64,000 bases of DNA from contig NZ_AZEE01000029.1 of the NCBI RefSeq assembly GCF_001434895.1, forward strand, positions 287,267 through 351,266, in the 5' to 3' direction. The notes beneath the pieces were generated by a model. That model saw nothing but the letters and a program-made list of their open reading frames with translations. It did no database searches and was not told the DNA's origin. This stretch comes from Secundilactobacillus odoratitofui DSM 19909 = JCM 15043. GTDB taxonomy: Bacteria; Bacillota; Bacilli; Lactobacillales; Lactobacillaceae. This document shows positions 1-64,000 of the stretch, one piece after another. Both the position numbers and the translations under genes were made by a program. Numbering within the stretch: the stretch's first letter is position 1; every line of letters starts with the position of its first letter.

Positions 1-1241
1 GTGAAGCCCAGCATAACAGCGGCAAAGGTAGCAGGTGCGCCAGCTGAAATGGCAACGGCAAGTAGAGCACCATACATCGCAGTAACGTGCGCTGTCCCTG
101 AAGCAAACAGATAATGGCTGTAGAAGTAGAAGAGTACCAAGACAACCATCACAACGCCCCAACTCATACCATGAAGGCTGTTACCCAATGCTTTAGAAAG
201 CCATGGAATGAAGCCTAAAACGTTCAATTCGTTGGCCATAAAGATCAAAATTGAGAACCAGAAAATCGTGTTCCAAGCACCTGTTTCGCTTAGCACATCT
301 TTAACGCTCAAAACGCCAGAAATCAAAAGCAATGAAACGGCCAGGAAGGCAACGGTCGTAGCATCCAAACCGATGAAACTTGAAAGCATCCAAAGTACCA
401 AGGCAATCACGAAAACACAGCCCATGATCTTTTCAGGTAAAGTAACTTTACCCATTTCGGCTAATTCTTTATCAGCCCATTCCTTAGCATTAGGGGTTTC
501 CTTAATTTCAGGTGGATACATCTTGTAAATCAACCATGGTACAACAGCCAATGAAATTACGGCTGGTACAACGGCTGCAAGGAACCAGCTCATCCATGAA
601 ATTTCAACGTGTAAACCTTTGGCCAAAGCAACGGCAACCAAGTTAGGCGCCATCGCAGTCATGAACAAACCAGACGTGATAATGTCACCGTGGAATTCAG
701 AGAAAATCAGGAATGAACCAATCTTACGTTCAGTCCCATCCTTAGGTGATGACCCGAAGGTATCAGATAAAGATTCAATGATTGGGTAAACAATCCCGCC
801 GGCACGCGCCGTGTTACTTGGTGTGGCTGGTGAAGTCACCAGATCGACACCAATTAAGGCGTAGGCTAAACCAAGGGTCTTTTTCCCGAATAATTTGACG
901 AAAATAAGGGCAATTCGACGGCCAAGACCGGTGTTAATGAACCCACGTGATAGGAAGTAAGCCATCCCAATCATCCAAACAGTCCCATTACCAAAGCCAA
1001 GAGTTGCATCATCAATTGATACAACGCCTAGTAGAACTGCCAATGTTAAACCAACAAGTGCAACCCCGGCAATCGGGATTGGTTGTACGATACAGCCAAG
1101 AATCGTTGCAACGAAAATTGCCAGCATGTGCCAAGCAACTAATGAAACACCATCTGGTCTGAATCCTGCACAGAACCAGATGATCAGGCCGACTAAAATC
1201 GGCCAGAAGAATTTTTTGTAGTTAATCTTATTGAGTGTCAT
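1..1241 (-). CDS. DASS-family dicarboxylate/anion transporter, 3' end cut
   Basis: Integral membrane carrier of the divalent anion:sodium symporter (DASS, SLC13/CitT) family, expected to move C4-dicarboxylates or citrate-like anions across the cytoplasmic membrane. About 413 N-terminal codons are present; the C-terminus lies beyond position 1. The protein starts MTLNKINYKKFFWPILVG, has many hydrophobic segments, and carries the family SNT signature at residues 142-144 (SPATPSNTARAGG), which in the family contributes to sodium and carboxylate binding. The ATG has a GGGGAG ribosome binding site. It follows the fumarate reductase gene by 25 bases on the same strand, so it is probably the last gene of the fumarase/fumarate reductase operon, importing malate/fumarate or exporting succinate. 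Substrate and direction are inference. Confidence 0.9.
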   Translation of the reverse strand, partial: MTLNKINYKKFFWPILVGLIIWFCAGFRPDGVSLVAWHMLAIFVATILGCIVQPIPIAGVALVGLTLAVLLGVVSIDDATLGFGNGTVWMIGMAYFLSRGFINTGLGRRIALIFVKLFGKKTLGLAYALIGVDLVTSPATPSNTARAGGIVYPIIESLSDTFGSSPKDGTERKIGSFLIFSEFHGDIITSGLFMTAMAPNLVAVALAKGLHVEISWMSWFLAAVVPAVISLAVVPWLIYKMYPPEIKETPNAKEWADKELAEMGKVTLPEKIMGCVFVIALVLWMLSSFIGLDATTVAFLAVSLLLISGVLSVKDVLSETGAWNTIFWFSILIFMANELNVLGFIPWLSKALGNSLHGMSWGVVMVVLVLFYFYSHYLFASGTAHVTAMYGALLAVAISAGAPATFAAVMLGF

Positions 1242-1266
1242 CCTTTTAGCTCCCCACTAAAACGTC

Positions 1267-2661
1267 CTATTTTTGACTAATGTAGTTGTAAACTTGTTCC
1301 CCAGCTTGACGGCCAAAGATTACAGTCTCAGCAATTGAGTTACCGCCGATCCGGTTGTTACCGTGCAAGCCACCAACGATTTCACCAGCAGCGTACAACC
1401 CGTTGATTGTTTCCCCATCTTCTTTGAGGACTTCCGTCTTGTGGTTAATGGCGATACCACCCATGGTGTAATGAACGGCTGGTGCAATGTGAATTGCAAA
1501 GAACGGCGCCTTGGTAATATCGCGGTCCATCCCAGTAGAACGACCAAAGTTGGTGTCATTCTTACCAGCAACAGCGGCATTCCAATCAGCAACAGTTTGC
1601 TTCAACGTTGCAGCATCAAAACCAAGTTGGTCCGCTAATTCATCAAGTGATTGACCGGTGTGAACCAAGCCAACGTGATCATAGAATTCAACGGCCTTTA
1701 CACGGTCACGAATTCCTTGATCAAAGATGAGGTATGCGCCACCTTCGTTTAAGCCATCAATGGCAGCGGTCACGTTCTTACGGGTATCCAATTCGTTCAC
1801 GAAACGATCGCCATGTTTGTTGACAAGAATGGCGCCTTCACCACGGACTGCTTCACCAATTAGGTAAGCGTGTGGTGTATCTTGTTGAACAGTTGGGTGA
1901 ACTTGAACTTGGTCCATGTCAACTAACTTGGCACCTAATGATTGAGCTAGCTTGATCCCATCACCAGTAGCGCCTGGTTGGTTAGTCGTCTTCAACCCTT
2001 CCAAGTCGGGACGGTACTTCGCCAATAATTCTTGGTTAGCACCGAAACCACCGGCAGCTAAAACAACTGCATCAGCCGTCAGCGGACCGCTTTGCTTACC
2101 AGTTGTGGCCTTAACACCAGTAACCCGACCGTTTTCAGTCGTTAATTCTGTAACCTTTAAGCCGGCAAATAGCGGAATACCCGCCTTTTGGACCTGCTTC
2201 AATAATTCAGTCACTAAGAAGGCGCCAATTGGGGCCATTGAGCTTGGTCGGTGGGTCCGCATCTTGCTCATCCCACCAGTAATCGTAATGTCATCCAAGT
2301 GGATGTCGTGATCCGACAGCCAATCGATGGCCAACGCTGCGTGTTCTGTAAAGTACTTCAGCAACTCAGTATTGTTCTTGTTGCCGCCGCCCTTTAAAGT
2401 TTCAGCGTAGAATTCTTCGTAGCTATCAACCACGTGATGCTTTAATTGGATGTTAGTTTCCGCAGCATTCATCCCAGATGAAGCCCGGTTAGTGTTACCA
2501 CCCAAGTTATCCATTTTTTCTAAAATAACGGGTGATAATCCTAATTCGTGTGCCTGAATGGCAGCTGTCATACCAGCTGCACCAGAACCAACCACAATCA
2601 CGTCGTAGTGTTTTTTAAGCTGCGTAATTGGTGTTGGGTCAAAATGAAATTTTTCAGCCAT
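1267..2661 (-). CDS. FAD-dependent fumarate reductase (flavocytochrome c / urocanate reductase family)
   Basis: Soluble flavoprotein of 464 residues that should reduce fumarate to succinate, using it as an electron sink. The FAD-binding dinucleotide fold is at residues 21-50 (VIVVGSGAAG, then acidic E49). Active-site motifs of the family are visible: VQVHPT near 253-258, AVRGEGAIL near 271-279 with the catalytic-type arginine at 273, and GDRFVNEL near 284-291; GNNRIGGNS lies near the C-terminus. The length fits the flavin-only form: there is no N-terminal FMN-binding domain and no heme domain, so an NADH or flavin donor must come from elsewhere. RBS GGAG precedes the ATG. It lies downstream of fumC and a small peptide gene, in the order fumarase then reductase then carrier. 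A related enoate/urocanate substrate cannot be excluded, but context favours fumarate. Confidence 0.93.
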   Translation of the reverse strand: MAEKFHFDPTPITQLKKHYDVIVVGSGAAGMTAAIQAHELGLSPVILEKMDNLGGNTNRASSGMNAAETNIQLKHHVVDSYEEFYAETLKGGGNKNNTELLKYFTEHAALAIDWLSDHDIHLDDITITGGMSKMRTHRPSSMAPIGAFLVTELLKQVQKAGIPLFAGLKVTELTTENGRVTGVKATTGKQSGPLTADAVVLAAGGFGANQELLAKYRPDLEGLKTTNQPGATGDGIKLAQSLGAKLVDMDQVQVHPTVQQDTPHAYLIGEAVRGEGAILVNKHGDRFVNELDTRKNVTAAIDGLNEGGAYLIFDQGIRDRVKAVEFYDHVGLVHTGQSLDELADQLGFDAATLKQTVADWNAAVAGKNDTNFGRSTGMDRDITKAPFFAIHIAPAVHYTMGGIAINHKTEVLKEDGETINGLYAAGEIVGGLHGNNRIGGNSIAETVIFGRQAGEQVYNYISQK

Positions 2662-2672
2662 GTTTTATACTC

Positions 2673-2759
2673 CTATTCTTGTTCTTCTGCCGCCGTCATG
2701 ATAATCATGCCAGCCAGTAAGCCTAAGCCACTGAGTGCTAATAATGTGAATAATCCCAT
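2673..2759 (-). CDS. 28-residue single-span membrane peptide in the fumarate operon
   Basis: A small open frame in the 117-base gap between fumC and the fumarate reductase gene. It reads MGLFTLLALSGLGLLAGM, followed by IIMTAAEEQE and a TAG stop. An AGGTGA ribosome binding site stands 5 bases upstream of the ATG. Residues 2-21 are a continuous hydrophobic helix with small residues (GLGLLAG), and the last four residues are acidic/polar, the usual layout of a small bitopic membrane protein. The stop is 11 bases before the reductase start and the reductase RBS begins at the stop, so the three genes look translationally organised as one operon. I do not recognise a family. It could tether the soluble reductase to the membrane or assist the carrier; that is speculation. 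It is too short for default gene callers. Confidence 0.7.
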   Translation of the reverse strand: MGLFTLLALSGLGLLAGMIIMTAAEEQE

Positions 2760-2778
2760 CACAATCACCTTTTCCGTC

Positions 2779-4164
2779 TTACTTTTCGTCGATATTAGTC
2801 ATGTTGATTGGTACAACCCACTCGTCGTATTGTGCTTCAGTTAATAAGCCTGACTTCAAAGCAGCTTCCTTCAACAGTGTGCCTTCAGCCAATGCTTCTT
2901 GGGCAATTGTGGCACTTTCGTGGTAACCGATGTGTGGTGATAAAGCCGTAACCGTCATTAATGACTTCTCTACCAATTCTTCCATCCGTTCTGAGTTAAC
3001 TGTCAAGCCGTGGATCATCTTGTCTGCAAAACCACGCATGGTTCCTTCGAGTAATTCAGCTGATTCAAGGAAGGCGCTGATCAGAACTGGCTTATAAACA
3101 TTCATTTCAAAGTTACCTTGACTAGAAGCCAAGTCAACAACGACATCGTTACCCATGACACGAACAGCTGCCATGGTGATGGCTTCAGCTTGGGTTGGGT
3201 TAACCTTACCTGGCATGATTGATGAACCGGGTTCGTTAGCTGGAATGTTTAATTCACCGTAACCGGCACGAGGACCTGAAGCTAAGAAACGAACATCGTT
3301 AGCAATCTTCATTAAATCAGCAGCCAACGTCTTCATGGCACCGTGAACCACGTTTAAGCCTGAGTGGTGGGCCAAGCCGTAGAACTTGTTGCTATCAGCG
3401 GTGAACTTCAAGCCGTAAACTTCGCCCATCTTGTCGGCAATGATCCCTGCAAATCCAGGAGCAGCGTTTAAACCAGTCCCAACAGCGGTACCACCCATTG
3501 CTAATTCGCTTAAGGTCTTACCAAGGGTCTTCAAGTAATCAAGGTCATGTTCCAAAGCACTGGCCCAGCCTGATACTTCTTGGCCAAAGGTCAATGGCGT
3601 TGCATCTTGCAAGTGGGTCCGGCCAATCTTAACGGTCTTCCAGTACTTTTCTTGCTTAACCTTTAATTCATCAATCAAGTGTTGGGTTGATTCTTCCAAC
3701 GCCTTCACAGCCTTAGCAGCGGTAATGTTCATGGCCGTTGGGAAGATATCGTTTGAACTTTGACCCTTGTTAACATCATCATTAGGTAAGATTTCGATAT
3801 CAGCGTTTAACTTAGCGGCTTGGTGAGCAACCACTTCGTTAACGTTCATGTTGGTTTGAGTACCTGAACCAGTTTGGTAAATGACCAATGGGAAATCCTT
3901 ACGTAAATCTTCATCGCTTAATGCTAATAAGGTATCAATTGCTTCCACAATCAAGTCTGCTTTAGCAGCATCGATGTTTTTTAGTTCCTTGTTAGCCGTA
4001 GCAGCGGCTTTTTTAATTTGAAGCAACGCTTTGATCAGTTCCAGTGGCATCTTTTCACCAGTTGGGAAGTTGTTACGACTACGTTCAGTTTGAGCGCCCC
4101 ATAATGCGGTTGCTGGGATTTTAACTTCACCAATTGTATCTGATTCAATTCTGTAATCTGACAT
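2779..4164 (-). CDS. fumC: Fumarate hydratase class II
   Basis: Cytoplasmic class II fumarase (461 residues) interconverting malate and fumarate without an iron-sulfur cluster. The fumarase/aspartase superfamily signature GSSIMPGKVNPTQ is at residues 313-325 and the active-site GRTHLQDATP at 181-190; GSGTQTNMN near 99-107 binds substrate. Full length for the family. I chose the ATG at 4164 (MSDYRIESDTIG) because GGAGG lies 8 bases upstream; an in-frame start ten codons earlier lacks a ribosome binding site and would add a non-conserved tail. It is the first gene of the operon with the small membrane peptide, fumarate reductase and a dicarboxylate carrier, which together form the reductive branch from malate to succinate. 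A candidate catabolite-response element lies 240 bases upstream. Confidence 0.97.
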   Translation of the reverse strand: MSDYRIESDTIGEVKIPATALWGAQTERSRNNFPTGEKMPLELIKALLQIKKAAATANKELKNIDAAKADLIVEAIDTLLALSDEDLRKDFPLVIYQTGSGTQTNMNVNEVVAHQAAKLNADIEILPNDDVNKGQSSNDIFPTAMNITAAKAVKALEESTQHLIDELKVKQEKYWKTVKIGRTHLQDATPLTFGQEVSGWASALEHDLDYLKTLGKTLSELAMGGTAVGTGLNAAPGFAGIIADKMGEVYGLKFTADSNKFYGLAHHSGLNVVHGAMKTLAADLMKIANDVRFLASGPRAGYGELNIPANEPGSSIMPGKVNPTQAEAITMAAVRVMGNDVVVDLASSQGNFEMNVYKPVLISAFLESAELLEGTMRGFADKMIHGLTVNSERMEELVEKSLMTVTALSPHIGYHESATIAQEALAEGTLLKEAALKSGLLTEAQYDEWVVPINMTNIDEK

Positions 4165-4553
4165 GTTGTTAACCTCCAATTTAATTAAAAACATTTAAAT
4201 AACCGACAATTACTAGTGATATCTTTCACTAACGACACCAGTTTAAAACGGTCAAAACTTTATAGTCAAACCCAATATAGGTTATTACGTTCATTTATGA
4301 ACTTGATATATCAGTGCTTAAAGGGGCATATATTCACAAACTACATTGAGTACAATTTAAATGTAATTTTATTTTTGATGTTTACATTTTCACTAAAGAA
4401 TTATGGAAGCGTTTGCAATTTTATCTTTATTCATTGTTGCTACTAGTCACCGTCTATTTCGTTTCATTTATGCTATTTTTGTCTTATTTATAGTAGAATT
4501 AAGTATCATGATTTCATATATCGTCGCAATACATTCTTCTGGGAGGGGATTTT
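4165..4553. other. Divergent intergenic region between fumC and a lipoprotein gene
   Basis: A 389-base AT-rich region containing promoters for both directions. Two short dyads are visible: TAGTGA-N6-TCACTA at 4214-4231 and GTTCATTTATGAAC at 4289-4302, both on the fumC side, and a cre-like site at 4403-4418. Short open frames here have no convincing ribosome binding sites and I do not call them genes. No specific regulator can be assigned to the dyads. Confidence 0.5.
4403..4418. promoter_or_regulatory. Candidate catabolite-response element (cre)
   Basis: ATGGAAGCGTTTGCAA matches the CcpA consensus WTGNNARCGNWWWCAW at 15 of 16 positions (the mismatch is G in the last W before CA). It sits between fumC and the divergent lipoprotein gene. 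CcpA control of fumarate respiration genes would be reasonable, but a single match in an intergenic region can be chance. Confidence 0.4.
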
Positions 4554-5357
4554 TTGCACCACGTCCGACAACTCATTTTCACCCTTTTCACGTTTAGTTT
4601 GGGCTTATTCCTCGTTGGTTGCGGTCATCAAAGCAAGCCTCAGCCAGCCACTAAATTAGCGTTCGTTCAATCTGGGCAGCATAATCAGCCCCGTATCTGG
4701 TTTCAATTTCAACAAGATAGCGCTAGCGTTACAGCCCACTCGACCATCACTAGCATCTATTTACTTCGAAACGGCCGAGTCACAACTTACATGATGCCAA
4801 CGGGTCATCAAAAACTGACCTTAGCGCTTGTCGATCGACTATCAACTGGGAAACTCATCGAAACCGCCCGCAACAAAGATAAACAAGCCTACAAACAAGG
4901 TGTTAAAACACAACGTGCAACCTTAGCCGACAGTATTGCTGGCTTAAAAACTGATTTAAAGTCGTTACGTCAATCCAAAAGTAACAGTACCCAAATCAAG
5001 ACGTTGGAACGATACTTAAAAGTCAATCAATCGATCTATGACAATCCACAAAGTTATAGCGCGCCAAAGTCCTATCAGCTCACTGGCACTTTATCAAGTA
5101 ACGGTGAACAGTTTGGCCTAAAGCTCTTTCCCGTTAAGACGGTTCAGTATGGTGACGCGAACGTGATTATGGCTAACGCTACACCGTTCAATAATTTAAC
5201 CTATAGCAAGCGCCTCCAGCCAAAGCAGTTCGGTCAGCACCACTACGCGGGTTATCAGGCCGACATTACTGGTTATCACTATCAATTGTTGACCCGAGTA
5301 TCAGCTAACACCAAGATTATTTACGACACAGCTAAAACAACCGGTGTGTCAAAATAG
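4554..5357 (+). CDS. Putative lipoprotein, unknown function
   Basis: A 267-residue secreted lipoprotein. It starts at TTG (4554) behind a strong GGGAGGGG ribosome binding site. The signal sequence HHVRQLIFTLFTFSLGLFLVGC ends in a lipobox LVGC with the lipidated cysteine at residue 23. The mature part has a lysine/glutamine-rich, probably helical stretch (roughly residues 100-160, with RATLADSIAGLKTDLKSLRQ) followed by beta-rich sequence. I do not recognise a characterised family; such lipoproteins are common in lactobacilli. It is alone in its transcription unit, divergent from fumC, and ends at a strong bidirectional terminator. Confidence 0.85.
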   Translation: MHHVRQLIFTLFTFSLGLFLVGCGHQSKPQPATKLAFVQSGQHNQPRIWFQFQQDSASVTAHSTITSIYLLRNGRVTTYMMPTGHQKLTLALVDRLSTGKLIETARNKDKQAYKQGVKTQRATLADSIAGLKTDLKSLRQSKSNSTQIKTLERYLKVNQSIYDNPQSYSAPKSYQLTGTLSSNGEQFGLKLFPVKTVQYGDANVIMANATPFNNLTYSKRLQPKQFGQHHYAGYQADITGYHYQLLTRVSANTKIIYDTAKTTGVSK

Positions 5358-5396
5358 CGTGCTGATGCGACCAGCAGCCACATCTCGCACCATCAA

Positions 5397-5438
5397 AAAA
5401 GGATTGCAGACCTCCAACCGGGCGTCTGCAATCCTTTT
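5397..5438. terminator. Bidirectional intrinsic terminator
   Basis: Fifteen-base inverted repeat: A-run plus GGATTGCAGAC (to 5411) pairs with GTCTGCAATCC plus T-run (5424-5438), loop of 12. It separates the convergent lipoprotein gene and the membrane protein gene ending at 5471. Its 5' arm resembles the terminators at 30877 and 56913. Confidence 0.9.
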
Positions 5439-5470
5439 AGTTTAGTTAATGCATCAGTGCAAAGCTTAGC

Positions 5471-6079
5471 TTACTGAGCGCTCTGACTACTTTCATTCAT
5501 CAAAGTCGCCTTACCATCCTTAACGCTCAAGATAAGTGGGCCTGACTTAGACTTTTTAAGTTGTAGCGTATAGCTCCCCTTTAAGGCCTTATCAATTGAT
5601 TTGGACATTTTAACGTAATTGGCTGAAAGCGAAGCAATCGATTTCTTGTTGGTTACCGGATACTTCCACATCGTTGTGACCGATTTAATGAAGTCAGCCT
5701 TGGTAGGTGTCACCGTAAAGGTCTTCGTGTCGGCGTTAAAGCTGACCGTTCCAACCGTTGCGTTATAAGATTTGTTTAGTTGCTTTAACACGTTCTGCTG
5801 GTTCTGTTTTAACTTAGCCGCAGATTCAGCCTCTGCGTTCTTTTTGGCAAAGTACTGATTTGAGCTAACGTTTTCTTGCTTTGAAACTTTTTGGTTAGGA
5901 CCTGAACTTGACCAGCCGTTTTTATAAACGTAGCCGGCACTAAATAACAGTCCAAGAATACTAACAATGGTCAAAATTCTTGTTGTTCCGACTAACCCAT
6001 TATAATGCGAAGCATACCACCATGACATCACGCCCATCAGCGTCATGACGCCAAATACAAAAATCAACACAATCCCCAA
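5471..6079 (-). CDS. Membrane-anchored protein of unknown function
   Basis: A 202-residue protein with two hydrophobic segments near residues 2-22 and 33-53, then a lysine-rich coiled-coil-like linker (about 60-105, with KKNAEAESAAKLKQNQQNV) and a probably extracellular C-terminal domain of about 100 residues. The start is TTG at 6079 preceded by AGGGGGAC. A TATAAT hexamer (complement of 6122-6127) stands about 45 bases upstream. I do not recognise a characterised family; similar two-span proteins with a small secreted domain occur in lactobacilli. Monocistronic, convergent with the lipoprotein gene. Confidence 0.8.
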   Translation of the reverse strand: MGIVLIFVFGVMTLMGVMSWWYASHYNGLVGTTRILTIVSILGLLFSAGYVYKNGWSSSGPNQKVSKQENVSSNQYFAKKNAEAESAAKLKQNQQNVLKQLNKSYNATVGTVSFNADTKTFTVTPTKADFIKSVTTMWKYPVTNKKSIASLSANYVKMSKSIDKALKGSYTLQLKKSKSGPLILSVKDGKATLMNESSQSAQ

Positions 6080-6274
6080 TTTAATGTCCCCCTATAACTT
6101 TTAATCGCTTTGGTTTCCTACATTATAAGCCTAACCGCCGTGAGAAGACTAGCCGTTTAGCTACAATTCACCTAATTTTGAACGGTTAACCCCAGCATTT
6201 GCCGTAATAGCTGTCATCAATATCTTATTTGCTGACTTGCACACGTCACAATACCGACTAAAAAGCGCCCAAAC

Positions 6275-6323
6275 AAAAATTGTCTCTACCAACTGCTAAG
6301 TGCAATTGGTAGAGACAATTTTT
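6275..6323. terminator. Bidirectional intrinsic terminator after gdhA
   Basis: Perfect 18-base inverted repeat (arms 6275-6292 and 6306-6323) with A/T runs at both ends and a 13-base loop. It lies just downstream of gdhA. Confidence 0.93.
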
Positions 6324-6342
6324 AACTAGTTAAACCACAGTC

Positions 6343-7734
<1,392 letters not shown>

Positions 7735-7962
7735 TCAGTATAGCACACGATTGTTTACTAATAAACGTTTCATAAACTGGCTGAAATGCCGGTATTATGG
7801 GGATAGAATATTATTCTATATTAAAAAATGATGAGATATTAAGAATTTCTTAAGAAACGGCATTACCTTTTCTTTATTATCTTTTAAGTTAGCGTTAAGC
7901 TCCCCTCGGTATAGTTAAATCATTCAATCAAACAAAAGACGCAAACAGAAAGGACGTTGCCT

Positions 7963-8088
7963 ATGTCAGTCACAATTGCACCATCACCAGTTCAAACCAT
8001 GTTGAAATCAGATAAACAGCACACCATTAAGATTCCACCGGTAACGCTCCAAGAAGATCCAAACAAACGCCGCTTTTTAGGAAATTAA
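7963..8088 (+). CDS. 41-residue small protein of unknown function
   Basis: A short open frame with a good ribosome binding site (AAAGGA, 9 bases before ATG) and its own terminator about 100 bases downstream. The product begins MSVTIAPSPVQTMLKSD and ends in NKRRFLGN; it is hydrophilic, proline-containing (IKIPPV) and has a basic C-terminal patch. No signal peptide or membrane segment. It sits alone between gdhA and apbE, divergent from gdhA. I do not recognise it. The isolated transcription unit with terminator supports a real gene, but a short untranslated or regulatory RNA with a fortuitous frame is possible. Confidence 0.6.
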   Translation: MSVTIAPSPVQTMLKSDKQHTIKIPPVTLQEDPNKRRFLGN

Positions 8089-8183
8089 CGCCGGCTTTCC
8101 TAAAGTGTAAGGCCTCCAAACAAACTTTAAACTGCCTCGACTAACATCAAGCATCTTGGGATAATTCCAAGCATATCAGTAAA

Positions 8184-8229
8184 GCACCCTTGAATTCCTA
8201 ATTATTAAGGCATTCAAGGGCGCTTTTTT
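8184..8229 (+). terminator. Intrinsic terminator
   Basis: GCACCCTTGAATTCCT (from 8184) pairs with AGGCATTCAAGGGCGC (to 8223), two mismatches, followed by a T-run to 8229. It ends the small-protein transcript on the plus strand and faces the convergent apbE gene. Confidence 0.8.
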
Positions 8230-8240
8230 AGTTTATAGTA

Positions 8241-9215
8241 TTACATTAATTCATAAGACTGATCAGTCAGCAAAAAGCTATCCTTCAATCCTGAAGAGAT
8301 TGCAACTTTAAAATCACGCGTCACAAAAATGGCCTCTAAACCCGGTTGCTTTTCAATTAACGGCAGCCCCTTATCAATATCTTGATAAAATGCTTCGGTT
8401 GTCCAAATATCGCCGTCGATCGACAAGTCGCTGACAATCGTAACGCTTTCCAAATCATTTTGAATCGGATAACCCGTCTTAGAATCAAACATATGATGGT
8501 AGTTATGCCCGTCAATCACTAGGTAGCGTTCGTAGATACCAGATGTCACCACCGATTTGGCCGGTGTGGTCAAGATGCCCAAAGCGACGTGACGCTGTTG
8601 TACCGGATTTTGAATGCCAATGCGCCACTGACCGTTTGGCCGGGTACTGTTTCCCACCAGTAAAATATTGCCGCCGAGATCGATAATGCCGCTCTTAACA
8701 CCGCGCTCTTCCCAGAGCGCTTTGACGCCATCCGCAATATAGCCCTTCGCAATGGCGCCCAGATCAATTTCCATACCAGCCTTGGTCAACAGAACCGACT
8801 GGTCTTCATCATTGAGCTTAATGTCGTCAGGATTAATGAGACTGAGACGTTGTTTAATATCGTCGTCTGCGGGTAAATTAGCGCCATCAAACCCGATTTT
8901 CCAAAGTTTCACCAATGGGCCAATGGCGGTATTAAACCCTAACTGCCACTTACTGACTTCTACCGCCCGTTTAATCAAGCGATAAGTCGTCTCTGAAACT
9001 GGCACTGCTTGGTGGCCAGCCGCATGGTTAACAGACATCACTTCTGAAACTGGTCGATTAACCGTTAAAATATCTTCGTAATGCTCGATTAAATGAAACC
9101 CTGCGTCTAGGTCCGCTTCAGTTGCTGGTTCATTAACGGACAGACTAATTGCCGTACCTAACCCATAGTATTTTTTGCTGATCACAGGTATCACGTCCTT
9201 CCACTCTTCATACAT
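8241..9215 (-). CDS. apbE: FAD:protein FMN transferase
   Basis: ApbE-family enzyme that covalently attaches FMN from FAD to threonine or serine in FMN-binding target proteins. Recognisable family motifs: TVNRPVSEVMSVNH near residues 51-64, DLGAIAKGYIAD at 151-162, IIDLGGN at 177-183, and TAGIYERY-like VTSGIYERYL in the C-terminal half, with the metal-binding acidic residues characteristic of the fold. The annotated ATG lacks a good ribosome binding site; a GTG ten codons later (9185) has GGAAGGA upstream and may be the true start. No signal peptide or lipobox is seen, so it appears cytoplasmic, unlike many Gram-positive homologs. No FMN-binding target is encoded here: the fumarate reductase in this window lacks that domain. 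Confidence 0.93.
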   Translation of the reverse strand: MYEEWKDVIPVISKKYYGLGTAISLSVNEPATEADLDAGFHLIEHYEDILTVNRPVSEVMSVNHAAGHQAVPVSETTYRLIKRAVEVSKWQLGFNTAIGPLVKLWKIGFDGANLPADDDIKQRLSLINPDDIKLNDEDQSVLLTKAGMEIDLGAIAKGYIADGVKALWEERGVKSGIIDLGGNILLVGNSTRPNGQWRIGIQNPVQQRHVALGILTTPAKSVVTSGIYERYLVIDGHNYHHMFDSKTGYPIQNDLESVTIVSDLSIDGDIWTTEAFYQDIDKGLPLIEKQPGLEAIFVTRDFKVAISSGLKDSFLLTDQSYELM

Positions 9216-9655
9216 AGCTTAACTTTAACACATCGCCGGTTTTTCCGAAAAGCTATTTCAGAGTAAAACACGTGATGACTTTAGCTGATTAAACATGTCT
9301 TAAAGACAAAAAAACGAACCTTCACCCGGCTTCAGGATAAGGTTCGTCAGTTTCCACATTAGTCATTTGAGGCGAGATCACCTCTTTGAACTAGGGTGAG
9401 AGGGCCTAGTTCGTTATCTGAAAATCGAATTTGCACTTCTAACGCTAAGTTTTGGTAATTTGAATCACCACCAACTTGATATTGCTTGATGAGTTTGTAA
9501 CAGATTGAATTTAGTCACAACCGTTCGGCGTTTAAACTTGAATTATCGTTTCTTTCATCCGCATGTCATCCCTTTACTTATTTTGCCGGTGAAGCTTATG
9601 TATCCGTATGTTACAATAATTTTTTACCACCACCCTTTCTTTCAAAAGGGGTAAG
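9216..9655. other. Non-coding region downstream of the leader/attenuator
   Basis: About 440 bases without a convincing gene. On the minus strand it continues from the terminator at 9656-9689 and ends in a second terminator at 9307-9346. Between them are a dyad AACTAGG-N9-CCTAGTT around 9389-9411 and a nine-codon frame near 9541-9570 with an AGGGATG-like ribosome binding site. It may be a leader RNA, or the remains of a deleted gene that the leader once controlled. Confidence 0.4.
9307..9346 (-). terminator. Intrinsic terminator
   Basis: On the minus strand CGAACCTT pairs with AAGGTTCG (arms 9339-9346 and 9315-9322) followed by seven T residues. It is the second terminator downstream of the leader peptide and stands about 90 bases before the apbE start. 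Confidence 0.7.
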
Positions 9656-9689
9656 AAAAAAGCCGGAAGCTTGAACAGCTTCCGGCTTT
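9656..9689 (-). terminator. Attenuator-type terminator downstream of leader peptide
   Basis: On the minus strand AAAGCCGGAAGC pairs with GCTTCCGGCTTT and runs into six T residues. It is about 50 bases after the stop of the 19-codon leader. Between the leader and this hairpin, CCCGC (segment 2) can pair either with the preceding GCGGG (segment 1) or, as TGCCCGC/GCGGGCA, with a following copy (segment 3), which gives alternative structures. I do not see an arm that clearly invades the terminator. Confidence 0.75.
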
Positions 9690-9738
9690 CACCAACGCTG
9701 CCCGCGATTTGGCGGGCACTAAAACGTGGCCCGCGATG

Positions 9739-9798
9739 TCATAAAATGACGACCCGGACAATCACAATTTTAGCGTTAACAGTGTTGGTTTTAGTCAT
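9739..9798 (-). CDS. Branched-chain-amino-acid-type leader peptide, 19 residues
   Basis: A 19-codon frame reading MTKTNTVNAKIVIVRVVIL with an AGGGG ribosome binding site 8 bases upstream and a TGA stop. Eight of its last nine residues are Ile, Val or Leu. The layout NAK followed by VIVRVV-like sequence recalls the E. coli ivbL leader, which controls acetolactate synthase by attenuation. A competing-hairpin region and an intrinsic terminator follow directly. No ilv or leu gene follows on this strand: the next gene is apbE, 520 bases away and behind two terminators. I therefore call it a probable orphan leader. The ivbL resemblance is from memory and needs an alignment. Confidence 0.7.
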   Translation of the reverse strand: MTKTNTVNAKIVIVRVVIL

Positions 9799-9962
9799 TT
9801 GAATTACCCCTTTTGATGAATTGACCATACTATAACATTAAAAATAAATGAGCACAAGATTAATTTTAAATTAAATCAAAATCTTACATCGTGTCATCTT
9901 TCTTGCCACGTGTGGCAAAACGGCGTACTTTATAGTCAGCATAAGAGAAAAGAGGCCTTCAA

Positions 9963-10397
9963 TTGCAAATTGAACATTTATCCGAAATAACGCCAACTGA
10001 GTTAACGGCTATCATGACCATCTGGCTCGACGGCAACCTGGACGCCCACTCATTCATCGATGGTGACTATTGGCGTCAACACCAGTCAGAAGTGCAATCA
10101 CAAATTAAAGAAGCTGAAATCTACGTAGCTCGTGATGAAGGCGAGATCGTGGGCTTTGCTGGCATGGTCGATCGATATTTAGCCGGCATTTTCGTCAAAA
10201 CGGGTTATCGTGACGATGGTATCGGCAGTTTACTTCTATTCGCTCTAGAGGCTGATTATCGGCTAATTAAGCTAGATGTCTTTGAAGAAAACCAAAAAGC
10301 TGTTCACTTCTATGACCAGCACGGCTTTAGTATTAGTAAGACCCACACCGACCCAGAATTAAACGTAACTGAATTGACCATGAAGTGGCAGGCTTAA
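9963..10397 (+). CDS. GNAT-family N-acetyltransferase
   Basis: A 144-residue acetyltransferase of the GNAT fold, which transfers acetyl from acetyl-CoA to an amine on a small molecule or protein. Visible are the central strand EIYVARDEGEIVGFAGM, the acetyl-CoA pyrophosphate-binding loop as VKTGYRDDGIGSLLL (about residues 79-93), and the C-terminal strand/turn NQKAVHFYDQHGFSI. The start is TTG at 9963 behind GAGG. It resembles the YjaB-like group, but the substrate cannot be read. Monocistronic; downstream is a large hairpin repeat that may terminate the transcript. Confidence 0.88.
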   Translation: MQIEHLSEITPTELTAIMTIWLDGNLDAHSFIDGDYWRQHQSEVQSQIKEAEIYVARDEGEIVGFAGMVDRYLAGIFVKTGYRDDGIGSLLLFALEADYRLIKLDVFEENQKAVHFYDQHGFSISKTHTDPELNVTELTMKWQA

Positions 10398-10445
10398 CCA
10401 AACTTCACTTGGAACATGACACTTTACCCGAAAAACGTCAAAAAA

Positions 10446-10653
10446 GAGTACGGGACCAAACTCGTTTAGGTCTCAGAATAGAGTGTGAAAATCGTGAATT
10501 CCTGATTTGTAGGAATCCACGATTTTTTCGTTTCTATGGCCGGGACTTGTGTTTATCGCACGAGTAGACTAGATAATAGTCTTGAAATTATTTGAAATTT
10601 TTAATTGATTTGAAGCCAAGGCACTAGTCGATTTTTGCCAATACTCAACTTTT
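10446..10653. repeat. Hairpin-containing intergenic repeat, copy 1
   Basis: About 208 bases homologous to 37044-37254 in the same orientation. Conserved blocks: ACTCGTTTAGGTCYCAGAATAG at the left, TTCTATGGCCGGGACTTG after the hairpin, then a tail with TAGATAA, TTGAAATTA, TTAATTGATTT and GATTTTTGCCAATA. The left block and the block after the tip are imperfect inverted repeats and so form the base of a long hairpin. The tip (AAAATCGTG..ATTCC / GGAAT..CACGATTTT) is different in sequence from copy 2 but also palindromic. It ends 25 bases from the stop of a minus-strand gene, as does copy 2. Confidence 0.8.
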
Positions 10654-10677
10654 GCTCCAGCCCCTTTTGACGCTCGA

Positions 10678-11202
10678 CTATGCGTCCTTGCGATCACTCT
10701 TGCCTAGTCGGGCCATTTGCGGCTGAATAACCGTCGACCAGATACTCTTCAGTAGGATGTACCCGACAATGCAGCCCACTAATGAACTCAAGAAAAAGCT
10801 TGGGACAAATAGCCATAACGCCCCTTTGGCACCGAGTAACCATGCGGCAATTGGATAAGCCACAAAGGCACCAATAATCCCCGTTCCAATCAATTCACCA
10901 AAAATAGCACCAATCAGCTTCTTCGTGTAACGAAAGAGCAGACCACTACAAAACGCACCAATCATGCTACCAGGAAAGGCCAAGATGGTTCCCGTACCAA
11001 GTAAATTACGAATCAACGACGTTAAAAACGCCTGCGTTAATGCCCACCAAGGGCCGAGCAAGGCACCTGAAACCACGTTGATCAAATGTTGCATTGGGGC
11101 CACTTTAGCCACCCCAATTGTAAATTCAAACAAACTGCCACCAATTACCCCTAATGCAACTAATACTGACGTGAGTGAAAGATAATATACTCGTTTATTC
11201 AT
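10678..11202 (-). CDS. thiW: ECF transporter substrate-binding S component, ThiW type
   Basis: A 174-residue membrane protein with five to six hydrophobic helices. The segment around residues 36-80 (APMQHLINVVSGALLGPWWA, then SLIRNLLGTGTILAFPGSM) is the pattern of ThiW, the S component of energy-coupling-factor transporters linked to the thiazole moiety of thiamine. It would rely on a shared ECF module encoded elsewhere. It lies 92 bases downstream of cytX on the same strand and thus under the same TPP riboswitch, which supports a thiamine-precursor role. Exact ligand is inference from family and context. Confidence 0.9.
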   Translation of the reverse strand: MNKRVYYLSLTSVLVALGVIGGSLFEFTIGVAKVAPMQHLINVVSGALLGPWWALTQAFLTSLIRNLLGTGTILAFPGSMIGAFCSGLLFRYTKKLIGAIFGELIGTGIIGAFVAYPIAAWLLGAKGALWLFVPSFFLSSLVGCIVGYILLKSIWSTVIQPQMARLGKSDRKDA

Positions 11203-11294
11203 CTTGATAGTCCTCTTTTCAGTGATTTGTGCTTTGTAATTTCAACTTAATGCCGGTCGACTGGTGTCCTGACCTAAACGCAATGCCGCCTAAC

Positions 11295-12479
11295 TCAGTC
11301 GGTCATCAGCGGGTATTTTTTGGTCACTAGCCCCGTCAGATAAACGCCTAGACCAAGTAACAATAGTAAGAAGAACGTGGTACCTAAGAAAAAGTCTAAT
11401 TTTTGTAACCAAGAATAGCCAAACACACCAATCACCCACCAGATAAAGTTCAGTGGTAAGGATAATCGCTGATGCATCAAGAAGACGCTGACAAACAAAA
11501 TTGCGAATAGTGGTGTGAACACTGCCCCAATCGCGTATAGGAAGTTTTGGTAATAAGCCATTGAAACAAACATCGCAATCAATAACCCTAGAACGGTAAT
11601 ACCAATTGCCACCAAATTAACTCGCTTGGTTTTAACCAAATTGGCAATGTTGGTTGCGGCCGAATAAGCATCCATGAACGTTGTCGTTACCGTTGAGAAA
11701 ACGATAATCAATAGTGCTATCAGTCCCATACTTGAATGCGATAGTACCGTTGTAAAATCGGACTGCCCGGTTAAAATAACGGTTAACATCCCCAGCGCAA
11801 ACATGGCAATGCTGGCGACGAAGTACCCACTCACACTGGCCATACTGGTCTTGAACGGGTGATCAGTATGCTGCGTATAATCACCGATTAGGGGTAGCCA
11901 AGATAGCGCCATGGTAACGTTCAGTTCAACCGCGGTCCCAAAACTAATCGGTGCCAAATTGGCATGACTGGTCAAACGACCTTCATGAATAATCGTCCAC
12001 AGCATCAAGACCATCCCGATAGCAAGCAGCACTACAATAACGTTATTTATTTTAAATAACCAGCTGTGGTCCATCAGTAACCAGATAATAATTAAAACGG
12101 CAACAATTACCGACATCACTGCCACGGATTGGTAACCAAACAGTGACTTAGAAATCCCGTTCATCGCCAACTGCGCATTAACGATCATCACCGCAGTCCA
12201 GCCTAGTAGCTGCACGGCATTTAACAGTGAAAATAACCAGACGCCCTGTTGCCCAAATACGGACTTCGTGGCGTTAATCGCCGTTTGATTTTGCTGTGCA
12301 GACAGGTACCCAGCTGGCAGCAAGAAGACAAAACAACCAATGATGTGACCTAAAATAATTGCGAGCAGGCCGCTCTGCCAGCCTAATGGTGCAATTAACG
12401 TACCCGTTACGATTTCGGCAATTGAAATCGCAGCACCTACCCAAAGCAGGAACAAGCCGCTTGGTTTTGTGTGACCCAT
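11295..12479 (-). CDS. cytX: NCS1-family hydroxymethylpyrimidine transporter CytX
   Basis: A 394-residue permease of the NCS1 nucleobase/cation symporter family with about twelve membrane spans. The N-terminal segment SGLFLLWVGAAISIAEIVTG and the FLLPAGYLSAQ region fit the CytX branch, thought to import hydroxymethylpyrimidine, the pyrimidine half of thiamine. The ATG at 12479 has GGGGAG 8 bases upstream; a start 24 codons earlier would fall inside the riboswitch terminator and is rejected. The TPP riboswitch immediately upstream, together with thiW downstream, supports salvage of both thiamine halves. No thiamine biosynthetic enzymes are in this window. Confidence 0.93.
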   Translation of the reverse strand: MGHTKPSGLFLLWVGAAISIAEIVTGTLIAPLGWQSGLLAIILGHIIGCFVFLLPAGYLSAQQNQTAINATKSVFGQQGVWLFSLLNAVQLLGWTAVMIVNAQLAMNGISKSLFGYQSVAVMSVIVAVLIIIWLLMDHSWLFKINNVIVVLLAIGMVLMLWTIIHEGRLTSHANLAPISFGTAVELNVTMALSWLPLIGDYTQHTDHPFKTSMASVSGYFVASIAMFALGMLTVILTGQSDFTTVLSHSSMGLIALLIIVFSTVTTTFMDAYSAATNIANLVKTKRVNLVAIGITVLGLLIAMFVSMAYYQNFLYAIGAVFTPLFAILFVSVFLMHQRLSLPLNFIWWVIGVFGYSWLQKLDFFLGTTFFLLLLLGLGVYLTGLVTKKYPLMTD

Positions 12480-12500
12480 TGAAACACTCCCCTTATCCGA

Positions 12501-12546
12501 CAAAAAAGGTCTCTCAGCCACAGTCAAATACCGTAGTTGAAAGACC
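12501..12546 (-). terminator. Expression-platform terminator of the TPP riboswitch
   Basis: On the minus strand GGTCTTTCA pairs with TGAGAGACC and is followed by six T residues (complement of 12502-12507). It lies between the TPP aptamer and the cytX ribosome binding site, the arrangement expected for transcriptional control. Confidence 0.85.
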
Positions 12547-12566
12547 ATCATTATCTCTTGATGTCT

Positions 12567-12650
12567 ACACTTTCCTTCGCAAGCATTAACTTAACAGGTT
12601 CAAAGGGACCAGATTGCTCTATCTCAGCCGTAATGGCGCCCCTAGTGTTA
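12567..12650 (-). promoter_or_regulatory. TPP riboswitch (THI element)
   Basis: The minus strand reads CTAGGGGCGCC, then GGCTGAGATAG, then CCCTTTGAACCTG, then TAATGCTTGCGAAGGAAAGTG. These are the conserved blocks of the thiamine pyrophosphate aptamer in the correct order and spacing. It controls cytX and thiW through the terminator at 12501-12546. Binding of TPP would switch off uptake of thiamine precursors. Confidence 0.97.
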
Positions 12651-12688
12651 TGAAATTTTCTCTTCCAGTCTAACATAATTCACGTTGC

Positions 12689-13588
12689 CTATGCCAAAAT
12701 TTTTGCCAAGGCGCGGTACTGCGACAGCATCCAAGTCTTATACGTCATACCAGTCGGTAAAGTTTCGGTAACGCGCAATACTGGCACGTGATTTTGTTTC
12801 GCTAAAGCGGCCAGGTGATTAATAGTGGGACTGTCTACCTGCTGATTAACAACAAAAAAAGCAACTTGGCGATGCTTAAGTCCTGTTTGCATCCGTGCAA
12901 TTGATTTCGGTGATGGATCACTTTCATTTTCTACCGCCCGCTCAAAATCTGGATTGGCGACTTTAAACCCAGTTGCAGCTAAAGCGTAATCAAAAACGGG
13001 CTCGCTGACATAAACTTGCCGCTGTTTTTGTTTCGCGGCCAATCGCTTGATTGTCGCCAACTCAATTTGAATCGGTTGTAACGACTGAATGTACTTATCC
13101 GCTTGCTTGTTAAAATAGGTCTTGTTTTGTGGTTGCAGCTTACCATACCGTGCCGCCAGTGCCTTAGCGAGTTTTGGCATCGTTGCCGGTTGATACCACA
13201 AGTGGGGATTATCACCATTTTGCTTCTTCATTAAGTCTTCACCAACTTCGATGTTGACTGCCTGCGTATCCTTTGTCAGTTTGGTCATCCAACTATCATA
13301 TCCAACGCCATTGGCAACGGTCACGTCTGCCTCATGAACCTGCTTGGCAACTTTTGGTGTTGGTTCATAGTCGTGGGGATCAACTGATGGTTGGTTAATA
13401 ACCGCCGTGACTTGCCCCTTATTACCCAAAACGGCCTTAGCGACTTCACCGTAAAAATCCGTCGAAGTCACCACCTTAATTTGATGATTAGTTTGACGTG
13501 TTGCCTTACCACAGCCATTTAAAACCGTACTCGTTCCGGCTAGAACCACCGCAATCGCCAAAATTTTAACCCACCAATTTCTTCGCAT
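12689..13588 (-). CDS. Metal ABC transporter substrate-binding lipoprotein (Zn/Mn family)
   Basis: Cluster A-I solute-binding lipoprotein of 299 residues that would capture a divalent metal outside the membrane. Signal peptide with lipobox LNGC, cysteine at residue 26. Likely metal ligands by position are His72 (DPHDYEP), His129 (NPHLWYQ), Glu196 (SEPVFDY) and Asp252 (QQVDSPT). The family's zinc members usually carry a third His where Glu196 stands; the H-H-E-D set is like manganese-binding PsaA-type proteins, so specificity is uncertain. No permease or ATPase is adjacent. It is divergent from a zinc-free S14 gene and shares a 197-base regulatory region holding a 25-base dyad, which points to metal-starvation control. 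ATG with AGGAGG. Confidence 0.92.
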   Translation of the reverse strand: MRRNWWVKILAIAVVLAGTSTVLNGCGKATRQTNHQIKVVTSTDFYGEVAKAVLGNKGQVTAVINQPSVDPHDYEPTPKVAKQVHEADVTVANGVGYDSWMTKLTKDTQAVNIEVGEDLMKKQNGDNPHLWYQPATMPKLAKALAARYGKLQPQNKTYFNKQADKYIQSLQPIQIELATIKRLAAKQKQRQVYVSEPVFDYALAATGFKVANPDFERAVENESDPSPKSIARMQTGLKHRQVAFFVVNQQVDSPTINHLAALAKQNHVPVLRVTETLPTGMTYKTWMLSQYRALAKILA

Positions 13589-13607
13589 CTCTTTCGTCCT
13601 CCTGAAT

Positions 13608-13680
13608 CAAATGATAATGATTACTCTTTACAAGATACACGGGCTATGCTTAAATGTAAATGGTAATATTTACTATTTAC
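13608..13680. promoter_or_regulatory. Zur-like operator region between metal lipoprotein and rpsN
   Basis: Positions 13656-13680 form an almost perfect 25-base dyad, with arms GTAAATGGTAA and TTTACTATTTAC (one mismatch per arm plus the centre). A second AT-rich sequence, AATGATAATGATTACT at about 13610-13625, resembles Fur/Zur-type boxes. Both lie in the shared divergent promoter region. The TAAAT/ATTTA arms resemble the Zur box of Bacillus. The assignment is inference. Confidence 0.65.
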
Positions 13681-13797
13681 TAAATTTCGAGTCAAATCAC
13701 TGGGTTTTAATCGTGATACCTGATAGAGTATATCTATTGTTGTAGCGAACGAATATTACTTAGCGTCATTAAAAACTACTTTATATTGGAGGCAAGT

Positions 13798-14067
13798 ATG
13801 GCTAAAAAGTCAAAGATTGCAAAGTTTCACAAGCAACAAGCATTAATTGCTAAGTACGCAACGTTGCGTCATGAGCTCAAGGAAAAGGGTGATTACGAAG
13901 CCTTGGCTAAGTTACCCAAGGACTCTAACCCGAACCGGCTACGCAACCGCGATCATTTAGACGGACGTCCCCGTGGCTACATGCGCCAATTCGGCATGTC
14001 ACGGTTGAACTTCCGCAAGTACGCCCACTTAGGTCAGATTCCTGGTGTTAAAAAGGCGTCATGGTAA
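13798..14067 (+). CDS. rpsN: 30S ribosomal protein S14, zinc-independent paralog
   Basis: An 89-residue S14 of the C-minus type. It has no cysteines, so it cannot form the CXXC-CXXC zinc ribbon of the 61-residue zinc form; motifs [21 protein letters not shown] and [19 protein letters not shown] are characteristic. In Bacillus and relatives this form is made under zinc limitation to replace the zinc-binding version. ATG at 13798 follows GGAGG at normal spacing. It is not in the ribosomal protein operon but divergent from a metal-binding lipoprotein gene with a shared operator, and is followed 17 bases later by a small basic protein gene. Confidence 0.95.
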
Positions 14068-14084
14068 TCTTTTAGGAGGCCATT

Positions 14085-14201
14085 ATGGAAAAAACAGACC
14101 TTGCGAGTGCCTATCGTCGACTGAAAAGTCCAAGTTTAAAAACGCGTAAACGCGCCATGAAAGTCATTCGTGACGCTAAACGACAGGCAACTAAGAAATA
14201 A
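14085..14201 (+). CDS. 38-residue basic protein, possible metal homeostasis protein
   Basis: Small frame directly after rpsN with an AGGAGG ribosome binding site at good spacing. The product begins MEKTDLASAYRRLKSPS and is very basic (KTRKRAMKVIRDAKRQATKK), probably a single helix that may contact RNA or ribosomes. It is cotranscribed with the zinc-free S14 and followed by a strong terminator. I recall short proteins of this type being labelled putative metal homeostasis protein in Firmicutes, but I cannot verify that here. Function unknown; the company of a zinc-starvation ribosomal protein is the best hint. Confidence 0.8.
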   Translation: MEKTDLASAYRRLKSPSLKTRKRAMKVIRDAKRQATKK

Positions 14202-14213
14202 CTACGGTTAAAC

Positions 14214-14251
14214 GCCACGTATCCTTTTGAGTCGGATGCGTGGCTTTTTTT
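14214..14251 (+). terminator. Intrinsic terminator after rpsN operon
   Basis: GCCACGTATCC pairs with GGATGCGTGGC (one G-T wobble), followed by seven T residues starting at 14245. Confidence 0.92.
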
Positions 14252-14274
14252 GTCCCACTGTAATCTGCCACTGC

Positions 14275-14448
14275 GGGTTAGCAGCCTTTTCCAGCTGCTG
14301 TGGGACCAGCTGCAGCCACGAACCCCCCGTGTCTTTCGCTTCACTAATGAGCCCCACCAAGTTCGTGGGTCTCATTAGCGTCCAGTACCACTAAACGCTA
14401 AAGCGTTAAGTGGTACTTTTCACTGCAGCTGGAAAAACCCACTAACCC
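14275..14448 (+). repeat. Large structured intergenic element, copy A
   Basis: A nested stem-loop element. Outer stem: 14275-14298 with 14425-14448 (20 of 24 pairs). Middle stem: CTAATGAG 14344-14351 with CTCATTAG 14371-14378. Third stem: 14384-14399 with 14402-14417 (15 of 16 pairs, apex CGCTAAAGCG). Conserved single-strand blocks shared with copy B are CTGTGGGACCAG (14298-14309), CGCTTC, GAGCC, GTCTCA/CGTCCAGT and TTTTCACTGC. CCACGAAC (14316-14323) could also pair with GTTCGTGG (14361-14368) as a pseudoknot. The stems differ in sequence from copy B but remain complementary, as expected for RNA or for a hairpin mobile element. Confidence 0.8.
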
Positions 14449-14659
14449 TCCGTTCTTGTAACATACCAGAAACGTGCACTCAATGAATTTCATAACTTTA
14501 GATGCTCTCATAAAAGTCATTTCAAGTAGCCATCGTTGACATTAAGTACCAGCTTATGAATTACGACTCGTATTTTTTGCCGTAACTTAAACAAAACCGT
14601 TGCTTCCACAGCTAAAGACCAGGTATTCGCCAACAAATATCGCTACGTTAGCCGTAGCG
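14449..14659. other. Spacer between the two structured elements
   Basis: About 210 bases without a gene. It contains a short hairpin CGCTACG-TTAGC-CGTAGCG around 14641-14658 just before copy B. No promoter or reading frame with a ribosome binding site is evident. Confidence 0.4.
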
Positions 14660-14827
14660 CCGCCAGGTGTTTTTTGACTGGTGGCAGTGATAAGTGGCAG
14701 TTGGCGCTTTAGCGCTTACTGTCCACTGGACGGTTCTGAGACTTGCCCCTTAGGCTCAGAACCGAAGCGTAAGACGCGAAGCGGCTGAAACTGGTCCCAC
14801 AGCCACTAGTCAAAAAACACCTGGCGG
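14660..14827 (-). repeat. Large structured intergenic element, copy B (inverted)
   Basis: Homologous to copy A but on the opposite strand. Outer stem: 14660-14685 with 14802-14827 (25 of 26 pairs). Middle stem: GGTTCTGAG 14732-14740 with CTCAGAACC 14755-14763, perfect. Third stem: 14693-14708 with 14711-14727 (one bulge, two mismatches; same CGCTAAAGCG apex on the minus strand). CTGTGGGACCAG is at 14791-14802 (minus). Compared with copy A, stem sequences are replaced by other complementary sequences while loop blocks are conserved. Confidence 0.8.
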
Positions 14828-14853
14828 CCGAAGGCGGCAGCATCTTTCATAAG

Positions 14854-14890
14854 TAAAAAGCCGTTATTCTCATCCCAGAGAACAACGGCC
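14854..14890 (-). terminator. Intrinsic terminator after cfa
   Basis: On the minus strand GCCGTTGTTCTC pairs with GAGAATAACGGC (one mismatch) followed by a T-run (complement of 14855-14859). It is 17 bases past the cfa stop. Confidence 0.85.
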
Positions 14891-14906
14891 ATTATATTTA
14901 GAATTT

Positions 14907-16109
14907 TTAAACGTGCGCTGCCACGTTCTTTTTATCTGCTTCGTAAATGTAATCACGTGTCATTGGTAAACCAGTACCACTAGGTGCCTTCACGAGCAAG
15001 TACTGCATCACATCAATGTTGCCACCTTCAAATGAACCTGCACAAGCCTGTAGATACAGTGACCACATCCGGGCGAATTCCTTACCGTACTTTTCAGCGG
15101 CTTGGTCTTCAACCTTTTGGTAGTTTTCGTACCACATCTCCAACGTCTTTTGATAGTGACGACGTAATGGTTCAATATCTGAGAATTGGAGCTTAGCATC
15201 CATAATGTGTGTTAAGTTTTCAGCCACGTTAGGAATGTAACCACCTGGGAAAATGTACTTGATGATAAATGGATCGACGCCAGCACCAACATGTTGTCCA
15301 GTGATGCCGTGAATCAAGGCGCGACCATTTGGCTTCATAAAGTCAGCGACCTTCTTAAAGTACAGACCGAGGTTTTCCTTCCCAACGTGTTCAAACATAC
15401 CAACTGAAGTAACGTAATCAAATTGATCGTTCACTTCACGGTAGTCTTCAAGTAACACGTCAACCTTGCCTTCCAAGTGACGTTCCTTGATTTGTTGCTT
15501 CGTGTAATCGTACTGTTCTTGGCTCAAGGTAATCCCAGTGGCATTCAAGCCATACTCTTCAGCAGCGATGAACAGCAACGTACCCCAGCCACTGCCAATA
15601 TCAAGCAACCGTTTGCCTGGTTCAGGTGTCAACTTATTTAAAATGTGATGGACTTTGTTGAGTTGCGCTTCTTCCAAAGTATCGTCATCGTGTTCAAAAT
15701 AAGCACATGAATAAGTCATGGTCTTATCCAACCACGTTTCATAGAAGTCATTACCGATATCGTAGTGACTTTGAATATCGTGTTGACTATTCTTCTCAGA
15801 ATGAGACATCTTTGGCAAGTGTTTCAAGAACGGATTGTTCGTTAAAAAGCTGTCTGTACTGCGAAATGCAGAGGCAACTAGTTCTTCAATACTGCCATCA
15901 ATTTCAATGATGCCCTTCATGTAATCTTCTGCCAGCACCAAAGTTGGCTTATCCGTAAAACTCTTTAACGGAATTTCTTCGTTGAATCGGATTTTAACAA
16001 CCGGCTCACCGTCGCCATAATTCTCAGTTTTGCCATCCCAATAAGTGACTGAAACTGGAATATCAAATGCCCGGCTCAGTAATTGTCGATATACGGTTTT
16101 CTCTAACAC
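14907..16109 (-). CDS. cfa: Cyclopropane-fatty-acyl-phospholipid synthase
   Basis: A 400-residue SAM-dependent enzyme that methylenates double bonds of membrane phospholipid acyl chains, a stationary-phase and acid-stress adaptation. The N-terminal lipid-binding domain spans roughly residues 1-100; [14 protein letters not shown] is at 115-128 and the SAM-binding motif [11 protein letters not shown] at 168-178; MTYSCAYFE and [13 protein letters not shown] are further family blocks. I chose GTG at 16109 ([19 protein letters not shown]) because AGAAGG lies 7 bases upstream and family members begin there; a further 21 codons upstream are open but not conserved. Monocistronic with terminator. Confidence 0.95.
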
Positions 16110-16357
16110 TTGATTGCCTTCTCTCTTAAATCCATGCCTAAAATCGATTAACATTGTTAACTTATCCAACAATGTTAGTCTACTAACTGGTTAGAATACA
16201 GGTCAAAGCTGAATTTGTCAACGAATTTGGTTTAGAAAATCTTATACACAAAATAATTAGAAGTGTCCTGTATGCCTAGACCAATCGCAACAAAAAAGGC
16301 ACTATCAATGCATTCACATCGACAGTACCTATCAATAATCTCATTATATTTTTAGAT

Positions 16358-16522
16358 TTAACGCAGGTTAATTAAAACGTCAACTCGACCTTGGTTCTTA
16401 CTGTTGACCGTTAATTCTTGCCGGGCGGTATTCGTTGCCTGTTGCCCTTTTTTGATCAAATTCTGAATTAACCGTTGCCCAAATCCGTTGCTTAATCCTG
16501 TAATCATCCATGTTCGTTTCAT
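16358..16522 (-). pseudogene. Remnant of a short-chain dehydrogenase/reductase
   Basis: A 54-codon frame with a normal ribosome binding site (GGGAGC) that begins MKRTWMITGLSNGFGQRL, the nucleotide-binding start of an SDR, and then jumps to RVDVLINLR, which corresponds to the VDVLVNNAG segment normally about 75 residues in. The middle and all downstream catalytic sequence (Ser-Tyr-Lys) are missing. Best explained by deletion. The intact SDR at 27809-28651 has the same start pattern (TWFVTGTSTGFGR). No function is expected. Confidence 0.75.
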
Positions 16523-16688
16523 GCGCCCAGCTCCCTTCAAGCGTGCATTAGTTGGGCTATATATTACGCTTAATTCCGTGTAAGTCAAGCGAGAATCATC
16601 TTTTTCTAGCATAACTTACTCGGTATTTTGAAATACAATACACTTATGATTAACTGTCGCTATTTGTCTGCCTGCTCATCACAAATCA

Positions 16689-19274
16689 TCAATCATCAAG
16701 TTGCTCAGTGTCATTTTTTCGACGGCGCCTTAGAACCGTCACCAAGCCGAAGATAAACACCCCAGCCACAGAGAGCGCAGTCCCACTTGGTAGTCCGGGA
16801 ACGTGGTAGGTCAACACCACATGGTTGGTGTTGGCACTAAGTGGCACGGCCATCAAATGATCGACTACTCGTTTGATCTGAACTGGTTTCCCATTCACAC
16901 TTGCTTGCCAACCTGTATCGTAAGGAATCGCGAAGTACCCCCACTTTTGGTTGGCACTACTACGCGTGAGCGTTGCGCTTACCCGGTTACGTTTAATTGA
17001 TGGCGTGACACCAATTTGTCGGTATTTTGCAATTAACTGATGGTACCGTTTCAGGTTCAAGCTCATCATGTAGGCTTTTTTGTAGATCTTTGAACTACCA
17101 GCTGTAATGTGTACGGTGATGTGTTCGCCCTTTTTGAAGGTTCCGAGTTTAACCAAGAAAGCGTGGTTAACGGCCGGCGTTTCAGGAATCAGTTTCCCGT
17201 TAACCGTAATGGTCGATTCAACAGATGACGCATCCGCCGCTTCCAGATAAACTGGACCGCTCACTTTTGGCGTCACTGTGATTTGATAGCGGTGTAGCTT
17301 AGTGTTGCCAGATGTCGCTAATTGCTGATGACTGACGTGGGTAACCGGTGTGAGATAACGACCCGTACTTGGTTTCATCGCCTGCAATAAGCTTTCGAGA
17401 TTATGATAAATCGAGAACTGACTAAAAACGGTGTTAGTAAATCTCGACGTTACCGGAAAGGCGCTACCGACATAGTTCGGGTTAACCGTTCCGCCAGTCT
17501 GTGCATTGACAGTCGCTTTAACACCCAGCAATAATTCAGAGACGCTGGTCACACCTTGGTTGCTGACCCGCCGTGCATTCTTGGTATAAATGCCCATGCC
17601 ACGCAAGGTTTCACGAGTTAATTCATCTAACGTTGAATCGTACTGTTTAATACCATTGAAGTTATAAAGCAATGAATCATTGTAACCGGAATAACTAATT
17701 GACTTAAACGTCTGCTGCAGTGATTTACCATCAAAGTTAACGCGTGATAATTGACTATCAGCGTTCCGGGTGTAGGGCTGTAACAGTTTAGACTCAGTTT
17801 GATAATCCGTTTCGTAACCGGTTTGACTGGCTAACGGCGCAGCTGCTAAGGCACTTCTGAAATTTAGTCCGACCTCAGCCGCCATCAAACCAATTAGCCC
17901 GGCACTCACCAACTGCCGCCGTTGTAGTCTGATCAATACCAGAGCTGATGCAACGAGAACCACGATTAAATTAACCGCTAATAACCGTAAGGAAGCAGGT
18001 TGGACACCATAATACTGATGCAAAACGGTGGTTACAGCGTGCGTTTTCATTAGGCGAGTGTAGCCATACCCTATAATCAGACTGCCACCTAAAAGCACGG
18101 GAATGATTGCCTTTCTGAGCCAGCTCAAGCGTTCTGGGTGTGCGAGCCAAGCTTCATAGGCAATCATGATGGCAACAAAGCTAACGAGGAAGGCGTATCG
18201 GAACGGCGACCCAGCCGGCTGATGAAACATGTGCCAAGCCGTGTTAATGGGTTGAATGAACATGCTCATCAACAAAACTGCTAAGACGACCAGTGCACCC
18301 GTTCGTCGCCGCTTTTCAATCCGAGTATTCAAGAAGTAACTGAGAGCCAGTACCGCCACAACAATGGTTGAAAAAATAGTGGGTGCGTGAACCAGTCGGT
18401 TGGCGTAACCCGCACCGCCGATGCCCATTTGCGAAAAAATCTCCAATCCGTACATCGGCTTAAGCGCAAATTCGGAGCTACTTGTCGTTACCTTGGCCGT
18501 TTGGAGCATGCCCATCAACGTTGGCACTAAAACGATTCCACTCGTTAAGACACTGGCACCCTCAACAAGCACCCAGTGCGTAATAATCCGTGGTGTTTGA
18601 CCAACTGTTGGTGGGACGGTATCCACCATCATGACATATATGAAGTAAATGAGTGTAAAGATACCGGTCATATAACCAATATAATAATTGGACAAAATCG
18701 ATAATGTTAACCAAACATACAGTGGTACACCAGAGTGACCCGCACGTAATCGGTCAATACCGTAGGCAATCAGTGGGAGATAAATCAATCCGTCTAACCA
18801 CATAATGTTCACGTAATCTGCGGCGACAAAGCCACTCAATGCAAAGGCCAAACCAAGTCCAATTGTTAACCAACTGGTCTGTGAAAAATGATGTTCAAGA
18901 AACCAAACCATTGCCATTGAAACACAGGCCAGCTTCAAAATGAGAATAAGTGTGATTGCCGTTGGAATTTGACTCACATTTCCTAACAAGACCAGTAAAT
19001 TGAACGGACTGATCAGATAGTAAGCCACGACGGGAAATAAATTCTCACCAACACCAAAGTTAAAACTGTAAGTCGCAAAATGACCGCTTAACACCGCGTG
19101 TCGAAAATACGTTAAAAATTGTAGATACTGGGCCGACATATCACCCACAAGTAGATTTTTGGAGCCAAATGGTGTGACCTGAAAGTAAGCCATAATTAGA
19201 GCCATAAGCACAATGGTTAAGCCACCCGCCACCAACATGTGGCTCACCGTTGTTTTTTTAGTTGTAAGCGTCAT
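16689..19274 (-). CDS. YfhO-family polytopic membrane protein
   Basis: An 861-residue membrane protein with about twelve hydrophobic helices in the first 480 residues, a large extracytoplasmic domain (about 490-835) and a final span near the C-terminus before the basic tail RRRRKNDTEQLDD. The N-terminal GDMSAQYLQFLTYFRH and NFGVGENLFPVVAYYLISPFN blocks identify the YfhO family (GT-C-like fold), linked in Gram-positives to glycosylation of lipoteichoic acid and other envelope polymers. The specific acceptor is not known here. ATG with GAGGCG. It is monocistronic, divergent from the small alarmone synthetase gene, with a hairpin in its upstream region. Confidence 0.92.
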   Translation of the reverse strand: MTLTTKKTTVSHMLVAGGLTIVLMALIMAYFQVTPFGSKNLLVGDMSAQYLQFLTYFRHAVLSGHFATYSFNFGVGENLFPVVAYYLISPFNLLVLLGNVSQIPTAITLILILKLACVSMAMVWFLEHHFSQTSWLTIGLGLAFALSGFVAADYVNIMWLDGLIYLPLIAYGIDRLRAGHSGVPLYVWLTLSILSNYYIGYMTGIFTLIYFIYVMMVDTVPPTVGQTPRIITHWVLVEGASVLTSGIVLVPTLMGMLQTAKVTTSSSEFALKPMYGLEIFSQMGIGGAGYANRLVHAPTIFSTIVVAVLALSYFLNTRIEKRRRTGALVVLAVLLMSMFIQPINTAWHMFHQPAGSPFRYAFLVSFVAIMIAYEAWLAHPERLSWLRKAIIPVLLGGSLIIGYGYTRLMKTHAVTTVLHQYYGVQPASLRLLAVNLIVVLVASALVLIRLQRRQLVSAGLIGLMAAEVGLNFRSALAAAPLASQTGYETDYQTESKLLQPYTRNADSQLSRVNFDGKSLQQTFKSISYSGYNDSLLYNFNGIKQYDSTLDELTRETLRGMGIYTKNARRVSNQGVTSVSELLLGVKATVNAQTGGTVNPNYVGSAFPVTSRFTNTVFSQFSIYHNLESLLQAMKPSTGRYLTPVTHVSHQQLATSGNTKLHRYQITVTPKVSGPVYLEAADASSVESTITVNGKLIPETPAVNHAFLVKLGTFKKGEHITVHITAGSSKIYKKAYMMSLNLKRYHQLIAKYRQIGVTPSIKRNRVSATLTRSSANQKWGYFAIPYDTGWQASVNGKPVQIKRVVDHLMAVPLSANTNHVVLTYHVPGLPSGTALSVAGVFIFGLVTVLRRRRKNDTEQLDD

Positions 19275-19342
19275 GATTTTCGCCTCATTTTATTTATTGG
19301 GATTATCATAACGGTCACAACGCTCACGAGATACAACGATAA

Positions 19343-19375
19343 AAAAAGAAGTCTCTGAGAAATTCTCAGAGACTT
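19343..19375 (-). terminator. Perfect hairpin upstream of yfhO gene
   Basis: Thirteen-base perfect inverted repeat (19349-19361 with 19363-19375) followed on the minus strand by a T-run. It lies between the divergent alarmone synthetase and yfhO genes, about 70 bases before the yfhO start. It may be an attenuator or an insulating terminator. Confidence 0.7.
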
Positions 19376-19454
19376 TCGTCGATTAACCTTATAGAGTGCA
19401 ACCCTTAGTTCATGATATGATTACTGGTATTGAGAAAAAAGGAAGTACCCGACT

Positions 19455-20144
19455 ATGATTTTACAACGTGAAAATATTCCGAATATTAATCAAATTTCAA
19501 CTGAACTCAGTCGAATTATTGGCGATGACAGGTCCAACGAAATTCGCCAGTTTTTCACCTATTATCAACAGTGCCAAGCAGGTGCTAATGAGATTGGCAC
19601 CAAACTGGATAACCTCGACAGTGAATTTCAAATGCGTGATAACCACAATCCAATTCATCACATGGAAACCAGAATGAAGGCGCCTCAAAGCCTGGTCCGA
19701 AAACTCGCTAAAAAAGGCTATGATTTCAACTTTAACGCCATTAAAGATAATATTTTTGATATTGCTGGCATTCGCGTGATCACCAACTACTTAAACGACA
19801 TCGATACCGTAGAGCAGGCATTAACACAGCAAACTGATATTACGGTTATCAAACGTAAAGACTACATCACTAATCCAAAACCAAGTGGCTATCGAAGCTT
19901 ACATTTAGTGGTCTCAGTGCCCGTTTTTCGAACAGACGGTCCAGTTGACACACCCGTTGAAATTCAATTACGAACCGTTGGAATGGACATGTGGGCCAGT
20001 CTGGAACATAAACTGCGCTACAAAACTAAAGTTGACTCGGCCAAAATCGAAAAGTATGGTGATCAGCTCAAACAATACTCTGGTGAGTTAAACCACATTG
20101 AAACCCAAATGCAGGCCATCTTTGAAGATTTGCAGGAAAACTAA
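19455..20144 (+). CDS. relP: Small alarmone synthetase, RelP/YwaC type
   Basis: A 229-residue single-domain (p)ppGpp synthetase without hydrolase or regulatory domains. RelA/SpoT synthetase motifs: ETRMKAPQSLVRKLAKKGYD (71-90), FDIAGIRVIT (101-110), PKPSGYRSLHLVV (141-153) and VEIQLRTVGMDMWASLEHK (168-186). The wording GMDMWASLEHKLRYK is closer to RelP/YwaC than to RelQ from memory. It would raise alarmone levels under envelope or other stress by transcriptional induction. ATG at 19455. It converges with and overlaps by four bases the glycosyltransferase gene on the other strand, so the stop codons interlock. Confidence 0.9.
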   Translation: MILQRENIPNINQISTELSRIIGDDRSNEIRQFFTYYQQCQAGANEIGTKLDNLDSEFQMRDNHNPIHHMETRMKAPQSLVRKLAKKGYDFNFNAIKDNIFDIAGIRVITNYLNDIDTVEQALTQQTDITVIKRKDYITNPKPSGYRSLHLVVSVPVFRTDGPVDTPVEIQLRTVGMDMWASLEHKLRYKTKVDSAKIEKYGDQLKQYSGELNHIETQMQAIFEDLQEN

Positions 20145-20914
20145 GCGCGCATAACCCGTTGATAAATATTCGCTAGTGGGCCATCATATGAGTCTTCCCA
20201 AGGCTTAGGCTGTCGCTGATAGTGCAAAATTTTGGTGTTGGCCTCAATCCAATCTCGGCTCACGCCATCCTTGAGATAGTCTTCGTAACTTGGTACGTCG
20301 AAGTTCCATAACCGATCATTCAACTGAACAACTGATTGACCATACAAGCCATTCAGCACATCTTGATCAACCAATGGCAAGTTCGGGTGGCTTTTGATGA
20401 ACGCGGCAATTTCTGATAATTGTACCGTCTGACGCAGACAATCTAGGTTAATGAGTAAAACACCAGTATTATAGTAGGGTTGCTGCAACTGTAACCTTTG
20501 ACGACTATCCTGGTCGTTTTGATGGGCCACCGCTGCAAAACAGCGATTTTCGATGGCTGTTTGCCATAATCCTTCTATTGAGTGACGAATCAATGTGTCG
20601 GGATCAAGGTAAAGCACTCGGTGCAACTCCGCTGGCAAAATCTGACCAGACAATAATCGGTAATACGTCTCGACTGGATACTGTGTGGTAATTGGTGCAC
20701 CTTGAAAAATATCGGCGTTCGCTTGAATGGCTCGAAACTGAAATTTCAAACGCTCAGTGTACCGCTGTAACTGCTGTAATGTCTGCTTTGAGAGTTGTCG
20801 GTAAATCAACCATACATTGACCTGTTTTTGAACCTGTGATAACGACTTTAGCATTGTTTTCAATGGCGGTACGTACTTTTCATCTACTGTGACCAAGATA
20901 TCGATTGTTGCCAT
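20141..20914 (-). CDS. Glycosyltransferase family 8 protein
   Basis: A 257-residue GT-A fold retaining glycosyltransferase. The start MATIDILVTVDEKYVPPLKTML fits the nucleotide-sugar site; the metal-binding DXD motif is LDPDT at residues 103-107; YYNTGVLLINLDCLR and LPLVDQDVLNGLY are typical GT8 blocks, and KILHYQRQPKPWED near the C-terminus matches the family HF/HY..KPW motif. Likely transfers glucose or galactose from a UDP-sugar to an envelope glycan or protein; the acceptor cannot be read. It overlaps the relP stop. A parS-like site stands 60 bases upstream of its start. Confidence 0.92.
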   Translation of the reverse strand: MATIDILVTVDEKYVPPLKTMLKSLSQVQKQVNVWLIYRQLSKQTLQQLQRYTERLKFQFRAIQANADIFQGAPITTQYPVETYYRLLSGQILPAELHRVLYLDPDTLIRHSIEGLWQTAIENRCFAAVAHQNDQDSRQRLQLQQPYYNTGVLLINLDCLRQTVQLSEIAAFIKSHPNLPLVDQDVLNGLYGQSVVQLNDRLWNFDVPSYEDYLKDGVSRDWIEANTKILHYQRQPKPWEDSYDGPLANIYQRVMRA

Positions 20915-20974
20915 GATTTATCCGTCCCTTACTTAGCGTTGTATTCATTATAACGTACTGAAATGGTTCAAAAA

Positions 20975-20990
20975 TGTTTCACATGAAACA
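20975..20990. promoter_or_regulatory. parS-like centromere site
   Basis: TGTTTCACATGAAACA differs at one base from the bacterial ParB/Spo0J consensus TGTTTCACGTGAAACA and is the exact reverse complement of the site at 40384-40399. It is in an intergenic region between the GT8 and Rrf2 genes. Confidence 0.75.
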
Positions 20991-21031
20991 TTTTTTGTCT
21001 ATACCGACTGACGTAACTAAGAATATGTAAA

Positions 21032-21072
21032 AAATGCCCGCACACCCCTCTTATTGAATGTGCGGGCATTTC
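21032..21072. terminator. Bidirectional intrinsic terminator
   Basis: AAATGCCCGCACA pairs perfectly with TGTGCGGGCATTT (arms about 21032-21044 and 21060-21072). It follows the Rrf2 regulator gene on the minus strand. Confidence 0.9.
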
Positions 21073-21083
21073 ATATTTAAAAT

Positions 21084-21521
21084 CTATCTTTGTCGCTGCG
21101 CTTCACGAAAAACTAAATCGTCAACGATCTGAGCAAGCGTAATTTTAGCCATGCTGCGTTCGGCTTCTGCTTGCACTTTGGCGTACACATCATTCAACGT
21201 ATCTTGAATATTGGCGCCAACTGGACAATCCATGTTGGTTTTATCATCAACATGTAACAGATTGTGGTCTTCGTCAATGGCATAGTAAATATCTAACAAT
21301 GTGATATCAGTCATGGGTTTCGCCAGCTTGGGCGCCACAACACCCGGTTGCGTTTGTAACAAGCCAGCTTTGACAAGTGATGACATCAGGCGCCGGACTA
21401 AGCTCGGATTTGATTCAATACTAAGGGCGATGCCATTACTAGATAGATCACCGCCGTTTTTACAAATCTCAACGTAGGCTAAGACGTGCACAGCATCACT
21501 TAGTTTATGGGAGTATTTCAT
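21084..21521 (-). CDS. Rrf2-family transcriptional regulator (YwnA-like)
   Basis: A 145-residue winged-helix regulator. It begins MKYSHKLSDAVHVLAYVEI; the recognition region is SNGIALSIESNPSLVRRLMSSLVKAGLL. Only one cysteine is present, in DCPVGANIQDTL, so it lacks the three cysteines of iron-sulfur Rrf2 proteins such as IscR or NsrR; the CPVG arrangement fits the YwnA group. The following gene upstream in transcription encodes an NmrA-type oxidoreductase, the same pair as ywnA-ywnB in Bacillus subtilis. RBS GAGG. It probably senses a redox or electrophile signal and controls its partner through the dyad at 22470-22486; this is inference. Confidence 0.9.
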   Translation of the reverse strand: MKYSHKLSDAVHVLAYVEICKNGGDLSSNGIALSIESNPSLVRRLMSSLVKAGLLQTQPGVVAPKLAKPMTDITLLDIYYAIDEDHNLLHVDDKTNMDCPVGANIQDTLNDVYAKVQAEAERSMAKITLAQIVDDLVFREAQRQR

Positions 21522-21584
21522 AATTATTACCTCGATTTGACTAGTGACACCATTTTATAGCAACACTACCGCTATGGACAAGGA

Positions 21585-22439
21585 TTATTCCTGATTGGCT
21601 TTGATAACTTCTGCCAAATCAGTCAGTGGCCGGCCTAAAACGTCAGGCAGATCTTGATTGTCTTCATCTAAATCACCACTACTGATAAGTGATTGAAGAC
21701 TTGTCACAACTGCTGATGTGCCGGCGTCCATGCCACTATCTTCAAGTGACTTTTGATAGTCGTCCTCACTAATCGCTTGCACTTCAAAACTACGGTCACT
21801 CACTGTTTTAACTACCTCAGCTAAGTCTGAATAGTAGCGTGGTGCACCAGCGAATTCATAGATGTCCTTTGGTTGCGTCAGCGTCATCACCTTTGCGGCT
21901 GCCTGGGCATAATCTTTTTCAGCTGCCCAGCCAACTCGACCGGTCCCAGCATAAACAAATGGCTGACCCTTTAACGCACTTTGAATAGGTGCCAAATCAT
22001 TTTCCAAATACCAATTATTTCGCAAGAAGCTGTGTGCTAATCCCGCATCCATAATGGCTTTTTCGGTGTAACGATGATCGTCAGCTAATGGTGATTTAGC
22101 CGTTTCAATGTGGGCATAGCTCGTGTAAGCGACATAGCTAACACCGGCTGATTTTGCCGCATCAATGACGTTTTGATGTTGTTGTTGACGTGGTACTTCA
22201 GCACCAGGTTGAGAAGAGACAAACAATAGCTTGTCAACGCCAGCCAGTGCACTGACCATGCTAGCCTTATCTGAATAGTCACCTTGGCGAACGGTGACGC
22301 CAGCAGGCACCATTGCCTGTGCCTTTTTCACGTTACGCGCAATGCCAATGACGTCATTTGCTGAAACAAATTGCGTCAATGTTTTAAGCGCTTCTGAGCC
22401 AAATTTACCGGTGATTCCGGTTACTGCGTATGTTGTCAT
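21585..22439 (-). CDS. NmrA/QorB-type NAD(P)-binding oxidoreductase
   Basis: A 284-residue atypical short-chain dehydrogenase. The nucleotide-binding loop is TGITGKFGSEAL (about residues 7-18), and R31 region GIARNVKKAQ suggests NADP preference. The Ser-Tyr-Lys catalytic triad is not in the classical form (TSYAHIETAKS). This group includes quinone oxidoreductase QorB and redox-sensing NmrA proteins. I chose the ATG at 22439 (MTTYAVTGITGKFG) with GAGGT upstream; an earlier in-frame methionine would lie upstream of the promoter's -10. It has a near-perfect promoter with an operator-like dyad and is transcribed toward the Rrf2 gene 63 bases downstream, likely one operon. Confidence 0.9.
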   Translation of the reverse strand: MTTYAVTGITGKFGSEALKTLTQFVSANDVIGIARNVKKAQAMVPAGVTVRQGDYSDKASMVSALAGVDKLLFVSSQPGAEVPRQQQHQNVIDAAKSAGVSYVAYTSYAHIETAKSPLADDHRYTEKAIMDAGLAHSFLRNNWYLENDLAPIQSALKGQPFVYAGTGRVGWAAEKDYAQAAAKVMTLTQPKDIYEFAGAPRYYSDLAEVVKTVSDRSFEVQAISEDDYQKSLEDSGMDAGTSAVVTSLQSLISSGDLDEDNQDLPDVLGRPLTDLAEVIKANQE

Positions 22440-22469
22440 TTTAAAGACCTCTTTTAATTTAGATTCGGT

Positions 22470-22526
22470 GTTACTTTTTAAGTAACCTGTGATTAATAAT
22501 ATAACAACACAATCTGACATTGTCAA
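22470..22526 (-). promoter_or_regulatory. Promoter and dyad operator for the oxidoreductase/Rrf2 operon
   Basis: On the minus strand TTGACA (22521-22526), a 17-base spacer, and TATATT (22498-22503) form a near-consensus sigma-A promoter. Just downstream is a perfect 7-base dyad GTTACTT-TTT-AAGTAAC (22470-22486), placed to block initiation. The Rrf2 protein encoded in the same operon is the obvious candidate repressor. Confidence 0.8.
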
Positions 22527-22562
22527 ATCAAAATAATTATTAGCCGCTTTAGTTCTTAGACA

Positions 22563-22600
22563 ATAAAAAATACGGTCCCTCAGTAAGAGACACCGTATCT
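22563..22600 (-). terminator. Terminator after riboflavin operon
   Basis: ATACGGT pairs with ACCGTAT (22570-22576 and 22592-22598), with an A-run on the left that becomes a T-run on the minus strand, 20 bases beyond the ribH stop. Confidence 0.8.
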
Positions 22601-22619
22601 TATATTAGCTGGTCACGAA

Positions 22620-23090
22620 TTATCCGGCTATGATCTGTTGTTCAATGCTAATCATCTCAAGCACACCATCCGCACAGTCGGCCCCTTTATTACCGCCCTT
22701 GCCACCAGCACGGTTGATTGCTTGATCCAATGTATCCGTGGTTAGGACACCAAACATGACTGGTACCGGGCCATCCAGGGATACCTGAGCCAATCCGCTA
22801 GCCGTTTCAGCACAAACATAATCGTAATGCGAGGTTTCACCCCGAATAACGGCCCCAAGTGCAATTACACCATCCACTGTTTGACTCGTTGCTAATCTTT
22901 TAGCGATTCGCGGCAACTCCATTGCGCCAGGCACTTTCACCACGGTGATATCGTCTTGACTAACACCATATTTTTTAAGTTGCGACACTGCTCCCGCTTG
23001 AAGTTTTTCTGTAACTAGTTCGTTAAACTGTGCGACAACCAATCCGATTTTGTGTCCTTTTCCTGCTCGCTGTCCAACCATCACTGTCAT
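22620..23090 (-). CDS. ribH: 6,7-dimethyl-8-ribityllumazine synthase
   Basis: A 156-residue lumazine synthase, joining 3,4-dihydroxy-2-butanone 4-phosphate to the ribitylaminopyrimidine, the penultimate step of riboflavin synthesis. Conserved: VVAQFNELVTEKLQAGA, VPGAMELPRIAKRL, GVIALGAVIRGETSHYDYV with the catalytic histidine in ETSHYDY, and GVLTTDTLDQAINRAGGKGGNKG. RBS AAGGAGG. Its ATG overlaps the ribBA stop by one base, so translation is coupled. Last gene of the riboflavin operon. Confidence 0.97.
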   Translation of the reverse strand: MTVMVGQRAGKGHKIGLVVAQFNELVTEKLQAGAVSQLKKYGVSQDDITVVKVPGAMELPRIAKRLATSQTVDGVIALGAVIRGETSHYDYVCAETASGLAQVSLDGPVPVMFGVLTTDTLDQAINRAGGKGGNKGADCADGVLEMISIEQQIIAG

Positions 23091-24298
23091 TATTGAACCT
23101 CCTTTAATAGATGATGAAACTTAACTTTTTTGGTTTTTAAATAGGCTGTATTTTCAACTGTCAATCCTGTTTCTAACGGCAAACGCCGATTAACGCGGAT
23201 ACCAAACTGTTCTAATTGGCTGATTTTATCAGGATTATTGGTCATCAGATTAACCGTGCCGATGCCAACTTGTTTCAATAGGGTTGCCGCCAATTGGTAA
23301 TTCCGATCATCAGCCGGTAAACCTAGTTTGAGGTTTGCCTCGACGGTATCCAGACCTGCCTCTTGTAATTTGTACGCTTTTAATTTATTTGCTAAGCCAA
23401 TGCCGCGACCTTCCTGCCTGAGATATAGTACAGCACCACGGCCCGCACGCTCGATCCGTCGCAGCGATTCAGCCAACTGTGCACCGCAATCGCACCGCTT
23501 TGAACCAAACACATCGCCAGTCAAGCACTCTGAGTGCAACCGCAGCAAAACAGGCTCAGGCGTCGTTAAATCACCTTTAGAGATGAGCAACGTTGGTTCA
23601 TTGCCATCATCCGTTTTGAAAGCCGTTAATTTGAAATCACCATATTCAGTGGGCAATTTCACCGTTGTAATCTCCTCAATAGCTTGCTGGCGTCGGTAAG
23701 TTTGCAAATCTGCAATGGTGATCATCGGTGTTTGGGTCCCTTCTGCGTACGCTTTAAGGTCCTTTCGACGGGCCATCGTGCCATCCTTTTTCAAAATTTC
23801 GCAGATGTAGGCGACTGGTTGACCACCGGCTAACTTTGCGAGATCCACCGCTGCTTCAGTATGGCCGTCCCGCTCTAACACACCGTTATCTCGCGCAATC
23901 AATGGAAAAATATGACCTGGATGATAAAAATCATCAAAATGGCTACTTGGCTTTGCCAACGCGGCAATCGTCGTGGCGCGGTCAAACGCCGAAATTCCCG
24001 TTGAGGTCGTACGGGCGTCGGTGCTTACAGTAAATGCAGTGCCGTACGCATCAGTAGCGTCTGTCACCATCGGCTTTAATCCCAAACGTTCAGCAACTTC
24101 AGCGCTCATCGGCACGCAAAGTAACCCACGCGCTTTGGTCACCATCGTGTTCACTGTGGCGGGCGTCACATAATCAGCTAAGCCCACCATGTCACCCTCA
24201 GCTTCTCGTTCCAATGAATCCGCCACAATAATCAACTTGCCCTGTTTTAACGTTTCAAGGGCATTTTCAATTCTTTGCGTTACACTTTGTTCACTCAT
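23090..24298 (-). CDS. ribBA: Bifunctional DHBP synthase / GTP cyclohydrolase II
   Basis: A 402-residue two-domain enzyme supplying both riboflavin precursors. The N-terminal half (about 1-200) is 3,4-dihydroxy-2-butanone-4-phosphate synthase (IIVADSLEREAEGDMVGLA; GHIFPLIARDNGVLERDGHT). The C-terminal half is GTP cyclohydrolase II, with HSECLTGDVFGSKRCDCG carrying the three zinc cysteines and LRQEGRGIGLANKLKAY the substrate site. Both active sites look intact. ATG with GAAAGGAG; the start overlaps the ribE stop by four bases (ATGA). Confidence 0.97.
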   Translation of the reverse strand: MSEQSVTQRIENALETLKQGKLIIVADSLEREAEGDMVGLADYVTPATVNTMVTKARGLLCVPMSAEVAERLGLKPMVTDATDAYGTAFTVSTDARTTSTGISAFDRATTIAALAKPSSHFDDFYHPGHIFPLIARDNGVLERDGHTEAAVDLAKLAGGQPVAYICEILKKDGTMARRKDLKAYAEGTQTPMITIADLQTYRRQQAIEEITTVKLPTEYGDFKLTAFKTDDGNEPTLLISKGDLTTPEPVLLRLHSECLTGDVFGSKRCDCGAQLAESLRRIERAGRGAVLYLRQEGRGIGLANKLKAYKLQEAGLDTVEANLKLGLPADDRNYQLAATLLKQVGIGTVNLMTNNPDKISQLEQFGIRVNRRLPLETGLTVENTAYLKTKKVKFHHLLKEVQ

Positions 24299-24897
24299 GC
24301 GTGGGTCTCCTTTCGCTGCGCTGCCACAATGTATTTTCCCAAGATATCCGTTTCAATATTCACTGCATCTCCAATTGCGCGGTCCGCTAGCGTCGTTTGA
24401 GCTAGCGTAAACGGTATTAAGCTAACCGAAAATTGGTGCTGTTTCGTCGCCGTAACAGTTAAACTCACACCGTCGATTGCAATCGAACCCTTTTCAACAA
24501 CGTAATCATCGTAAGTCGCTGGTAATTCAAAGGTTAATACCTCGGCATTTTGGTCTAATTGTCGCTGCACTAAAGTTGCCGTTGTATCAACGTGACCAAG
24601 TACAAAATGACCGTCTAACCGTTCTTGAGCGGCCAGCGCTGGTTCCAAATTAACGCGATCACCAATTGAAAGTCGGCCTAAGTTAGTTCGCCGACTGGTC
24701 TCTGGCATAACGTCGACTGTGATTTGATCCTGTTGAACGGACGTCACGGTTAAACAAATACCGTTAATTGCGTAACTATCGCCTAAAGCTGGTTGAAGCT
24801 TCGTGACTATATCAGATTGAATCGTTAACGTTGCTGTTTCGGCTTGTTTTTCTAACTTCACAACGTGGCCAATACCTTTAATAATTCCCGTAAACAT
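24295..24897 (-). CDS. ribE: Riboflavin synthase alpha chain
   Basis: A 200-residue riboflavin synthase built of two homologous lumazine-binding barrels (residues about 1-97 and 98-190), catalysing dismutation of two lumazines to riboflavin. Landmarks are MFTGIIKGIGHVV at the start, AINGICLTVTSV in repeat one and IAIDGVSLTVTAT in repeat two; HFVLGHVDTTAT carries a family histidine. GGAGGTT lies 8 bases before the ATG at 24897, so I prefer this start over an ATG two codons earlier. It lies 2 bases downstream of the ribD stop. Confidence 0.96.
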   Translation of the reverse strand: MFTGIIKGIGHVVKLEKQAETATLTIQSDIVTKLQPALGDSYAINGICLTVTSVQQDQITVDVMPETSRRTNLGRLSIGDRVNLEPALAAQERLDGHFVLGHVDTTATLVQRQLDQNAEVLTFELPATYDDYVVEKGSIAIDGVSLTVTATKQHQFSVSLIPFTLAQTTLADRAIGDAVNIETDILGKYIVAAQRKETHA

Positions 24898-24899
24898 GT

Positions 24900-25943
24900 T
24901 CATAACCTCCGTGCTCGTAGACGAACATCTTGTCCCAACGCCGTTATGGTTGGTGTCGCAAACGCCATCTGATCTGTCAGTGGCAGTCCAACTGCTGCTG
25001 GTAATCCCTGACCACCCAACACTTGCGGTGACAGGTAAACGATTAATTCATCAACCAATTCTGCAGCGATAAACGCTGCTTGAATACGGCTACCACCTTC
25101 AACTAAGAGTGATTGAATACCCTGTTCGGCTAGGTAAGCAACGATCTTAGCTGGTGTCCACTTCGGTTGAACGATCACCTTAACCGTTTTAGGAACGACT
25201 TTTTGATTGGCAACTTCACTAAAAAGCCATGTTGGCGCTTCTTGATCAAACAAATGTAACGCCGTACTGAGCTGATTGACGTCATGCACCACTGCAATTC
25301 GAATCGGTGGAAAAACCATCTGGCGACTTCGAACCGTTAACTGCGGATCATCAACCGTTAACGTACGTTCACCAACTAAGATCGCCTGTTGATGCTGCCG
25401 AAGCTGTTGCACGTCTGCTTGAGCTATTGAATGGGTCAACTGTGTCCGTTGGCCACTTACACCGTTAATCTTGCCATCTAATGACATGGCGTACTTCATC
25501 GTGATCCACGGCCGTCCATTTCGATAAAAGTAGTTATAGGCCTGATTCAGACCACCGGTAGACTCGAGGACCGTGACCGAAATACCATTTTGTTCGAGGA
25601 TGGCCACACCACGACCACTTACTTTTGGATTAGGGTCAAGTTGCCCGATAATTACCCGGGAAATGCCGACTTCAACCAATCGTTTGGCGCATGGTGGTGT
25701 TTTACCATAATGGCTACAAGGTTCAAGGGTGACATACATCGTTGCACCCTTAGCCTGTCCGATTTCTGGCAACTTCGAGAGCGCATCAACCTCAGCGTGT
25801 CGCTCACCGTACTGATGGTGATAACCGACAGCTAAAACTTGATCATGCTTAACAAGCACCGCACCGACTTGCGGATTTGTCCAGGTATCGGCACCTTGGC
25901 GAGCCGCGTTAACGGCCATTTGAAAATACTGTTGATCAACCAA
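24900..25943 (-). CDS. ribD: Bifunctional diaminohydroxyphosphoribosylaminopyrimidine deaminase / reductase
   Basis: A 347-residue riboflavin biosynthesis enzyme. The deaminase domain has the zinc site HAEVDAL (49-55) and PCSHYGKTPPC (75-85). The reductase domain starts near residue 145 (ITMKYAMSLDGKI) with SLLVEGGSRIQAAFI as its nucleotide-binding part. The start is TTG at 25943 (VDQQYFQMAV) behind GAGGTG. It is first in the operon ribD-ribE-ribBA-ribH, controlled by the FMN riboswitch, so this strain should make riboflavin unless the operon is defective; no defect is visible. Confidence 0.96.
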   Translation of the reverse strand: MVDQQYFQMAVNAARQGADTWTNPQVGAVLVKHDQVLAVGYHHQYGERHAEVDALSKLPEIGQAKGATMYVTLEPCSHYGKTPPCAKRLVEVGISRVIIGQLDPNPKVSGRGVAILEQNGISVTVLESTGGLNQAYNYFYRNGRPWITMKYAMSLDGKINGVSGQRTQLTHSIAQADVQQLRQHQQAILVGERTLTVDDPQLTVRSRQMVFPPIRIAVVHDVNQLSTALHLFDQEAPTWLFSEVANQKVVPKTVKVIVQPKWTPAKIVAYLAEQGIQSLLVEGGSRIQAAFIAAELVDELIVYLSPQVLGGQGLPAAVGLPLTDQMAFATPTITALGQDVRLRARRL

Positions 25944-25958
25944 TCTTATTCACCTCAC

Positions 25959-25988
25959 GAAAAAGGGCCTCGCACGAATGCGGGGCCC
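25959..25988 (-). terminator. Expression-platform terminator of the FMN riboswitch
   Basis: On the minus strand GGGCCCCGCA pairs with TGCGAGGCCC around a TTCG loop, followed by five T residues, directly before the ribD ribosome binding site. Confidence 0.88.
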
Positions 25989-26072
25989 CATTAATTGATA
26001 AGCTAAACAAGATTTCATACGAGTCTGTATACACCAAAAAGCATACACCTATGGTACGAAATAATTGCACTT

Positions 26073-26218
26073 TCTTCTCCCATCCAGACTTTAACTGTCG
26101 GTCCCAGACTCGCACTGGGTCAACCACGAAAACGTGGGTCACGGACTTCAGTCTTAACACGATCAAGCGTTCAATCTAACTGTCACCGTCGGTCGGGAAT
26201 TTCACCCTGCCCCGAAGA
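26073..26218 (-). promoter_or_regulatory. FMN riboswitch (RFN element)
   Basis: The minus strand contains the RFN blocks in order: CTTCGGGGCAGGGTG, AAATTCCCGACCGACGGT, AGTCCGTGACCC, GGTTGACCCAGTG, GAGTCTGGGACCGACAGTTA and AGTCTGGATGGGAGAAG. It precedes ribD and, with the terminator at 25959-25988, should repress the operon when FMN is plentiful. No known roseoflavin-resistance type disruption is apparent. Confidence 0.97.
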
Positions 26219-26240
26219 AATCTATTCAGTTTTCAAAAAC

Positions 26241-26269
26241 ATCGTACTATGGATTCTGGTGAATTTCAA
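26241..26269 (-). promoter_or_regulatory. Probable promoter of the riboflavin operon
   Basis: On the minus strand TTGAAA (26264-26269), a 17-base spacer and TACGAT (26241-26246). Transcription would start near 26234, about 15 bases before the RFN element. Confidence 0.6.
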
Positions 26270-26432
26270 CTGTGACCACCTAAACATTGTGAGTTACTAA
26301 ACATTTTAAAGCGTCTTGAGTAAGCGGTATCATTGTGTTTTAAGCACGCCATTTAGATATTAAATAAAATTTTAGCGACAACCCACTGACTGATTTCTTG
26401 CAGTCCTCTTAATACAAGCAATCGTGTTAGTT

Positions 26433-26849
26433 CTAACTATGCGACTGGACGACTCGCTTCGAAGGTAAAAAAGCGAGACCAAGTACCAACAAATTTAAAC
26501 CATCTGCAACTAACTCACTGATATTCTCAGGTAAAATAGGTGCGTTCAGTACAAGTGGCACAACAATTAAAAGAATTGTCCAAATCTTAGCGATACCCGC
26601 ATCGTTAAAGCGACGGAATAATAAAGTCGTGGCCGGAATAAATAATATAGCCGCCACTATAATCTCTCCAATTGATAGCCAATGCTCAAAATGAGCAACA
26701 CCAAAACTAACTGGGACCAAGAACACCCCGATAAACATAAATAGAATCGTAAACGCAATCACGACTGAAAAGAATTCAGACCGTGACGCCACCCCTTTGT
26801 AGTCAAACGCATGCGTAAAAAATGATTTGAACGTCTCCCTTAGTGTCAT
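26433..26849 (-). CDS. DUF805 membrane protein
   Basis: A 138-residue protein with about four membrane spans. The N-terminal TFKSFFTHAFDYKGVASRSEFF and the middle TTLLFRRFNDAGIAKIW are the DUF805 pattern (family Rxxxxxxxx and RRxxDxG motif). Function is unknown across the family. ATG at 26849 has GGAGTG 8 bases upstream; a GTG three codons earlier would overlap that ribosome binding site. Monocistronic. Confidence 0.88.
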   Translation of the reverse strand: MTLRETFKSFFTHAFDYKGVASRSEFFSVVIAFTILFMFIGVFLVPVSFGVAHFEHWLSIGEIIVAAILFIPATTLLFRRFNDAGIAKIWTILLIVVPLVLNAPILPENISELVADGLNLLVLGLAFLPSKRVVQSHS

Positions 26850-27011
26850 CACACTCACACTCCATGTTAGTTATTTCTGTTACAATTCGACCATAACTAA
26901 GCTGCTAAGTACTATCAAGCTAGGAATTGTAGCATGATGTGATTTTGTGATGCTAAGGTTGTTTGTCACAAATTTTTGTCTTAGACTCAACGCTATGAAT
27001 CACTCTAGTTT

Positions 27012-27150
27012 TGATATTTCCCGGGAAATAAGCTTGTCAGGCGACTAAAACAACGAATCGCGGTATCATACGCCTCTAAGGACACCTTACTACAGCAGCA
27101 TCATACAATACGCTGATGGTACGTGCCGCTGATGTGTCACCCTCAACCAT
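27012..27150. repeat. Intergenic repeat flanking the MerR cassette, left copy
   Basis: About 140 bases related to 29355-29475 in the same orientation. Shared blocks: TATTTCC-GAAATAA, CGACTAAAA, ATCG-G-TAT, ACGCCT-TAAGG, TTAC--CAG, ATACGCTGATGG, GTG and CACCCTCAAC. The remaining 300-base region from 26850 to 27215 holds no gene. Confidence 0.7.
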
Positions 27151-27215
27151 TGAAACCTACTAATATTTTAGACTCTATTTTTTTCGAATCATTGTAATAG
27201 TTTGGGTCAAATTTC

Positions 27216-27707
27216 TTATGCTTCTTCACTTTGCTCAAGGTCTATCAACTTCCGAATATTCGTACAATGTTCAAGCTCGGCTTGATATTCCGCCTTGGTA
27301 CCTGGATCAACCATATTTGTCTGCGGTGCAAAGTGAATTGATTCTGTTCCAGCTTCAACGGACGTCTTGTAATACCACTTTTTGTACCGCAGGAAATCCA
27401 ACTGGTGTTGCATTTCATCTATGTGATTCATCAGGGTTTGTTCTTCTTCATCGAGATAATCATATCTTGCACGCAAAGTACCGTCACCTTGCATACACAT
27501 GTGAACGAAGTGGCCAATATCTTTTACGGGGACGCCACTTTTTTTTAAACAGTCAATGACTTCGATGAAGTTAAGATCTTGTTTTTTGAACTTTCGCCTT
27601 CCGCCCGAATCACGTTCAACAAATGGTAGGAGTCCCTGCTTGTCATAGAAGCGAATCGCACTGGTGCTGATGCCCATTATTGAAGCAATATCACCTATTG
27701 AATACAT
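27216..27707 (-). CDS. MerR-family transcriptional regulator
   Basis: A 163-residue regulator. Residues 1-70 form the MerR winged helix (MYSIGDIASIMGISTSAIRF, then RKFKKQDLNFIEVIDCLKKSGV), followed by a coiled-coil dimerisation helix (about 85-120) and a short variable effector region. No cysteine pattern of metal sensors is present, so it is more like the SDR-linked, small-molecule or redox-responsive MerR regulators of lactobacilli. It is divergent from the dehydrogenase gene across a promoter with a 19-bp spacer and an internal dyad, and the identical dyad precedes the acetyltransferase gene; it probably activates both. Confidence 0.92.
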   Translation of the reverse strand: MYSIGDIASIMGISTSAIRFYDKQGLLPFVERDSGGRRKFKKQDLNFIEVIDCLKKSGVPVKDIGHFVHMCMQGDGTLRARYDYLDEEEQTLMNHIDEMQHQLDFLRYKKWYYKTSVEAGTESIHFAPQTNMVDPGTKAEYQAELEHCTNIRKLIDLEQSEEA

Positions 27708-27734
27708 AATGTCACATTCTTTCTGAAATTTTTG

Positions 27735-27765
27735 TTGACTTAAACACTAGTTTAAGTAGTAGCGT
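27735..27765 (+). promoter_or_regulatory. MerR-type promoter and operator of the SDR gene
   Basis: TTGACT (27735-27740), a 19-base spacer, then TAGCGT (27760-27765). The spacer region contains a perfect dyad CTTAAAC-ACTA-GTTTAAG (27739-27756). Over-long spacers with an internal dyad are the hallmark of MerR-activated promoters. Confidence 0.78.
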
Positions 27766-27808
27766 GAAGTGTGTCAAAAGAAATATTACGAATTGGAGCG
27801 TGAACATA

Positions 27809-28651
27809 ATGACGAATAAAACTTGGTTTGTTACTGGCACCTCAACGGGTTTTGGCCGATCACTGGCAACTTATCTTGCACAACAAGATGACGTTAATGT
27901 AGTGGCAACTGCAAGGCACACAGATCAGCTTGGTTATTTAGATCAGTATAATCATGGCCAAATTTTGAAGGCAACACTTGACGTAACTGATCATAATCAA
28001 ATCATGGCTGCTGTTCAGCTTACTCAAGCTAAATTTGGTGGTATTGACGTCCTAGTAAATAATGCCGGGCTTGGATATTTTGGTACGTTTGAAGAAAGCA
28101 ATCTTGATACTGCTCGGTACATGTTTGACGTCAATGTCTGGGGTCTGGTAGATGTGACCCGCGCAATTCTTCCTGGAATGCGGAAACAAAATCATGGCAC
28201 TATTGTGAACTTTTCTTCGATTGGCGGTCTGTACTCATTTCCAACCTTAGCTTTTTATCATGGTTCAAAGTACGCTGTGGAAGGAATTAGTGAAACGATT
28301 TCGAAAGAAGTCGCTGCTGAAAACATCAAAGTGATGTTGATTGAACCAAGTGGGTTCCGTACCGACTGGGCGGGACGCTCGTCAGCTAAGGATTTACCTC
28401 AAATTGACGACTACAAACAATTCACCGACGCCATTAAAAATAATGCTGATGGCGCACATCATGAGCCAGGTGACCCCGACAAAGCTGCCCAAATTATTTA
28501 TAATCAGGTCACAAACCATTTCAACGAATTACCTTTACGCCTACCATTAGGGAAGTTCGCATCAGATACGGCAATTTCAAAATATCGCGATCAGCTGACT
28601 AAATTTGAAACGCTACATGATTTATCTGCGTCAGCAGATCAACCAGAATAA
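27809..28651 (+). CDS. Short-chain dehydrogenase/reductase
   Basis: A 280-residue classical SDR using NAD(P)H. Nucleotide-binding TGTSTGFGRSLA (about residues 8-19), DVTDHNQI, structural NNAG as VLVNNAGLGYFG, catalytic Ser in NFSSIGGLYSFP and the YxxxK motif as YHGSKYAVEG. Length and layout are normal for the oxidoreductase subgroup found beside MerR regulators in lactobacilli. ATG at 27809 with GGAG 10 bases upstream; an upstream in-frame GTG lies inside the promoter. Substrate unknown. Convergent with the acetyltransferase, with a shared terminator. Confidence 0.94.
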   Translation: MTNKTWFVTGTSTGFGRSLATYLAQQDDVNVVATARHTDQLGYLDQYNHGQILKATLDVTDHNQIMAAVQLTQAKFGGIDVLVNNAGLGYFGTFEESNLDTARYMFDVNVWGLVDVTRAILPGMRKQNHGTIVNFSSIGGLYSFPTLAFYHGSKYAVEGISETISKEVAAENIKVMLIEPSGFRTDWAGRSSAKDLPQIDDYKQFTDAIKNNADGAHHEPGDPDKAAQIIYNQVTNHFNELPLRLPLGKFASDTAISKYRDQLTKFETLHDLSASADQPE

Positions 28652-28655
28652 AAAC

Positions 28656-28704
28656 AAACAAGACGCTGACTACCCGCTACAGGAGTACGCCGGCGTCTTG
28701 TTTT
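28656..28704. terminator. Bidirectional terminator
   Basis: AAACAAGACGC (28656-28666) pairs with GCGTCTTGTTT (28693-28703). It sits between the convergent SDR and acetyltransferase genes and overlaps the acetyltransferase stop. Confidence 0.88.
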
Positions 28705-29266
28705 AATCTTGAGTAAGCCTACGAATCGGCTTCGCGGGTACTCCTGCGACAAGCGTATTATTATGGACATTTTTGGCCACAACTGCACCAGCGGCGACTA
28801 CGACGTTGTTACCAATTGTGACACCTGGTAATACAGTCACTGATCCTCCGAACCACACATCGTTGCCGATTGTAACCGGCTTAGCTTGTGCAAGATACTG
28901 ACGGCGACTGTTTCGCGTCATCGGATGATTGACTGTATAGATACCGCAATTCGGCCCAATCATCACATTGTTACCAATAGTGACTGGCGCCATGTCCAAG
29001 ATGGTTAGATTGTAGTTACTAAGAAAGTCGTGACCAACATGAATATTCTTCCCATAATCACAGTTGAAGGTCGCCTGTACCGATAGATTATCGCCAGAGC
29101 TTCCGAGGATCTCTTGCATTTTCTTAGTCTGATTTTCTGGTTCAGTTGCTGATATCGCGTTAAATTCCTGGCAGAGTTTTGCTGCATGTGCCTTGCGTGC
29201 GACGATTGCTTTATCGTCGAAGTGGTACCAGTCACCGGCTTGAAGTTTGTCTAATTCAGATAACAT
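28703..29266 (-). CDS. Maltose/galactoside O-acetyltransferase-like protein
   Basis: A 187-residue left-handed beta-helix acetyltransferase of the LacA/Maa group, acetylating sugars with acetyl-CoA. Hexapeptide repeats begin near residue 70 (FNCDYGKNIHVGHDFLSNYN), with VMIGPNCGIYTVNHPMT containing the catalytic-type histidine and VTIGNDVWFGGSVTVLPGVT and AAGAVVAKNV in the C-terminal coils. An N-terminal maltose-acetyltransferase helix pair precedes it. The promoter carries the same MerR dyad as the SDR gene, so the two are probably co-induced. Physiological substrate unknown. Confidence 0.93.
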   Translation of the reverse strand: MLSELDKLQAGDWYHFDDKAIVARKAHAAKLCQEFNAISATEPENQTKKMQEILGSSGDNLSVQATFNCDYGKNIHVGHDFLSNYNLTILDMAPVTIGNNVMIGPNCGIYTVNHPMTRNSRRQYLAQAKPVTIGNDVWFGGSVTVLPGVTIGNNVVVAAGAVVAKNVHNNTLVAGVPAKPIRRLTQD

Positions 29267-29287
29267 AAAATCAGTCCTTTCAGATTC

Positions 29288-29318
29288 AATCTACCACTTA
29301 AACTGCTGTTTAAGTCAA
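29288..29318 (-). promoter_or_regulatory. MerR-type promoter and operator of the acetyltransferase gene
   Basis: On the minus strand TTGACT (29313-29318), a 19-base spacer, TAGATT (29288-29293). The dyad CTTAAAC-TGCT-GTTTAAG is at 29297-29314, the same arms, gap length and register as at 27739-27756. Confidence 0.78.
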
Positions 29319-29354
29319 GATGATCTGCGTCGGATAGGTAAACAGCAAAATGTA

Positions 29355-29475
29355 AGTATTTCCGAGAAATAAATCAATCTAACGACTAAAATCAAAAAAT
29401 CGTGATATAGCACGCCTTTAAGGGTGTTTTACCGCAGTAACGGTATATACGCTGATGGAATGTGCACCCTCAACT
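29355..29475. repeat. Intergenic repeat flanking the MerR cassette, right copy
   Basis: Related to 27012-27150 in direct orientation (see that entry for shared blocks). Beyond it, 29476-29583 holds no convincing gene; a 12-codon TTG frame near 29503 with an AGGAGG-like site may be the relic of a lost gene. Confidence 0.7.
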
Positions 29476-29583
29476 AGTTAATCAGTCACTAACCAGGAGG
29501 TCTTTGGTATTAAGTTCAGAACAGCAGGAGCAGGAACTGTAACCAAAAGGGTTAGTATCACAACCCAATTTCTGACGATACAC

Positions 29584-29625
29584 AAAAAACATCGTAGAGT
29601 GCTATAGGCATTTACGATGTTTTTT
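29584..29625. terminator. Bidirectional terminator
   Basis: AAAAAACATCGTA (29584-29596) pairs perfectly with TACGATGTTTTTT (29613-29625). It follows the FAH-family gene on the minus strand. Confidence 0.9.
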
Positions 29626-29663
29626 AATGTACTTTAAAGCCAACGGAATATACGTCCATGAAC

Positions 29664-30464
29664 TTACTTTATGTGCATGGTCAAGGTGCCCAAATGGGTA
29701 ATACTCCCAGTCAATTCATCCCCGGCTTTTAAAAACAGTTGTGGTTCACGACCAACGCCGGTTCCACTTGGTGTGCCTGTAAAAATCAAATCACCCGGCT
29801 GTAATTCGCAAATTGTTGACAGATAATGAACTAATTCTGGAATCTTGAATATCATTTGGCGAAGTGGCGCTTCCTGCATAGTTTGGCCATTAAGCTTAGT
29901 CGTGATGACCTCCTCATCGAGATCATCAATTTCATCCAGAGTCGTTAACCAAGGTCCAATTGGAGCGTAATTTTCGAATGATTTTCCCATTGAAAACTGG
30001 GGATTATCATTCTGAAATTGCACTGCCCGATCAGACAGGTCTTCACCGACCATCACACCAGCAACGTGGTCCATTGCAGTTTCAGTCGTAATTTGACGAC
30101 CACCTTGACCAATAACTGCGACAATTTCAGTTTCCCAGTCAGTTTTGGGGCCTTGTGCCTTAACATCTATAACACTGGGCGCAATTGAACTGCTAAACTT
30201 AGTAAAAATACTTGGTGCTTTAGGCAGTTGAATGTGGATCTCAGCTGAATGATCCCGATAGTTCATACCAACTGCAAATACCTGCTTGGGACTAGTAATT
30301 GGTGCATCGAGTTCTGCCTGCTGAAAGATTTCAACCGGACCTAAATCACGTTTTTCAGCTGGTAAAGCTAAGACTGCCAAAATAGACTGTGCGTTCAATA
30401 CTGAGCGGCCATGTTCGTTATCTTCAATAATAAATGGCTTTTGATGCCGCATTGCAATTTTCAT
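29664..30464 (-). CDS. Fumarylacetoacetate hydrolase (FAH) family protein
   Basis: A 266-residue FAH-fold enzyme, a family acting on 1,3-diketo or 2-oxo acids (hydrolysis, decarboxylation or isomerisation). The metal-binding acidic motif is DWETEIVAVIGQGG and MVGEDLSDRAVQ; the IFTGTPSGTGVGREPQ block near the C-terminus is the family signature, and SPKQVFAVGMNYRDHSAE is the N-terminal lid region. ATG at 30464 follows GAGGTG; a GTG three codons upstream overlaps the ribosome binding site. Stands alone; substrate cannot be read. Oxaloacetate tautomerase/decarboxylase activity is one possibility for such stand-alone members. Confidence 0.92.
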   Translation of the reverse strand: MKIAMRHQKPFIIEDNEHGRSVLNAQSILAVLALPAEKRDLGPVEIFQQAELDAPITSPKQVFAVGMNYRDHSAEIHIQLPKAPSIFTKFSSSIAPSVIDVKAQGPKTDWETEIVAVIGQGGRQITTETAMDHVAGVMVGEDLSDRAVQFQNDNPQFSMGKSFENYAPIGPWLTTLDEIDDLDEEVITTKLNGQTMQEAPLRQMIFKIPELVHYLSTICELQPGDLIFTGTPSGTGVGREPQLFLKAGDELTGSITHLGTLTMHIK

Positions 30465-30631
30465 CTTTATCACCTCGCCATTAGAATACCACTTTGGCCA
30501 ATTGACTTCAGGAAATGATTTCCCGGGAAATAACTGCGTCCATTTCAGGATGTAAACAGCCCGTTTCTTTTGCCAGTTAGTTTAAAAGTGTAACATTCGT
30601 AGTAATGTACATCTATTACGGAGGGGCAGGT

Positions 30632-30817
30632 ATGCAAAAATTTATTTCCAACGCAATCTTTTGTCTTGGGCTAATAACATTTGGTTTTGGGCTCAATCGC
30701 GCAATACTGGTTCGAATAATCGGCGGTACTTTAATCATCATTGGTATCATTTCAGATCCTAAAGTTTGGTCATTTATCAAAAGAAAACACCAGCACATAC
30801 TAACGCGTCACAAATAA
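30632..30817 (+). CDS. Small membrane protein, 61 residues
   Basis: Frame starting ATG at 30632 behind GGAGGGG. Two hydrophobic segments (about residues 3-20 and 25-42, with ILVRIIGGTLIIIGIIS) and a basic C-terminal tail (FIKRKHQHILTRHK). No recognised family. It has its own ribosome binding site and a strong terminator 60 bases downstream, which supports a real gene. Confidence 0.75.
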   Translation: MQKFISNAIFCLGLITFGFGLNRAILVRIIGGTLIIIGIISDPKVWSFIKRKHQHILTRHK

Positions 30818-30876
30818 CATTGTTCATGTCAATCATTATGTTAATCATTCAAATGAGAAAACAGACCATAAAATTA

Positions 30877-30918
30877 AAAGGATTGCAGATTCCTAACTCA
30901 GGAATCTACAATCCTTTA
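30877..30918. terminator. Bidirectional terminator
   Basis: AAAGGATTGCAGATTCCT pairs with AGGAATCTACAATCCTTT (one mismatch, loop of five). Its 5' arm nearly matches that of 5397 and is related to 56913. Confidence 0.92.
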
Positions 30919-30971
30919 CTTTTATGCTAAGCCTTAGAAGTGTTTTTGCTTAGATTTACGTTTATTCTTCA

Positions 30972-33707
30972 TTACACAATTCGGTCTTTATGCAGTTTCG
31001 ACCAACGCATTCTTAACAGTTTTACAATCTCAGTGACCACTAAGACGATGAATCCTGCGACAATTGGAATACCCCACCCATAAGTGAAGTTAATGCTTGT
31101 CGTATGGAAAACACCTTGCATGAACGGCAAGTAGATGATCCCAAGCTGCAACACGATTAAGGCAGCAATGATGTAAAAGGCCATTTTGTTTTGGAAGAAA
31201 TACTTCGATACAACTGGGTGGTTATTTCGTAGATTAAACAGATAGAAAATCTTACCAAAAATCACGACGTTAAGCGTCATTGTGCTACCCATCAAAGCTG
31301 TAATGGAATGGTTGACCAGCATATCGTAAGCAATCATGCCCAGTCCTGAAATCAGTAGCGAAACGTAGATCACTTCAACGACATCCATTTTGGATAATAT
31401 CCCCGCCTTTACATTACGTGGTCCTCGAACCATGATACCACTTTCGACGGGCTCGAAAATGAACGCAAACTGAATGGTCAAAGCAGATACCATGTTGATC
31501 CAAAGTAGTTGGGTTGGGTACAGTGGTAGCGATTGATCCATCACAATACTCATGACCACGATCAGGCCTTCAGCAAAACTCGTTGGCAGTAAGAAGCGAA
31601 TCGTCTTACGAATATTATCAAAGACGTGGCGACCCTCTTTAACCGCTGCTAAAATCGTCGTAAAGTCATCATCGGCTAGAACCATATCCGCGGCACCTTT
31701 GGCAACGTCGGTCCCTTTGATACCCATGGCAACCCCGATATCAGCTTGCTTCAATGCAGGCGCATCGTTAACACCGTCACCAGTCATCGAAACGACATGG
31801 TCATTGGCTTGTTGCGCCTTCACAATTCGCAGTTTATCTGCAGGTGTGGTTCGCGCAAAAACGGTGTACGAATCAATGACTTCTGAAAGTTGTTCGTCAG
31901 ATAATTCATTCAGCTCAGGCCCGGTAATTGCTTTAGGATTATCCGCCAAGTTTAACTGCTTAGCGATGGCCGCAGCAGTTTCTGGATCATCACCGGTAAT
32001 CATTTTAACTTGAATACCAGCATAGCGTAACTGTTTAACAGCATCTGCTACCTCTGGACGTGGTGGATCGATGATGCCAACTAAACCAACTAATTTCAAA
32101 CCGTCACCAATCATATCGGCATCAATTTCAGTTATTTCCTGGGAAATAACTTGGTAACCTAGCGCAACAACTCGCTTACCTTGACGAGTCAGTTGACTCA
32201 TCTGATCCGCCATCACACCGGCTTCAACTTCACCGCCGTGTTCACGAATCAAGCGTGTCAACGTTTGCGGTGCACCCTTTACCATTAAGACTCGTTGATC
32301 ACCATGGTCAACTAGCCGTGCAGAATACCGGAACGCCGAGTCGAATGGTAGCGAATCAATTTCATTTACGACTGGATCATCATGGTTTAATTTATGGAAC
32401 AACGCTGTCAACGCACCATCGGTTGGTTCACCGGTTAAGACCCACTGACCGTCTTCATTATTAAAGACTGCGTCAGAGGTTTGGCCGGCAATTTGAACAA
32501 GCCAATTCAAGTCATGATCTTGTTGCCAATCTACGGTCTTGCCAGTCGGTGTTTGAATCTGGCCCTCTGAATCATAACCCACACCAGAGACCTGGTATTG
32601 ATGATGTGTGGTCAAAATATCAGTGACAGTCATTTCGTTCTTCGTCAATGTCCCAGTTTTATCAGTGTTAATGATATCAACTGCACCCAAGGTCTCCACA
32701 GCCGGCAACGTTTTAACGATGGCATTTTGCTTCGTCAGCTGACGCGTTCCCATGGCTAAAACAACCGAGGTACTAGCAGGCAGGCCTTCAGGCATTGAAC
32801 CAACCACCATAGTAATTACAGCGATTAACAAGGTTGGTAAACTATAGACTTGAATGATTGCCCCTAAGATAAATAGCAGAACGGCGGCAATCACAATAGC
32901 TAATGACAACCCGAAACCAAGTCGGTTCAAGTTTTGCATCAGCGGTGTTGGCTTAACTTTCACGTCCGCAACGTCTTGTTGAATCTTACCAATTTCGGTA
33001 TTTGCGCCCGTTGCGACAACGACACCAAGGCCGGAGCCACTGGTAACTGCGGTCGAAGCAAACGCTTGGTTGTAACGTTCAGCTAATGGCACCGTCTCAG
33101 CCTCAATGGGCTCCTCAATTTTTTCAACGGAGTCCGTTTCACCGGTTAAGACGGATTCTTGAATTTTTAAATTATCTGCTTCTACTAAACGCAAGTCAGC
33201 CGGAACTGAATCTCCGGCTTCAAGCCGAACGATATCACCTGGCACTAATTCACGAGATGGTAGCGTCATTTTCTGCCCATCTCGGATCACAAAACTTTCC
33301 GAAACAAGTAACTCTTGAATTTTAGCAAGGGCGTTATCAGCTGAAATCTCTTGGAAGTAGCCAATAAAAGCGTTCGCGATAATCACCAATCCAATAACCA
33401 CCGAATCAGAATAGCGGTGAAGTAGGAATGTGATGATTGCAGCAGCAGCCAAAATATAGATGATGCTGTTGTTGAACTGTTTTAAGAACCGCAACAAGTT
33501 TGACACTTTCTTCGCTTCTAGCTCGTTAGGCCCGTGCTTTGCAAGTCGTTGTTTAGCCTCAGTTGCGCTAAGTCCATTCTCACAGTCGGTCTGCCATTGC
33601 TGCTCAAGCGTTGAAGTTGATTGGCGCCAAATTTGTTGCTGGCTGGGTCCGGCGTCTGTTTTTTCGTCGGTTGCCGTGGTTGTAACTTGATTATCTTCTG
33701 TTGCCAT
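30972..33707 (-). CDS. P2-type cation-transporting ATPase
   Basis: A 911-residue P-type ATPase with the order N-terminal cation domain, M1-M2, actuator (VLTGET at 186-191), M3-M4 with SMPEGLP (304-310), phosphorylation site DKTGTLT (349-355), nucleotide domain, hinge TGDGVNDAPALKQAD, and M5-M10. The PEGLP motif in M4 places it with the P2A/P2 calcium-type pumps, but the M6 region WINMVSALTIQFAFIFEP does not have the typical calcium-site NxxTD, so it could move another cation (sodium, potassium or magnesium). RBS AAAGGA. Monocistronic; the upstream 350 bases hold its promoter. Confidence 0.92.
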   Translation of the reverse strand: MATEDNQVTTTATDEKTDAGPSQQQIWRQSTSTLEQQWQTDCENGLSATEAKQRLAKHGPNELEAKKVSNLLRFLKQFNNSIIYILAAAAIITFLLHRYSDSVVIGLVIIANAFIGYFQEISADNALAKIQELLVSESFVIRDGQKMTLPSRELVPGDIVRLEAGDSVPADLRLVEADNLKIQESVLTGETDSVEKIEEPIEAETVPLAERYNQAFASTAVTSGSGLGVVVATGANTEIGKIQQDVADVKVKPTPLMQNLNRLGFGLSLAIVIAAVLLFILGAIIQVYSLPTLLIAVITMVVGSMPEGLPASTSVVLAMGTRQLTKQNAIVKTLPAVETLGAVDIINTDKTGTLTKNEMTVTDILTTHHQYQVSGVGYDSEGQIQTPTGKTVDWQQDHDLNWLVQIAGQTSDAVFNNEDGQWVLTGEPTDGALTALFHKLNHDDPVVNEIDSLPFDSAFRYSARLVDHGDQRVLMVKGAPQTLTRLIREHGGEVEAGVMADQMSQLTRQGKRVVALGYQVISQEITEIDADMIGDGLKLVGLVGIIDPPRPEVADAVKQLRYAGIQVKMITGDDPETAAAIAKQLNLADNPKAITGPELNELSDEQLSEVIDSYTVFARTTPADKLRIVKAQQANDHVVSMTGDGVNDAPALKQADIGVAMGIKGTDVAKGAADMVLADDDFTTILAAVKEGRHVFDNIRKTIRFLLPTSFAEGLIVVMSIVMDQSLPLYPTQLLWINMVSALTIQFAFIFEPVESGIMVRGPRNVKAGILSKMDVVEVIYVSLLISGLGMIAYDMLVNHSITALMGSTMTLNVVIFGKIFYLFNLRNNHPVVSKYFFQNKMAFYIIAALIVLQLGIIYLPFMQGVFHTTSINFTYGWGIPIVAGFIVLVVTEIVKLLRMRWSKLHKDRIV

Positions 33708-34056
33708 ATTAAATGATCATCCTTTCAAAATTAGAAAAATTAGCGGTCTGGAATTGCCAGATTAACGAATCTGTCCCTCAATGGAATCCCTTCTTTCTTT
33801 ATTGTTATCTATAAGATTAAATATTAATAATGTGAAACGCAAGCTATTTCTATTACTATTTTAAGAAGATTCTAATTCGTCTAGCCTAACTTTTTTGTTT
33901 ATTTTTCAAGTAATTCGGAATCGCCATAATAACAGCAATGTAAGCGTTGTATTAGTTGCATCAAAAGTTAAGGATAACCTAAAAAGTATTTTACATTCTA
34001 AATAATAAATGTACAATGAACACGGATTCAAAATTTATGAAAGGTGGTATTTCGTT
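33708..34056. other. Divergent promoter region between P2 ATPase and mntH
   Basis: About 350 bases, AT-rich, no gene. A good minus-strand promoter is at 33824-33852. On the mntH side, TTAAGGATAACCTAA at 33968-33982 loosely resembles DtxR/MntR-family boxes, and TACATT-N10-AATGTA spans 33992-34013. Assignment to MntR is only a suggestion. Confidence 0.4.
33824..33852 (-). promoter_or_regulatory. Probable promoter of the P2 ATPase gene
   Basis: On the minus strand TTGCGT (33847-33852), a 17-base spacer and TAATCT (33824-33829). Confidence 0.5.
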
Positions 34057-35634
34057 TTGAACGATGAAAAAACACCACGCAAACACCATTTGATTGAATA
34101 TGCCAATGGCAAATCCTTGGAAGAAATCAATGGTTCTATTGAAGTTCCGAAAGGCAAAGGATTCTGGCGCACACTCTTTATGTACTCCGGCCCTGGCGCA
34201 CTTGTTGCTGTAGGGTACATGGATCCAGGTAATTGGTCGACTTCCATTACCGGTGGTCAAAATTTCCAGTATCTATTAATGTCTGTTATCTTAATGTCAA
34301 GTTTGATTGCGATGTTACTGCAATACATGGCGGCTAAACTTGGCATCGTGAGTCAGATGGACCTCGCGCAAGCCATTCGCGCGCGAACCAGCAAATCGCT
34401 TGGAATCGTTCTTTGGATCCTAACCGAGTTAGCCATTATGGCCACTGACATTGCCGAAGTTATCGGTGCTGCCATTGCCTTATACTTACTGTTCCACATA
34501 CCACTTGTGATCGCCGTTTTCATCACCGTATTTGACGTATTATTACTGCTATTATTAACGAAAATTGGCTTCCGAAAAATCGAAGCCATTGTGGTTTGTT
34601 TAATTCTGGTCATCCTATTCGTCTTTGCTTATCAAGTTGCTCTATCAGATCCTAATTGGGGTGCTGTCATGGGTGGCTTCATTCCAACCGCTGACACCTT
34701 CTCCTCGTCAATTAAGGTTGGCGGTGACACACCACTATCTGGTGCCTTAGGGATTATTGGGGCTACCGTCATGCCGCATAACCTGTACTTACATTCGGCA
34801 GTTTCTCAGACTCGTAAGATTGATCATACCGATGAAGAAGATGTCGCTCGGACTGTTCGGTTCACAACTTGGGATTCTAACATTCAGTTAACCGCAGCCT
34901 TCTTCGTTAACGCATTACTATTAATTATGGGTGTCGCTGTCTTCAAGACTGGCGCTGTAAAGGATCCCTCATTCTTTGGCCTATTCCAAGCATTATCAGA
35001 TACATCAATGCTCAGTAACGGTGTCCTCATTGGTGTCGCCAAATCTGGTATCTTGTCCGTCCTATTCGCTGTTGCGCTTCTAGCTTCCGGTCAAAACTCA
35101 ACCATTACGGGAACACTTACTGGTCAAGTTATCATGGAAGGCTTTGTGCACATGCGCATGCCACTCTGGCTTCGTCGCCTTGTAACCCGTTTAATTTCTG
35201 TTATCCCCGTACTGATTTGTGTTGCCATGACGGGCGGTAAAGGCGCCATTCAGCAACATGAAGCCCTCAATGCTTTGATGAATAATTCGCAAGTCTTCTT
35301 GGCCTTCGCGCTACCATTTTCAATGCTGCCGCTGCTTATGATGACTGACAGTAAACTAGAAATGGGTGATCGTTTTAAGAACTCGCCCATCATTAAGGTT
35401 CTAGGTTGGTTCTCAGTAATTGCCTTAACAGGCCTCAACATGAAGGGCCTACCAGGCAACATCGAAGGCTTCTTCGGCGAAAACGCCTCTAGTGCACAAC
35501 TTGCATTAGCAGATAATATCGCATACCTGCTAATTGCCGCAGTGATGTTATTGCTTGTTTGGACCATTTACGATTTATATAAAGGAAATCGTCGTCTAGC
35601 CGCTAAACTCGGCGGTGTGGACAACGCACTTTGA
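34057..35634 (+). CDS. mntH: NRAMP-family manganese transporter, copy 1
   Basis: A 525-residue proton-coupled divalent metal importer with eleven or so spans. NRAMP landmarks: MDPGNWSTSI with the metal-binding DPGN in helix 1 (about residues 56-59), GATVMPHNLYLHS in helix 6, and ASGQNSTITGTLTGQVIMEGF in the helix 8-9 transport signature. The likely start is TTG at 34057 (LNDEKTPRKHHL) with AAGGTGG upstream; an ATG 16 codons earlier has no good ribosome binding site. Lactobacilli accumulate manganese to high levels and often carry several mntH genes; a second is at 50706. A universal stress protein gene follows 13 bases later, forming a two-gene operon. Confidence 0.95.
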   Translation: MNDEKTPRKHHLIEYANGKSLEEINGSIEVPKGKGFWRTLFMYSGPGALVAVGYMDPGNWSTSITGGQNFQYLLMSVILMSSLIAMLLQYMAAKLGIVSQMDLAQAIRARTSKSLGIVLWILTELAIMATDIAEVIGAAIALYLLFHIPLVIAVFITVFDVLLLLLLTKIGFRKIEAIVVCLILVILFVFAYQVALSDPNWGAVMGGFIPTADTFSSSIKVGGDTPLSGALGIIGATVMPHNLYLHSAVSQTRKIDHTDEEDVARTVRFTTWDSNIQLTAAFFVNALLLIMGVAVFKTGAVKDPSFFGLFQALSDTSMLSNGVLIGVAKSGILSVLFAVALLASGQNSTITGTLTGQVIMEGFVHMRMPLWLRRLVTRLISVIPVLICVAMTGGKGAIQQHEALNALMNNSQVFLAFALPFSMLPLLMMTDSKLEMGDRFKNSPIIKVLGWFSVIALTGLNMKGLPGNIEGFFGENASSAQLALADNIAYLLIAAVMLLLVWTIYDLYKGNRRLAAKLGGVDNAL

Positions 35635-35647
35635 TGGGAGGAACACG

Positions 35648-36082
35648 ATGACAAAAACAAATTTTAAACACATTCTTGTCGGTGTTGACGACTCCGCTGA
35701 CGCTCTTTTAGCCTTCCAATATGCGATTAGTACCGCCAAACAAAACGACGCTCGCTTAACAATCGTTTCAGTTTTAGAGAGCCATGATATGAGTGTCTAT
35801 CAAGCACTTGATAAAGATTATATCCATGGTGAACGTAGCGAATTGGAGGAACACATCAAGGTTTACCTCAAACAAGCGCAAGACGCTGGCATTGAAAAGG
35901 TAAACGCCCTAGTTTCTGAAGGTAACCCAGGTGAGACTATCGTTCGCGATGTGATTCCACACGTTAAACCGGATCTATTGCTGATTGGCTCCATCGCCAA
36001 AAAGGGGCTTAAACGCCGCTTCGGTAGTCAGGCAGCTTACATGGCAAAGTATGCCCCCATTTCAGTACTTGTTATTCGATAG
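35648..36082 (+). CDS. Universal stress protein (UspA family)
   Basis: A 144-residue UspA-fold protein. Starts TKTNFKHILVGVDDSADALL; the ATP-binding motif of the nucleotide-binding subclass is present near the C-terminus as GSIAKKGLKRRFGSQAAYM, close to G2xG9xGS/T. ATG at 35648 with GGGAGGA. Cotranscribed with mntH, a pairing also seen in other lactobacilli from memory; it may act in metal or oxidative stress. Confidence 0.93.
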   Translation: MTKTNFKHILVGVDDSADALLAFQYAISTAKQNDARLTIVSVLESHDMSVYQALDKDYIHGERSELEEHIKVYLKQAQDAGIEKVNALVSEGNPGETIVRDVIPHVKPDLLLIGSIAKKGLKRRFGSQAAYMAKYAPISVLVIR

Positions 36083-36093
36083 ACTCTTATGCA

Positions 36094-36126
36094 CAAAAAA
36101 AGTGACCCGTTTGGGTCACTTTTTTG
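36094..36126. terminator. Bidirectional terminator
   Basis: AAAAAAAGTGACCC pairs with GGGTCACTTTTTT around a GTTT loop; separates the convergent usp and YitT genes. Confidence 0.92.
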
Positions 36127-36142
36127 TCGATTTTAATTGCGG

Positions 36143-36973
36143 TCACAGTTTACTTAAATTAACGCCACGAACACTGCGAATTTGATCCGTCACAACGAGT
36201 GCTTCTGGATCAATAGCTGCAATGATAGGCATCACACGTGTCCAATTTTGCTGGCTACAGATGTAATACAACACATCTTGACGCCGTTGTCGATAAAATC
36301 CCGTTGCGTTTAACATCGTGACACCCTGACCCAGTTGACTCGAAAGGGCTTGGCCAATCTCTTGGTTATGCTCAGAGAATACCATGACTGACCGTTTGGC
36401 ACCGACTGCATCCAAAAACTTATTTAAAACAACAGCCGAAACATACAATTCTGCCACCGTTAAGAGCATATTTTGAAACCCAATGACGTAAGCAGAAGGA
36501 ATCGCCACACTCAAATCAAAAAATAACATGGCCGAACCGTTCCGAATGCCCAGGTAACGATTAACGATTTTGGCTAAAATCGTACTACCAGCAATTGTAC
36601 CGCCAGCTCGAAAAATCAGCCCCATTGAAATCCCCATCAAAACACCGCCGGTCACAGCAGCGATTAAAGTCTGGCTCGTCTGATAAGGCATAAAAACCGG
36701 TATTTTTAAGAAAATCGAAATCCATAATACTGCCCAAAGTGAGTAATAAACGGTCTGACGATTCAGGTAACGCCAACCGACGAGCATTAAAATCCCGTTT
36801 AACACTAAGTTCGTTAACGCCGGTGAAATTTTTAGCGTATAATACCCAATCGCAGTCAGCCCCGTCACACCACCCTCACCAATTCGGTTCGGTATCAGAA
36901 AATAGTTAATCGCAAGGGCGTAAATGACGGCTCCAACCATGATTAAAACACTGTTTCGTATGATTTGTTTCAC
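36143..36973 (-). CDS. YitT-family membrane protein
   Basis: A 276-residue protein with five to six membrane spans (YitT_membrane domain, residues 1-190, including IPNRIGEGGVTGLTAIGYY and FRAGGTIAGSTILAKI) and a C-terminal DUF2179 domain (about 195-270: VMVFSEHNQEIGQALSSQL to YYICSQQNW). Function is unproven in the family, though some members are proposed as small-molecule or anion transporters. The start is GTG at 36973 behind AGGAGG. Monocistronic. Confidence 0.92.
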   Translation of the reverse strand: MKQIIRNSVLIMVGAVIYALAINYFLIPNRIGEGGVTGLTAIGYYTLKISPALTNLVLNGILMLVGWRYLNRQTVYYSLWAVLWISIFLKIPVFMPYQTSQTLIAAVTGGVLMGISMGLIFRAGGTIAGSTILAKIVNRYLGIRNGSAMLFFDLSVAIPSAYVIGFQNMLLTVAELYVSAVVLNKFLDAVGAKRSVMVFSEHNQEIGQALSSQLGQGVTMLNATGFYRQRRQDVLYYICSQQNWTRVMPIIAAIDPEALVVTDQIRSVRGVNLSKL

Positions 36974-37043
36974 ACCATCGTCCTCCTATCTCCCCGTTAA
37001 CTCATAGTATCTACTTTACGCTATATCATTATACAGAAAAAGA

Positions 37044-37254
37044 GAGTGTGACAAAACTCGTTTAGGTCCCAGAATAGAAGCCAAAAAAGTGTGAATTCCT
37101 CAATTTTTTGGGAATTCACACTTTTTTGGCTTCTATGGCCGGGACTTGAGTTTTATCACACGTTAAGGCTAGATAAAAGTTTTGAAATTAATTTCAACCG
37201 TTAATTGATTTTGAGTTAAGGATGTCATCCGATTTTTGCCAATATGGACTTTTC
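37044..37254. repeat. Hairpin-containing intergenic repeat, copy 2
   Basis: Homolog of 10446-10653. The hairpin here is longer: arms AATAGAAGCCAAAAAAGTGTG and AATTCC pair with GGAATT and CACACTTTTTTGGCTTCTAT. The base blocks (ACTCGTTTAGGTCCCAGAATAG; GCCGGGACTTGAG) and the 3' tail match copy 1, while the tip is different but still palindromic. Like copy 1, its tail end lies about 25 bases from the stop of a minus-strand gene, here the L,D-transpeptidase gene. Confidence 0.8.
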
Positions 37255-37278
37255 TCAGTGACTTAATTCAAAAAACGA

Positions 37279-38667
37279 TTAATTGTAAACAATAACCGGC
37301 TCGCCTGCGTATGCCAGTGCATATAAGGCGCCCATTTTCGACGGTGGATTATTGATACATCCATGTGAGTGATAATCGCTACGGTAACTGGTATTACCAT
37401 AAACGTAACTTGGTTGCCACGACGAATCATGCAGGCCGACACCGGAATTCGTAATTGGCATCCAATACTTAACCTTTGAATGATACGTCGACCCGTTATC
37501 GTTGTCACCCGTTAACGTGGTGTTCCGTTGCTTATACATAATGTAGTAAATACCTTGAGGCGTTTGATTGCCGCCAGTGATAGTGCCTGACATGACCTTA
37601 GTTGAAAACTTCAGCTTGCCATTCACATAGGCGTACTCACGCAACGTTTTCAGATCCACTTCAATGTACGTATTGCCGACCGTATTAGCTTTACCATATC
37701 CAGTTCCCGTTACGTAGTCCTTCAAGTTAATTGATTGACTAGCTGAATTTTCGAAACCTGATAAAATTCGGTTGGTTAGTTTACTTTGTGAAATTGACCA
37801 TCCGTAAGTACCGCCTGATGGTACCGTGATTGTAGTGCCACTATGCGTCTTAAACTTGGCTGCTTTCCCCTCAGTATCATATTTCGAAGCAAGTTGGGCA
37901 ATATATTGTTTAAGTGACGAAGTATCAAATTGATAGCTGCCAGCCGCTGTTGCCGTCCCATTTTTCAAATAATCGCTCGCTTTAAATGTAATTGTCTTGC
38001 TTGGAAAGGCCACCGTAACTGTTTGACTCAGTAATTTCTGTAGTTTTGCCTTAGTTTGTGAAAGCGTGTTGCTATTAGCACTCACTGCTTGTTGCGTTAC
38101 CTTTTTTACGCTGATAACACTGGCGGTTTGCGCCTGCTGCTTGTACGTGGCAACCATTTTAGCTTCATCGAGCGTATTACCCGCTTTACCGGCCTGGACG
38201 CTGATTTGACCATTCTTTAAAATGACCTTCGCATCAACCGGTTTGGTTCGATTCGCATTGATTGTTGCTATTTTTTGTTTGAATTGGGTCAATAACGTTG
38301 TTAACCGATATTTTTGCTGTGAGGCTGAAATCGTCTGCGTTAACGTCATTTTGACTGTTTTAACTGGATGGCTGTCAGTATTGCGCTTTGTTAATAACTG
38401 CTTGACCTTTGCCTGCGTCACCGCCACTTTAGAAGCTGACATCGTGATTGATGCGCTAGAATTCTGGGTAGCCGCCTGGTTTAACTTTTGGGTTGCTTGA
38501 GCTACCGTTAAATTAGTCACCGTTACACCGTTAATTTGAGTCGGCTTAAACCGCTGATGGTAATAACTCGCATAACCAAAACTGCCGATTCCTAATGCGA
38601 CTAAAAACGTCACAATCATAATCAACCATCGTCTGCCATGACGGGGTTGCGTTGCGTGTTGTTTCAT
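37279..38667 (-). CDS. L,D-transpeptidase with peptidoglycan-binding repeat domain
   Basis: A 462-residue cell-wall enzyme. A cytoplasmic basic start is followed by one membrane span (about residues 13-31), two beta-rich peptidoglycan-binding (PG_binding_4 type) domains spanning about 40-310, and a C-terminal YkuD catalytic domain with HDSSWQPSYVYG and the SHGCINN motif, catalytic Cys437 and His435. It should form 3-3 cross-links or attach or trim stem peptides. Catalytic residues are intact. Monocistronic, divergent from the MATE gene. Confidence 0.94.
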   Translation of the reverse strand: MKQHATQPRHGRRWLIMIVTFLVALGIGSFGYASYYHQRFKPTQINGVTVTNLTVAQATQKLNQAATQNSSASITMSASKVAVTQAKVKQLLTKRNTDSHPVKTVKMTLTQTISASQQKYRLTTLLTQFKQKIATINANRTKPVDAKVILKNGQISVQAGKAGNTLDEAKMVATYKQQAQTASVISVKKVTQQAVSANSNTLSQTKAKLQKLLSQTVTVAFPSKTITFKASDYLKNGTATAAGSYQFDTSSLKQYIAQLASKYDTEGKAAKFKTHSGTTITVPSGGTYGWSISQSKLTNRILSGFENSASQSINLKDYVTGTGYGKANTVGNTYIEVDLKTLREYAYVNGKLKFSTKVMSGTITGGNQTPQGIYYIMYKQRNTTLTGDNDNGSTYHSKVKYWMPITNSGVGLHDSSWQPSYVYGNTSYRSDYHSHGCINNPPSKMGALYALAYAGEPVIVYN

Positions 38668-38866
38668 TCTTCTCGCCGCCTTTTTATCATCATAGCTTCA
38701 TTATGGTCATTCAACCTTAAGCGTTCTTAAAATAACCTGATTTTAAGATTAACTTAACGAAATTTGGAAATTGCTTACATTTTGCCAACTTGCCCGCCTA
38801 TAATAAACATATTCGGAATTATTTTCCATACATACATTTAATCATGATAAATTAGGACGTGACTTC

Positions 38867-40201
38867 ATGCAGGAATTATTTGAACAAGCTCCCATACCAA
38901 AGGCCTACTTTAAGCTCGCCTTTCCAGTGGTACTGGGGATGGTCGTCAGTATGATTTACAACCTGGCGGATACTTTTTTTGTTTCGCAGACTCAAAATAC
39001 CGATCTCGTCGCCGGTGTTTCACTATGTACACCGCTATTTTCCCTTCTTCTCGCAATTGGCGATATTTTCGGCTTAGGTGGTAGTTCCATTATTTCACGC
39101 TTAATGGGACAGAAAGATTACAACGACGCCACCAAAATTAGCAGTTTCTGCTTTTACGCTGCGATTGTGGTAGGCCTAGTGGTTACCGCCATTTTATTAA
39201 TTTTTCAACGACCAATTCTATACATGTTTGGTGCAACCGCACAGACCTATGCCTACGCAGCAGACTTTTATCGTATCATGTCGATGGGTGCCGCGTTAAT
39301 TATTGTGTCGTTGGTCCCCAATAACCTCATTCGAACTGAGGGTTTAGCGGTTCAATCAATGATTGGCGCTGTTGTTGGCACGGTCGTCACCATCATCTTA
39401 GACCCAATCTTAATCCTATCCTTTCACCTCGGTGGCGCTGGTGCTGCACTGGCGACCATTATCGGCTACGCCTTCACCGATTTAACGTTCATCTGGCTCA
39501 CATTTAAGTATTGTAAAGTCATTTCCATGTCGTTTAGCCAACACCGAATCTCTTCTAGCTATATTCGTCAGGTGCTCTTAATCGGTATCCCTGCTGCAAT
39601 CACCAACGTCATGACCGCCTTCGGGACCGCGATGCTTAATCGTTATTTGGCCGCTTATGGTCCAACTCAAGTTGCTGCGCTAGGCATCGTTATGAAAATC
39701 TACACCATTGTGACCTTGGTGATGGTTGGCTTTGCATTCGGTGCGCAGCCCTTGATTGGCTACACTTTTGGCGCCAAGAATATGAAACGTTTTAAGCAAA
39801 CTGTTCGGTTTGATTTGCTCGTTAATATGGGCTATTCGTTCATTCTTGCAATTATTCTCATGATTCTCGCGCCCCACGCGGTCAGTCTCTTCTTGAACAA
39901 TCAGGCCGTTATTGAGGCCGGAACAACCATGTTACGCATTTTCTTGATTTCGACGCCCTTTATTGGTGGCGTTTTGGTGTTCACAACCATGTTTCAATCA
40001 ATTGGTAGCCCACTGGGTGCGCTGCTGATGTCAATCTCTCGACAAGGCGTGATCTTTTACGTCATTATTTTGATTGCTGCACACTTCTTTGGCTACACCG
40101 GTGTTGTTTGGGCACAACCCATCGCCGATATTGTCACTTGCTTAATGGGTGCTTGGTTATATCAAACTTTGGCAGTTAAACGAATCGAACATCTTAGTTA
40201 A
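38867..40201 (+). CDS. MATE-family efflux transporter
   Basis: A 444-residue twelve-span exporter of the multidrug and toxic compound extrusion family, NorM/DinF type. Two homologous halves: first half starts AYFKLAFPVVLGMVVSMIYN with NLADTFFVSQ, second half has IGIPAAITNVMTAFGTAML and AFGAQPLIGYTFGAKN. ATG preceded by AGGACGTGA. A TATAAT is at 38800-38805, about 60 bases upstream. Substrate unknown. Ends at a strong terminator. Confidence 0.94.
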   Translation: MQELFEQAPIPKAYFKLAFPVVLGMVVSMIYNLADTFFVSQTQNTDLVAGVSLCTPLFSLLLAIGDIFGLGGSSIISRLMGQKDYNDATKISSFCFYAAIVVGLVVTAILLIFQRPILYMFGATAQTYAYAADFYRIMSMGAALIIVSLVPNNLIRTEGLAVQSMIGAVVGTVVTIILDPILILSFHLGGAGAALATIIGYAFTDLTFIWLTFKYCKVISMSFSQHRISSSYIRQVLLIGIPAAITNVMTAFGTAMLNRYLAAYGPTQVAALGIVMKIYTIVTLVMVGFAFGAQPLIGYTFGAKNMKRFKQTVRFDLLVNMGYSFILAIILMILAPHAVSLFLNNQAVIEAGTTMLRIFLISTPFIGGVLVFTTMFQSIGSPLGALLMSISRQGVIFYVIILIAAHFFGYTGVVWAQPIADIVTCLMGAWLYQTLAVKRIEHLS

Positions 40202-40219
40202 GTCATTGTAATAACGAAT

Positions 40220-40262
40220 GCGGCATCACAACTGATTAACTTTGTTGTGATGCCGTATTTTG
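40220..40262 (+). terminator. Intrinsic terminator after MATE gene
   Basis: GCGGCATCACAAC pairs with GTTGTGATGCCGT, loop of 11, followed by TATTTTGTG. Confidence 0.85.
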
Positions 40263-40383
40263 TGTTGTCGGCCCTTGTCAAACCAATTAAAAAGCTCATA
40301 CGTGTGTCAAAATTAGCGATATTTATCTTGTTTGGTATAATTCTGATGCCACTCACCGATTAAATCACAGATTTTTTACCAGA

Positions 40384-40399
40384 TGTTTCATGTGAAACA
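40384..40399. promoter_or_regulatory. parS-like centromere site, second copy
   Basis: TGTTTCATGTGAAACA, the exact reverse complement of the site at 20975-20990 and one base from the consensus parS TGTTTCACGTGAAACA. Confidence 0.75.
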
Positions 40400-40573
40400 T
40401 TTTGACGTCAAATCAACATTATTTTGTCTGAATTGTCATTTTCGCCCTACTCTCTCACGATATGACATCATAACACCCATCTTCACTCAAATCCCATATG
40501 CAAACGGGTTGTTTCAGTCCCATGTTCTGTTTTACAATGGCCATGTAACCACAATAAACGAGGAGATGCTGTT

Positions 40574-41980
40574 ATGACAAAACGGATCAAGGGTTCTTGT
40601 ACCACTATTTTAGTAGGAAAGAACGCCTCCATCGATGGCTCTACAATGATTGCAAGAAACGAAGACGGCGCTGGACCATTAAACCCACAAAAGTTTGTGG
40701 TTGTTCAACCAGCTGACCAGCCTAAGCACTATAAGGCCGTCTTGAGTAAAGTTGAAATTGATTTACCTGATAACCCCCTTCGTTACACGTCAACACCAGA
40801 TGCAACTGACGGCCATGGTATCTGGGCCGCAGCTGGCATCAACAGTGATAACGTCGCAATGACCGCCACTGAAACAATCACCTCAAATTCACGAATTTTA
40901 GGTGCCGATCCACTTGTTGATGATGGTATTGGTGAAGAAGATATCACTACCTTAACACTGCCATACATCCATTCTGCTCGAGAAGGTGTTGAGCGCTTAG
41001 GCGCACTGCTTGAACAATATGGGACATATGAATTAAACGCTATGGCTTTCTCTGATAAAGATGAAGTCTGGTACTTCGAGTCCATTGGTGGGCACCACTG
41101 GGCAGCAATTCGGATTCCTGACGATGCTTACGTTATTGCCCCTAACCGCATGAACATTGATCAATTTGACTTTGATTCAGATGACACTTTGTACGCTAAG
41201 GATCTCCCTGAAATCATCAAGACCTACCATATGAATCCTGATACTGACCAGGTTAACCTGCGTCACATTTTCGGTAGTGCAACTATCAAGGATACCCGTT
41301 ACAACAACCCTCGTGCTTGGTATGGCCAAAAGTACTTTAATCCAGAGTTTGAAACTACACCAATTGACCAAGATTTGCCATTCATTTGCCGTACTTCAAA
41401 GAAAATCAGCATTGAAGACATGAAGTTCGTGTTAAGTTCACACTACCAAAACACACCTTATGATCCTTACGGTACGGGTACTGAGGATCAAAAGAAACAA
41501 TTCCGGCCAATCGGCATTAACCGAAACCAGGAACTCCACATTTTACAAATCAGAAATGACGTACCAGCTGAAATTGCTGGTATTCACTGGTTAGCTTTTG
41601 GTCCTAACACGTTTAACGCAATCGTGCCATTCTATGCCAACATTAACGACACCCCAACGTCTTATAAGAACACCACGGGTGATTGCAACCCCGCTAATAT
41701 GTACTGGTTACCAAACGTACTGGCTTTAATGGGCGACCACAACTTTGGCCTTTACGAAGATCAAGAAAACCTCTTCGAAGAAAACACCGTTGCTGCTTGC
41801 CGTAACCTTCAAATTAAGACGGATCAGACCGCGACACAACAGAGCGACTTACCCGCCTACCTTGAAAAGGTTAACCAACAAATGGCTGATATTACACAGC
41901 AAAACTCAAACAAGCTTTTAGGTCAGATGCTCGCTTTGGGTGAACCTCAGATGAAGCTCCAGTTTACCTTGAACGATTAG
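40574..41980 (+). CDS. pepD: C69-family dipeptidase
   Basis: A 468-residue N-terminal-nucleophile dipeptidase of the lactobacillar PepD family (MEROPS C69). Residues 1-10 are [10 protein letters not shown] with Cys9 as the predicted nucleophile; [14 protein letters not shown] at about 19-32 is the family block. No signal peptide, so it is cytoplasmic and degrades dipeptides from imported peptides. ATG with GAGGAG upstream. Monocistronic, with terminator. Confidence 0.94.
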
Positions 41981-42030
41981 GTTCGTTCACGTATATTTCC
42001 GGCATCAATTTTAATGCTTACCCACAAAGT

Positions 42031-42072
42031 AAACACGCCATCTTCCAATAATTGGTAGATGGCGTGTTTTTT
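42031..42072. terminator. Bidirectional terminator
   Basis: AAACACGCCATCT pairs with AGATGGCGTGTTT, followed by TTT; separates the dipeptidase from the convergent NhaC operon. Confidence 0.9.
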
Positions 42073-42111
42073 AATCGATTATAATCTGCAAATAACCGTA
42101 AACTATTGCGG

Positions 42112-42489
42112 TTACTCATTATCAAACGAATTAATTAATTTAGAAAAGTAAGCAGCGACAATGTTAGGAATACCAACCAAAGTAAAGACAAGTAAGAACT
42201 GCGCACCCTGATACGCATTTTCATCTAATACCATGATACCAATTAAAATAATGACACAGACTGTTGCACTGTACCCGCGTATGTGCGAGATGGTAGTCGT
42301 CCGATTGCGTTGTTGATACTTTGGGTGTCGTCTTTCAAACCACGCCGAACTGGCCCACAAAACGGCAATCACAACGATGACGTAACCGATCGACAGTTGC
42401 CAATCCTTGATCAGGGTCATCGGAAACAAACACACAATTGTCAGCACCCAGAACAGTAAATTATAGTTCCCATATTGCCAATCAACCAT
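42112..42489 (-). CDS. Small polytopic membrane protein
   Basis: A 125-residue protein with about four hydrophobic spans (NLLFWVLTIVCLFPMTLI, then QLSIGYVIVVIAVLWASSAW, a pair in the C-terminal half). I chose ATG at 42489 because GGAGGAG lies 6 bases upstream; this ribosome binding site overlaps the NhaC stop region, so the two genes are translationally close. No family recognised. Likely an accessory to, or just cotranscribed with, the antiporter. Confidence 0.8.
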   Translation of the reverse strand: MVDWQYGNYNLLFWVLTIVCLFPMTLIKDWQLSIGYVIVVIAVLWASSAWFERRHPKYQQRNRTTTISHIRGYSATVCVIILIGIMVLDENAYQGAQFLLVFTLVGIPNIVAAYFSKLINSFDNE

Positions 42490-42506
42490 CACTTTCTCCT
42501 CCATCA

Positions 42507-43826
42507 CTAAATTGCCTGTAACCGTCGATCTTTTGGCGAAAAGCGACTAACTAAGAATACGATGGACACAATGCCAAGCACGATACAGTACCAACTGTAC
42601 GGTACAATCGATGCCGCCGAAACTTGTGCGATTGCAGCAGCCATTAATAACTGACCGCCATAGGGGATGATCCCCTGACCCACACACGAGAAAATATCAA
42701 GAATACTGGCAGTATACGACTTTGAGATATGGTAAGTATCCGATAAATCCTTGGCAATTGGCCCCGCAATCATAATTGAAACCGTGTTATTGGTGGTAAT
42801 CAAGTCCAGGAGTAGGATCAAAAATGCAATCGCAAATTTGCCACCCAAGGCCCCATTAGCATGCTTCGTTATTTTATTCAAAAGCCACGAAATACCACCC
42901 ATATGATGCATCAGTTGTGCAAGACCACCAACAACAATCGAGATAAATGAAATGTCAGCCATCGAAAGCATACCCTTATGAACCGCGTCTAATGCGCCGA
43001 TGAAATCAAAATCACCATAACCCATACCGATAGCGATTGCCGTGACGATTCCCATTAGTAACACTACCAGCACGTTTAAGTTCATAAAGGATAACACGAT
43101 AACGACCACATAGGGTAAAATTTTAATCCAGTGAATCGCCCCGAGCCCGCTCAAGTTCGCATGACCAACTGAGACAGTCATTAAAAGGGCGATGGTAATG
43201 AGCACCGCTGGAATTACCATGATGGTGTTCGTCTTGAATTTTTCAAAAATTGTTACGCCCTGTGTTTTTGCGGAGACAATCGCTGAACCAGAGATTAGCG
43301 AGAGGTCATCCCCGAACATAGCGCCACTCACGACCACGCCGGCCATCAGTGCCATGTTAATGTGAGCAATCTGAGCGATACTAGCTGCAATTGGCATTAA
43401 CGCTGCAACAGTTCCCATTGAAGTCCCCATGGCAAAGCTTAGGATACAACCTAAAATGAACACGCCTGGTACTAAGAACGACTTGGGTAAGTACGTCAGA
43501 CCAATATTAGTAATTGTCTGGACAGCGTGCATTGACTTTGTAACGTAGTAAAAGGCACCAGCCAACATAAAAATAATGATCATCAAGATCATCGTTTCTT
43601 GTCCAGCACCCTTAAAAAAGATGGTGAGTTTATCGCTAAACGTATCTTCTCGATGATCGCCTTTAAGTAAAAAGGCCACTACACTGGCCAGCATCATAGC
43701 AACTAATAATGGCATATTATCAAAGCTCCCGGTCAGTAGCCCTGAGCTAATGTACAACACCAAGAAGAAAATTAACGGCACGAGCCCAATAAAATTACCT
43801 TGGGGTGCTTGTTTATCTGATTTCAC
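42507..43826 (-). CDS. nhaC: Na+/H+ antiporter, NhaC family
   Basis: A 439-residue eleven-to-twelve-span membrane antiporter. NhaC-family blocks: FAMGTSMGTVAALMPIA, GAMFGDDLSLISGSAIVSAKTQG, LDLITTNNTVSIMIAGPI and GQGIIPYGGQLLMAA. It exchanges internal sodium (or another solute such as malate/lactate or ornithine in specialised members) for external protons. The start is GTG at 43826, with only a weak GCGGGAA ribosome binding site. Followed by a small membrane protein gene. Confidence 0.93.
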   Translation of the reverse strand: MKSDKQAPQGNFIGLVPLIFFLVLYISSGLLTGSFDNMPLLVAMMLASVVAFLLKGDHREDTFSDKLTIFFKGAGQETMILMIIIFMLAGAFYYVTKSMHAVQTITNIGLTYLPKSFLVPGVFILGCILSFAMGTSMGTVAALMPIAASIAQIAHINMALMAGVVVSGAMFGDDLSLISGSAIVSAKTQGVTIFEKFKTNTIMVIPAVLITIALLMTVSVGHANLSGLGAIHWIKILPYVVVIVLSFMNLNVLVVLLMGIVTAIAIGMGYGDFDFIGALDAVHKGMLSMADISFISIVVGGLAQLMHHMGGISWLLNKITKHANGALGGKFAIAFLILLLDLITTNNTVSIMIAGPIAKDLSDTYHISKSYTASILDIFSCVGQGIIPYGGQLLMAAAIAQVSAASIVPYSWYCIVLGIVSIVFLVSRFSPKDRRLQAI

Positions 43827-43970
43827 GTTTAATTCCCGCTTTCTAAAAACTTCGACTGTTCATTATACAGGAAATCAATAATAGGAAAATTGGAGCTAGC
43901 TGAGAGTTTTAATCTAACTCGTGAAAATAGATCACTATAGTTAACTACGATAGCCGTCGCCCATTAATTT

Positions 43971-44007
43971 AAAAAAATCCCACGTAACCAAAACTGGTCA
44001 CGTGGGA
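43971..44007 (-). terminator. Intrinsic terminator after the copper operon
   Basis: TCCCACGT (43978-43985) pairs with ACGTGGGA (44000-44007), extended inward by ACCA/TGGT, with an A-run on the left that forms the T-run on the minus strand. It is 17 bases past the ATPase stop. Confidence 0.88.
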
Positions 44008-44023
44008 CTCTCTCACAAAAATG

Positions 44024-45955
44024 TTAGGCAGTTGTTGACGAAACATTGGTTGAAATTTTAGCTTTATTCAACAGAACTGAACTGGTTACAACGGATAGTG
44101 AGCTAAAGGCCATTGCTAATCCAGCTAGCTCTGGACTCAAGGTTAACCCGATGGCAAAGAAGACACCAGCAGCTACTGGAATCCCTAGCACATTATAGAC
44201 AAACGCCCAGAACAGGTTTAATTTGATTCGATTAAAGGTCTTCTTGCTGAGGGCTAAGGCCCGGTCGACGTCCCTTAAATCATTCTTCACCAACACGATA
44301 CCGCCAGACTCGATGGCAATGTCAGTCCCAGAACCCATGGCGATGCCAACGTCGGCAACCGTCAGAGCCGGCGCATCATTAATGCCGTCTCCAACGAAGG
44401 CGACTTTACCATCTGCCTGCAGGGCCTTAACATGGTCCGCCTTATCACCTGGTAAAACATCGGCAATGACATCATCGATACCGACCTGATCAGCAATTGC
44501 CCGGGCAACACGCTGGTTATCACCAGTCAGCATCACTGTTTTTAACCCACGAGATTTAAGCGCCGCGATGGCTTCCTTAGATGTTGGTTTAGGTGCATCC
44601 TGAATGGCAATAACGCCAATAACCTGGTGATCAAAGCCAACGAAAACCACTGTTTTGGCTTCGTCTTGTAATTGCTGGACTTGTTGCTTCAGTGATGCAT
44701 CAATCTCATAATCAATCAACAGTTTATCATTACCAACAAACGCCTGTTTACCATCAACAGTAGCTTGAACCCCCTTACCTTCAATGGCCTTGAAATCGCT
44801 AGCTGCTGGGACCGTTAATTGATCCGAGGTAGCCTTGACTAAAATAGCGGCGGCCAGTGGATGCTCAGAAGCACTTTCAAGACTGGCAGCGACAGTTAAC
44901 ACTTGCTGGTGGTTACCAACGACGTCCGTCACTTCAGGTTTACCCATGGTAATCGTTCCAGTTTTATCGAAGACAACGGTCGTCACATCATTGACCGCTT
45001 CCAGAACTTCACCATTTTTAATCAAAATACCCATCTTAGCTGAACGACCAGTCCCAACCATTAAGGCAGTCGGTGTCGCTAAACCAAGTGCACATGGGCA
45101 GGCAATGACGACGACGGAAACTGCGAAAATCAACGCATTAGCGACACTGGCACCCAGAAAGACGTACCAGACTAAGAAAGTGAGAATCGCGATAATCAAA
45201 ACAACTGGGACAAAAATGTCAGAAACTTTATCCGTTAACTTTTGAATGGGTGCGTGACTTGTCTGGGCTTTTTTAACCAGCTCAACGATTTGTGACAGCA
45301 TCGTATCACGGCCAATTTTTTCAGCTCGGAACGTAAACGTCCCGTTACTATTGATGGTTGAGCCAATCACACGGTCGCCGGACTTTTTTTCAACTGGCAT
45401 ACTCTCACCAGTCACCATTGATTCATCTACTGACGACTGACCGTCAGTAATAATCCCATCTACGGCAATCTTTTCACCGGGTTTAACCCGAATTAAATCA
45501 CCAACGACAACTTCGTCCAACGGTACCTTGACCAGCTGACCGTCACGTAAAACTTCCGCTTCCTTGGCTTGTAAGTTAACGAGTTTTTCGACCGCACTCG
45601 ATGCATTGTTACGCATCCGTTCTTCAAAGACTTGGCCCAGCAGAACAAACGTTGTGACGAAAGCGGCACTCTCAAAGAATACGGCTTGGTGCGTAATCAT
45701 CGCATAGATACTATAGAAGTAGGCTGTTGCAGTTCCAATCGCCACTAAGGTATCCATGTTGGAATGGTGCTTCTTAAATGACGACCAGGCACTTTGGAGA
45801 AATGGACCGGCCGAAACTGCCATGATGACGGTTGTTAATGCCAGCATCGTCCATTCGCCCCCAGGCAACATCCAGCCAAACGGATGAAATATCATTTCAG
45901 CCAACATTGGTAAAGACAGTACCAATGACACCCAGAATCGAGCCGTGATGCTCAT
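44024..45955 (-). CDS. Copper-type P1B ATPase lacking N-terminal HMA domain
   Basis: A 643-residue heavy-metal ATPase. Helices MA/MB, then M1-M6; TGES at 182-185 (actuator), CPC in ACPCALGL at 286-288 (metal site), DKTGT at 330-334, SEHPLA in the nucleotide domain, and [10 protein letters not shown]. The CPC with the C-terminal NMxxS-like features fits copper/silver export. It has no N-terminal CXXC metal-binding domain. Instead, two separately encoded cupredoxin-like proteins precede it in the operon. Its ATG overlaps the stop of the 90-residue gene by one base. The operon is behind two cop boxes, which supports copper. Confidence 0.94.
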
Positions 45956-46227
45956 TACTCAATCACCACTTTCCCAAAGAACATATCCATACCGCAACTA
46001 AAGCTATATTCACCTGCCTTATCGGTATTGATTGTCACCGTTTTCGTTTCATTCAACGGAAGGGCCTCTTCAAAGCCAAAATCCTTAGAGTGAACAACGT
46101 CTAAACAACCTTGATCGTTCGTTCTCGTAAAACTAATCGTTGCTGGAACACCTTGTTTCAAAGTGACAACATCTGGTTTGTACCCGCCTGCTACTTCAAC
46201 ACTTGCCTTTTGTACGTTTTCACTCAT
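45955..46227 (-). CDS. Cupredoxin-like protein without signal, 90 residues
   Basis: A single cupredoxin domain with [19 protein letters not shown], Cys in QGCLDVV, and the C-terminal [10 protein letters not shown] loop; Cys-Met-Met of that loop and the first Cys are plausible copper ligands. It has no signal peptide or membrane span. It is about 45 percent identical by eye to the product of the gene 34 bases upstream, so the pair arose by duplication. RBS GAGGAGG. It may deliver copper to the ATPase, replacing the missing HMA domain; this is inference. Confidence 0.88.
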
Positions 46228-46261
46228 AATTATTTCCTCCTCAAAGTTCGATATTCTTGAA

Positions 46262-46633
46262 TTACTTAATAATTAACTTGCCGTGAAACATATCCATCCC
46301 ACAAGCCCACTGGTACTCGCCGGCCTTGCTGGTGTCGATTTTGATTGCTTCTAATTGCCCCTTTGGCAATGCACGATTGATGCCGAAATCTGGAAATACC
46401 ACCCGGTCTAAACAGCTAGATGGGTCATGGCGCGTAAAGTTTAACACTGCTGGCACACCCTGCTTTAAAACAACTTGTTCTGGTGAATAACCACCGTTGA
46501 CATCAACATCCACTTCCTGAACGTTATCAGTTACCTCAGCAGTTTGAGCAGCTACTTCGTGCTTACCAAAGAACCACCACCCGATAAATCCAATAATTGC
46601 TAAACCAGCAATCAATACAATGAGCTTAATCAT
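46262..46633 (-). CDS. Membrane-anchored cupredoxin-like protein, 123 residues
   Basis: N-terminal membrane span at residues 3-23 (LIVLIAGLAIIGFIGWWFF), short linker, then a cupredoxin domain with YSPEQVVLKQGVPAVLNFTR, SSCLDRVVFPDFG and CGMDMFHGKLIIK. Same Cys...CGMDMF ligand set as its neighbour. First gene of the copper operon, directly behind the cop-box promoter; RBS AGAGGGGG. The anchored domain could bind copper at the outer membrane face. Confidence 0.9.
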   Translation of the reverse strand: MIKLIVLIAGLAIIGFIGWWFFGKHEVAAQTAEVTDNVQEVDVDVNGGYSPEQVVLKQGVPAVLNFTRHDPSSCLDRVVFPDFGINRALPKGQLEAIKIDTSKAGEYQWACGMDMFHGKLIIK

Positions 46634-46661
46634 GGGAATCCCCCTCTTAATGACTTTTATC

Positions 46662-46715
46662 GTTTACATTTGTAAACCTTGATTAAATACTACCCCCGGG
46701 GTTTACATTTGTCAA
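46662..46715 (-). promoter_or_regulatory. Copper operon promoter with two cop boxes
   Basis: Minus strand: TTGACA (46710-46715), 17-base spacer, TAGTAT (46687-46692). A perfect cop box TACATTTGTA (46665-46674) inside the dyad GTTTACATTTGTAAAC lies just downstream of the -10, and a second, TACATTTGTC (46704-46713, one mismatch), overlaps the -35. This is the two-box layout of CopY-repressed operons. No CopY gene is in this window. Confidence 0.9.
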
Positions 46716-46828
46716 TGATAACTGATTGAATTTAGGGATTGCCCTTACTCGCCAGTGCAACTTTAAGATACTAGGGGTGGGACAGGGACACTCACCTATT
46801 TAAGGTTTACGAGACTTCGCCCAAACTA

Positions 46829-46875
46829 AAAAGAGTACGATCTGCTCCTTTTGAGCAAGCTTCGTACTCTTATTA
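46829..46875 (-). terminator. Intrinsic terminator after the ArsR gene
   Basis: AAGAGTACGA (46831-46840) pairs with TCGTACTCTT (46862-46871), with inner GCTC/GAGC; an A-run on the left gives Ts on the minus strand. Confidence 0.85.
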
Positions 46876-46901
46876 TTTTTGAGACTGGAAACGTCTGTCA
46901 G

Positions 46902-47243
46902 CTATTCACCATGTTCAGTAACGTGGGCCTTCACTTGCCCGACAATTGTCATAATGTGTCGATCGGATAATTCGTAATGAATATTTTTGCCATTGCGTGT
47001 GCCTTTAACCAGGTTCTGCTGCTTGAGCAAACTGAGTTGGTGTGAGACCGTGGACTGATTTAGATCAAGGACTTCCGTCAACTCGGTCACACTGAGTGTC
47101 GTTTGCGCTAACGCTAAAATAATGCGAACTCTCGTCACGTCACCGAGCGCCTTAAACAGTGCCACCACACGCTCTAGTTCTGATGAGACCACCAAATGAT
47201 GCTTTAGGTGGTCAACAATTTCAAGATGTTTAGGATCTTCCAT
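46902..47243 (-). CDS. ArsR/SmtB-family metal-sensing repressor (zinc type)
   Basis: A 113-residue winged-helix repressor with helix-turn-helix VTELTEVLDLNQSTVSHQLSLL (52-73). The C-terminal helix carries Asp94, His96, His107 and Glu110: the DxH-x10-H-xx-E ligand pattern of the alpha5 site of SmtB (CzrA has His in the last position). No cysteines, so not a CadC or ArsR thiol sensor. That points to zinc (or cobalt) sensing. It is divergent from the P1B ATPase gene across a region of nested palindromes. The ribosome binding site GGAGG is 13 bases from the ATG, longer than usual. Confidence 0.92.
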   Translation of the reverse strand: MEDPKHLEIVDHLKHHLVVSSELERVVALFKALGDVTRVRIILALAQTTLSVTELTEVLDLNQSTVSHQLSLLKQQNLVKGTRNGKNIHYELSDRHIMTIVGQVKAHVTEHGE

Positions 47244-47263
47244 TGATTCGTATTGCCTCCGTT

Positions 47264-47368
47264 TAGGGGATTTCCCCTATCTTAGTGATAATCTTCAACT
47301 ACTGTTGCTTTCTATAAAGAAAGCAGTTACAATACATATTGAGATATGTTCATATGTTAATACGTATT
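47264..47368. promoter_or_regulatory. Divergent operator region of the zinc efflux locus
   Basis: TAGGGGA-TT-TCCCCTA (47264-47279) lies in the ArsR leader. Nearer the ATPase, AATACATATT (47331-47340), ATATG-TT-CATAT (47344-47355) and AATACGTATT (47359-47368) form nested AT-rich dyads resembling SmtB/CzrA sites; the last ends at the ATPase ribosome binding site. Confidence 0.65.
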
Positions 47369-47380
47369 GAGGTGATTATG

Positions 47381-49267
47381 ATGAAATCTTTAACAATCTC
47401 CTCCCGCTCGCGTCAAACACTGCGGGGACTCATCGATCATAAGCTTGAACTACTTATGATAGCTAGCTCAACCATTATATTATTAATAACCCTTCATTTT
47501 CCAGTATCACAGTTAACTATTTTCTTCTACTTACTGGCTTACCTCATCATTGGCTTTCCGGTGATTCGTCAATCCATTAAAAACATTGCGGTTGGTGATC
47601 TCTTTGATGAAAACTTTTTAATGACGATTGCGACGGTCGGTGCACTGGCCCTCGGTGACTACGCTGAAGCCATCGCAGTAATGCTATTCTATCAAATTGG
47701 CGATTTATTCGAAGATATCGCGGTTAACCAATCCAAACAATCTATCACGGCACTCCTCAAAGTCAAGGCGACAACAGCTACTGTCAAAACACCGACCGGG
47801 CCAAAAGCCATGAAACCTGAGCAGGTTCAACCGGGCCAAATCATGCTCATAAAACCTGGTGAACGCGTTGCCCTTGATGGTCAGTTAGTCGCTGGACAAT
47901 CTAGTCTAGACACGTCAGCACTAACTGGTGAATCACTACCACGCGATGTCAAAACCGGCGACACAGTGCTCAGCGGTACCATCAACTTAACTGGTGCGCT
48001 GGAAGTTCAGGTTACGAAACCTTATCAGGAATCCACAATTGCTCATATCCTGGACCTTGTCCAAAATGCTGGTCAAAAGAAGACGACAACGGAGAAGTTT
48101 ATCAAGCGTTTCGCAAGGATTTACACACCGGTCGTCGTTGGACTGGCCCTACTACTGGCCATTGTACCACCGCTGACAGGTCTAGGAACCTGGGCGACCT
48201 GGATCAACCGTGCGCTGGTTTTCCTTGTCATCAGTTGTCCGTGTGCACTGGTTATTTCAGTGCCGCTCAGCTTCTTCGGCGGTATCGGTGCTGCTTCTCG
48301 TCACGGTGTGTTGATTAAAGGAAGTAACTTCCTTGAAGTGCTCAATCACGTTGACACGATTGCATTTGATAAAACCGGTACTTTAACTCAAGGGAAATTT
48401 ACGGTTAGCAAAATTGCACCAGTTGCACCGATGACCGCTCACGAGTTACTTGGTTTGGCAGCGGCCGTTGAACAACATTCTAATCACCCCATTGCCCAGT
48501 CAGTTGTCGCCGCATATCCAGATAATCTGGTTGACTATGATGTACAAGATATCACTGAAACAGCCGGTCATGGTATCAGTGCCACCGTGAACGGCCAGGG
48601 TGTCATTATCGGTAATGCACAAGCACTGGCTGCTCACCAGATCAAACTCACTGATATCGAATTGACCGGCACTTGCGTCAACGTCGCCCTTGATGGTCAA
48701 TACGTTGGCCAAATCACGGTTGCCGACCAACCAAAACCAGATGCTGAATCAGCCATTACTGCATTGAAGCAACATGATATTCAAACGGTTTTACTCACAG
48801 GTGATAATCGTCATATTGCTGATCGAATCGGTAAACAACTTGGTATTTCCCATGTTAAGTCCGACCTGTTGCCTGCACAAAAAGTAACTGCCATCGAAAC
48901 ACTCACACAGGCCGCGCATGCCAAAAATCACCGTGTTGCTTTCGTTGGTGATGGCATCAACGATACCCCCGTCCTAGCACGCGCTGATGTTGGAATTGCA
49001 ATGGGTGGTCTCGGTGCGGACGCTGCGATTGAGGCAGCCGACATCGTCATCATGGATGACCAGCCGACTAAGATCAATGTTGCGATGAAAATCGCCAAGC
49101 GTACGAAAACCATCGTTTGGGAAAACATTACGTTCGCCTTGCTTGTCAAAATCGTGTTTCTAGCACTTGGTGCCGTTGGCATTGTTGGCATGTGGGAAGC
49201 GGTCTTCGCAGATGTCGGTGTGACGCTGATTGCTATTGTTAATGCTCTAAGGCTACAACGACTGTAA
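47381..49267 (+). CDS. Zn/Cd-type P1B ATPase
   Basis: A 628-residue metal efflux ATPase (ZntA/CadA branch). Taking ATG at 47381 (MKSLTISSRSRQ, GAGGTG 6 bases upstream): TGES at 182-185, CPC in SCPCALVISVPL at 286-288, DKTGTLT at 330-336, SNHPIA, GDGINDTPVL, and in the last helix FADVGVTLIAIVNALRL, whose Asp corresponds to the zinc-site aspartate of ZntA. There is no N-terminal CXXC domain. A tandem ATG one codon earlier is also possible. Divergent SmtB-like regulator supports zinc/cadmium detoxification. Confidence 0.94.
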   Translation: MKSLTISSRSRQTLRGLIDHKLELLMIASSTIILLITLHFPVSQLTIFFYLLAYLIIGFPVIRQSIKNIAVGDLFDENFLMTIATVGALALGDYAEAIAVMLFYQIGDLFEDIAVNQSKQSITALLKVKATTATVKTPTGPKAMKPEQVQPGQIMLIKPGERVALDGQLVAGQSSLDTSALTGESLPRDVKTGDTVLSGTINLTGALEVQVTKPYQESTIAHILDLVQNAGQKKTTTEKFIKRFARIYTPVVVGLALLLAIVPPLTGLGTWATWINRALVFLVISCPCALVISVPLSFFGGIGAASRHGVLIKGSNFLEVLNHVDTIAFDKTGTLTQGKFTVSKIAPVAPMTAHELLGLAAAVEQHSNHPIAQSVVAAYPDNLVDYDVQDITETAGHGISATVNGQGVIIGNAQALAAHQIKLTDIELTGTCVNVALDGQYVGQITVADQPKPDAESAITALKQHDIQTVLLTGDNRHIADRIGKQLGISHVKSDLLPAQKVTAIETLTQAAHAKNHRVAFVGDGINDTPVLARADVGIAMGGLGADAAIEAADIVIMDDQPTKINVAMKIAKRTKTIVWENITFALLVKIVFLALGAVGIVGMWEAVFADVGVTLIAIVNALRLQRL

Positions 49268-49289
49268 CAATTAATTGTTCAATTACGTC

Positions 49290-49323
49290 AAAGCACCTCA
49301 ATATAACCTATTGAGGTGCTTTT
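49290..49323 (+). terminator. Intrinsic terminator
   Basis: AAAGCACCTCAATA pairs with TATTGAGGTGCTTT, followed by TT; 23 bases after the ATPase stop. Confidence 0.92.
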
Positions 49324-49506
49324 TATGTGGTTCGTCGACTGTCAGCTAACTATCTCCGTCAACAGTTGTTGTCATGACCTGAGGTAAACTATCTCGTTCT
49401 TAATTTCTGGTTGCACTCTGCTACACTGGTGTAAAAGCACTGTTTCAAATGTCAGATCAAAGAATCTGTTTAAAAAAATTTCCTGGAAGCGTGGTAACTA
49501 ACATTG

Positions 49507-49884
49507 ATGCTCACATTCATTAAAAAGGGGCTCGTCGTTATACTTGGAGTATTTTTCGCAGCGGAGGCAACGATATACTTAGACGAGACTATTCATACAA
49601 GAGTTGTACTGTTCTTAATTTTCTCGGTCCTGAACCTGATTGCTTTTAATGACTTGGCAATGACCAAAAATATTGTAAAAGTGTTAATCAAAGATAGCCA
49701 TACCCCCATTCCTACTTGGCTAGAAATGCTCGGCGGGATAGTCGGGGTCATTTGGACACTGCAAGTCACGCCGGAGTTACCTTTTTGGGAAACAACCATT
49801 TGGATTATCACTAATACAGTATGCTCTGTGAGCTGCTTATATGTGATTTACAAATTCGTGCGACGATTTCTGCCACAGCAATAA
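49507..49884 (+). CDS. Membrane protein of unknown function
   Basis: A 125-residue protein with about four hydrophobic segments (LVVILGVFFAAEATIYL, VVLFLIFSVLNLIAF, MLGGIVGVIWTLQV, TIWIITNTVCSVSCLYVIY) and a basic C-terminus. The start is ATG at 49507 (or the TTG directly before it); the ribosome binding site is weak. No recognised family. Monocistronic with terminator. Confidence 0.7.
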   Translation: MLTFIKKGLVVILGVFFAAEATIYLDETIHTRVVLFLIFSVLNLIAFNDLAMTKNIVKVLIKDSHTPIPTWLEMLGGIVGVIWTLQVTPELPFWETTIWIITNTVCSVSCLYVIYKFVRRFLPQQ

Positions 49885-49901
49885 TAGAGCCTGAATCAAG
49901 A

Positions 49902-49941
49902 AAAAAGAAGAAGCGTTGGTATATCAACGTTTCTTCTTTTC
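49902..49941. terminator. Bidirectional terminator
   Basis: AAAAGAAGAAGCGTTG pairs with CAACGTTTCTTCTTTT around GTATAT; between the convergent membrane protein and TetR genes. Confidence 0.88.
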
Positions 49942-49985
49942 ATTTTTAGATTATCAAAATCACCCGTTAACCATATCGTTTAAGC

Positions 49986-50609
49986 TTACGCCGCTTGCAA
50001 TAGTCCCAACACTAAGTGGAGTTGTGGCTGTAACTGGGCCGTTATCTCAGGTGTCATATGACGATTATTTTTAATTAATAATTCATCGTAGATCACCTTT
50101 TGATAAATTGAGACAACAACGCGTGCCAATGGATGACACTGATCCGACTGAATTGGTAAAATGGCGGAAATTGCCTTAAATTGAACCGCAATTTGATCCA
50201 CCAAACCATTGAGCACACCCAATAACCAATCGGCCTGTCCTTGTGATAGTAGCATCCGTTCACGAATCGTTATCATGAACGATTGGTAGTTTTCCTCATT
50301 TTGAAAAATCGACCAAACTCGTTTGAAGACCGTTAGTAATCGCTGTTCTAAATCATCAGTTGATTCACAGTCCGTTAACGTAAAGTGTACCTGTTTCATT
50401 CGTTCTGTGATGCCTTGATACACAATAGTATCCAGAATTTCGCGTTTACCATGTGGAAAATAATAGTACATTAACCCCTCAGCAATTCCCGCTTCTTGGT
50501 TAATTTTACGTGTTGTTGTTGCTTCAAAACCATTTTCCGCAAACATTTCCCGGGCAATACTAATAATCTTTTCCCGTTGATGATCACTTTTGGTTGCGTT
50601 TTTTACCAT
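49986..50609 (-). CDS. TetR-family transcriptional regulator
   Basis: A 207-residue regulator. DNA-binding domain: KIISIAREMFAENGFEATT, then INQEAGIAEGLMYYYFPHGKREIL (about 13-60). The ligand domain is unassigned. ATG at 50609 has AAGGATGGG upstream. It lies 97 bases downstream of the second mntH on the same strand; between them is an imperfect hairpin. A perfect 16-base palindrome in the mntH promoter region (52265-52280) has the GAGCG/CGCTC form of TetR sites, so this protein probably autoregulates the pair. TetR control of a manganese importer is unusual. Confidence 0.9.
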   Translation of the reverse strand: MVKNATKSDHQREKIISIAREMFAENGFEATTTRKINQEAGIAEGLMYYYFPHGKREILDTIVYQGITERMKQVHFTLTDCESTDDLEQRLLTVFKRVWSIFQNEENYQSFMITIRERMLLSQGQADWLLGVLNGLVDQIAVQFKAISAILPIQSDQCHPLARVVVSIYQKVIYDELLIKNNRHMTPEITAQLQPQLHLVLGLLQAA

Positions 50610-50705
50610 GTCACCCATCCTTGATTTTTATGTTCAACTGGTTGCAATGATTTTACTAAAAAGGGGCGGCCCCATCTGTCGTTACTGGTACCCACCCTTT
50701 TTTAG

Positions 50706-52112
50706 CTACATTATTTTTTGAATATCGGTCAAGAACGTTTCAATGTACGGCATCAACGTTTGACCAATCAGGTAAATGTTCAAGATGATCAATACAACAG
50801 TAATCACCCAAGCACTGTACTTGACCCAAGTACGGTTAGCAAATTCGCCCATTAAGGTCTTACTACTGGTAAAGATTACTAGGGGAATGACGGCAAACGG
50901 TAAAGCGATACTCAGGAACACTTGCGAAATGGTCAGTAAATCTTCAATTTTAGCTTCGTTACCATGATAGTAAATCGCGAAAATTAAAACTGGTGTAACT
51001 GAGAGTAATCGTGTCACCAACCGTTGTACCCACAATGGTACTCGAAGACGGATAAACCCTTCCATGATAATTTGACCGGAAAGCGTCCCAGTAATAGTTG
51101 AACTTTGACCTGATGACAGCAATGCGATCGCAAAGAGCATACTCAACATAGGACTGGCAATCGCACCAACAATCTGACTATTACTTAAAGCGTTGAACAA
51201 ATCAACGAATCGGCCGAGTGAGCTATCAGTTCCAAAGAATAATGCGGCACCTAAGATCAACAGCAAACTGTTCACGATGAACGCTAAGAACAATTGAATG
51301 TTAGAGTCAATTGTGGAGAACTTGATTGCCTTCGCAATGTCATTTCGATCCGAACGATCCAACTGACGAGTCTGGGAAATTGAAGAACCGAGATACAAGT
51401 CATGGGGCATAACGGTTGCCCCAACAATCCCAAGGGACAAGTAGAGCATTGAATGGTTAGTAATCACGTCGCTTGAAGGTACATAACCGCCCAAGATACC
51501 AGCGATACTTGGGTTTGATAACGCAACCTCGTAAGCGAAAACTAACAAAATGACAGTAACCAAAGTGGCCACAATCGCTTCAATTTTTCTGAACCCTAAC
51601 TTCATCAATAACAGCAGCAACAAAACATCAGCCGCGGTAATGATAATGCCGACAATTAACGGGATGTGGAATAATAGCTTAAGTGCAATACCCGAACCAA
51701 TAATTTCAGCAATATCAGTCGCCATAATGGCTAATTCGGCAATCACCCAAAGAACGATTCCCATTTTCTTAGAAGTCCGTTCCCGCGTTAGTTGCGCTAA
51801 ATCCTTACCTGTCACGATTCCCAGTTTAGCCGACATCGCTTGAAGCAACATAGCAATCAAACTGGAAATCAAAACAACGGTTAAGAGCTTGTACTTAAAC
51901 TGAGCACCACCGGCAATTGACGTAATCCAGTTACCTGGATCCATATAACCAACTGCAATTAAGATTCCTGGCCCTGTATAGGCCATCAAAGTCTTCCAAA
52001 AGCCAGCGTTCTTAGGAACTTGCACACTCCCATTGACTTCATCCAAACTCTTGCCGTCACCGCCAACACCTTGGACGAATCCTGCGCGCTTTTCTTCATC
52101 TGCTTCTTTCAC
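50706..52112 (-). CDS. mntH: NRAMP-family manganese transporter, copy 2
   Basis: A 468-residue NRAMP importer, clearly paralogous to the product of 34057-35634 (shared [54 protein letters not shown]). DPGN is at 58-61. Helix 6 reads [13 protein letters not shown], where copy 1 has MPHNLYLHS: Asn to Asp and His to Gly. This could alter metal choice or proton coupling. The start is GTG at 52112 with GAGG upstream. Transcribed together with the TetR gene; TetR-type operator upstream. Confidence 0.94.
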
Positions 52113-52448
52113 AATTAAAACCTCTTTTCTATTGGCTTAGAAATTCGGTTGGTCATCGAAATACGTGATTTGATATAACGTTAAGCGTTGCCGTTTAAAT
52201 TCATATCAAGTTATGCTTTCTTTGATCCAAACATTCAAAGCAATTCTATTCATTAGGTGGCTAATTGAGCGCCCGCTCAACTGCCACAACATACTATACC
52301 ACCATAAATCTAAAACACAAGCGTTTCTTAATGATGTAAGCGGATTTAATTAAGGTTCTCATTCAATTCACCTATATTTATCCTGGAATTATAATTTTGG
52401 ACTCCCTAATTTTGTTGATTGATCGTTTTTTCTCACCAAATTCAAGCA
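52113..52448. other. Promoter region of mntH copy 2
   Basis: About 335 bases without a gene. Minus-strand TATAGT (complement of 52291-52296 region) with a TTGTGT upstream is a plausible promoter, and the TetR-type palindrome 52265-52280 lies just downstream of it. The untranslated leader would be about 170 bases; I see no known riboswitch in it, including no yybP-ykoY manganese motif. Confidence 0.4.
52265..52280. promoter_or_regulatory. TetR-type operator
   Basis: TTGAGCG-CC-CGCTCAA, a perfect 16-base palindrome downstream of the probable -10 of the mntH copy 2/tetR transcript. Confidence 0.75.
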
Positions 52449-52487
52449 AAAAGACCAAGTTTCAAATCGAAACTTGGTCTTTTTCAC
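52449..52487. terminator. Bidirectional terminator
   Basis: AAAAAGACCAAGTTTC pairs with GAAACTTGGTCTTTTT around AAATC; directly follows the Opu-type permease gene on the minus strand. Confidence 0.93.
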
Positions 52488-52490
52488 CAA

Positions 52491-54029
52491 TTACTTCAAA
52501 TATCCATGTGCCTTTAAATATTCTCGCGCAACCACTGCTGCTTTTCGATGTTTAACAGTGACTTGATAGTTCATATTTTGCATATCACTGACTGAAATTT
52601 TACCGCTCAGCTTTGATAGGCTCTTAACGATACCTGGATGCTGTTTAGCAAACGACGTCTTCATCAACGGTGCACCTTGGTAAGAAGGGAAGAACGATTT
52701 ATCATCCTTCAACGCGACCAAGTGATCTGCCTTAATCTGTGGATCAGTCGTGTAGCCATCCGTCACATCGACACGACCATTGGCAAGTGCCTCGTAACGT
52801 AGCGACGGCTCCATTGTCTTTGCTGCTTTGAGGTGTAACCCATACGTCTTCTTTAAGCCAGGATAGCCATCCGCTTGTTGATAAAAGTCCGGATCAAACG
52901 CCCCAGTGAATTGATCTGAAATGGCAGCTAAATCTGACACCGTTTTGAGATGATACTTTTTTGCTGTCGAAGCACGAACGGTCACGGAGTAGTCATTTTG
53001 ATAAGCCATTGGTTTGAGATACGTCAGGTTAAACTGTTTTTTCAACGCTTGTTTGGCATCCTGATACGCAATTTTAGGATTCTTATTAACGCCCTTGTTC
53101 GTTTTAACTAATGATTGCATGACCGTACCAGTAAATTCCGGATAAACGTTAATTTTATCACTCTGCAACCCTTTAAATAGAAAACTGGTACCACCAAAAT
53201 TAGGTTTTAGAATCACTTTTACGTTTGAGTTATCCTGCTCAATCAGGTCCTTATACATATTAATCAGGATTTCTGGCTCGCCGCCTAACTTACCGGCAAT
53301 CGTGATGGTTTCAGTTGGCTTGGTGAACAATGCATGCCCAACACTACCACCAACACCTAACACGGCCAGTACTAACACACCGATTCCTAGGCGTTTTAAA
53401 GGTACTTTGGCTAACACTTTGATCAGTAAGTTTGCGAGTAAAGCCAAAATAGCTGATAAAATCGCTCCCACTAAGAGAGCCGCATTATTATTTGTCTGAA
53501 TCCCCAGTAAGATATATGTCCCAAGGCCACCGCCACCAATCAAAGCAGCCAGTGTTGCCGTTCCGATGACTAATACCGTGGCAATTCGAATACCTGAGAG
53601 AATCATGGGCATTGCCAGCGGCAACTCAACACGAAAGAGTTTAAATCGTGGTGTTACGCCCAAGGCGTCCGCTGCCTCTAGTAAAACCGGATCGATATTC
53701 GTGAGTCCTGCGTAAGTGTTTTGAAACACCGGCATAATTGCATACAAAACCAATGCTATAATCGCAGGAACGGTACCAATACCAACAAACGGAATCAAGA
53801 TACCTAATACGGCGAGGCTGGGAATAGTCTGTATCACACCCGCAACCTGTAAGATAAACTCGCCAACTCGCCGATGATTAATGAGTACAATCGCGAGTGG
53901 AACAGCGATTAAAATGGTGATTACCATCGCGATGAGCGAAATCGTAATATGCTGCCACAACGCAGTTAAAAGGTCACTCCCATTTTTTTGAACATACGCT
54001 ACAATCGCATTAATGACGGTCACCCCCAC
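52491..54029 (-). CDS. Opu-type ABC transporter, fused permease and substrate-binding protein
   Basis: A 512-residue fusion. Residues about 1-215 are a BPD-type permease with six spans (ITISLIAMVITILIAVPLA, GVIQTIPSLAVLGILIPF, and the EAA loop EAADALGVTPRFKLFRVELP). Residues about 235-512 are an OpuAC-like quaternary-amine binding domain exposed outside (ITIAGKLGGEPEILINMY, NVYPEFTGTVMQSLV, GAFDPDFYQQADGYPGLKKTY). Candidate ligands include glycine betaine, carnitine, choline, bile acids (BilE) and ergothioneine (EgtU); residues alone do not decide. Start uncertain: GTG at 54029 or GTG at 54023. It overlaps the upstream ATPase gene by 20 bases. Confidence 0.93.
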   Translation of the reverse strand: MGVTVINAIVAYVQKNGSDLLTALWQHITISLIAMVITILIAVPLAIVLINHRRVGEFILQVAGVIQTIPSLAVLGILIPFVGIGTVPAIIALVLYAIMPVFQNTYAGLTNIDPVLLEAADALGVTPRFKLFRVELPLAMPMILSGIRIATVLVIGTATLAALIGGGGLGTYILLGIQTNNNAALLVGAILSAILALLANLLIKVLAKVPLKRLGIGVLVLAVLGVGGSVGHALFTKPTETITIAGKLGGEPEILINMYKDLIEQDNSNVKVILKPNFGGTSFLFKGLQSDKINVYPEFTGTVMQSLVKTNKGVNKNPKIAYQDAKQALKKQFNLTYLKPMAYQNDYSVTVRASTAKKYHLKTVSDLAAISDQFTGAFDPDFYQQADGYPGLKKTYGLHLKAAKTMEPSLRYEALANGRVDVTDGYTTDPQIKADHLVALKDDKSFFPSYQGAPLMKTSFAKQHPGIVKSLSKLSGKISVSDMQNMNYQVTVKHRKAAVVAREYLKAHGYLK

Positions 54030-54954
54030 TTTCCAATGAAGCCATATAGGCGATTAAGTCTTGATCAGTTAAAACCATGTTGCCCACAATAATTTGGTGC
54101 TTACCCGATTCATTGAGGGTGGCAGCCATTTCAAACAAGCTTTGGCCCTTACTCATCGTTAATCCAATATCTTCAGCCTCTTTAGGCCGCCCAAAACCAG
54201 CTGCAATCACCTGACCAAGCAACTGATTAGTCTGCTGCTCATCGGCAAAGAAATTACCCACAAATGCGTTTGCGGGTTCAGTTAAAATATTTTCCGGTGT
54301 TCCAACTTGTTGTAGTTGACCGTTATAAACAACCCCAATTCGATCGGCAAGTCGAAGCGCTTCATGCATATCATGAGTCACAAAAACAATCGTCGTATCG
54401 AGATCACGATGCAAATCTAGCACAATCTCTTGTAGCTGTCTTCGTGAAACAGGATCAAGCGCGCTAAACGGCTCATCCATTAACACTAACTTAGGCTGAC
54501 TAGCTAAGGCCCGAACGATTCCTACCCGCTGAGCTTCACCGCCGGATAGTTCACTTGGCATTCGACTTAAAAAGGCATCGGGATCTAACCCAACCTGGGC
54601 CATAAGCTGCGCAACGCGTGCGTGTTTTTTATCCGTTGACCAGCCCAGATTATCGAGCTGCACGCTGGCATTTTCCTCAACCGTCATATTGGGAAACAAC
54701 GCACCCGTTTGAAGGACGTAACCAATGCGACGACGCAGCAACTGTAAATCAACACTGGCAACATCTTGTTCATCAATTTTAACTTGACCGCTAGTCGGCA
54801 CGATCAATCGATTAATGGTTTTTAAAAGTGTCGTCTTTCCGCTTCCAGACGGTCCGACCAACACGAATAATTCGCCATCGTTAATCGTTAAATTCAAATT
54901 TTCAAGGGCGTACTGCTCATCATAAGCCTTGTTGACGTTCACTAATTCAATCAT
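54010..54954 (-). CDS. Opu-type ABC transporter ATP-binding protein
   Basis: A 314-residue ATPase. Walker A GPSGSGKTTLL (about 35-45), Q-loop LQTGALFPNMTVEENA, signature LSGGEAQRVGIVRAL, Walker B LVLMDEPFSALDP, H-loop FVTHDMHEAL. A C-terminal extension of about 80 residues replaces the CBS pair of OpuCA; I see one short region (GQSLFEMAATLNESGKHQII) that may be a single degenerate CBS motif. ATG at 54954 follows GAGGTG; three codons further upstream overlap that site. Operon partner of the fused permease/binding protein. Confidence 0.93.
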   Translation of the reverse strand: MIELVNVNKAYDEQYALENLNLTINDGELFVLVGPSGSGKTTLLKTINRLIVPTSGQVKIDEQDVASVDLQLLRRRIGYVLQTGALFPNMTVEENASVQLDNLGWSTDKKHARVAQLMAQVGLDPDAFLSRMPSELSGGEAQRVGIVRALASQPKLVLMDEPFSALDPVSRRQLQEIVLDLHRDLDTTIVFVTHDMHEALRLADRIGVVYNGQLQQVGTPENILTEPANAFVGNFFADEQQTNQLLGQVIAAGFGRPKEAEDIGLTMSKGQSLFEMAATLNESGKHQIIVGNMVLTDQDLIAYMASLESGGDRH

Positions 54955-55215
54955 TGGTTTCACCTCGATCTCACATTCAGTTTCTAACTATACTATTCTA
55001 GAATCGAACCGCAATCAATTTAACTTACAAGTTTTAATCAGATTGGTCTTTTAAATCAGAAAAATTGAGCTTTTTGGTAAATACGAAGGTAATCAGCACA
55101 TAACCCGGGAAATAATCATCTGTTTTATTTACTGTTATTTTAAACTACGAAAAAACGCCCGCAATGTTGCTAAACATCGCACGCGTTTAATCTGAATCAT
55201 GTTACTAGCTATCAA

Positions 55216-55878
55216 TTACTCTGCCAGTAAAGCAGTAATCCCCACTGGTAGTTCTTCCGGTGATGTTACGATTGCCGTTGCATTTGCTGCTCTCAGTTCA
55301 GCTGCATCACCAAACCCATAGGTCACACCAAGCGTCTTAACTTGGTTTTCCTGGCCACCGTTCATATCAGTATAACGATCACCAATCATAACGCTTTGCG
55401 ATGGCGTGGCGCGACTTTGACGAATACCATAGGCTAAAATATCGGCCTTTTTGCTCCGAATTCGCTCATCGACAGTCGCACCATACACACCAGTAAAATA
55501 ATCCTTTAACTTAAACCGATTTAAAATGCGGTGCAAAACATCTTCCGGCTTGGCGGAAGCAATATTAAGTTGATACCCAGCTGTTTTAAGTTGGTCTAAT
55601 GCCGTTTCAATACCAGGATAAACTTCAAGCTCAAAAATGCCATCTTGTGCGTAGCTCGTTTGATAGTAATCAACGCCTCGCAACACTTGATCTTCTGACA
55701 GCTCTGGGAAGTACTTATTTAAGCTAGTTGTCATTGCTGGACCAATAAACGTCCGGTATTGTTCATCCGTTAAATGAGGTAGTTTTAACTGGTCGATCAT
55801 ATACTTAATTGATAAGATAATGCCTTTTTCTGAATTAGCAATCGTACCATCAAAATCAAAAAATAACTGGTTACTCAT
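55216..55878 (-). CDS. HAD-superfamily phosphatase (phosphoglycolate phosphatase-like)
   Basis: A 220-residue HAD hydrolase of the Gph/PgmB class. Motif I FFDFDGTIANSE (6-17, nucleophile Asp8), motif II region LNIASAKPEDVLHRIL, motif III lysine near RSKKADI, motif IV SVMIGDRYTDMNGGQ. The cap domain lies between motifs I and II. Substrate unknown; sugar phosphate or nucleotide are typical. Upstream 54955-55215 holds an imperfect terminator (about 55150-55190) and a CCCGGGAAATAA motif at 55104-55115. Confidence 0.92.
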   Translation of the reverse strand: MSNQLFFDFDGTIANSEKGIILSIKYMIDQLKLPHLTDEQYRTFIGPAMTTSLNKYFPELSEDQVLRGVDYYQTSYAQDGIFELEVYPGIETALDQLKTAGYQLNIASAKPEDVLHRILNRFKLKDYFTGVYGATVDERIRSKKADILAYGIRQSRATPSQSVMIGDRYTDMNGGQENQVKTLGVTYGFGDAAELRAANATAIVTSPEELPVGITALLAE

Positions 55879-56145
55879 AGGTTTTTGTACGCTCCGTTTC
55901 TTATATATCCTGTGTTATAGGTTACCCTATCACAAGCTCCAAGACAAGCGCACTTGATTATAATCACAGCTTACAACCGCTAATTAATTGCGTTTTAGGC
56001 CACCTTCAGTCATTCATCATTGAAACATCAGTATTTTGATTATGTACAAAAAGGATACAAAAATGGCGCATTAATTTTACAGTTACAAATTAATACACCA
56101 TCTTCACTTTATTTTCATAACATATCACTTAATTTAAGCGAATGA

Positions 56146-56796
56146 TTAACGGTGGAAAGTTTCACCATTGGCAAGTTTATCAAGCCATTCCTGACTAATT
56201 TTACGCTGCTTGAAGTAGTATTTCTTATCGCGTTCATCGAATTGGCGCACCACCCGCGCCGGATTACCGTATGCCAGTGAATTAGCTGGAATCGACTTCG
56301 TCACAACGGCGCCGGCACCAATCACTGAGTTGTCGCCAATTGTAACACCTGGACAAATCGTCACGCTACCACCGATCCAAACGCGATTTCCAATTTTTAC
56401 GGGAACTGCGTACTCAGCACCAGTCCGTACACGAAGCTCAGGGTCTAGTGCGTGACCAGCAGTGTAGATACTAACGTTAGGGGCAATTAAAACGTCATCA
56501 CCAATCTCAATTGGTGCGGTATCAAGCAACGTCAAGTTACTGTTTGCAAAGAAGTTCTCGCCAACTTTAACGTTAAACCCATAGTCTAAATGCAGTGGTA
56601 ATTCAAAGAAATAGTTTTCACCAACTGAACCTAACAGTTCCTTTAAAATCCGCTTACGACTATCTAGGTCACGGTAGTTCAATCGATTGTATTCAAATAA
56701 CAAATCACGTGCTTTCATTCGAATTTCAAGTAATTCAGGTGTTTGGTGATATAGCTCACCGTTCAACATACGTTGATAATTCAAACTTTCTGTCAT
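56146..56796 (-). CDS. Maltose/galactoside O-acetyltransferase, second paralog
   Basis: A 216-residue left-handed beta-helix acetyltransferase with an N-terminal maltose acetyltransferase domain (MLNGELYHQTPELLEIRMKA) and hexapeptide repeats from about 75 (HLDYGFNVKVGENFFANSN, VLIAPNVSIYTAGHALD with the catalytic-type His, VWIGGSVTICPGVTIGDNS). It has a basic C-terminal extension (KKYYFKQRKISQEWLDKL) absent from the paralog at 28703. No MerR-type dyad is seen upstream. RBS GAGG. The flanking gap 55879-56145 contains nothing recognisable. Confidence 0.93.
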   Translation of the reverse strand: MTESLNYQRMLNGELYHQTPELLEIRMKARDLLFEYNRLNYRDLDSRKRILKELLGSVGENYFFELPLHLDYGFNVKVGENFFANSNLTLLDTAPIEIGDDVLIAPNVSIYTAGHALDPELRVRTGAEYAVPVKIGNRVWIGGSVTICPGVTIGDNSVIGAGAVVTKSIPANSLAYGNPARVVRQFDERDKKYYFKQRKISQEWLDKLANGETFHR

Positions 56797-56912
56797 TTTA
56801 TCTGCCTCACATTTTTATATTTATCCGTACCAATATTATACTATATAATTTATTCGAATCAATATTAAAATGTAAGGGCTTTTATACAATGATTCAATCA
56901 GAAGTCAACATA

Positions 56913-56955
56913 AAAAGGCTTGTAGATTCCAATCCAGGAATTTACAAGCCTTTTC
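56913..56955. terminator. Bidirectional terminator
   Basis: AAAAGGCTTGTAGATTCC pairs with GGAATTTACAAGCCTTTT (one mismatch). Related in sequence to the terminators at 5397 and 30877. It follows the uracil-DNA-glycosylase-like gene on the minus strand. Confidence 0.9.
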
Positions 56956-57009
56956 GATAATTCAAGCTTCAAAAAATAACGGGCAATTCGATATACCACA
57001 AATCGGCGA

Positions 57010-57594
57010 TCATTCAGTTAATAGCGCTCTGATCCGTTGTTGTAAATCAGGAACCACATCAGCTTCAAACCATGGATGTTGGTGCATCCAACCATAGTTG
57101 AGTGGTGATGGGTGAACTAACGGAAAGTAGTCTGGCAAATAATCTTGGTAGTGTTCCACTGTCATCGTCAAATTTTTTTGTCGCCGTTTTTGTAAATAAT
57201 ACTTTTGGGCATACGCGCCAATCAATAGTGTCAGCGATACTTGCGGCATTAGGCTCAGCACTCGTTCGTGCCACTTTTCGGCAAAACCCTTGCGTGGTGG
57301 TAGATCACCTTGTTTACCTTTTCCCGGGAAATAAAAATCTAACGGCACGACGCCTAGCTTCCCCGAATGGTAAAACTCATCGCGGCTCATACCCATCCAT
57401 TCACGTAACCGATCACCACTGGGGTCATCCCAGTAAGTCATCGATGCCTGCCCCTTACGACTCGGGGCCTGACTAATAATTAAAATTTTTGCATTTGGTT
57501 CAACGTGATAAAGTGGCTCAATTCCCTGCTCAGTAAACTGCGCGTTATCTGGATCAGCCATTATTGCTTGGTAAATTGATTCTGCAGATGTCAT
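57010..57594 (-). CDS. Uracil-DNA glycosylase family protein
   Basis: A 194-residue protein of the uracil-DNA-glycosylase-like superfamily. Motifs: IISQAPSRKGQ (motif for the uracil pocket, IxGxAPxxxG-like), PLDFYFPGKGKQGDLPPRK, LTLLIGAYAQKYYL and the C-terminal VHPSPLNYGW that inserts into DNA (HPSxx). This corresponds to the small family 4/5-like group common in Firmicutes; repair activity is not proven for it. ATG at 57594 has AGGAGTGA upstream; ten upstream codons are excluded. A CCCGGGAAATAA motif lies inside the gene at 57320-57334. Confidence 0.9.
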   Translation of the reverse strand: MTSAESIYQAIMADPDNAQFTEQGIEPLYHVEPNAKILIISQAPSRKGQASMTYWDDPSGDRLREWMGMSRDEFYHSGKLGVVPLDFYFPGKGKQGDLPPRKGFAEKWHERVLSLMPQVSLTLLIGAYAQKYYLQKRRQKNLTMTVEHYQDYLPDYFPLVHPSPLNYGWMHQHPWFEADVVPDLQQRIRALLTE

Positions 57595-57639
57595 GCTGTC
57601 ACTCCTAGAACCGTTTAGTTCCATAATACCACGCTACCC

Positions 57640-58980
57640 TTAGTAGTAGAAATAGCCCAAGTCACTGGCAACGCTTGGATAAATTGGTACCCAGTTCTTG
57701 ATCTCATCGGCTGGCGTTTTTGCAGTGATCAGCTGCGTCAAGTCGTTGATCAATTCCTCAGCATTAATTGCTAAAACGACTGCACCCACTAAAAGACCGG
57801 ACTGCTTGTCTTGAATAGTGGTTACTTGTGCATCTTGGTCTTGCAGTCGGTGATAAGTGTACCAGTTACCAACAGCTTGATGACGCACCGTATAACGTTC
57901 CGGTGACTGTTCTGCTTGCGTCAGCGTCACACCAACTTGAGCCAGCTCTGGCCCCGCAAAAACCGTGTGCGGAATTGGTGCATAGTGAATTGGTTCAACG
58001 GTTTCGGCCAACAGTGTTGACGCGACGTAACGACCTTCAATGCCAGAAACCGGCGTCAACTTAGGCGCTTGCTTGGCAATCACATCACCAATCGCGTAGA
58101 TATTATCAGCCGTGGTCTTTAAATGCTCATCGACCAAGATACCACCTTTTTCAGCCTTAACACCAGCCTTTGATAAATCAAGCTGATCAATATTAGGCCG
58201 ACGCCCCGCTGCGGCAAAAATAGCATCCAAGGTAAATGACGCATCACCATCCGTTGCCACACGGACTTGGCCCGTTTCTGTTTGCTGTAGCGCTGTTACG
58301 GTCGTATTCATATGAAAATGAATGCCTTTTTCGGCAAGGATGTGCCGTAAGCGTTGAGTCTCGTTCTCTGGGAATCCGCGAAGTAACCGATCATTGTGTT
58401 GGAAAACGTAAACCTCAGCACCGGCTTCAACGGCAATATTAGCAAGTTCAATTGCCACGTAGCCACCGCCAACAAACCCAATTTTGTTAGGTAACTTCGG
58501 CAGCGATAAAAAGTCGGTACTCGTTTGGTAAAGCTCACTACCTGTAATATCTGGAATTGTTGGTGTAGCGCCCGTTGCAATCACAATTTTATTTCCCGTC
58601 ACAGTTTTTGTACCAACTAATAGCGTATGGGCGTCCATAAAATGGGCAGTCTCTGACAAGTGATCAATACCAGCGCTCTCAAGCCCGGCTGCCGTGCCCG
58701 TTGGCACCTTATCCGTATACGTTTTTTTGAACGCCATGAGCTTGGGCCAGTCGATCTGAGCAGTCGTCTTTAACCCACTATCTCGGTACCGAAGCCCCTG
58801 ACGCTTTGCCTCGACAACTCCGTACAACATTTTTTTGGGGTCACAGCCAAAGTTTGGGCAGGTACCACCCCATAAATTACCTTCGACCACTAGCACGTGT
58901 TGCTTGTTGTTCAAAGCATACGCCGTCGCTAAGCCACCGGGTCCACCGCCAATTACAATCGTATCGTAGTCAAATGCCAT
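57640..58980 (-). CDS. Glutathione-reductase-like flavin disulfide oxidoreductase
   Basis: A 446-residue FAD/NAD(P)-dependent oxidoreductase. FAD fold IVIGGGPGGLATAYAL (9-24), redox disulfide GGTCPNFGCDPKK with Cys41 and Cys46, NAD(P) fold IGFVGGGYVAIELANIAVEAG, and FAD-binding AIGDV. The C-terminal dimer domain ends IYPSVASDLGYFYY, where glutathione reductases have HPTxxE: the catalytic His-Glu pair is replaced by Tyr and Asp. The enzyme may act on a different disulfide or metal, or be a coenzyme A disulfide or mercuric-type relative. ATG at 58980 behind AGGAGG. 45 bases upstream of the glycosylase-like gene; probably cotranscribed. Confidence 0.92.
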   Translation of the reverse strand: MAFDYDTIVIGGGPGGLATAYALNNKQHVLVVEGNLWGGTCPNFGCDPKKMLYGVVEAKRQGLRYRDSGLKTTAQIDWPKLMAFKKTYTDKVPTGTAAGLESAGIDHLSETAHFMDAHTLLVGTKTVTGNKIVIATGATPTIPDITGSELYQTSTDFLSLPKLPNKIGFVGGGYVAIELANIAVEAGAEVYVFQHNDRLLRGFPENETQRLRHILAEKGIHFHMNTTVTALQQTETGQVRVATDGDASFTLDAIFAAAGRRPNIDQLDLSKAGVKAEKGGILVDEHLKTTADNIYAIGDVIAKQAPKLTPVSGIEGRYVASTLLAETVEPIHYAPIPHTVFAGPELAQVGVTLTQAEQSPERYTVRHQAVGNWYTYHRLQDQDAQVTTIQDKQSGLLVGAVVLAINAEELINDLTQLITAKTPADEIKNWVPIYPSVASDLGYFYY

Positions 58981-59106
58981 GTGAGTACCTCCTGTGTTCA
59001 AGTTTTCAATTTATTAATTCTTACCTCCAAAATACTACATGAGCCCTAGTGAAACCACTATTTAGCCCCTAATTCCTGTTAGCCACATATAGCACGTGTG
59101 TCTTAA

Positions 59107-59168
59107 TTTACGAAAGCTTTACACGTAAGATACAAACATTTACGAAGGATTTATCCCGACTTTACAAT
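59107..59168 (+). promoter_or_regulatory. PhoP-box-like repeat array and promoter of the phosphonate operon
   Basis: TTTACG (59107), TTTACA (59118), GATACA (59129) and TTTACG (59139) recur at 11, 11 and 10 bases, the helical-phase direct repeat that defines Pho boxes of Gram-positive PhoP. A -10-like TACAAT is at 59163-59168, 18 bases after the last repeat, so the array would act as an activator site in place of a -35. Confidence 0.7.
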
Positions 59169-59215
59169 CACCCGTTAGTATTAAACCTGTTAAAAAATAG
59201 ATAGGAGCTTATGCC

Positions 59216-60241
59216 ATGAAATCATTGAAAACAAGTTTGTTTGCCGCCGGAATCTTAGGACTCGCCCTCACAGCTGCAGGATGTAGTTCTAACCATGCAG
59301 CCGGTGACTCTGCCAAGGCCAAGTCACTCACCGTTGTCTTTTTACCTGGTGATTCTGCTAAGGAAGCTGGTCCAGCTCGGACAGCGTTAGCTCACGAAAT
59401 TAGCAAGGCCACTGGCAAAAAGGTTGATGTTAAAACAACGACCGACTACAACGTTGCAATCCAAGCCATCTCCTCTGGCAAAGCCCAGCTTGCTTTAATG
59501 GGTCCAGATAGTTACATCCAAGCTCACAAGCAAAACGCCGCTGTTGCCCCAATCTTAACGTATTCTGGCAAGTCTGGTACTTTGAAAGACGCTCAATATC
59601 ACAGTTATGTAATGGTACCAAAGGACAAAGCCAGTCAATACAAGGTTAACGGTAAGTATAGTTTACAAAAGATCAAGGGAAAACGGATGTCATTCGTTTC
59701 TAACACGTCAACTTCCGGCTTTGCCATTCCAGCGGGTGCCATTGCGACAGCCTTCAAGGTTAGCAACAAGGATGACCTCCAACAAAGTGGCAAGTTCTTC
59801 TCTAAAGTCCTCTTCGGTGGTTCACACCAAGGTTCAGCCGTTAATCTGTTAAAGGGTGATGCTGATGTTGCTGCTTTCGATGATATGGACCTTGTTTCAT
59901 ACGGTAAGTTTACGAATGATTCAACTAAGGCCGGTGCAGACTTCAAAGTAAATGCTAACGCGCCAGCGCCATTTAACAGCGTTCGCGGCAAAGAAAGTAT
60001 CGCCCTAGCCGCCTATCCAGTTCAAAACGAACCAATCGCTGTTAACTCAAAAATGGTCAGCAAGTCTGACATCAACAAAATCGTTAAACGTTTGACTTCA
60101 AAGGCCGTTACCAACAATCCTAAGTTCTTTGCGCCATCAGATGCTAAGGTGCACAGTCTGTTACCTAAGGACGGCAATACTCAATTTATCGGTATTTCAG
60201 ATAAGTGGTATGCCCCTACTCACAAAGTACTTGGCGAATAA
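59216..60241 (+). CDS. phnD: Phosphonate/phosphate ABC transporter substrate-binding lipoprotein
   Basis: A 341-residue lipoprotein. Signal peptide with lipobox TAAGC, Cys23. PhnD-type blocks: LTVVFLPGDSAKEAGPARTA, the ALMGPDSYIQAHKQ ligand region, SFVSNTSTSGFAIPAG and VAAFDDMDLVSYG. It should capture phosphonates such as 2-aminoethylphosphonate outside the cell. RBS TAGGAG. First gene of phnD-phnC-phnE-phnE and the fused degradative enzyme, behind a Pho-box-like array. Phosphite or methylphosphonate are other possible ligands of the family; the catabolic gene argues for 2-aminoethylphosphonate. Confidence 0.95.
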   Translation: MKSLKTSLFAAGILGLALTAAGCSSNHAAGDSAKAKSLTVVFLPGDSAKEAGPARTALAHEISKATGKKVDVKTTTDYNVAIQAISSGKAQLALMGPDSYIQAHKQNAAVAPILTYSGKSGTLKDAQYHSYVMVPKDKASQYKVNGKYSLQKIKGKRMSFVSNTSTSGFAIPAGAIATAFKVSNKDDLQQSGKFFSKVLFGGSHQGSAVNLLKGDADVAAFDDMDLVSYGKFTNDSTKAGADFKVNANAPAPFNSVRGKESIALAAYPVQNEPIAVNSKMVSKSDINKIVKRLTSKAVTNNPKFFAPSDAKVHSLLPKDGNTQFIGISDKWYAPTHKVLGE

Positions 60242-60264
60242 TTAAGTGGTAAAGGAGGCCCAAC

Positions 60265-61035
60265 ATGTTAACAGTTAAACACTTAGCAAAAAGCTATAAC
60301 GGTACTAAGAAGTCCCTAACTGACGTTTCTTTTAGTGTTAGTCCTGGTGAAGTGACGGTCATTATTGGGCCTTCTGGCGCTGGTAAAACGACAATTTTAC
60401 GTAGTATTAACCAATTAATTCGCGACGACGACGGTGAGATCTTATTTGATGACGTTGACATGCGACAGTTAAACCGCCGGCAGTTACGTGATGCCCGTAG
60501 TCATATCGGCATGATTTTCCAAAATTACAATTTAATCGAACCGCTGACAGCACTTGAAAACGTACTCCACGGTTGCCTAGGTACCAAGTCTAACTTGGCT
60601 GGTATGTTTTCCCTCTACCGTAACAGTGAAAAAACCGAAGCGCTTCAACTCCTTCAAAAAGTTGGCCTCGGCGACTTTGCCTATCAGCAATGTCGTAATC
60701 TAAGTGGTGGTCAAAAGCAACGGGTTGGGATTGCCCGGGCCTTAATGCAGCACCCAAAAATCATTTTATGTGATGAACCAATCGCTTCGTTAGATCCAAA
60801 ATCGACTACGGTCGTCATGGACCTGCTACGTGACTTAGCAACTAATGACGGTATTTCAGTGCTGATCAACTTGCACCAAGTCGACATTGCCCGAACTTAT
60901 GCGGACCACGTTATCGGCATTAATAATGGGCAAGTCGTGTTTGATGACCGAACAGCCGCTCTAACTGACACGGCAGTCACCGATATTTACAGGAAGACAA
61001 CTTCGTCAGAAAGGAGCCTTGTGTATGAAGGTTGA
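60265..61035 (+). CDS. phnC: Phosphonate ABC transporter ATP-binding protein
   Basis: A 256-residue ATPase. Walker A GPSGAGKTTILRS, Q-loop MIFQNYNLIEPLTALENVL, PhnC-type insertion LGTKSNLAGMFSLYRNSEK, signature LSGGQKQRVGIARAL, Walker B IILCDEPIASLDP, H-loop LINLHQVDIARTYA. RBS AAAGGAGG. Its 3' end overlaps the first phnE start by 11 bases. Confidence 0.97.
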   Translation: MLTVKHLAKSYNGTKKSLTDVSFSVSPGEVTVIIGPSGAGKTTILRSINQLIRDDDGEILFDDVDMRQLNRRQLRDARSHIGMIFQNYNLIEPLTALENVLHGCLGTKSNLAGMFSLYRNSEKTEALQLLQKVGLGDFAYQQCRNLSGGQKQRVGIARALMQHPKIILCDEPIASLDPKSTTVVMDLLRDLATNDGISVLINLHQVDIARTYADHVIGINNGQVVFDDRTAALTDTAVTDIYRKTTSSERSLVYEG

Positions 61036-61825
61036 TGTAAAAGCCGCTAATCAATTTTTTAACCAGAAACGGTTGCGATTAACGGCCATCATTGTTGTTT
61101 TCGGACTCGCCTACATCGGCGCTTCACTTGGCCTTGGGTTTCAAAGCCGCTCATTACTAGGCGTACAAGATGGTATTGCCTGGTTAGCTCAAAACTTCAT
61201 TCCAAATGAGGCCTCAAAGGGCTATTGGACCGAAATTAGCCAACAACTCTTACGGACCTTTTTAGTCGCCGTTGCTTCAACGACTTGCACAGCAGCAGTT
61301 TCACTATTTTTAGCCATTCTCGGTGCTAAAACGCTCGCTGTCAGCCGCAGTATCAGCTGGCTAATTCGCGGTTTTGCGTCCTTAATGCGGAACATCCCAA
61401 TCGTAGCCTGGGCAATGATTTTGCTGTTCTCGTTTAAACAAAATGATTTAACTGGTTTCTTAGCCCTCTTTTTCATGACGCTTGGGTTTTTAACCAGAGC
61501 GTTTATGGAAACCATCGAGGACTTTGGTACCGAAAAAATTCAGGCTCTCCAGGCTACTGGTGCAACTTATCTGCAGATTATTTTTCAAGGACTCATTCCT
61601 GAAATCGCAATCGCATTAATGTCTTGGATACTATACATGATTGAAAACAACGTGCGTGATGCAACCTTAGTCGGGCTGTTAACGGGTACTGGCATTGGCT
61701 TTATCTTTAACCTCTACTTTAAAAGTCTGCGCTATGGCGCCGCTGGATTGGTCGTACTTGCTGTGATTTTGTTGGTTGTATCCGTGGAACTCATTTCTAA
61801 TCTGATTGGGAGGTTACTATCATGA
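61025..61825 (+). CDS. phnE: Phosphonate ABC transporter permease 1
   Basis: A 266-residue inner permease with about six spans and the EAA-type loop FGTEKIQALQATGATYLQIIFQGLIP. ATG at 61025 lies 8 bases after GGAG, inside the last codons of phnC; a TTG two codons earlier is less likely. It overlaps the second phnE by four bases. Residues LMRNIPIVAWAMIL and IENNVRDATLVGLL are typical of PhnE. Confidence 0.95.
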   Translation: MKVDVKAANQFFNQKRLRLTAIIVVFGLAYIGASLGLGFQSRSLLGVQDGIAWLAQNFIPNEASKGYWTEISQQLLRTFLVAVASTTCTAAVSLFLAILGAKTLAVSRSISWLIRGFASLMRNIPIVAWAMILLFSFKQNDLTGFLALFFMTLGFLTRAFMETIEDFGTEKIQALQATGATYLQIIFQGLIPEIAIALMSWILYMIENNVRDATLVGLLTGTGIGFIFNLYFKSLRYGAAGLVVLAVILLVVSVELISNLIGRLLS

Positions 61826-62682
61826 TCAAACCTGAAAACCAAGTTTCGCTACCCACACAACTACCAGCAGGCCCCCGATTTACGATTCCATTACGATTTA
61901 GAGATCGACGGCGCGTCACGATGTTGATCACCCTATTGATTTTGGGCTATGTCACACTGATCACGCTGCCGACTATGATTCCCGATCACTTTAAGTTAGT
62001 TGAAGCGATAACCGGATTCACTGAAAACATCAAAATTATGTTTTTACAGCCTCATCTCAGCAATACCAGCTGGTTGAGTCTACTAGGTGGACTCGGTCAA
62101 AGCATTCTATTAGCTTTTTTGACAACATTGATTGGCTCAGTACTCGCCTTTTTCCTTGCATTAGCAAGTACTCGGCGGTTTGCGCCCACAGCACTTGTGC
62201 TTGGCATTCAAAGCTTCATGGCGGTTATCCGTGCGATTCCAACCGTCCTGTGGGTCTTAATCTACAGTGTTGTGTTTGGCCTTGGTGCTAATGCTGCCGT
62301 GATTGGTATCACATTTCACAGTGTCGCCTACCTGACTAAGGTGTATGCCGACAGTATGGATGAACTCTCTCCTGAGGCAATCGAAACCTTACAGGCTATG
62401 GGACTCAAAAGACCGGCCATCATTTGTCAAGCGTTGATCCCCTATCTGAAGCCAAGTTACCTGAGTTGGACCTTCATCCGCTTTGAAATCAACTTTGCGG
62501 ATGCAGTCGCCATTGGTGCAGCTGCTGGTGCTGGTGGTATCGGCTATCAGCTATTCATGTCCAGCAGTTTTTACTTCGACTTCCATGAGGTTGGCGTCAT
62601 GGTTTACTTAATTCTAGCTTTTGCGGTAGTACTCGAAATCATCTCATACCGCCTACGTAGTAGTAACACAGCACAACATTAG
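61822..62682 (+). CDS. phnE: Phosphonate ABC transporter permease 2
   Basis: A 286-residue permease, paralogous to the previous gene, forming a heterodimer with it. FMAVIRAIPTVLWVLIYSVVFG and the EAA loop ELSPEAIETLQAMGLKRPAIICQALIP are recognisable, and INFADAVAIGAAAGAGGIGYQL is the C-terminal family block. Start overlaps the preceding stop (ATGA); RBS GGGAGG. 35 bases before the fused catabolic gene. Confidence 0.96.
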   Translation: MIKPENQVSLPTQLPAGPRFTIPLRFRDRRRVTMLITLLILGYVTLITLPTMIPDHFKLVEAITGFTENIKIMFLQPHLSNTSWLSLLGGLGQSILLAFLTTLIGSVLAFFLALASTRRFAPTALVLGIQSFMAVIRAIPTVLWVLIYSVVFGLGANAAVIGITFHSVAYLTKVYADSMDELSPEAIETLQAMGLKRPAIICQALIPYLKPSYLSWTFIRFEINFADAVAIGAAAGAGGIGYQLFMSSSFYFDFHEVGVMVYLILAFAVVLEIISYRLRSSNTAQH

Positions 62683-62717
62683 CAACCGTAACCCCGTTAT
62701 TCCAAGGAGGACTCAAA

Positions 62718-64000
62718 ATGATTGAAGCGATTATCTTAGATTGGGCCGGCACAACTGTTGATTACGGCAGTCGTGCACCCATCATTGCCTTTAAAAATGC
62801 CTTTGCGCACTACGGCATTGAACTCAGCGAAGCAACTATTCGTCAAGACGTTGGTTTAGACAAAATGACCCACGTCCGCAAAATGCTGCAAGAACCAGCA
62901 ATTGCAGAAACTTGGGAAGCTGACCACCACGATATCCCGTTAGCAACGGCCGCTGAAAAAATTTATCATCAATTTCAGATTGAAATCAGCAAGGTGCTGA
63001 CTGAAACAGCTCAACTTAAAAGTGGTATGACAGATCTTATTCGGTTTGCTGATGAACACCACATCCAATTAGCCACTACCACCGGCTATACACAAACGAT
63101 GCTGGATCAAATCTTACCACTGGCAGCCGACCAGGGTTACCATCCTCGCTACAACATCACCTCAGAACAGACCAATCACATTGGCCGTCCTCACGCCGAT
63201 ATGGTGAACCTGGCAATGGCAAAATTAAACGTCACTGATCCTAACCACGTCATTAAAGTGGGTGATACGATTAACGACATTTTAGAAGGTAAGAATGCCG
63301 GTACTTTCTCAATTGGTGTCGTTGACGGCGGTAACCTGATTGGCTTATCTCAAAGTGAATTTGAGCGTCTCAACATCGAAGACCAAGACCGTTATCAAGC
63401 AAAAGCAACTGCAATTCTCAAAGAAGCCGGGGCAGACGATGTCGTAAACAACATTGCTGACCTCATTCCGTTAATTGAGTCAATTAACGATCACCAACAA
63501 GAAATGCCCCTTCTCCTCACGCCTGGTCCATTGACTACTAGTCGGGCTGTCAAAGAAACCATGCTGGTTGACCATGGTACTTGGGATGATGATTATAAGG
63601 AATTAACACAGTGGGTTCGCCACGAGCTCGTTGCCCTAGGTCACGCGTCAGATGAAGACTACACAACCGTTCTCATGCAAGGTAGCGGCAGCTTTGGTGT
63701 TGAAGCCGCACTGGGAACCGCTGTACCTAAGCAAGATGCAACTCTATTGATTGCGGCGAACGGTGCTTACGGTGAACGAATGACCGAAATTGCAGATTAT
63801 CTGGCAATTCCATACGTTGTCGTTGACGTTCCAGAAGATCAAACGGTCACGTTGAGTGCCGTTCAAACGGTACTCGAACAACATCCTGAAATTACCCATT
63901 TTGCAATGGTTCATTGCGAAACTACAACTGGTATTTTAAATCCTATCGAGACCATCATCCCCGTTTTAGCGGATAAAGGTATTGTCACGATAGTTGATGC
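62718..64000 (+). CDS. Fused phosphonoacetaldehyde hydrolase / 2-aminoethylphosphonate-pyruvate transaminase, 3' end cut
   Basis: Open frame of 427 codons running off the window. Residues 1 to about 255 are PhnX, a HAD phosphonatase: nucleophile Asp8 in ILDWAGTTVDYGS, Schiff-base lysine Lys49 in DVGLDKMTHVRKM, KVGDTINDILEG as motif IV. From about residue 262 (LLLTPGPLTTSRAVKETML) begins PhnW, a class V PLP aminotransferase: HGTWDDDYKELTQWVR, VLMQGSGSFGVEAALG, NGAYGERM and VHCETTTGILNPIE; the PLP-lysine region lies past the window end. Together they convert 2-aminoethylphosphonate to phosphonoacetaldehyde and then to acetaldehyde and phosphate, using pyruvate and giving alanine. RBS AAGGAGG. 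Confidence 0.95.
   Translation, partial: MIEAIILDWAGTTVDYGSRAPIIAFKNAFAHYGIELSEATIRQDVGLDKMTHVRKMLQEPAIAETWEADHHDIPLATAAEKIYHQFQIEISKVLTETAQLKSGMTDLIRFADEHHIQLATTTGYTQTMLDQILPLAADQGYHPRYNITSEQTNHIGRPHADMVNLAMAKLNVTDPNHVIKVGDTINDILEGKNAGTFSIGVVDGGNLIGLSQSEFERLNIEDQDRYQAKATAILKEAGADDVVNNIADLIPLIESINDHQQEMPLLLTPGPLTTSRAVKETMLVDHGTWDDDYKELTQWVRHELVALGHASDEDYTTVLMQGSGSFGVEAALGTAVPKQDATLLIAANGAYGERMTEIADYLAIPYVVVDVPEDQTVTLSAVQTVLEQHPEITHFAMVHCETTTGILNPIETIIPVLADKGIVTIVD

Follow-up and report, generated by a model that had tools for sequence, protein, structure and literature searches.

A family of paired structured repeats in Secundilactobacillus odoratitofui and other Lactobacillaceae, with one unit between rpsN and a cfa-like gene

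In the window (i.e., the whole stretch of 64,000 nt analysed here), rpsN (Ribosomal_S14) and a cfa-like gene (CMAS) enclose two related structured sequences that face each other, termed elements A and B. Together with their spacer they form a paired unit that is bordered by gene terminators at both sides. The features are as follows.

14213..14251, plus strand: terminator hairpin with T-run for the rpsN transcript, immediately to the left of the unit (identified by eye; absent from the terminator scan list)
about 14265..14840, no strand: whole paired unit, outer edges CTGCCACT... and ...GGCGGCAG (set by eye against other S. odoratitofui units)
14265..14462, minus strand: element A, class 1, leader at about 14462-14448 and fold at 14448-14275 (the selected strand is minus, judged from the family-wide G-T/A-C asymmetry)
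14284..14440, plus strand: match of A to the first covariance model on the motif strand (147.8 bits)
14463..14648, no strand: spacer from A to B, without a promoter-like site (comparison by eye)
14649..14840, plus strand: element B, class 2, leader AGCCGTAGCGCC, fold at 14660-14828 and tail end GGCGGCAG (the selected strand is plus)
14670..14816, minus strand: match of B to the first covariance model on the motif strand (141.2 bits)
14850..14890, minus strand: terminator of the cfa-like gene, immediately to the right of the unit (terminator scan; 13-pair stem, T-tail)

Two covariance models were used: the first was built from 42 S. odoratitofui copies, whereas the second drew on several genera and models the opposite strand. 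A and B belong to the 42 training sequences, and thus their bit scores are high by construction. A search of the window with the first model (E <= 0.01) returned A, B, and an opposite-strand echo of A, and nothing further. The sequence-only reading had described two inverted copies with common loop blocks and stems that were replaced yet stayed complementary, and A and B bear this out; it had placed them at 14275-14827, which is indeed structured, although the unit reaches further. Relative to shuffled sequences, RNA folding gave z-scores of -7.8 and -8.5 for the two copies on the strand used by that reading, and -8.0 (A, minus) and -9.0 (B, plus) on the opposite strand; the plus strand of B folded as DNA gave a z-score of -11.1. 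That the elements are not simple terminators also held: no intrinsic terminator is built on the stem of A or B, no T-run directly follows either on its own strand, and the two weak, chance-level sites that the terminator scan placed at 14641-14671 use neither as a stem. Among S. odoratitofui units compared by eye, no stretch of the spacers is conserved across subfamilies, and the only promoter-like site of the window scan lies outside the paired unit. No Rfam 15 family matched the unit at its gathering score (three matches at E <= 5 were all far under theirs), and the loci of four relatives gave no Rfam match at E <= 0.1. Elsewhere in the window, Rfam located ordinary FMN and TPP riboswitches (26068-26223 and 12555-12653, respectively, both minus strand). 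Right after rpsN lies a 38-aa reading frame (14085-14201, plus strand; MEKTDLASAYRR...) with no Pfam match, look-alikes of which occur in several relatives between rpsN and the rpsN terminator.

The rpsN-cfa junction of seven related species (L171-L176, L178) contains a different gene and no match to the first model, so that S. odoratitofui has both lost this gene and gained the unit. The L171 copy of the gene encodes 270 aa without a Pfam match, and a PP2C identity was dropped. Inspection for empty sites, as had been suggested, thus found relatives that lack the unit, but a clean empty site was rejected because these relatives carry the extra gene there. In another relative (L179, genome G010), a unit with TGTCACTTGTGTCCAGCG... 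ends and a long hairpin adjoins the cfa-like gene and matches neither model; several contigs of this genome stop inside TGTCACTTGTGTCCAGCG-ended units, as if the copies were near identical.

Besides its long outer stem (P1) and closing helix, the fold has two inner arms and a hairpin that stands apart. The earlier description of three paired stems was right as to the pairing but incomplete, as six helices make up the model, among them an RGC/GCY helix that covaries and the closing helix, an almost invariant GGAC/GUCC pairing. RNAalifold predicted 55 pairs, with changes on both sides in 39. Compared with shuffled controls, 95.0% vs 75.5% of the cells were paired, 465 vs 142.8±10.1 cells were altered on both sides, and the covariation score was 0.509 vs 0.148±0.007 (0.05-0.12 for slid structures); a measure of "further pair types" showed no excess (85 vs 86.0), such that covariation exceeded the controls in four of five measures. 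The covariation supports the proposal of a selected RNA or single-stranded DNA structure, and the similarity extends beyond low-complexity palindromes to complex, non-palindromic loops that are conserved across genera. Wholesale replacement of the hypervariable P1 at each copying was rejected by its graded identity in Companilactobacillus nantensis, which averaged 0.70 in the 29 copy pairs whose cores were >=0.92 identical and was 0.83-1.0 where core identity reached >=0.968; intermediates with mismatches were also present (12 of 49 copies fell outside the core regex). Runs of ten N in or beside long stems of single elements were seen in L018 and L041, and may mark places where the assembly broke at a strong palindrome, or else masking.

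A and B belong to a repeat family whose multibranched members are ~190 nt long. The motif GCTGTGGGACCAG (<=1 mismatch) occurs 65 times in the S. odoratitofui genome vs 5 times for the reversed pattern, which places the similarity of the two elements beyond chance. The first model found at least 119 copies in this genome (150 of 707 candidates scored), kept from 124 matches after removal of four opposite-strand echoes and one match at E 8e-4. These copies comprise 35 pairs and 49 solos, and the second model found a partner at 11 of the 49 solo loci. All 46 pairs recognised by the two models share one inverted arrangement, i.e., the inverted doublet is the repeated unit. The gap inside the 35 pairs spans 102-363 nt, and the two elements of a unit are spaced about 0.06-0.4 kb apart family-wide. 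Most parsed pairs (27/29) combine a class 1 element (CACTACCACT-like outer end) with a class 2 element (GCCGCCTTCGGC-like outer end), and the remaining two contain class 2 twice. The same pair rule describes 44 of 45 neighbouring matches within 600 nt at named loci of other genera (loci that may overlap) and 15 of 17 neighbouring matches in C. nantensis loci, with same-direction neighbours within 600 nt in L238, L396, and L411 as exceptions. C. nantensis itself carries at least 150 copies, all 150 scored of 528 candidates being matches.

Homologs were thus abundant in this genome and beyond once a covariance model had been built, as the sequence-only reading had proposed. The first model was positive in 14 of 60 relatives (S. 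odoratitofui counted in) and in at least 55 of 301 Lactobacillaceae genomes, representing 11 of 40 genera (E <= 1e-5; with at most ten candidates scored per genome, misses are likely). Hosts among the matches listed for a DNA pattern were Levilactobacillus, Lactiplantibacillus, Companilactobacillus, Furfurilactobacillus, and Secundilactobacillus. Phylum-wide, the second model matched S. odoratitofui alone among 398 genomes (E <= 1e-5; 7 candidates scored per genome), and four pattern-matching contigs labelled as other phyla, taken as negative controls, gave no match to it. Among the genomes sampled, the family is restricted to Lactobacillaceae. By blastn, a method insensitive for so variable a family, no match was found for the window unit or for the whole Lactiplantibacillus mudanjiangensis unit against plasmids, or for the L. 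mudanjiangensis element against plasmids and named phages. In viral contigs, one of two patterns found one contig: this uncultured viral contig has a genuine copy (L434:229-395; 125 bits) adjoining terminase, portal, and Clp-protease genes.

Mismatches within the stems indicate which strand is under selection. On the strand used by the sequence-only reading, non-Watson-Crick cells were A-C in 71 cases, G-U in 21, and other in 45, and A-C was in the majority in 30 columns vs 9 for G-U; an A-C excess on this strand is an excess of wobble pairs when read on the other. Outer stems read on the other strand contained 89 G-T vs 20 A-C in S. odoratitofui (56 vs 9 copies, p=2e-9) and 53 vs 19 in Levilactobacillus (25 vs 7 copies, p=0.002), p-values that serve as guides only since the copies are related. 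There was no clear asymmetry in other Secundilactobacillus (12 vs 7), Lactiplantibacillus (16 vs 16 and 12 vs 10), or Companilactobacillus (7 vs 9 for first-model matches and 14 vs 7 in C. nantensis). These counts were anchored on model-match ends, and copies with <10 of 15 Watson-Crick pairs were left out (used: 111/119 in S. odoratitofui and 48/55 in Levilactobacillus, the latter 55 being selected matches with the weakest excluded; left out: 2/20 and 2/13 in Lactiplantibacillus, and 1/44 in C. nantensis under a separate cut). An earlier count with a wide regex and 26-nt arms, which we judged badly anchored, had given 101 G-T and 155 A-C in S. odoratitofui (35 vs 35 copies) and a G-T lean in four other groups (19/8, 76/41, 37/23, and 18/6); re-anchoring on model-match ends yielded the strong S. 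odoratitofui asymmetry, and the lean was lost in two of the other four groups. In S. odoratitofui and Levilactobacillus, selection therefore acts, at either end of the unit, on the strand that has its 3' end facing outward. This is the strand opposite to the one first read, and both folded strands consequently read outward.

Such asymmetry fits a structured RNA, which had been one of the initial suggestions, but promoters are not enriched upstream of the folded strands (22 of 118 stretches, or 18.6%, with 9+ of 12 vs 17.1% in shuffled sequence). The outward strand would thus stem from read-through of the far gene or be exposed as single-stranded DNA. In the former case each element would be a barrier to antisense transcription into its neighbour, and in the latter it would be a recognition signal.

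In S. odoratitofui, units tend to lie between facing terminators, and copies between a T-run and an A-run. T5+ occurs at the outer flank of 59% of the 70 paired and 55% of the 49 solo copies, compared with 27% and 12%, respectively, on the inner side, and A5+ occurs at the inner flank of 53% of solos (of the 49 counted here, 11 have a partner by the second model). By crude ORF calls, 31 of 84 units lie between convergent genes and 4 between divergent genes. Elements also recur at the same junctions in several species of the genus: five species have one at the 3' end of a gene for a large ABC2-type membrane protein (with a 75-nt partial match in a sixth), three at that of a Pyr_redox_2 (AhpF-like) gene, and two adjoining a response regulator. 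The outer stems at recurring junctions differ between species by paired changes. Identity was 0.785 at the same junction (15 comparisons) vs 0.736 between junctions within species (17), and orthology of same-junction elements is only modestly supported. This recurrence looks like a kept host feature more than a free-moving element. On contig C5 of S. odoratitofui, at about 90-680 kb (L414-L433), 20 sampled 20-kb stretches (400 kb) contained no match to the first model, where the genome mean would give about 25 copies for the 590-kb region. Because the GC skew of C5 turns from + to - near 350 kb (dnaA lies on C24), the match-free region is probably located around the replication terminus. Avoidance of the terminus as a general rule was rejected, as 57 matches lie all along the main contig of a near-complete Levilactobacillus genome.

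That the family travels as a non-autonomous mobile element is supported by L. mudanjiangensis, where terminal repeats and target duplications were found. In this species, terminal inverted repeats bound a ~540-bp element that contains the pair, and similarity passes from the folds to the outer inverted repeat in at least several of 14 aligned units. The terminal repeat CTAAAGGTTGAAAG has 207 matches (<=2 mismatches) vs 29 for the reversed pattern. Exact target duplications of 7-9 bp flank 16 of 29 end-to-end spans, some of which are nested false spans, vs a shuffled mean of ~0.6 (lengths of 7, 8, and 9 bp: 8, 6, and 2 vs 0.32, 0.25, and 0.06), and seven further spans have a one-mismatch duplication. 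The idea of a hairpin mobile element moved in trans is thus supported for the family, though not by the copy in the window or by its genome: the 29 of 35 S. odoratitofui pairs that could be parsed have no target duplication (best flank repeat 4.24 vs 4.16±0.17 shuffled) and no outer terminal repeat, and the window pair, which is not among these 29, has neither by eye. Candidates for an autonomous copy were rejected in both species. In S. odoratitofui, two facing-solo pairs with an equal spacing of 5.35 kb turned out to be loci unrelated to each other whose genes look ordinary, and in L. mudanjiangensis a 3.7-kb candidate parent among the matches listed was two separate units. In genome G013, a 272-aa Fic-family gene (L157:1312-2130) lies between two similar elements, as if inserted between copies.

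Among known systems, MITEs with strong folds (bcr1, EFAR, Efa-1, RUP, BOX, and SPRITE) are likewise intergenic with stable secondary structure; terminal inverted repeats and target duplications are shared with them in L. mudanjiangensis only, unlike in S. odoratitofui. Here, in contrast to these MITEs, each unit has two large outward folds, which differ in class in 27 of 29 parsed S. odoratitofui pairs, and the loops are conserved over several genera. E. faecalis has Efa-1, a double hairpin of 163 nt (PMC2267715), EFAR is listed among enterococcal MITEs (PMC3733652), and SPRITE is terminator-like (PMC10969869). Efa-1/EFAR, which we guess to be the same repeat, are nearest by size and host group. 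Rfam structured RNAs resemble the family in their covarying multibranched structure, although, as noted, none matches. We found no description of the family among the open-licence papers listed, and a very dense structured repeat family of Lactobacillaceae appears to be undescribed in the sources searched.

Taken together, we think it likely that the unit in the window is one copy of a mobile repeat family that is non-autonomous, high in copy number, and built of inverted pairs of outward-selected folds. Mechanistically, a transposase would copy the unit in trans, and the unit would enter T-run/A-run sites between facing terminators. Its outward strand would fold, as RNA or as single-stranded DNA, and the fold would be a recognised feature or keep the insertion harmless, while the Secundilactobacillus copies may have lost their target duplications yet kept their pairing. 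As for the function of the fold, a recognition or mobilisation signal is our tentative first choice, arrest of antisense read-through into the neighbouring gene is a close second, and some other activity is somewhat less likely. It is also conceivable, if somewhat unlikely, that the family represents a new mobile-element class, in which either end would encode, or make accessible, a large structured nucleic acid that reads outward past the border into the flanking terminator; the fold would then be the RNA or single-stranded DNA part of a trans-acting system spread through several Lactobacillaceae genera.

Several alternatives to such a mobile family were weighed. The elements could instead be insulators kept by the host that stop antisense transcripts running past the facing terminator before they reach the neighbour's 3' end, with mobility as their origin only. 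The transcripts in question would carry the outward strand, and the position of units between facing terminators, the pairing preserved despite altered letters where different species share a gene junction, and the absence of any need for an own promoter all agree with this. The position between facing terminators also suits the paired insulator that the sequence-only reading had offered as a possibility. However, no T-run follows the fold, and solos between tandem genes show no orientation bias (13 same vs 16 opposite, by crude ORF calls and with 11 of the 49 "solos" having a partner), so we regard pure insulation as unlikely. For BIMEs, gyrase or nucleoid-protein sites between convergent genes have been proposed. 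A chromosome-organising DNA site of this type would suit the excess of convergent over divergent settings and the lack of matches in the 400 kb sampled around the likely S. odoratitofui terminus; the spread all along the Levilactobacillus contig and a strand asymmetry unexpected for a double-stranded site make it improbable.

TnpB RNAs have their 3' end at the outer border, as does the strand selected here. The units could be remnants of TnpB guide RNAs, or doublets of the REPIN type moved by a RAYT/Y1 transposase. By analogy, REPINs work most like this family, as PMC3116915 describes them as inverted doublets and singlets with compensatory stem changes, and the family likewise has high copy number and is extragenic, like REPINs and BIMEs. 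REPINs/BIMEs are, however, built of short REP palindromes, whereas members of this family are ~190-nt multibranched folds, and REPINs have a cognate RAYT. The S. odoratitofui genome had no match to the Y1 transposase (PF01797, RAYT) or to TnpB (PF01385), although of 41 genomes searched 18 match the former and 17 the latter, and we consider either origin very improbable. Finally, chance or low-complexity palindromes without selection, for which only a palindromic P1 that folds on both strands could speak, are refuted by the excess of double-changed cells and the complex loops conserved across genera, leaving them a negligible probability.

The family provides a large natural set of compensatory substitutions in a food-relevant bacterial family and a test case for whether a host function preserves mobile repeats between convergent genes. 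It is also a lead to a transposition partner.
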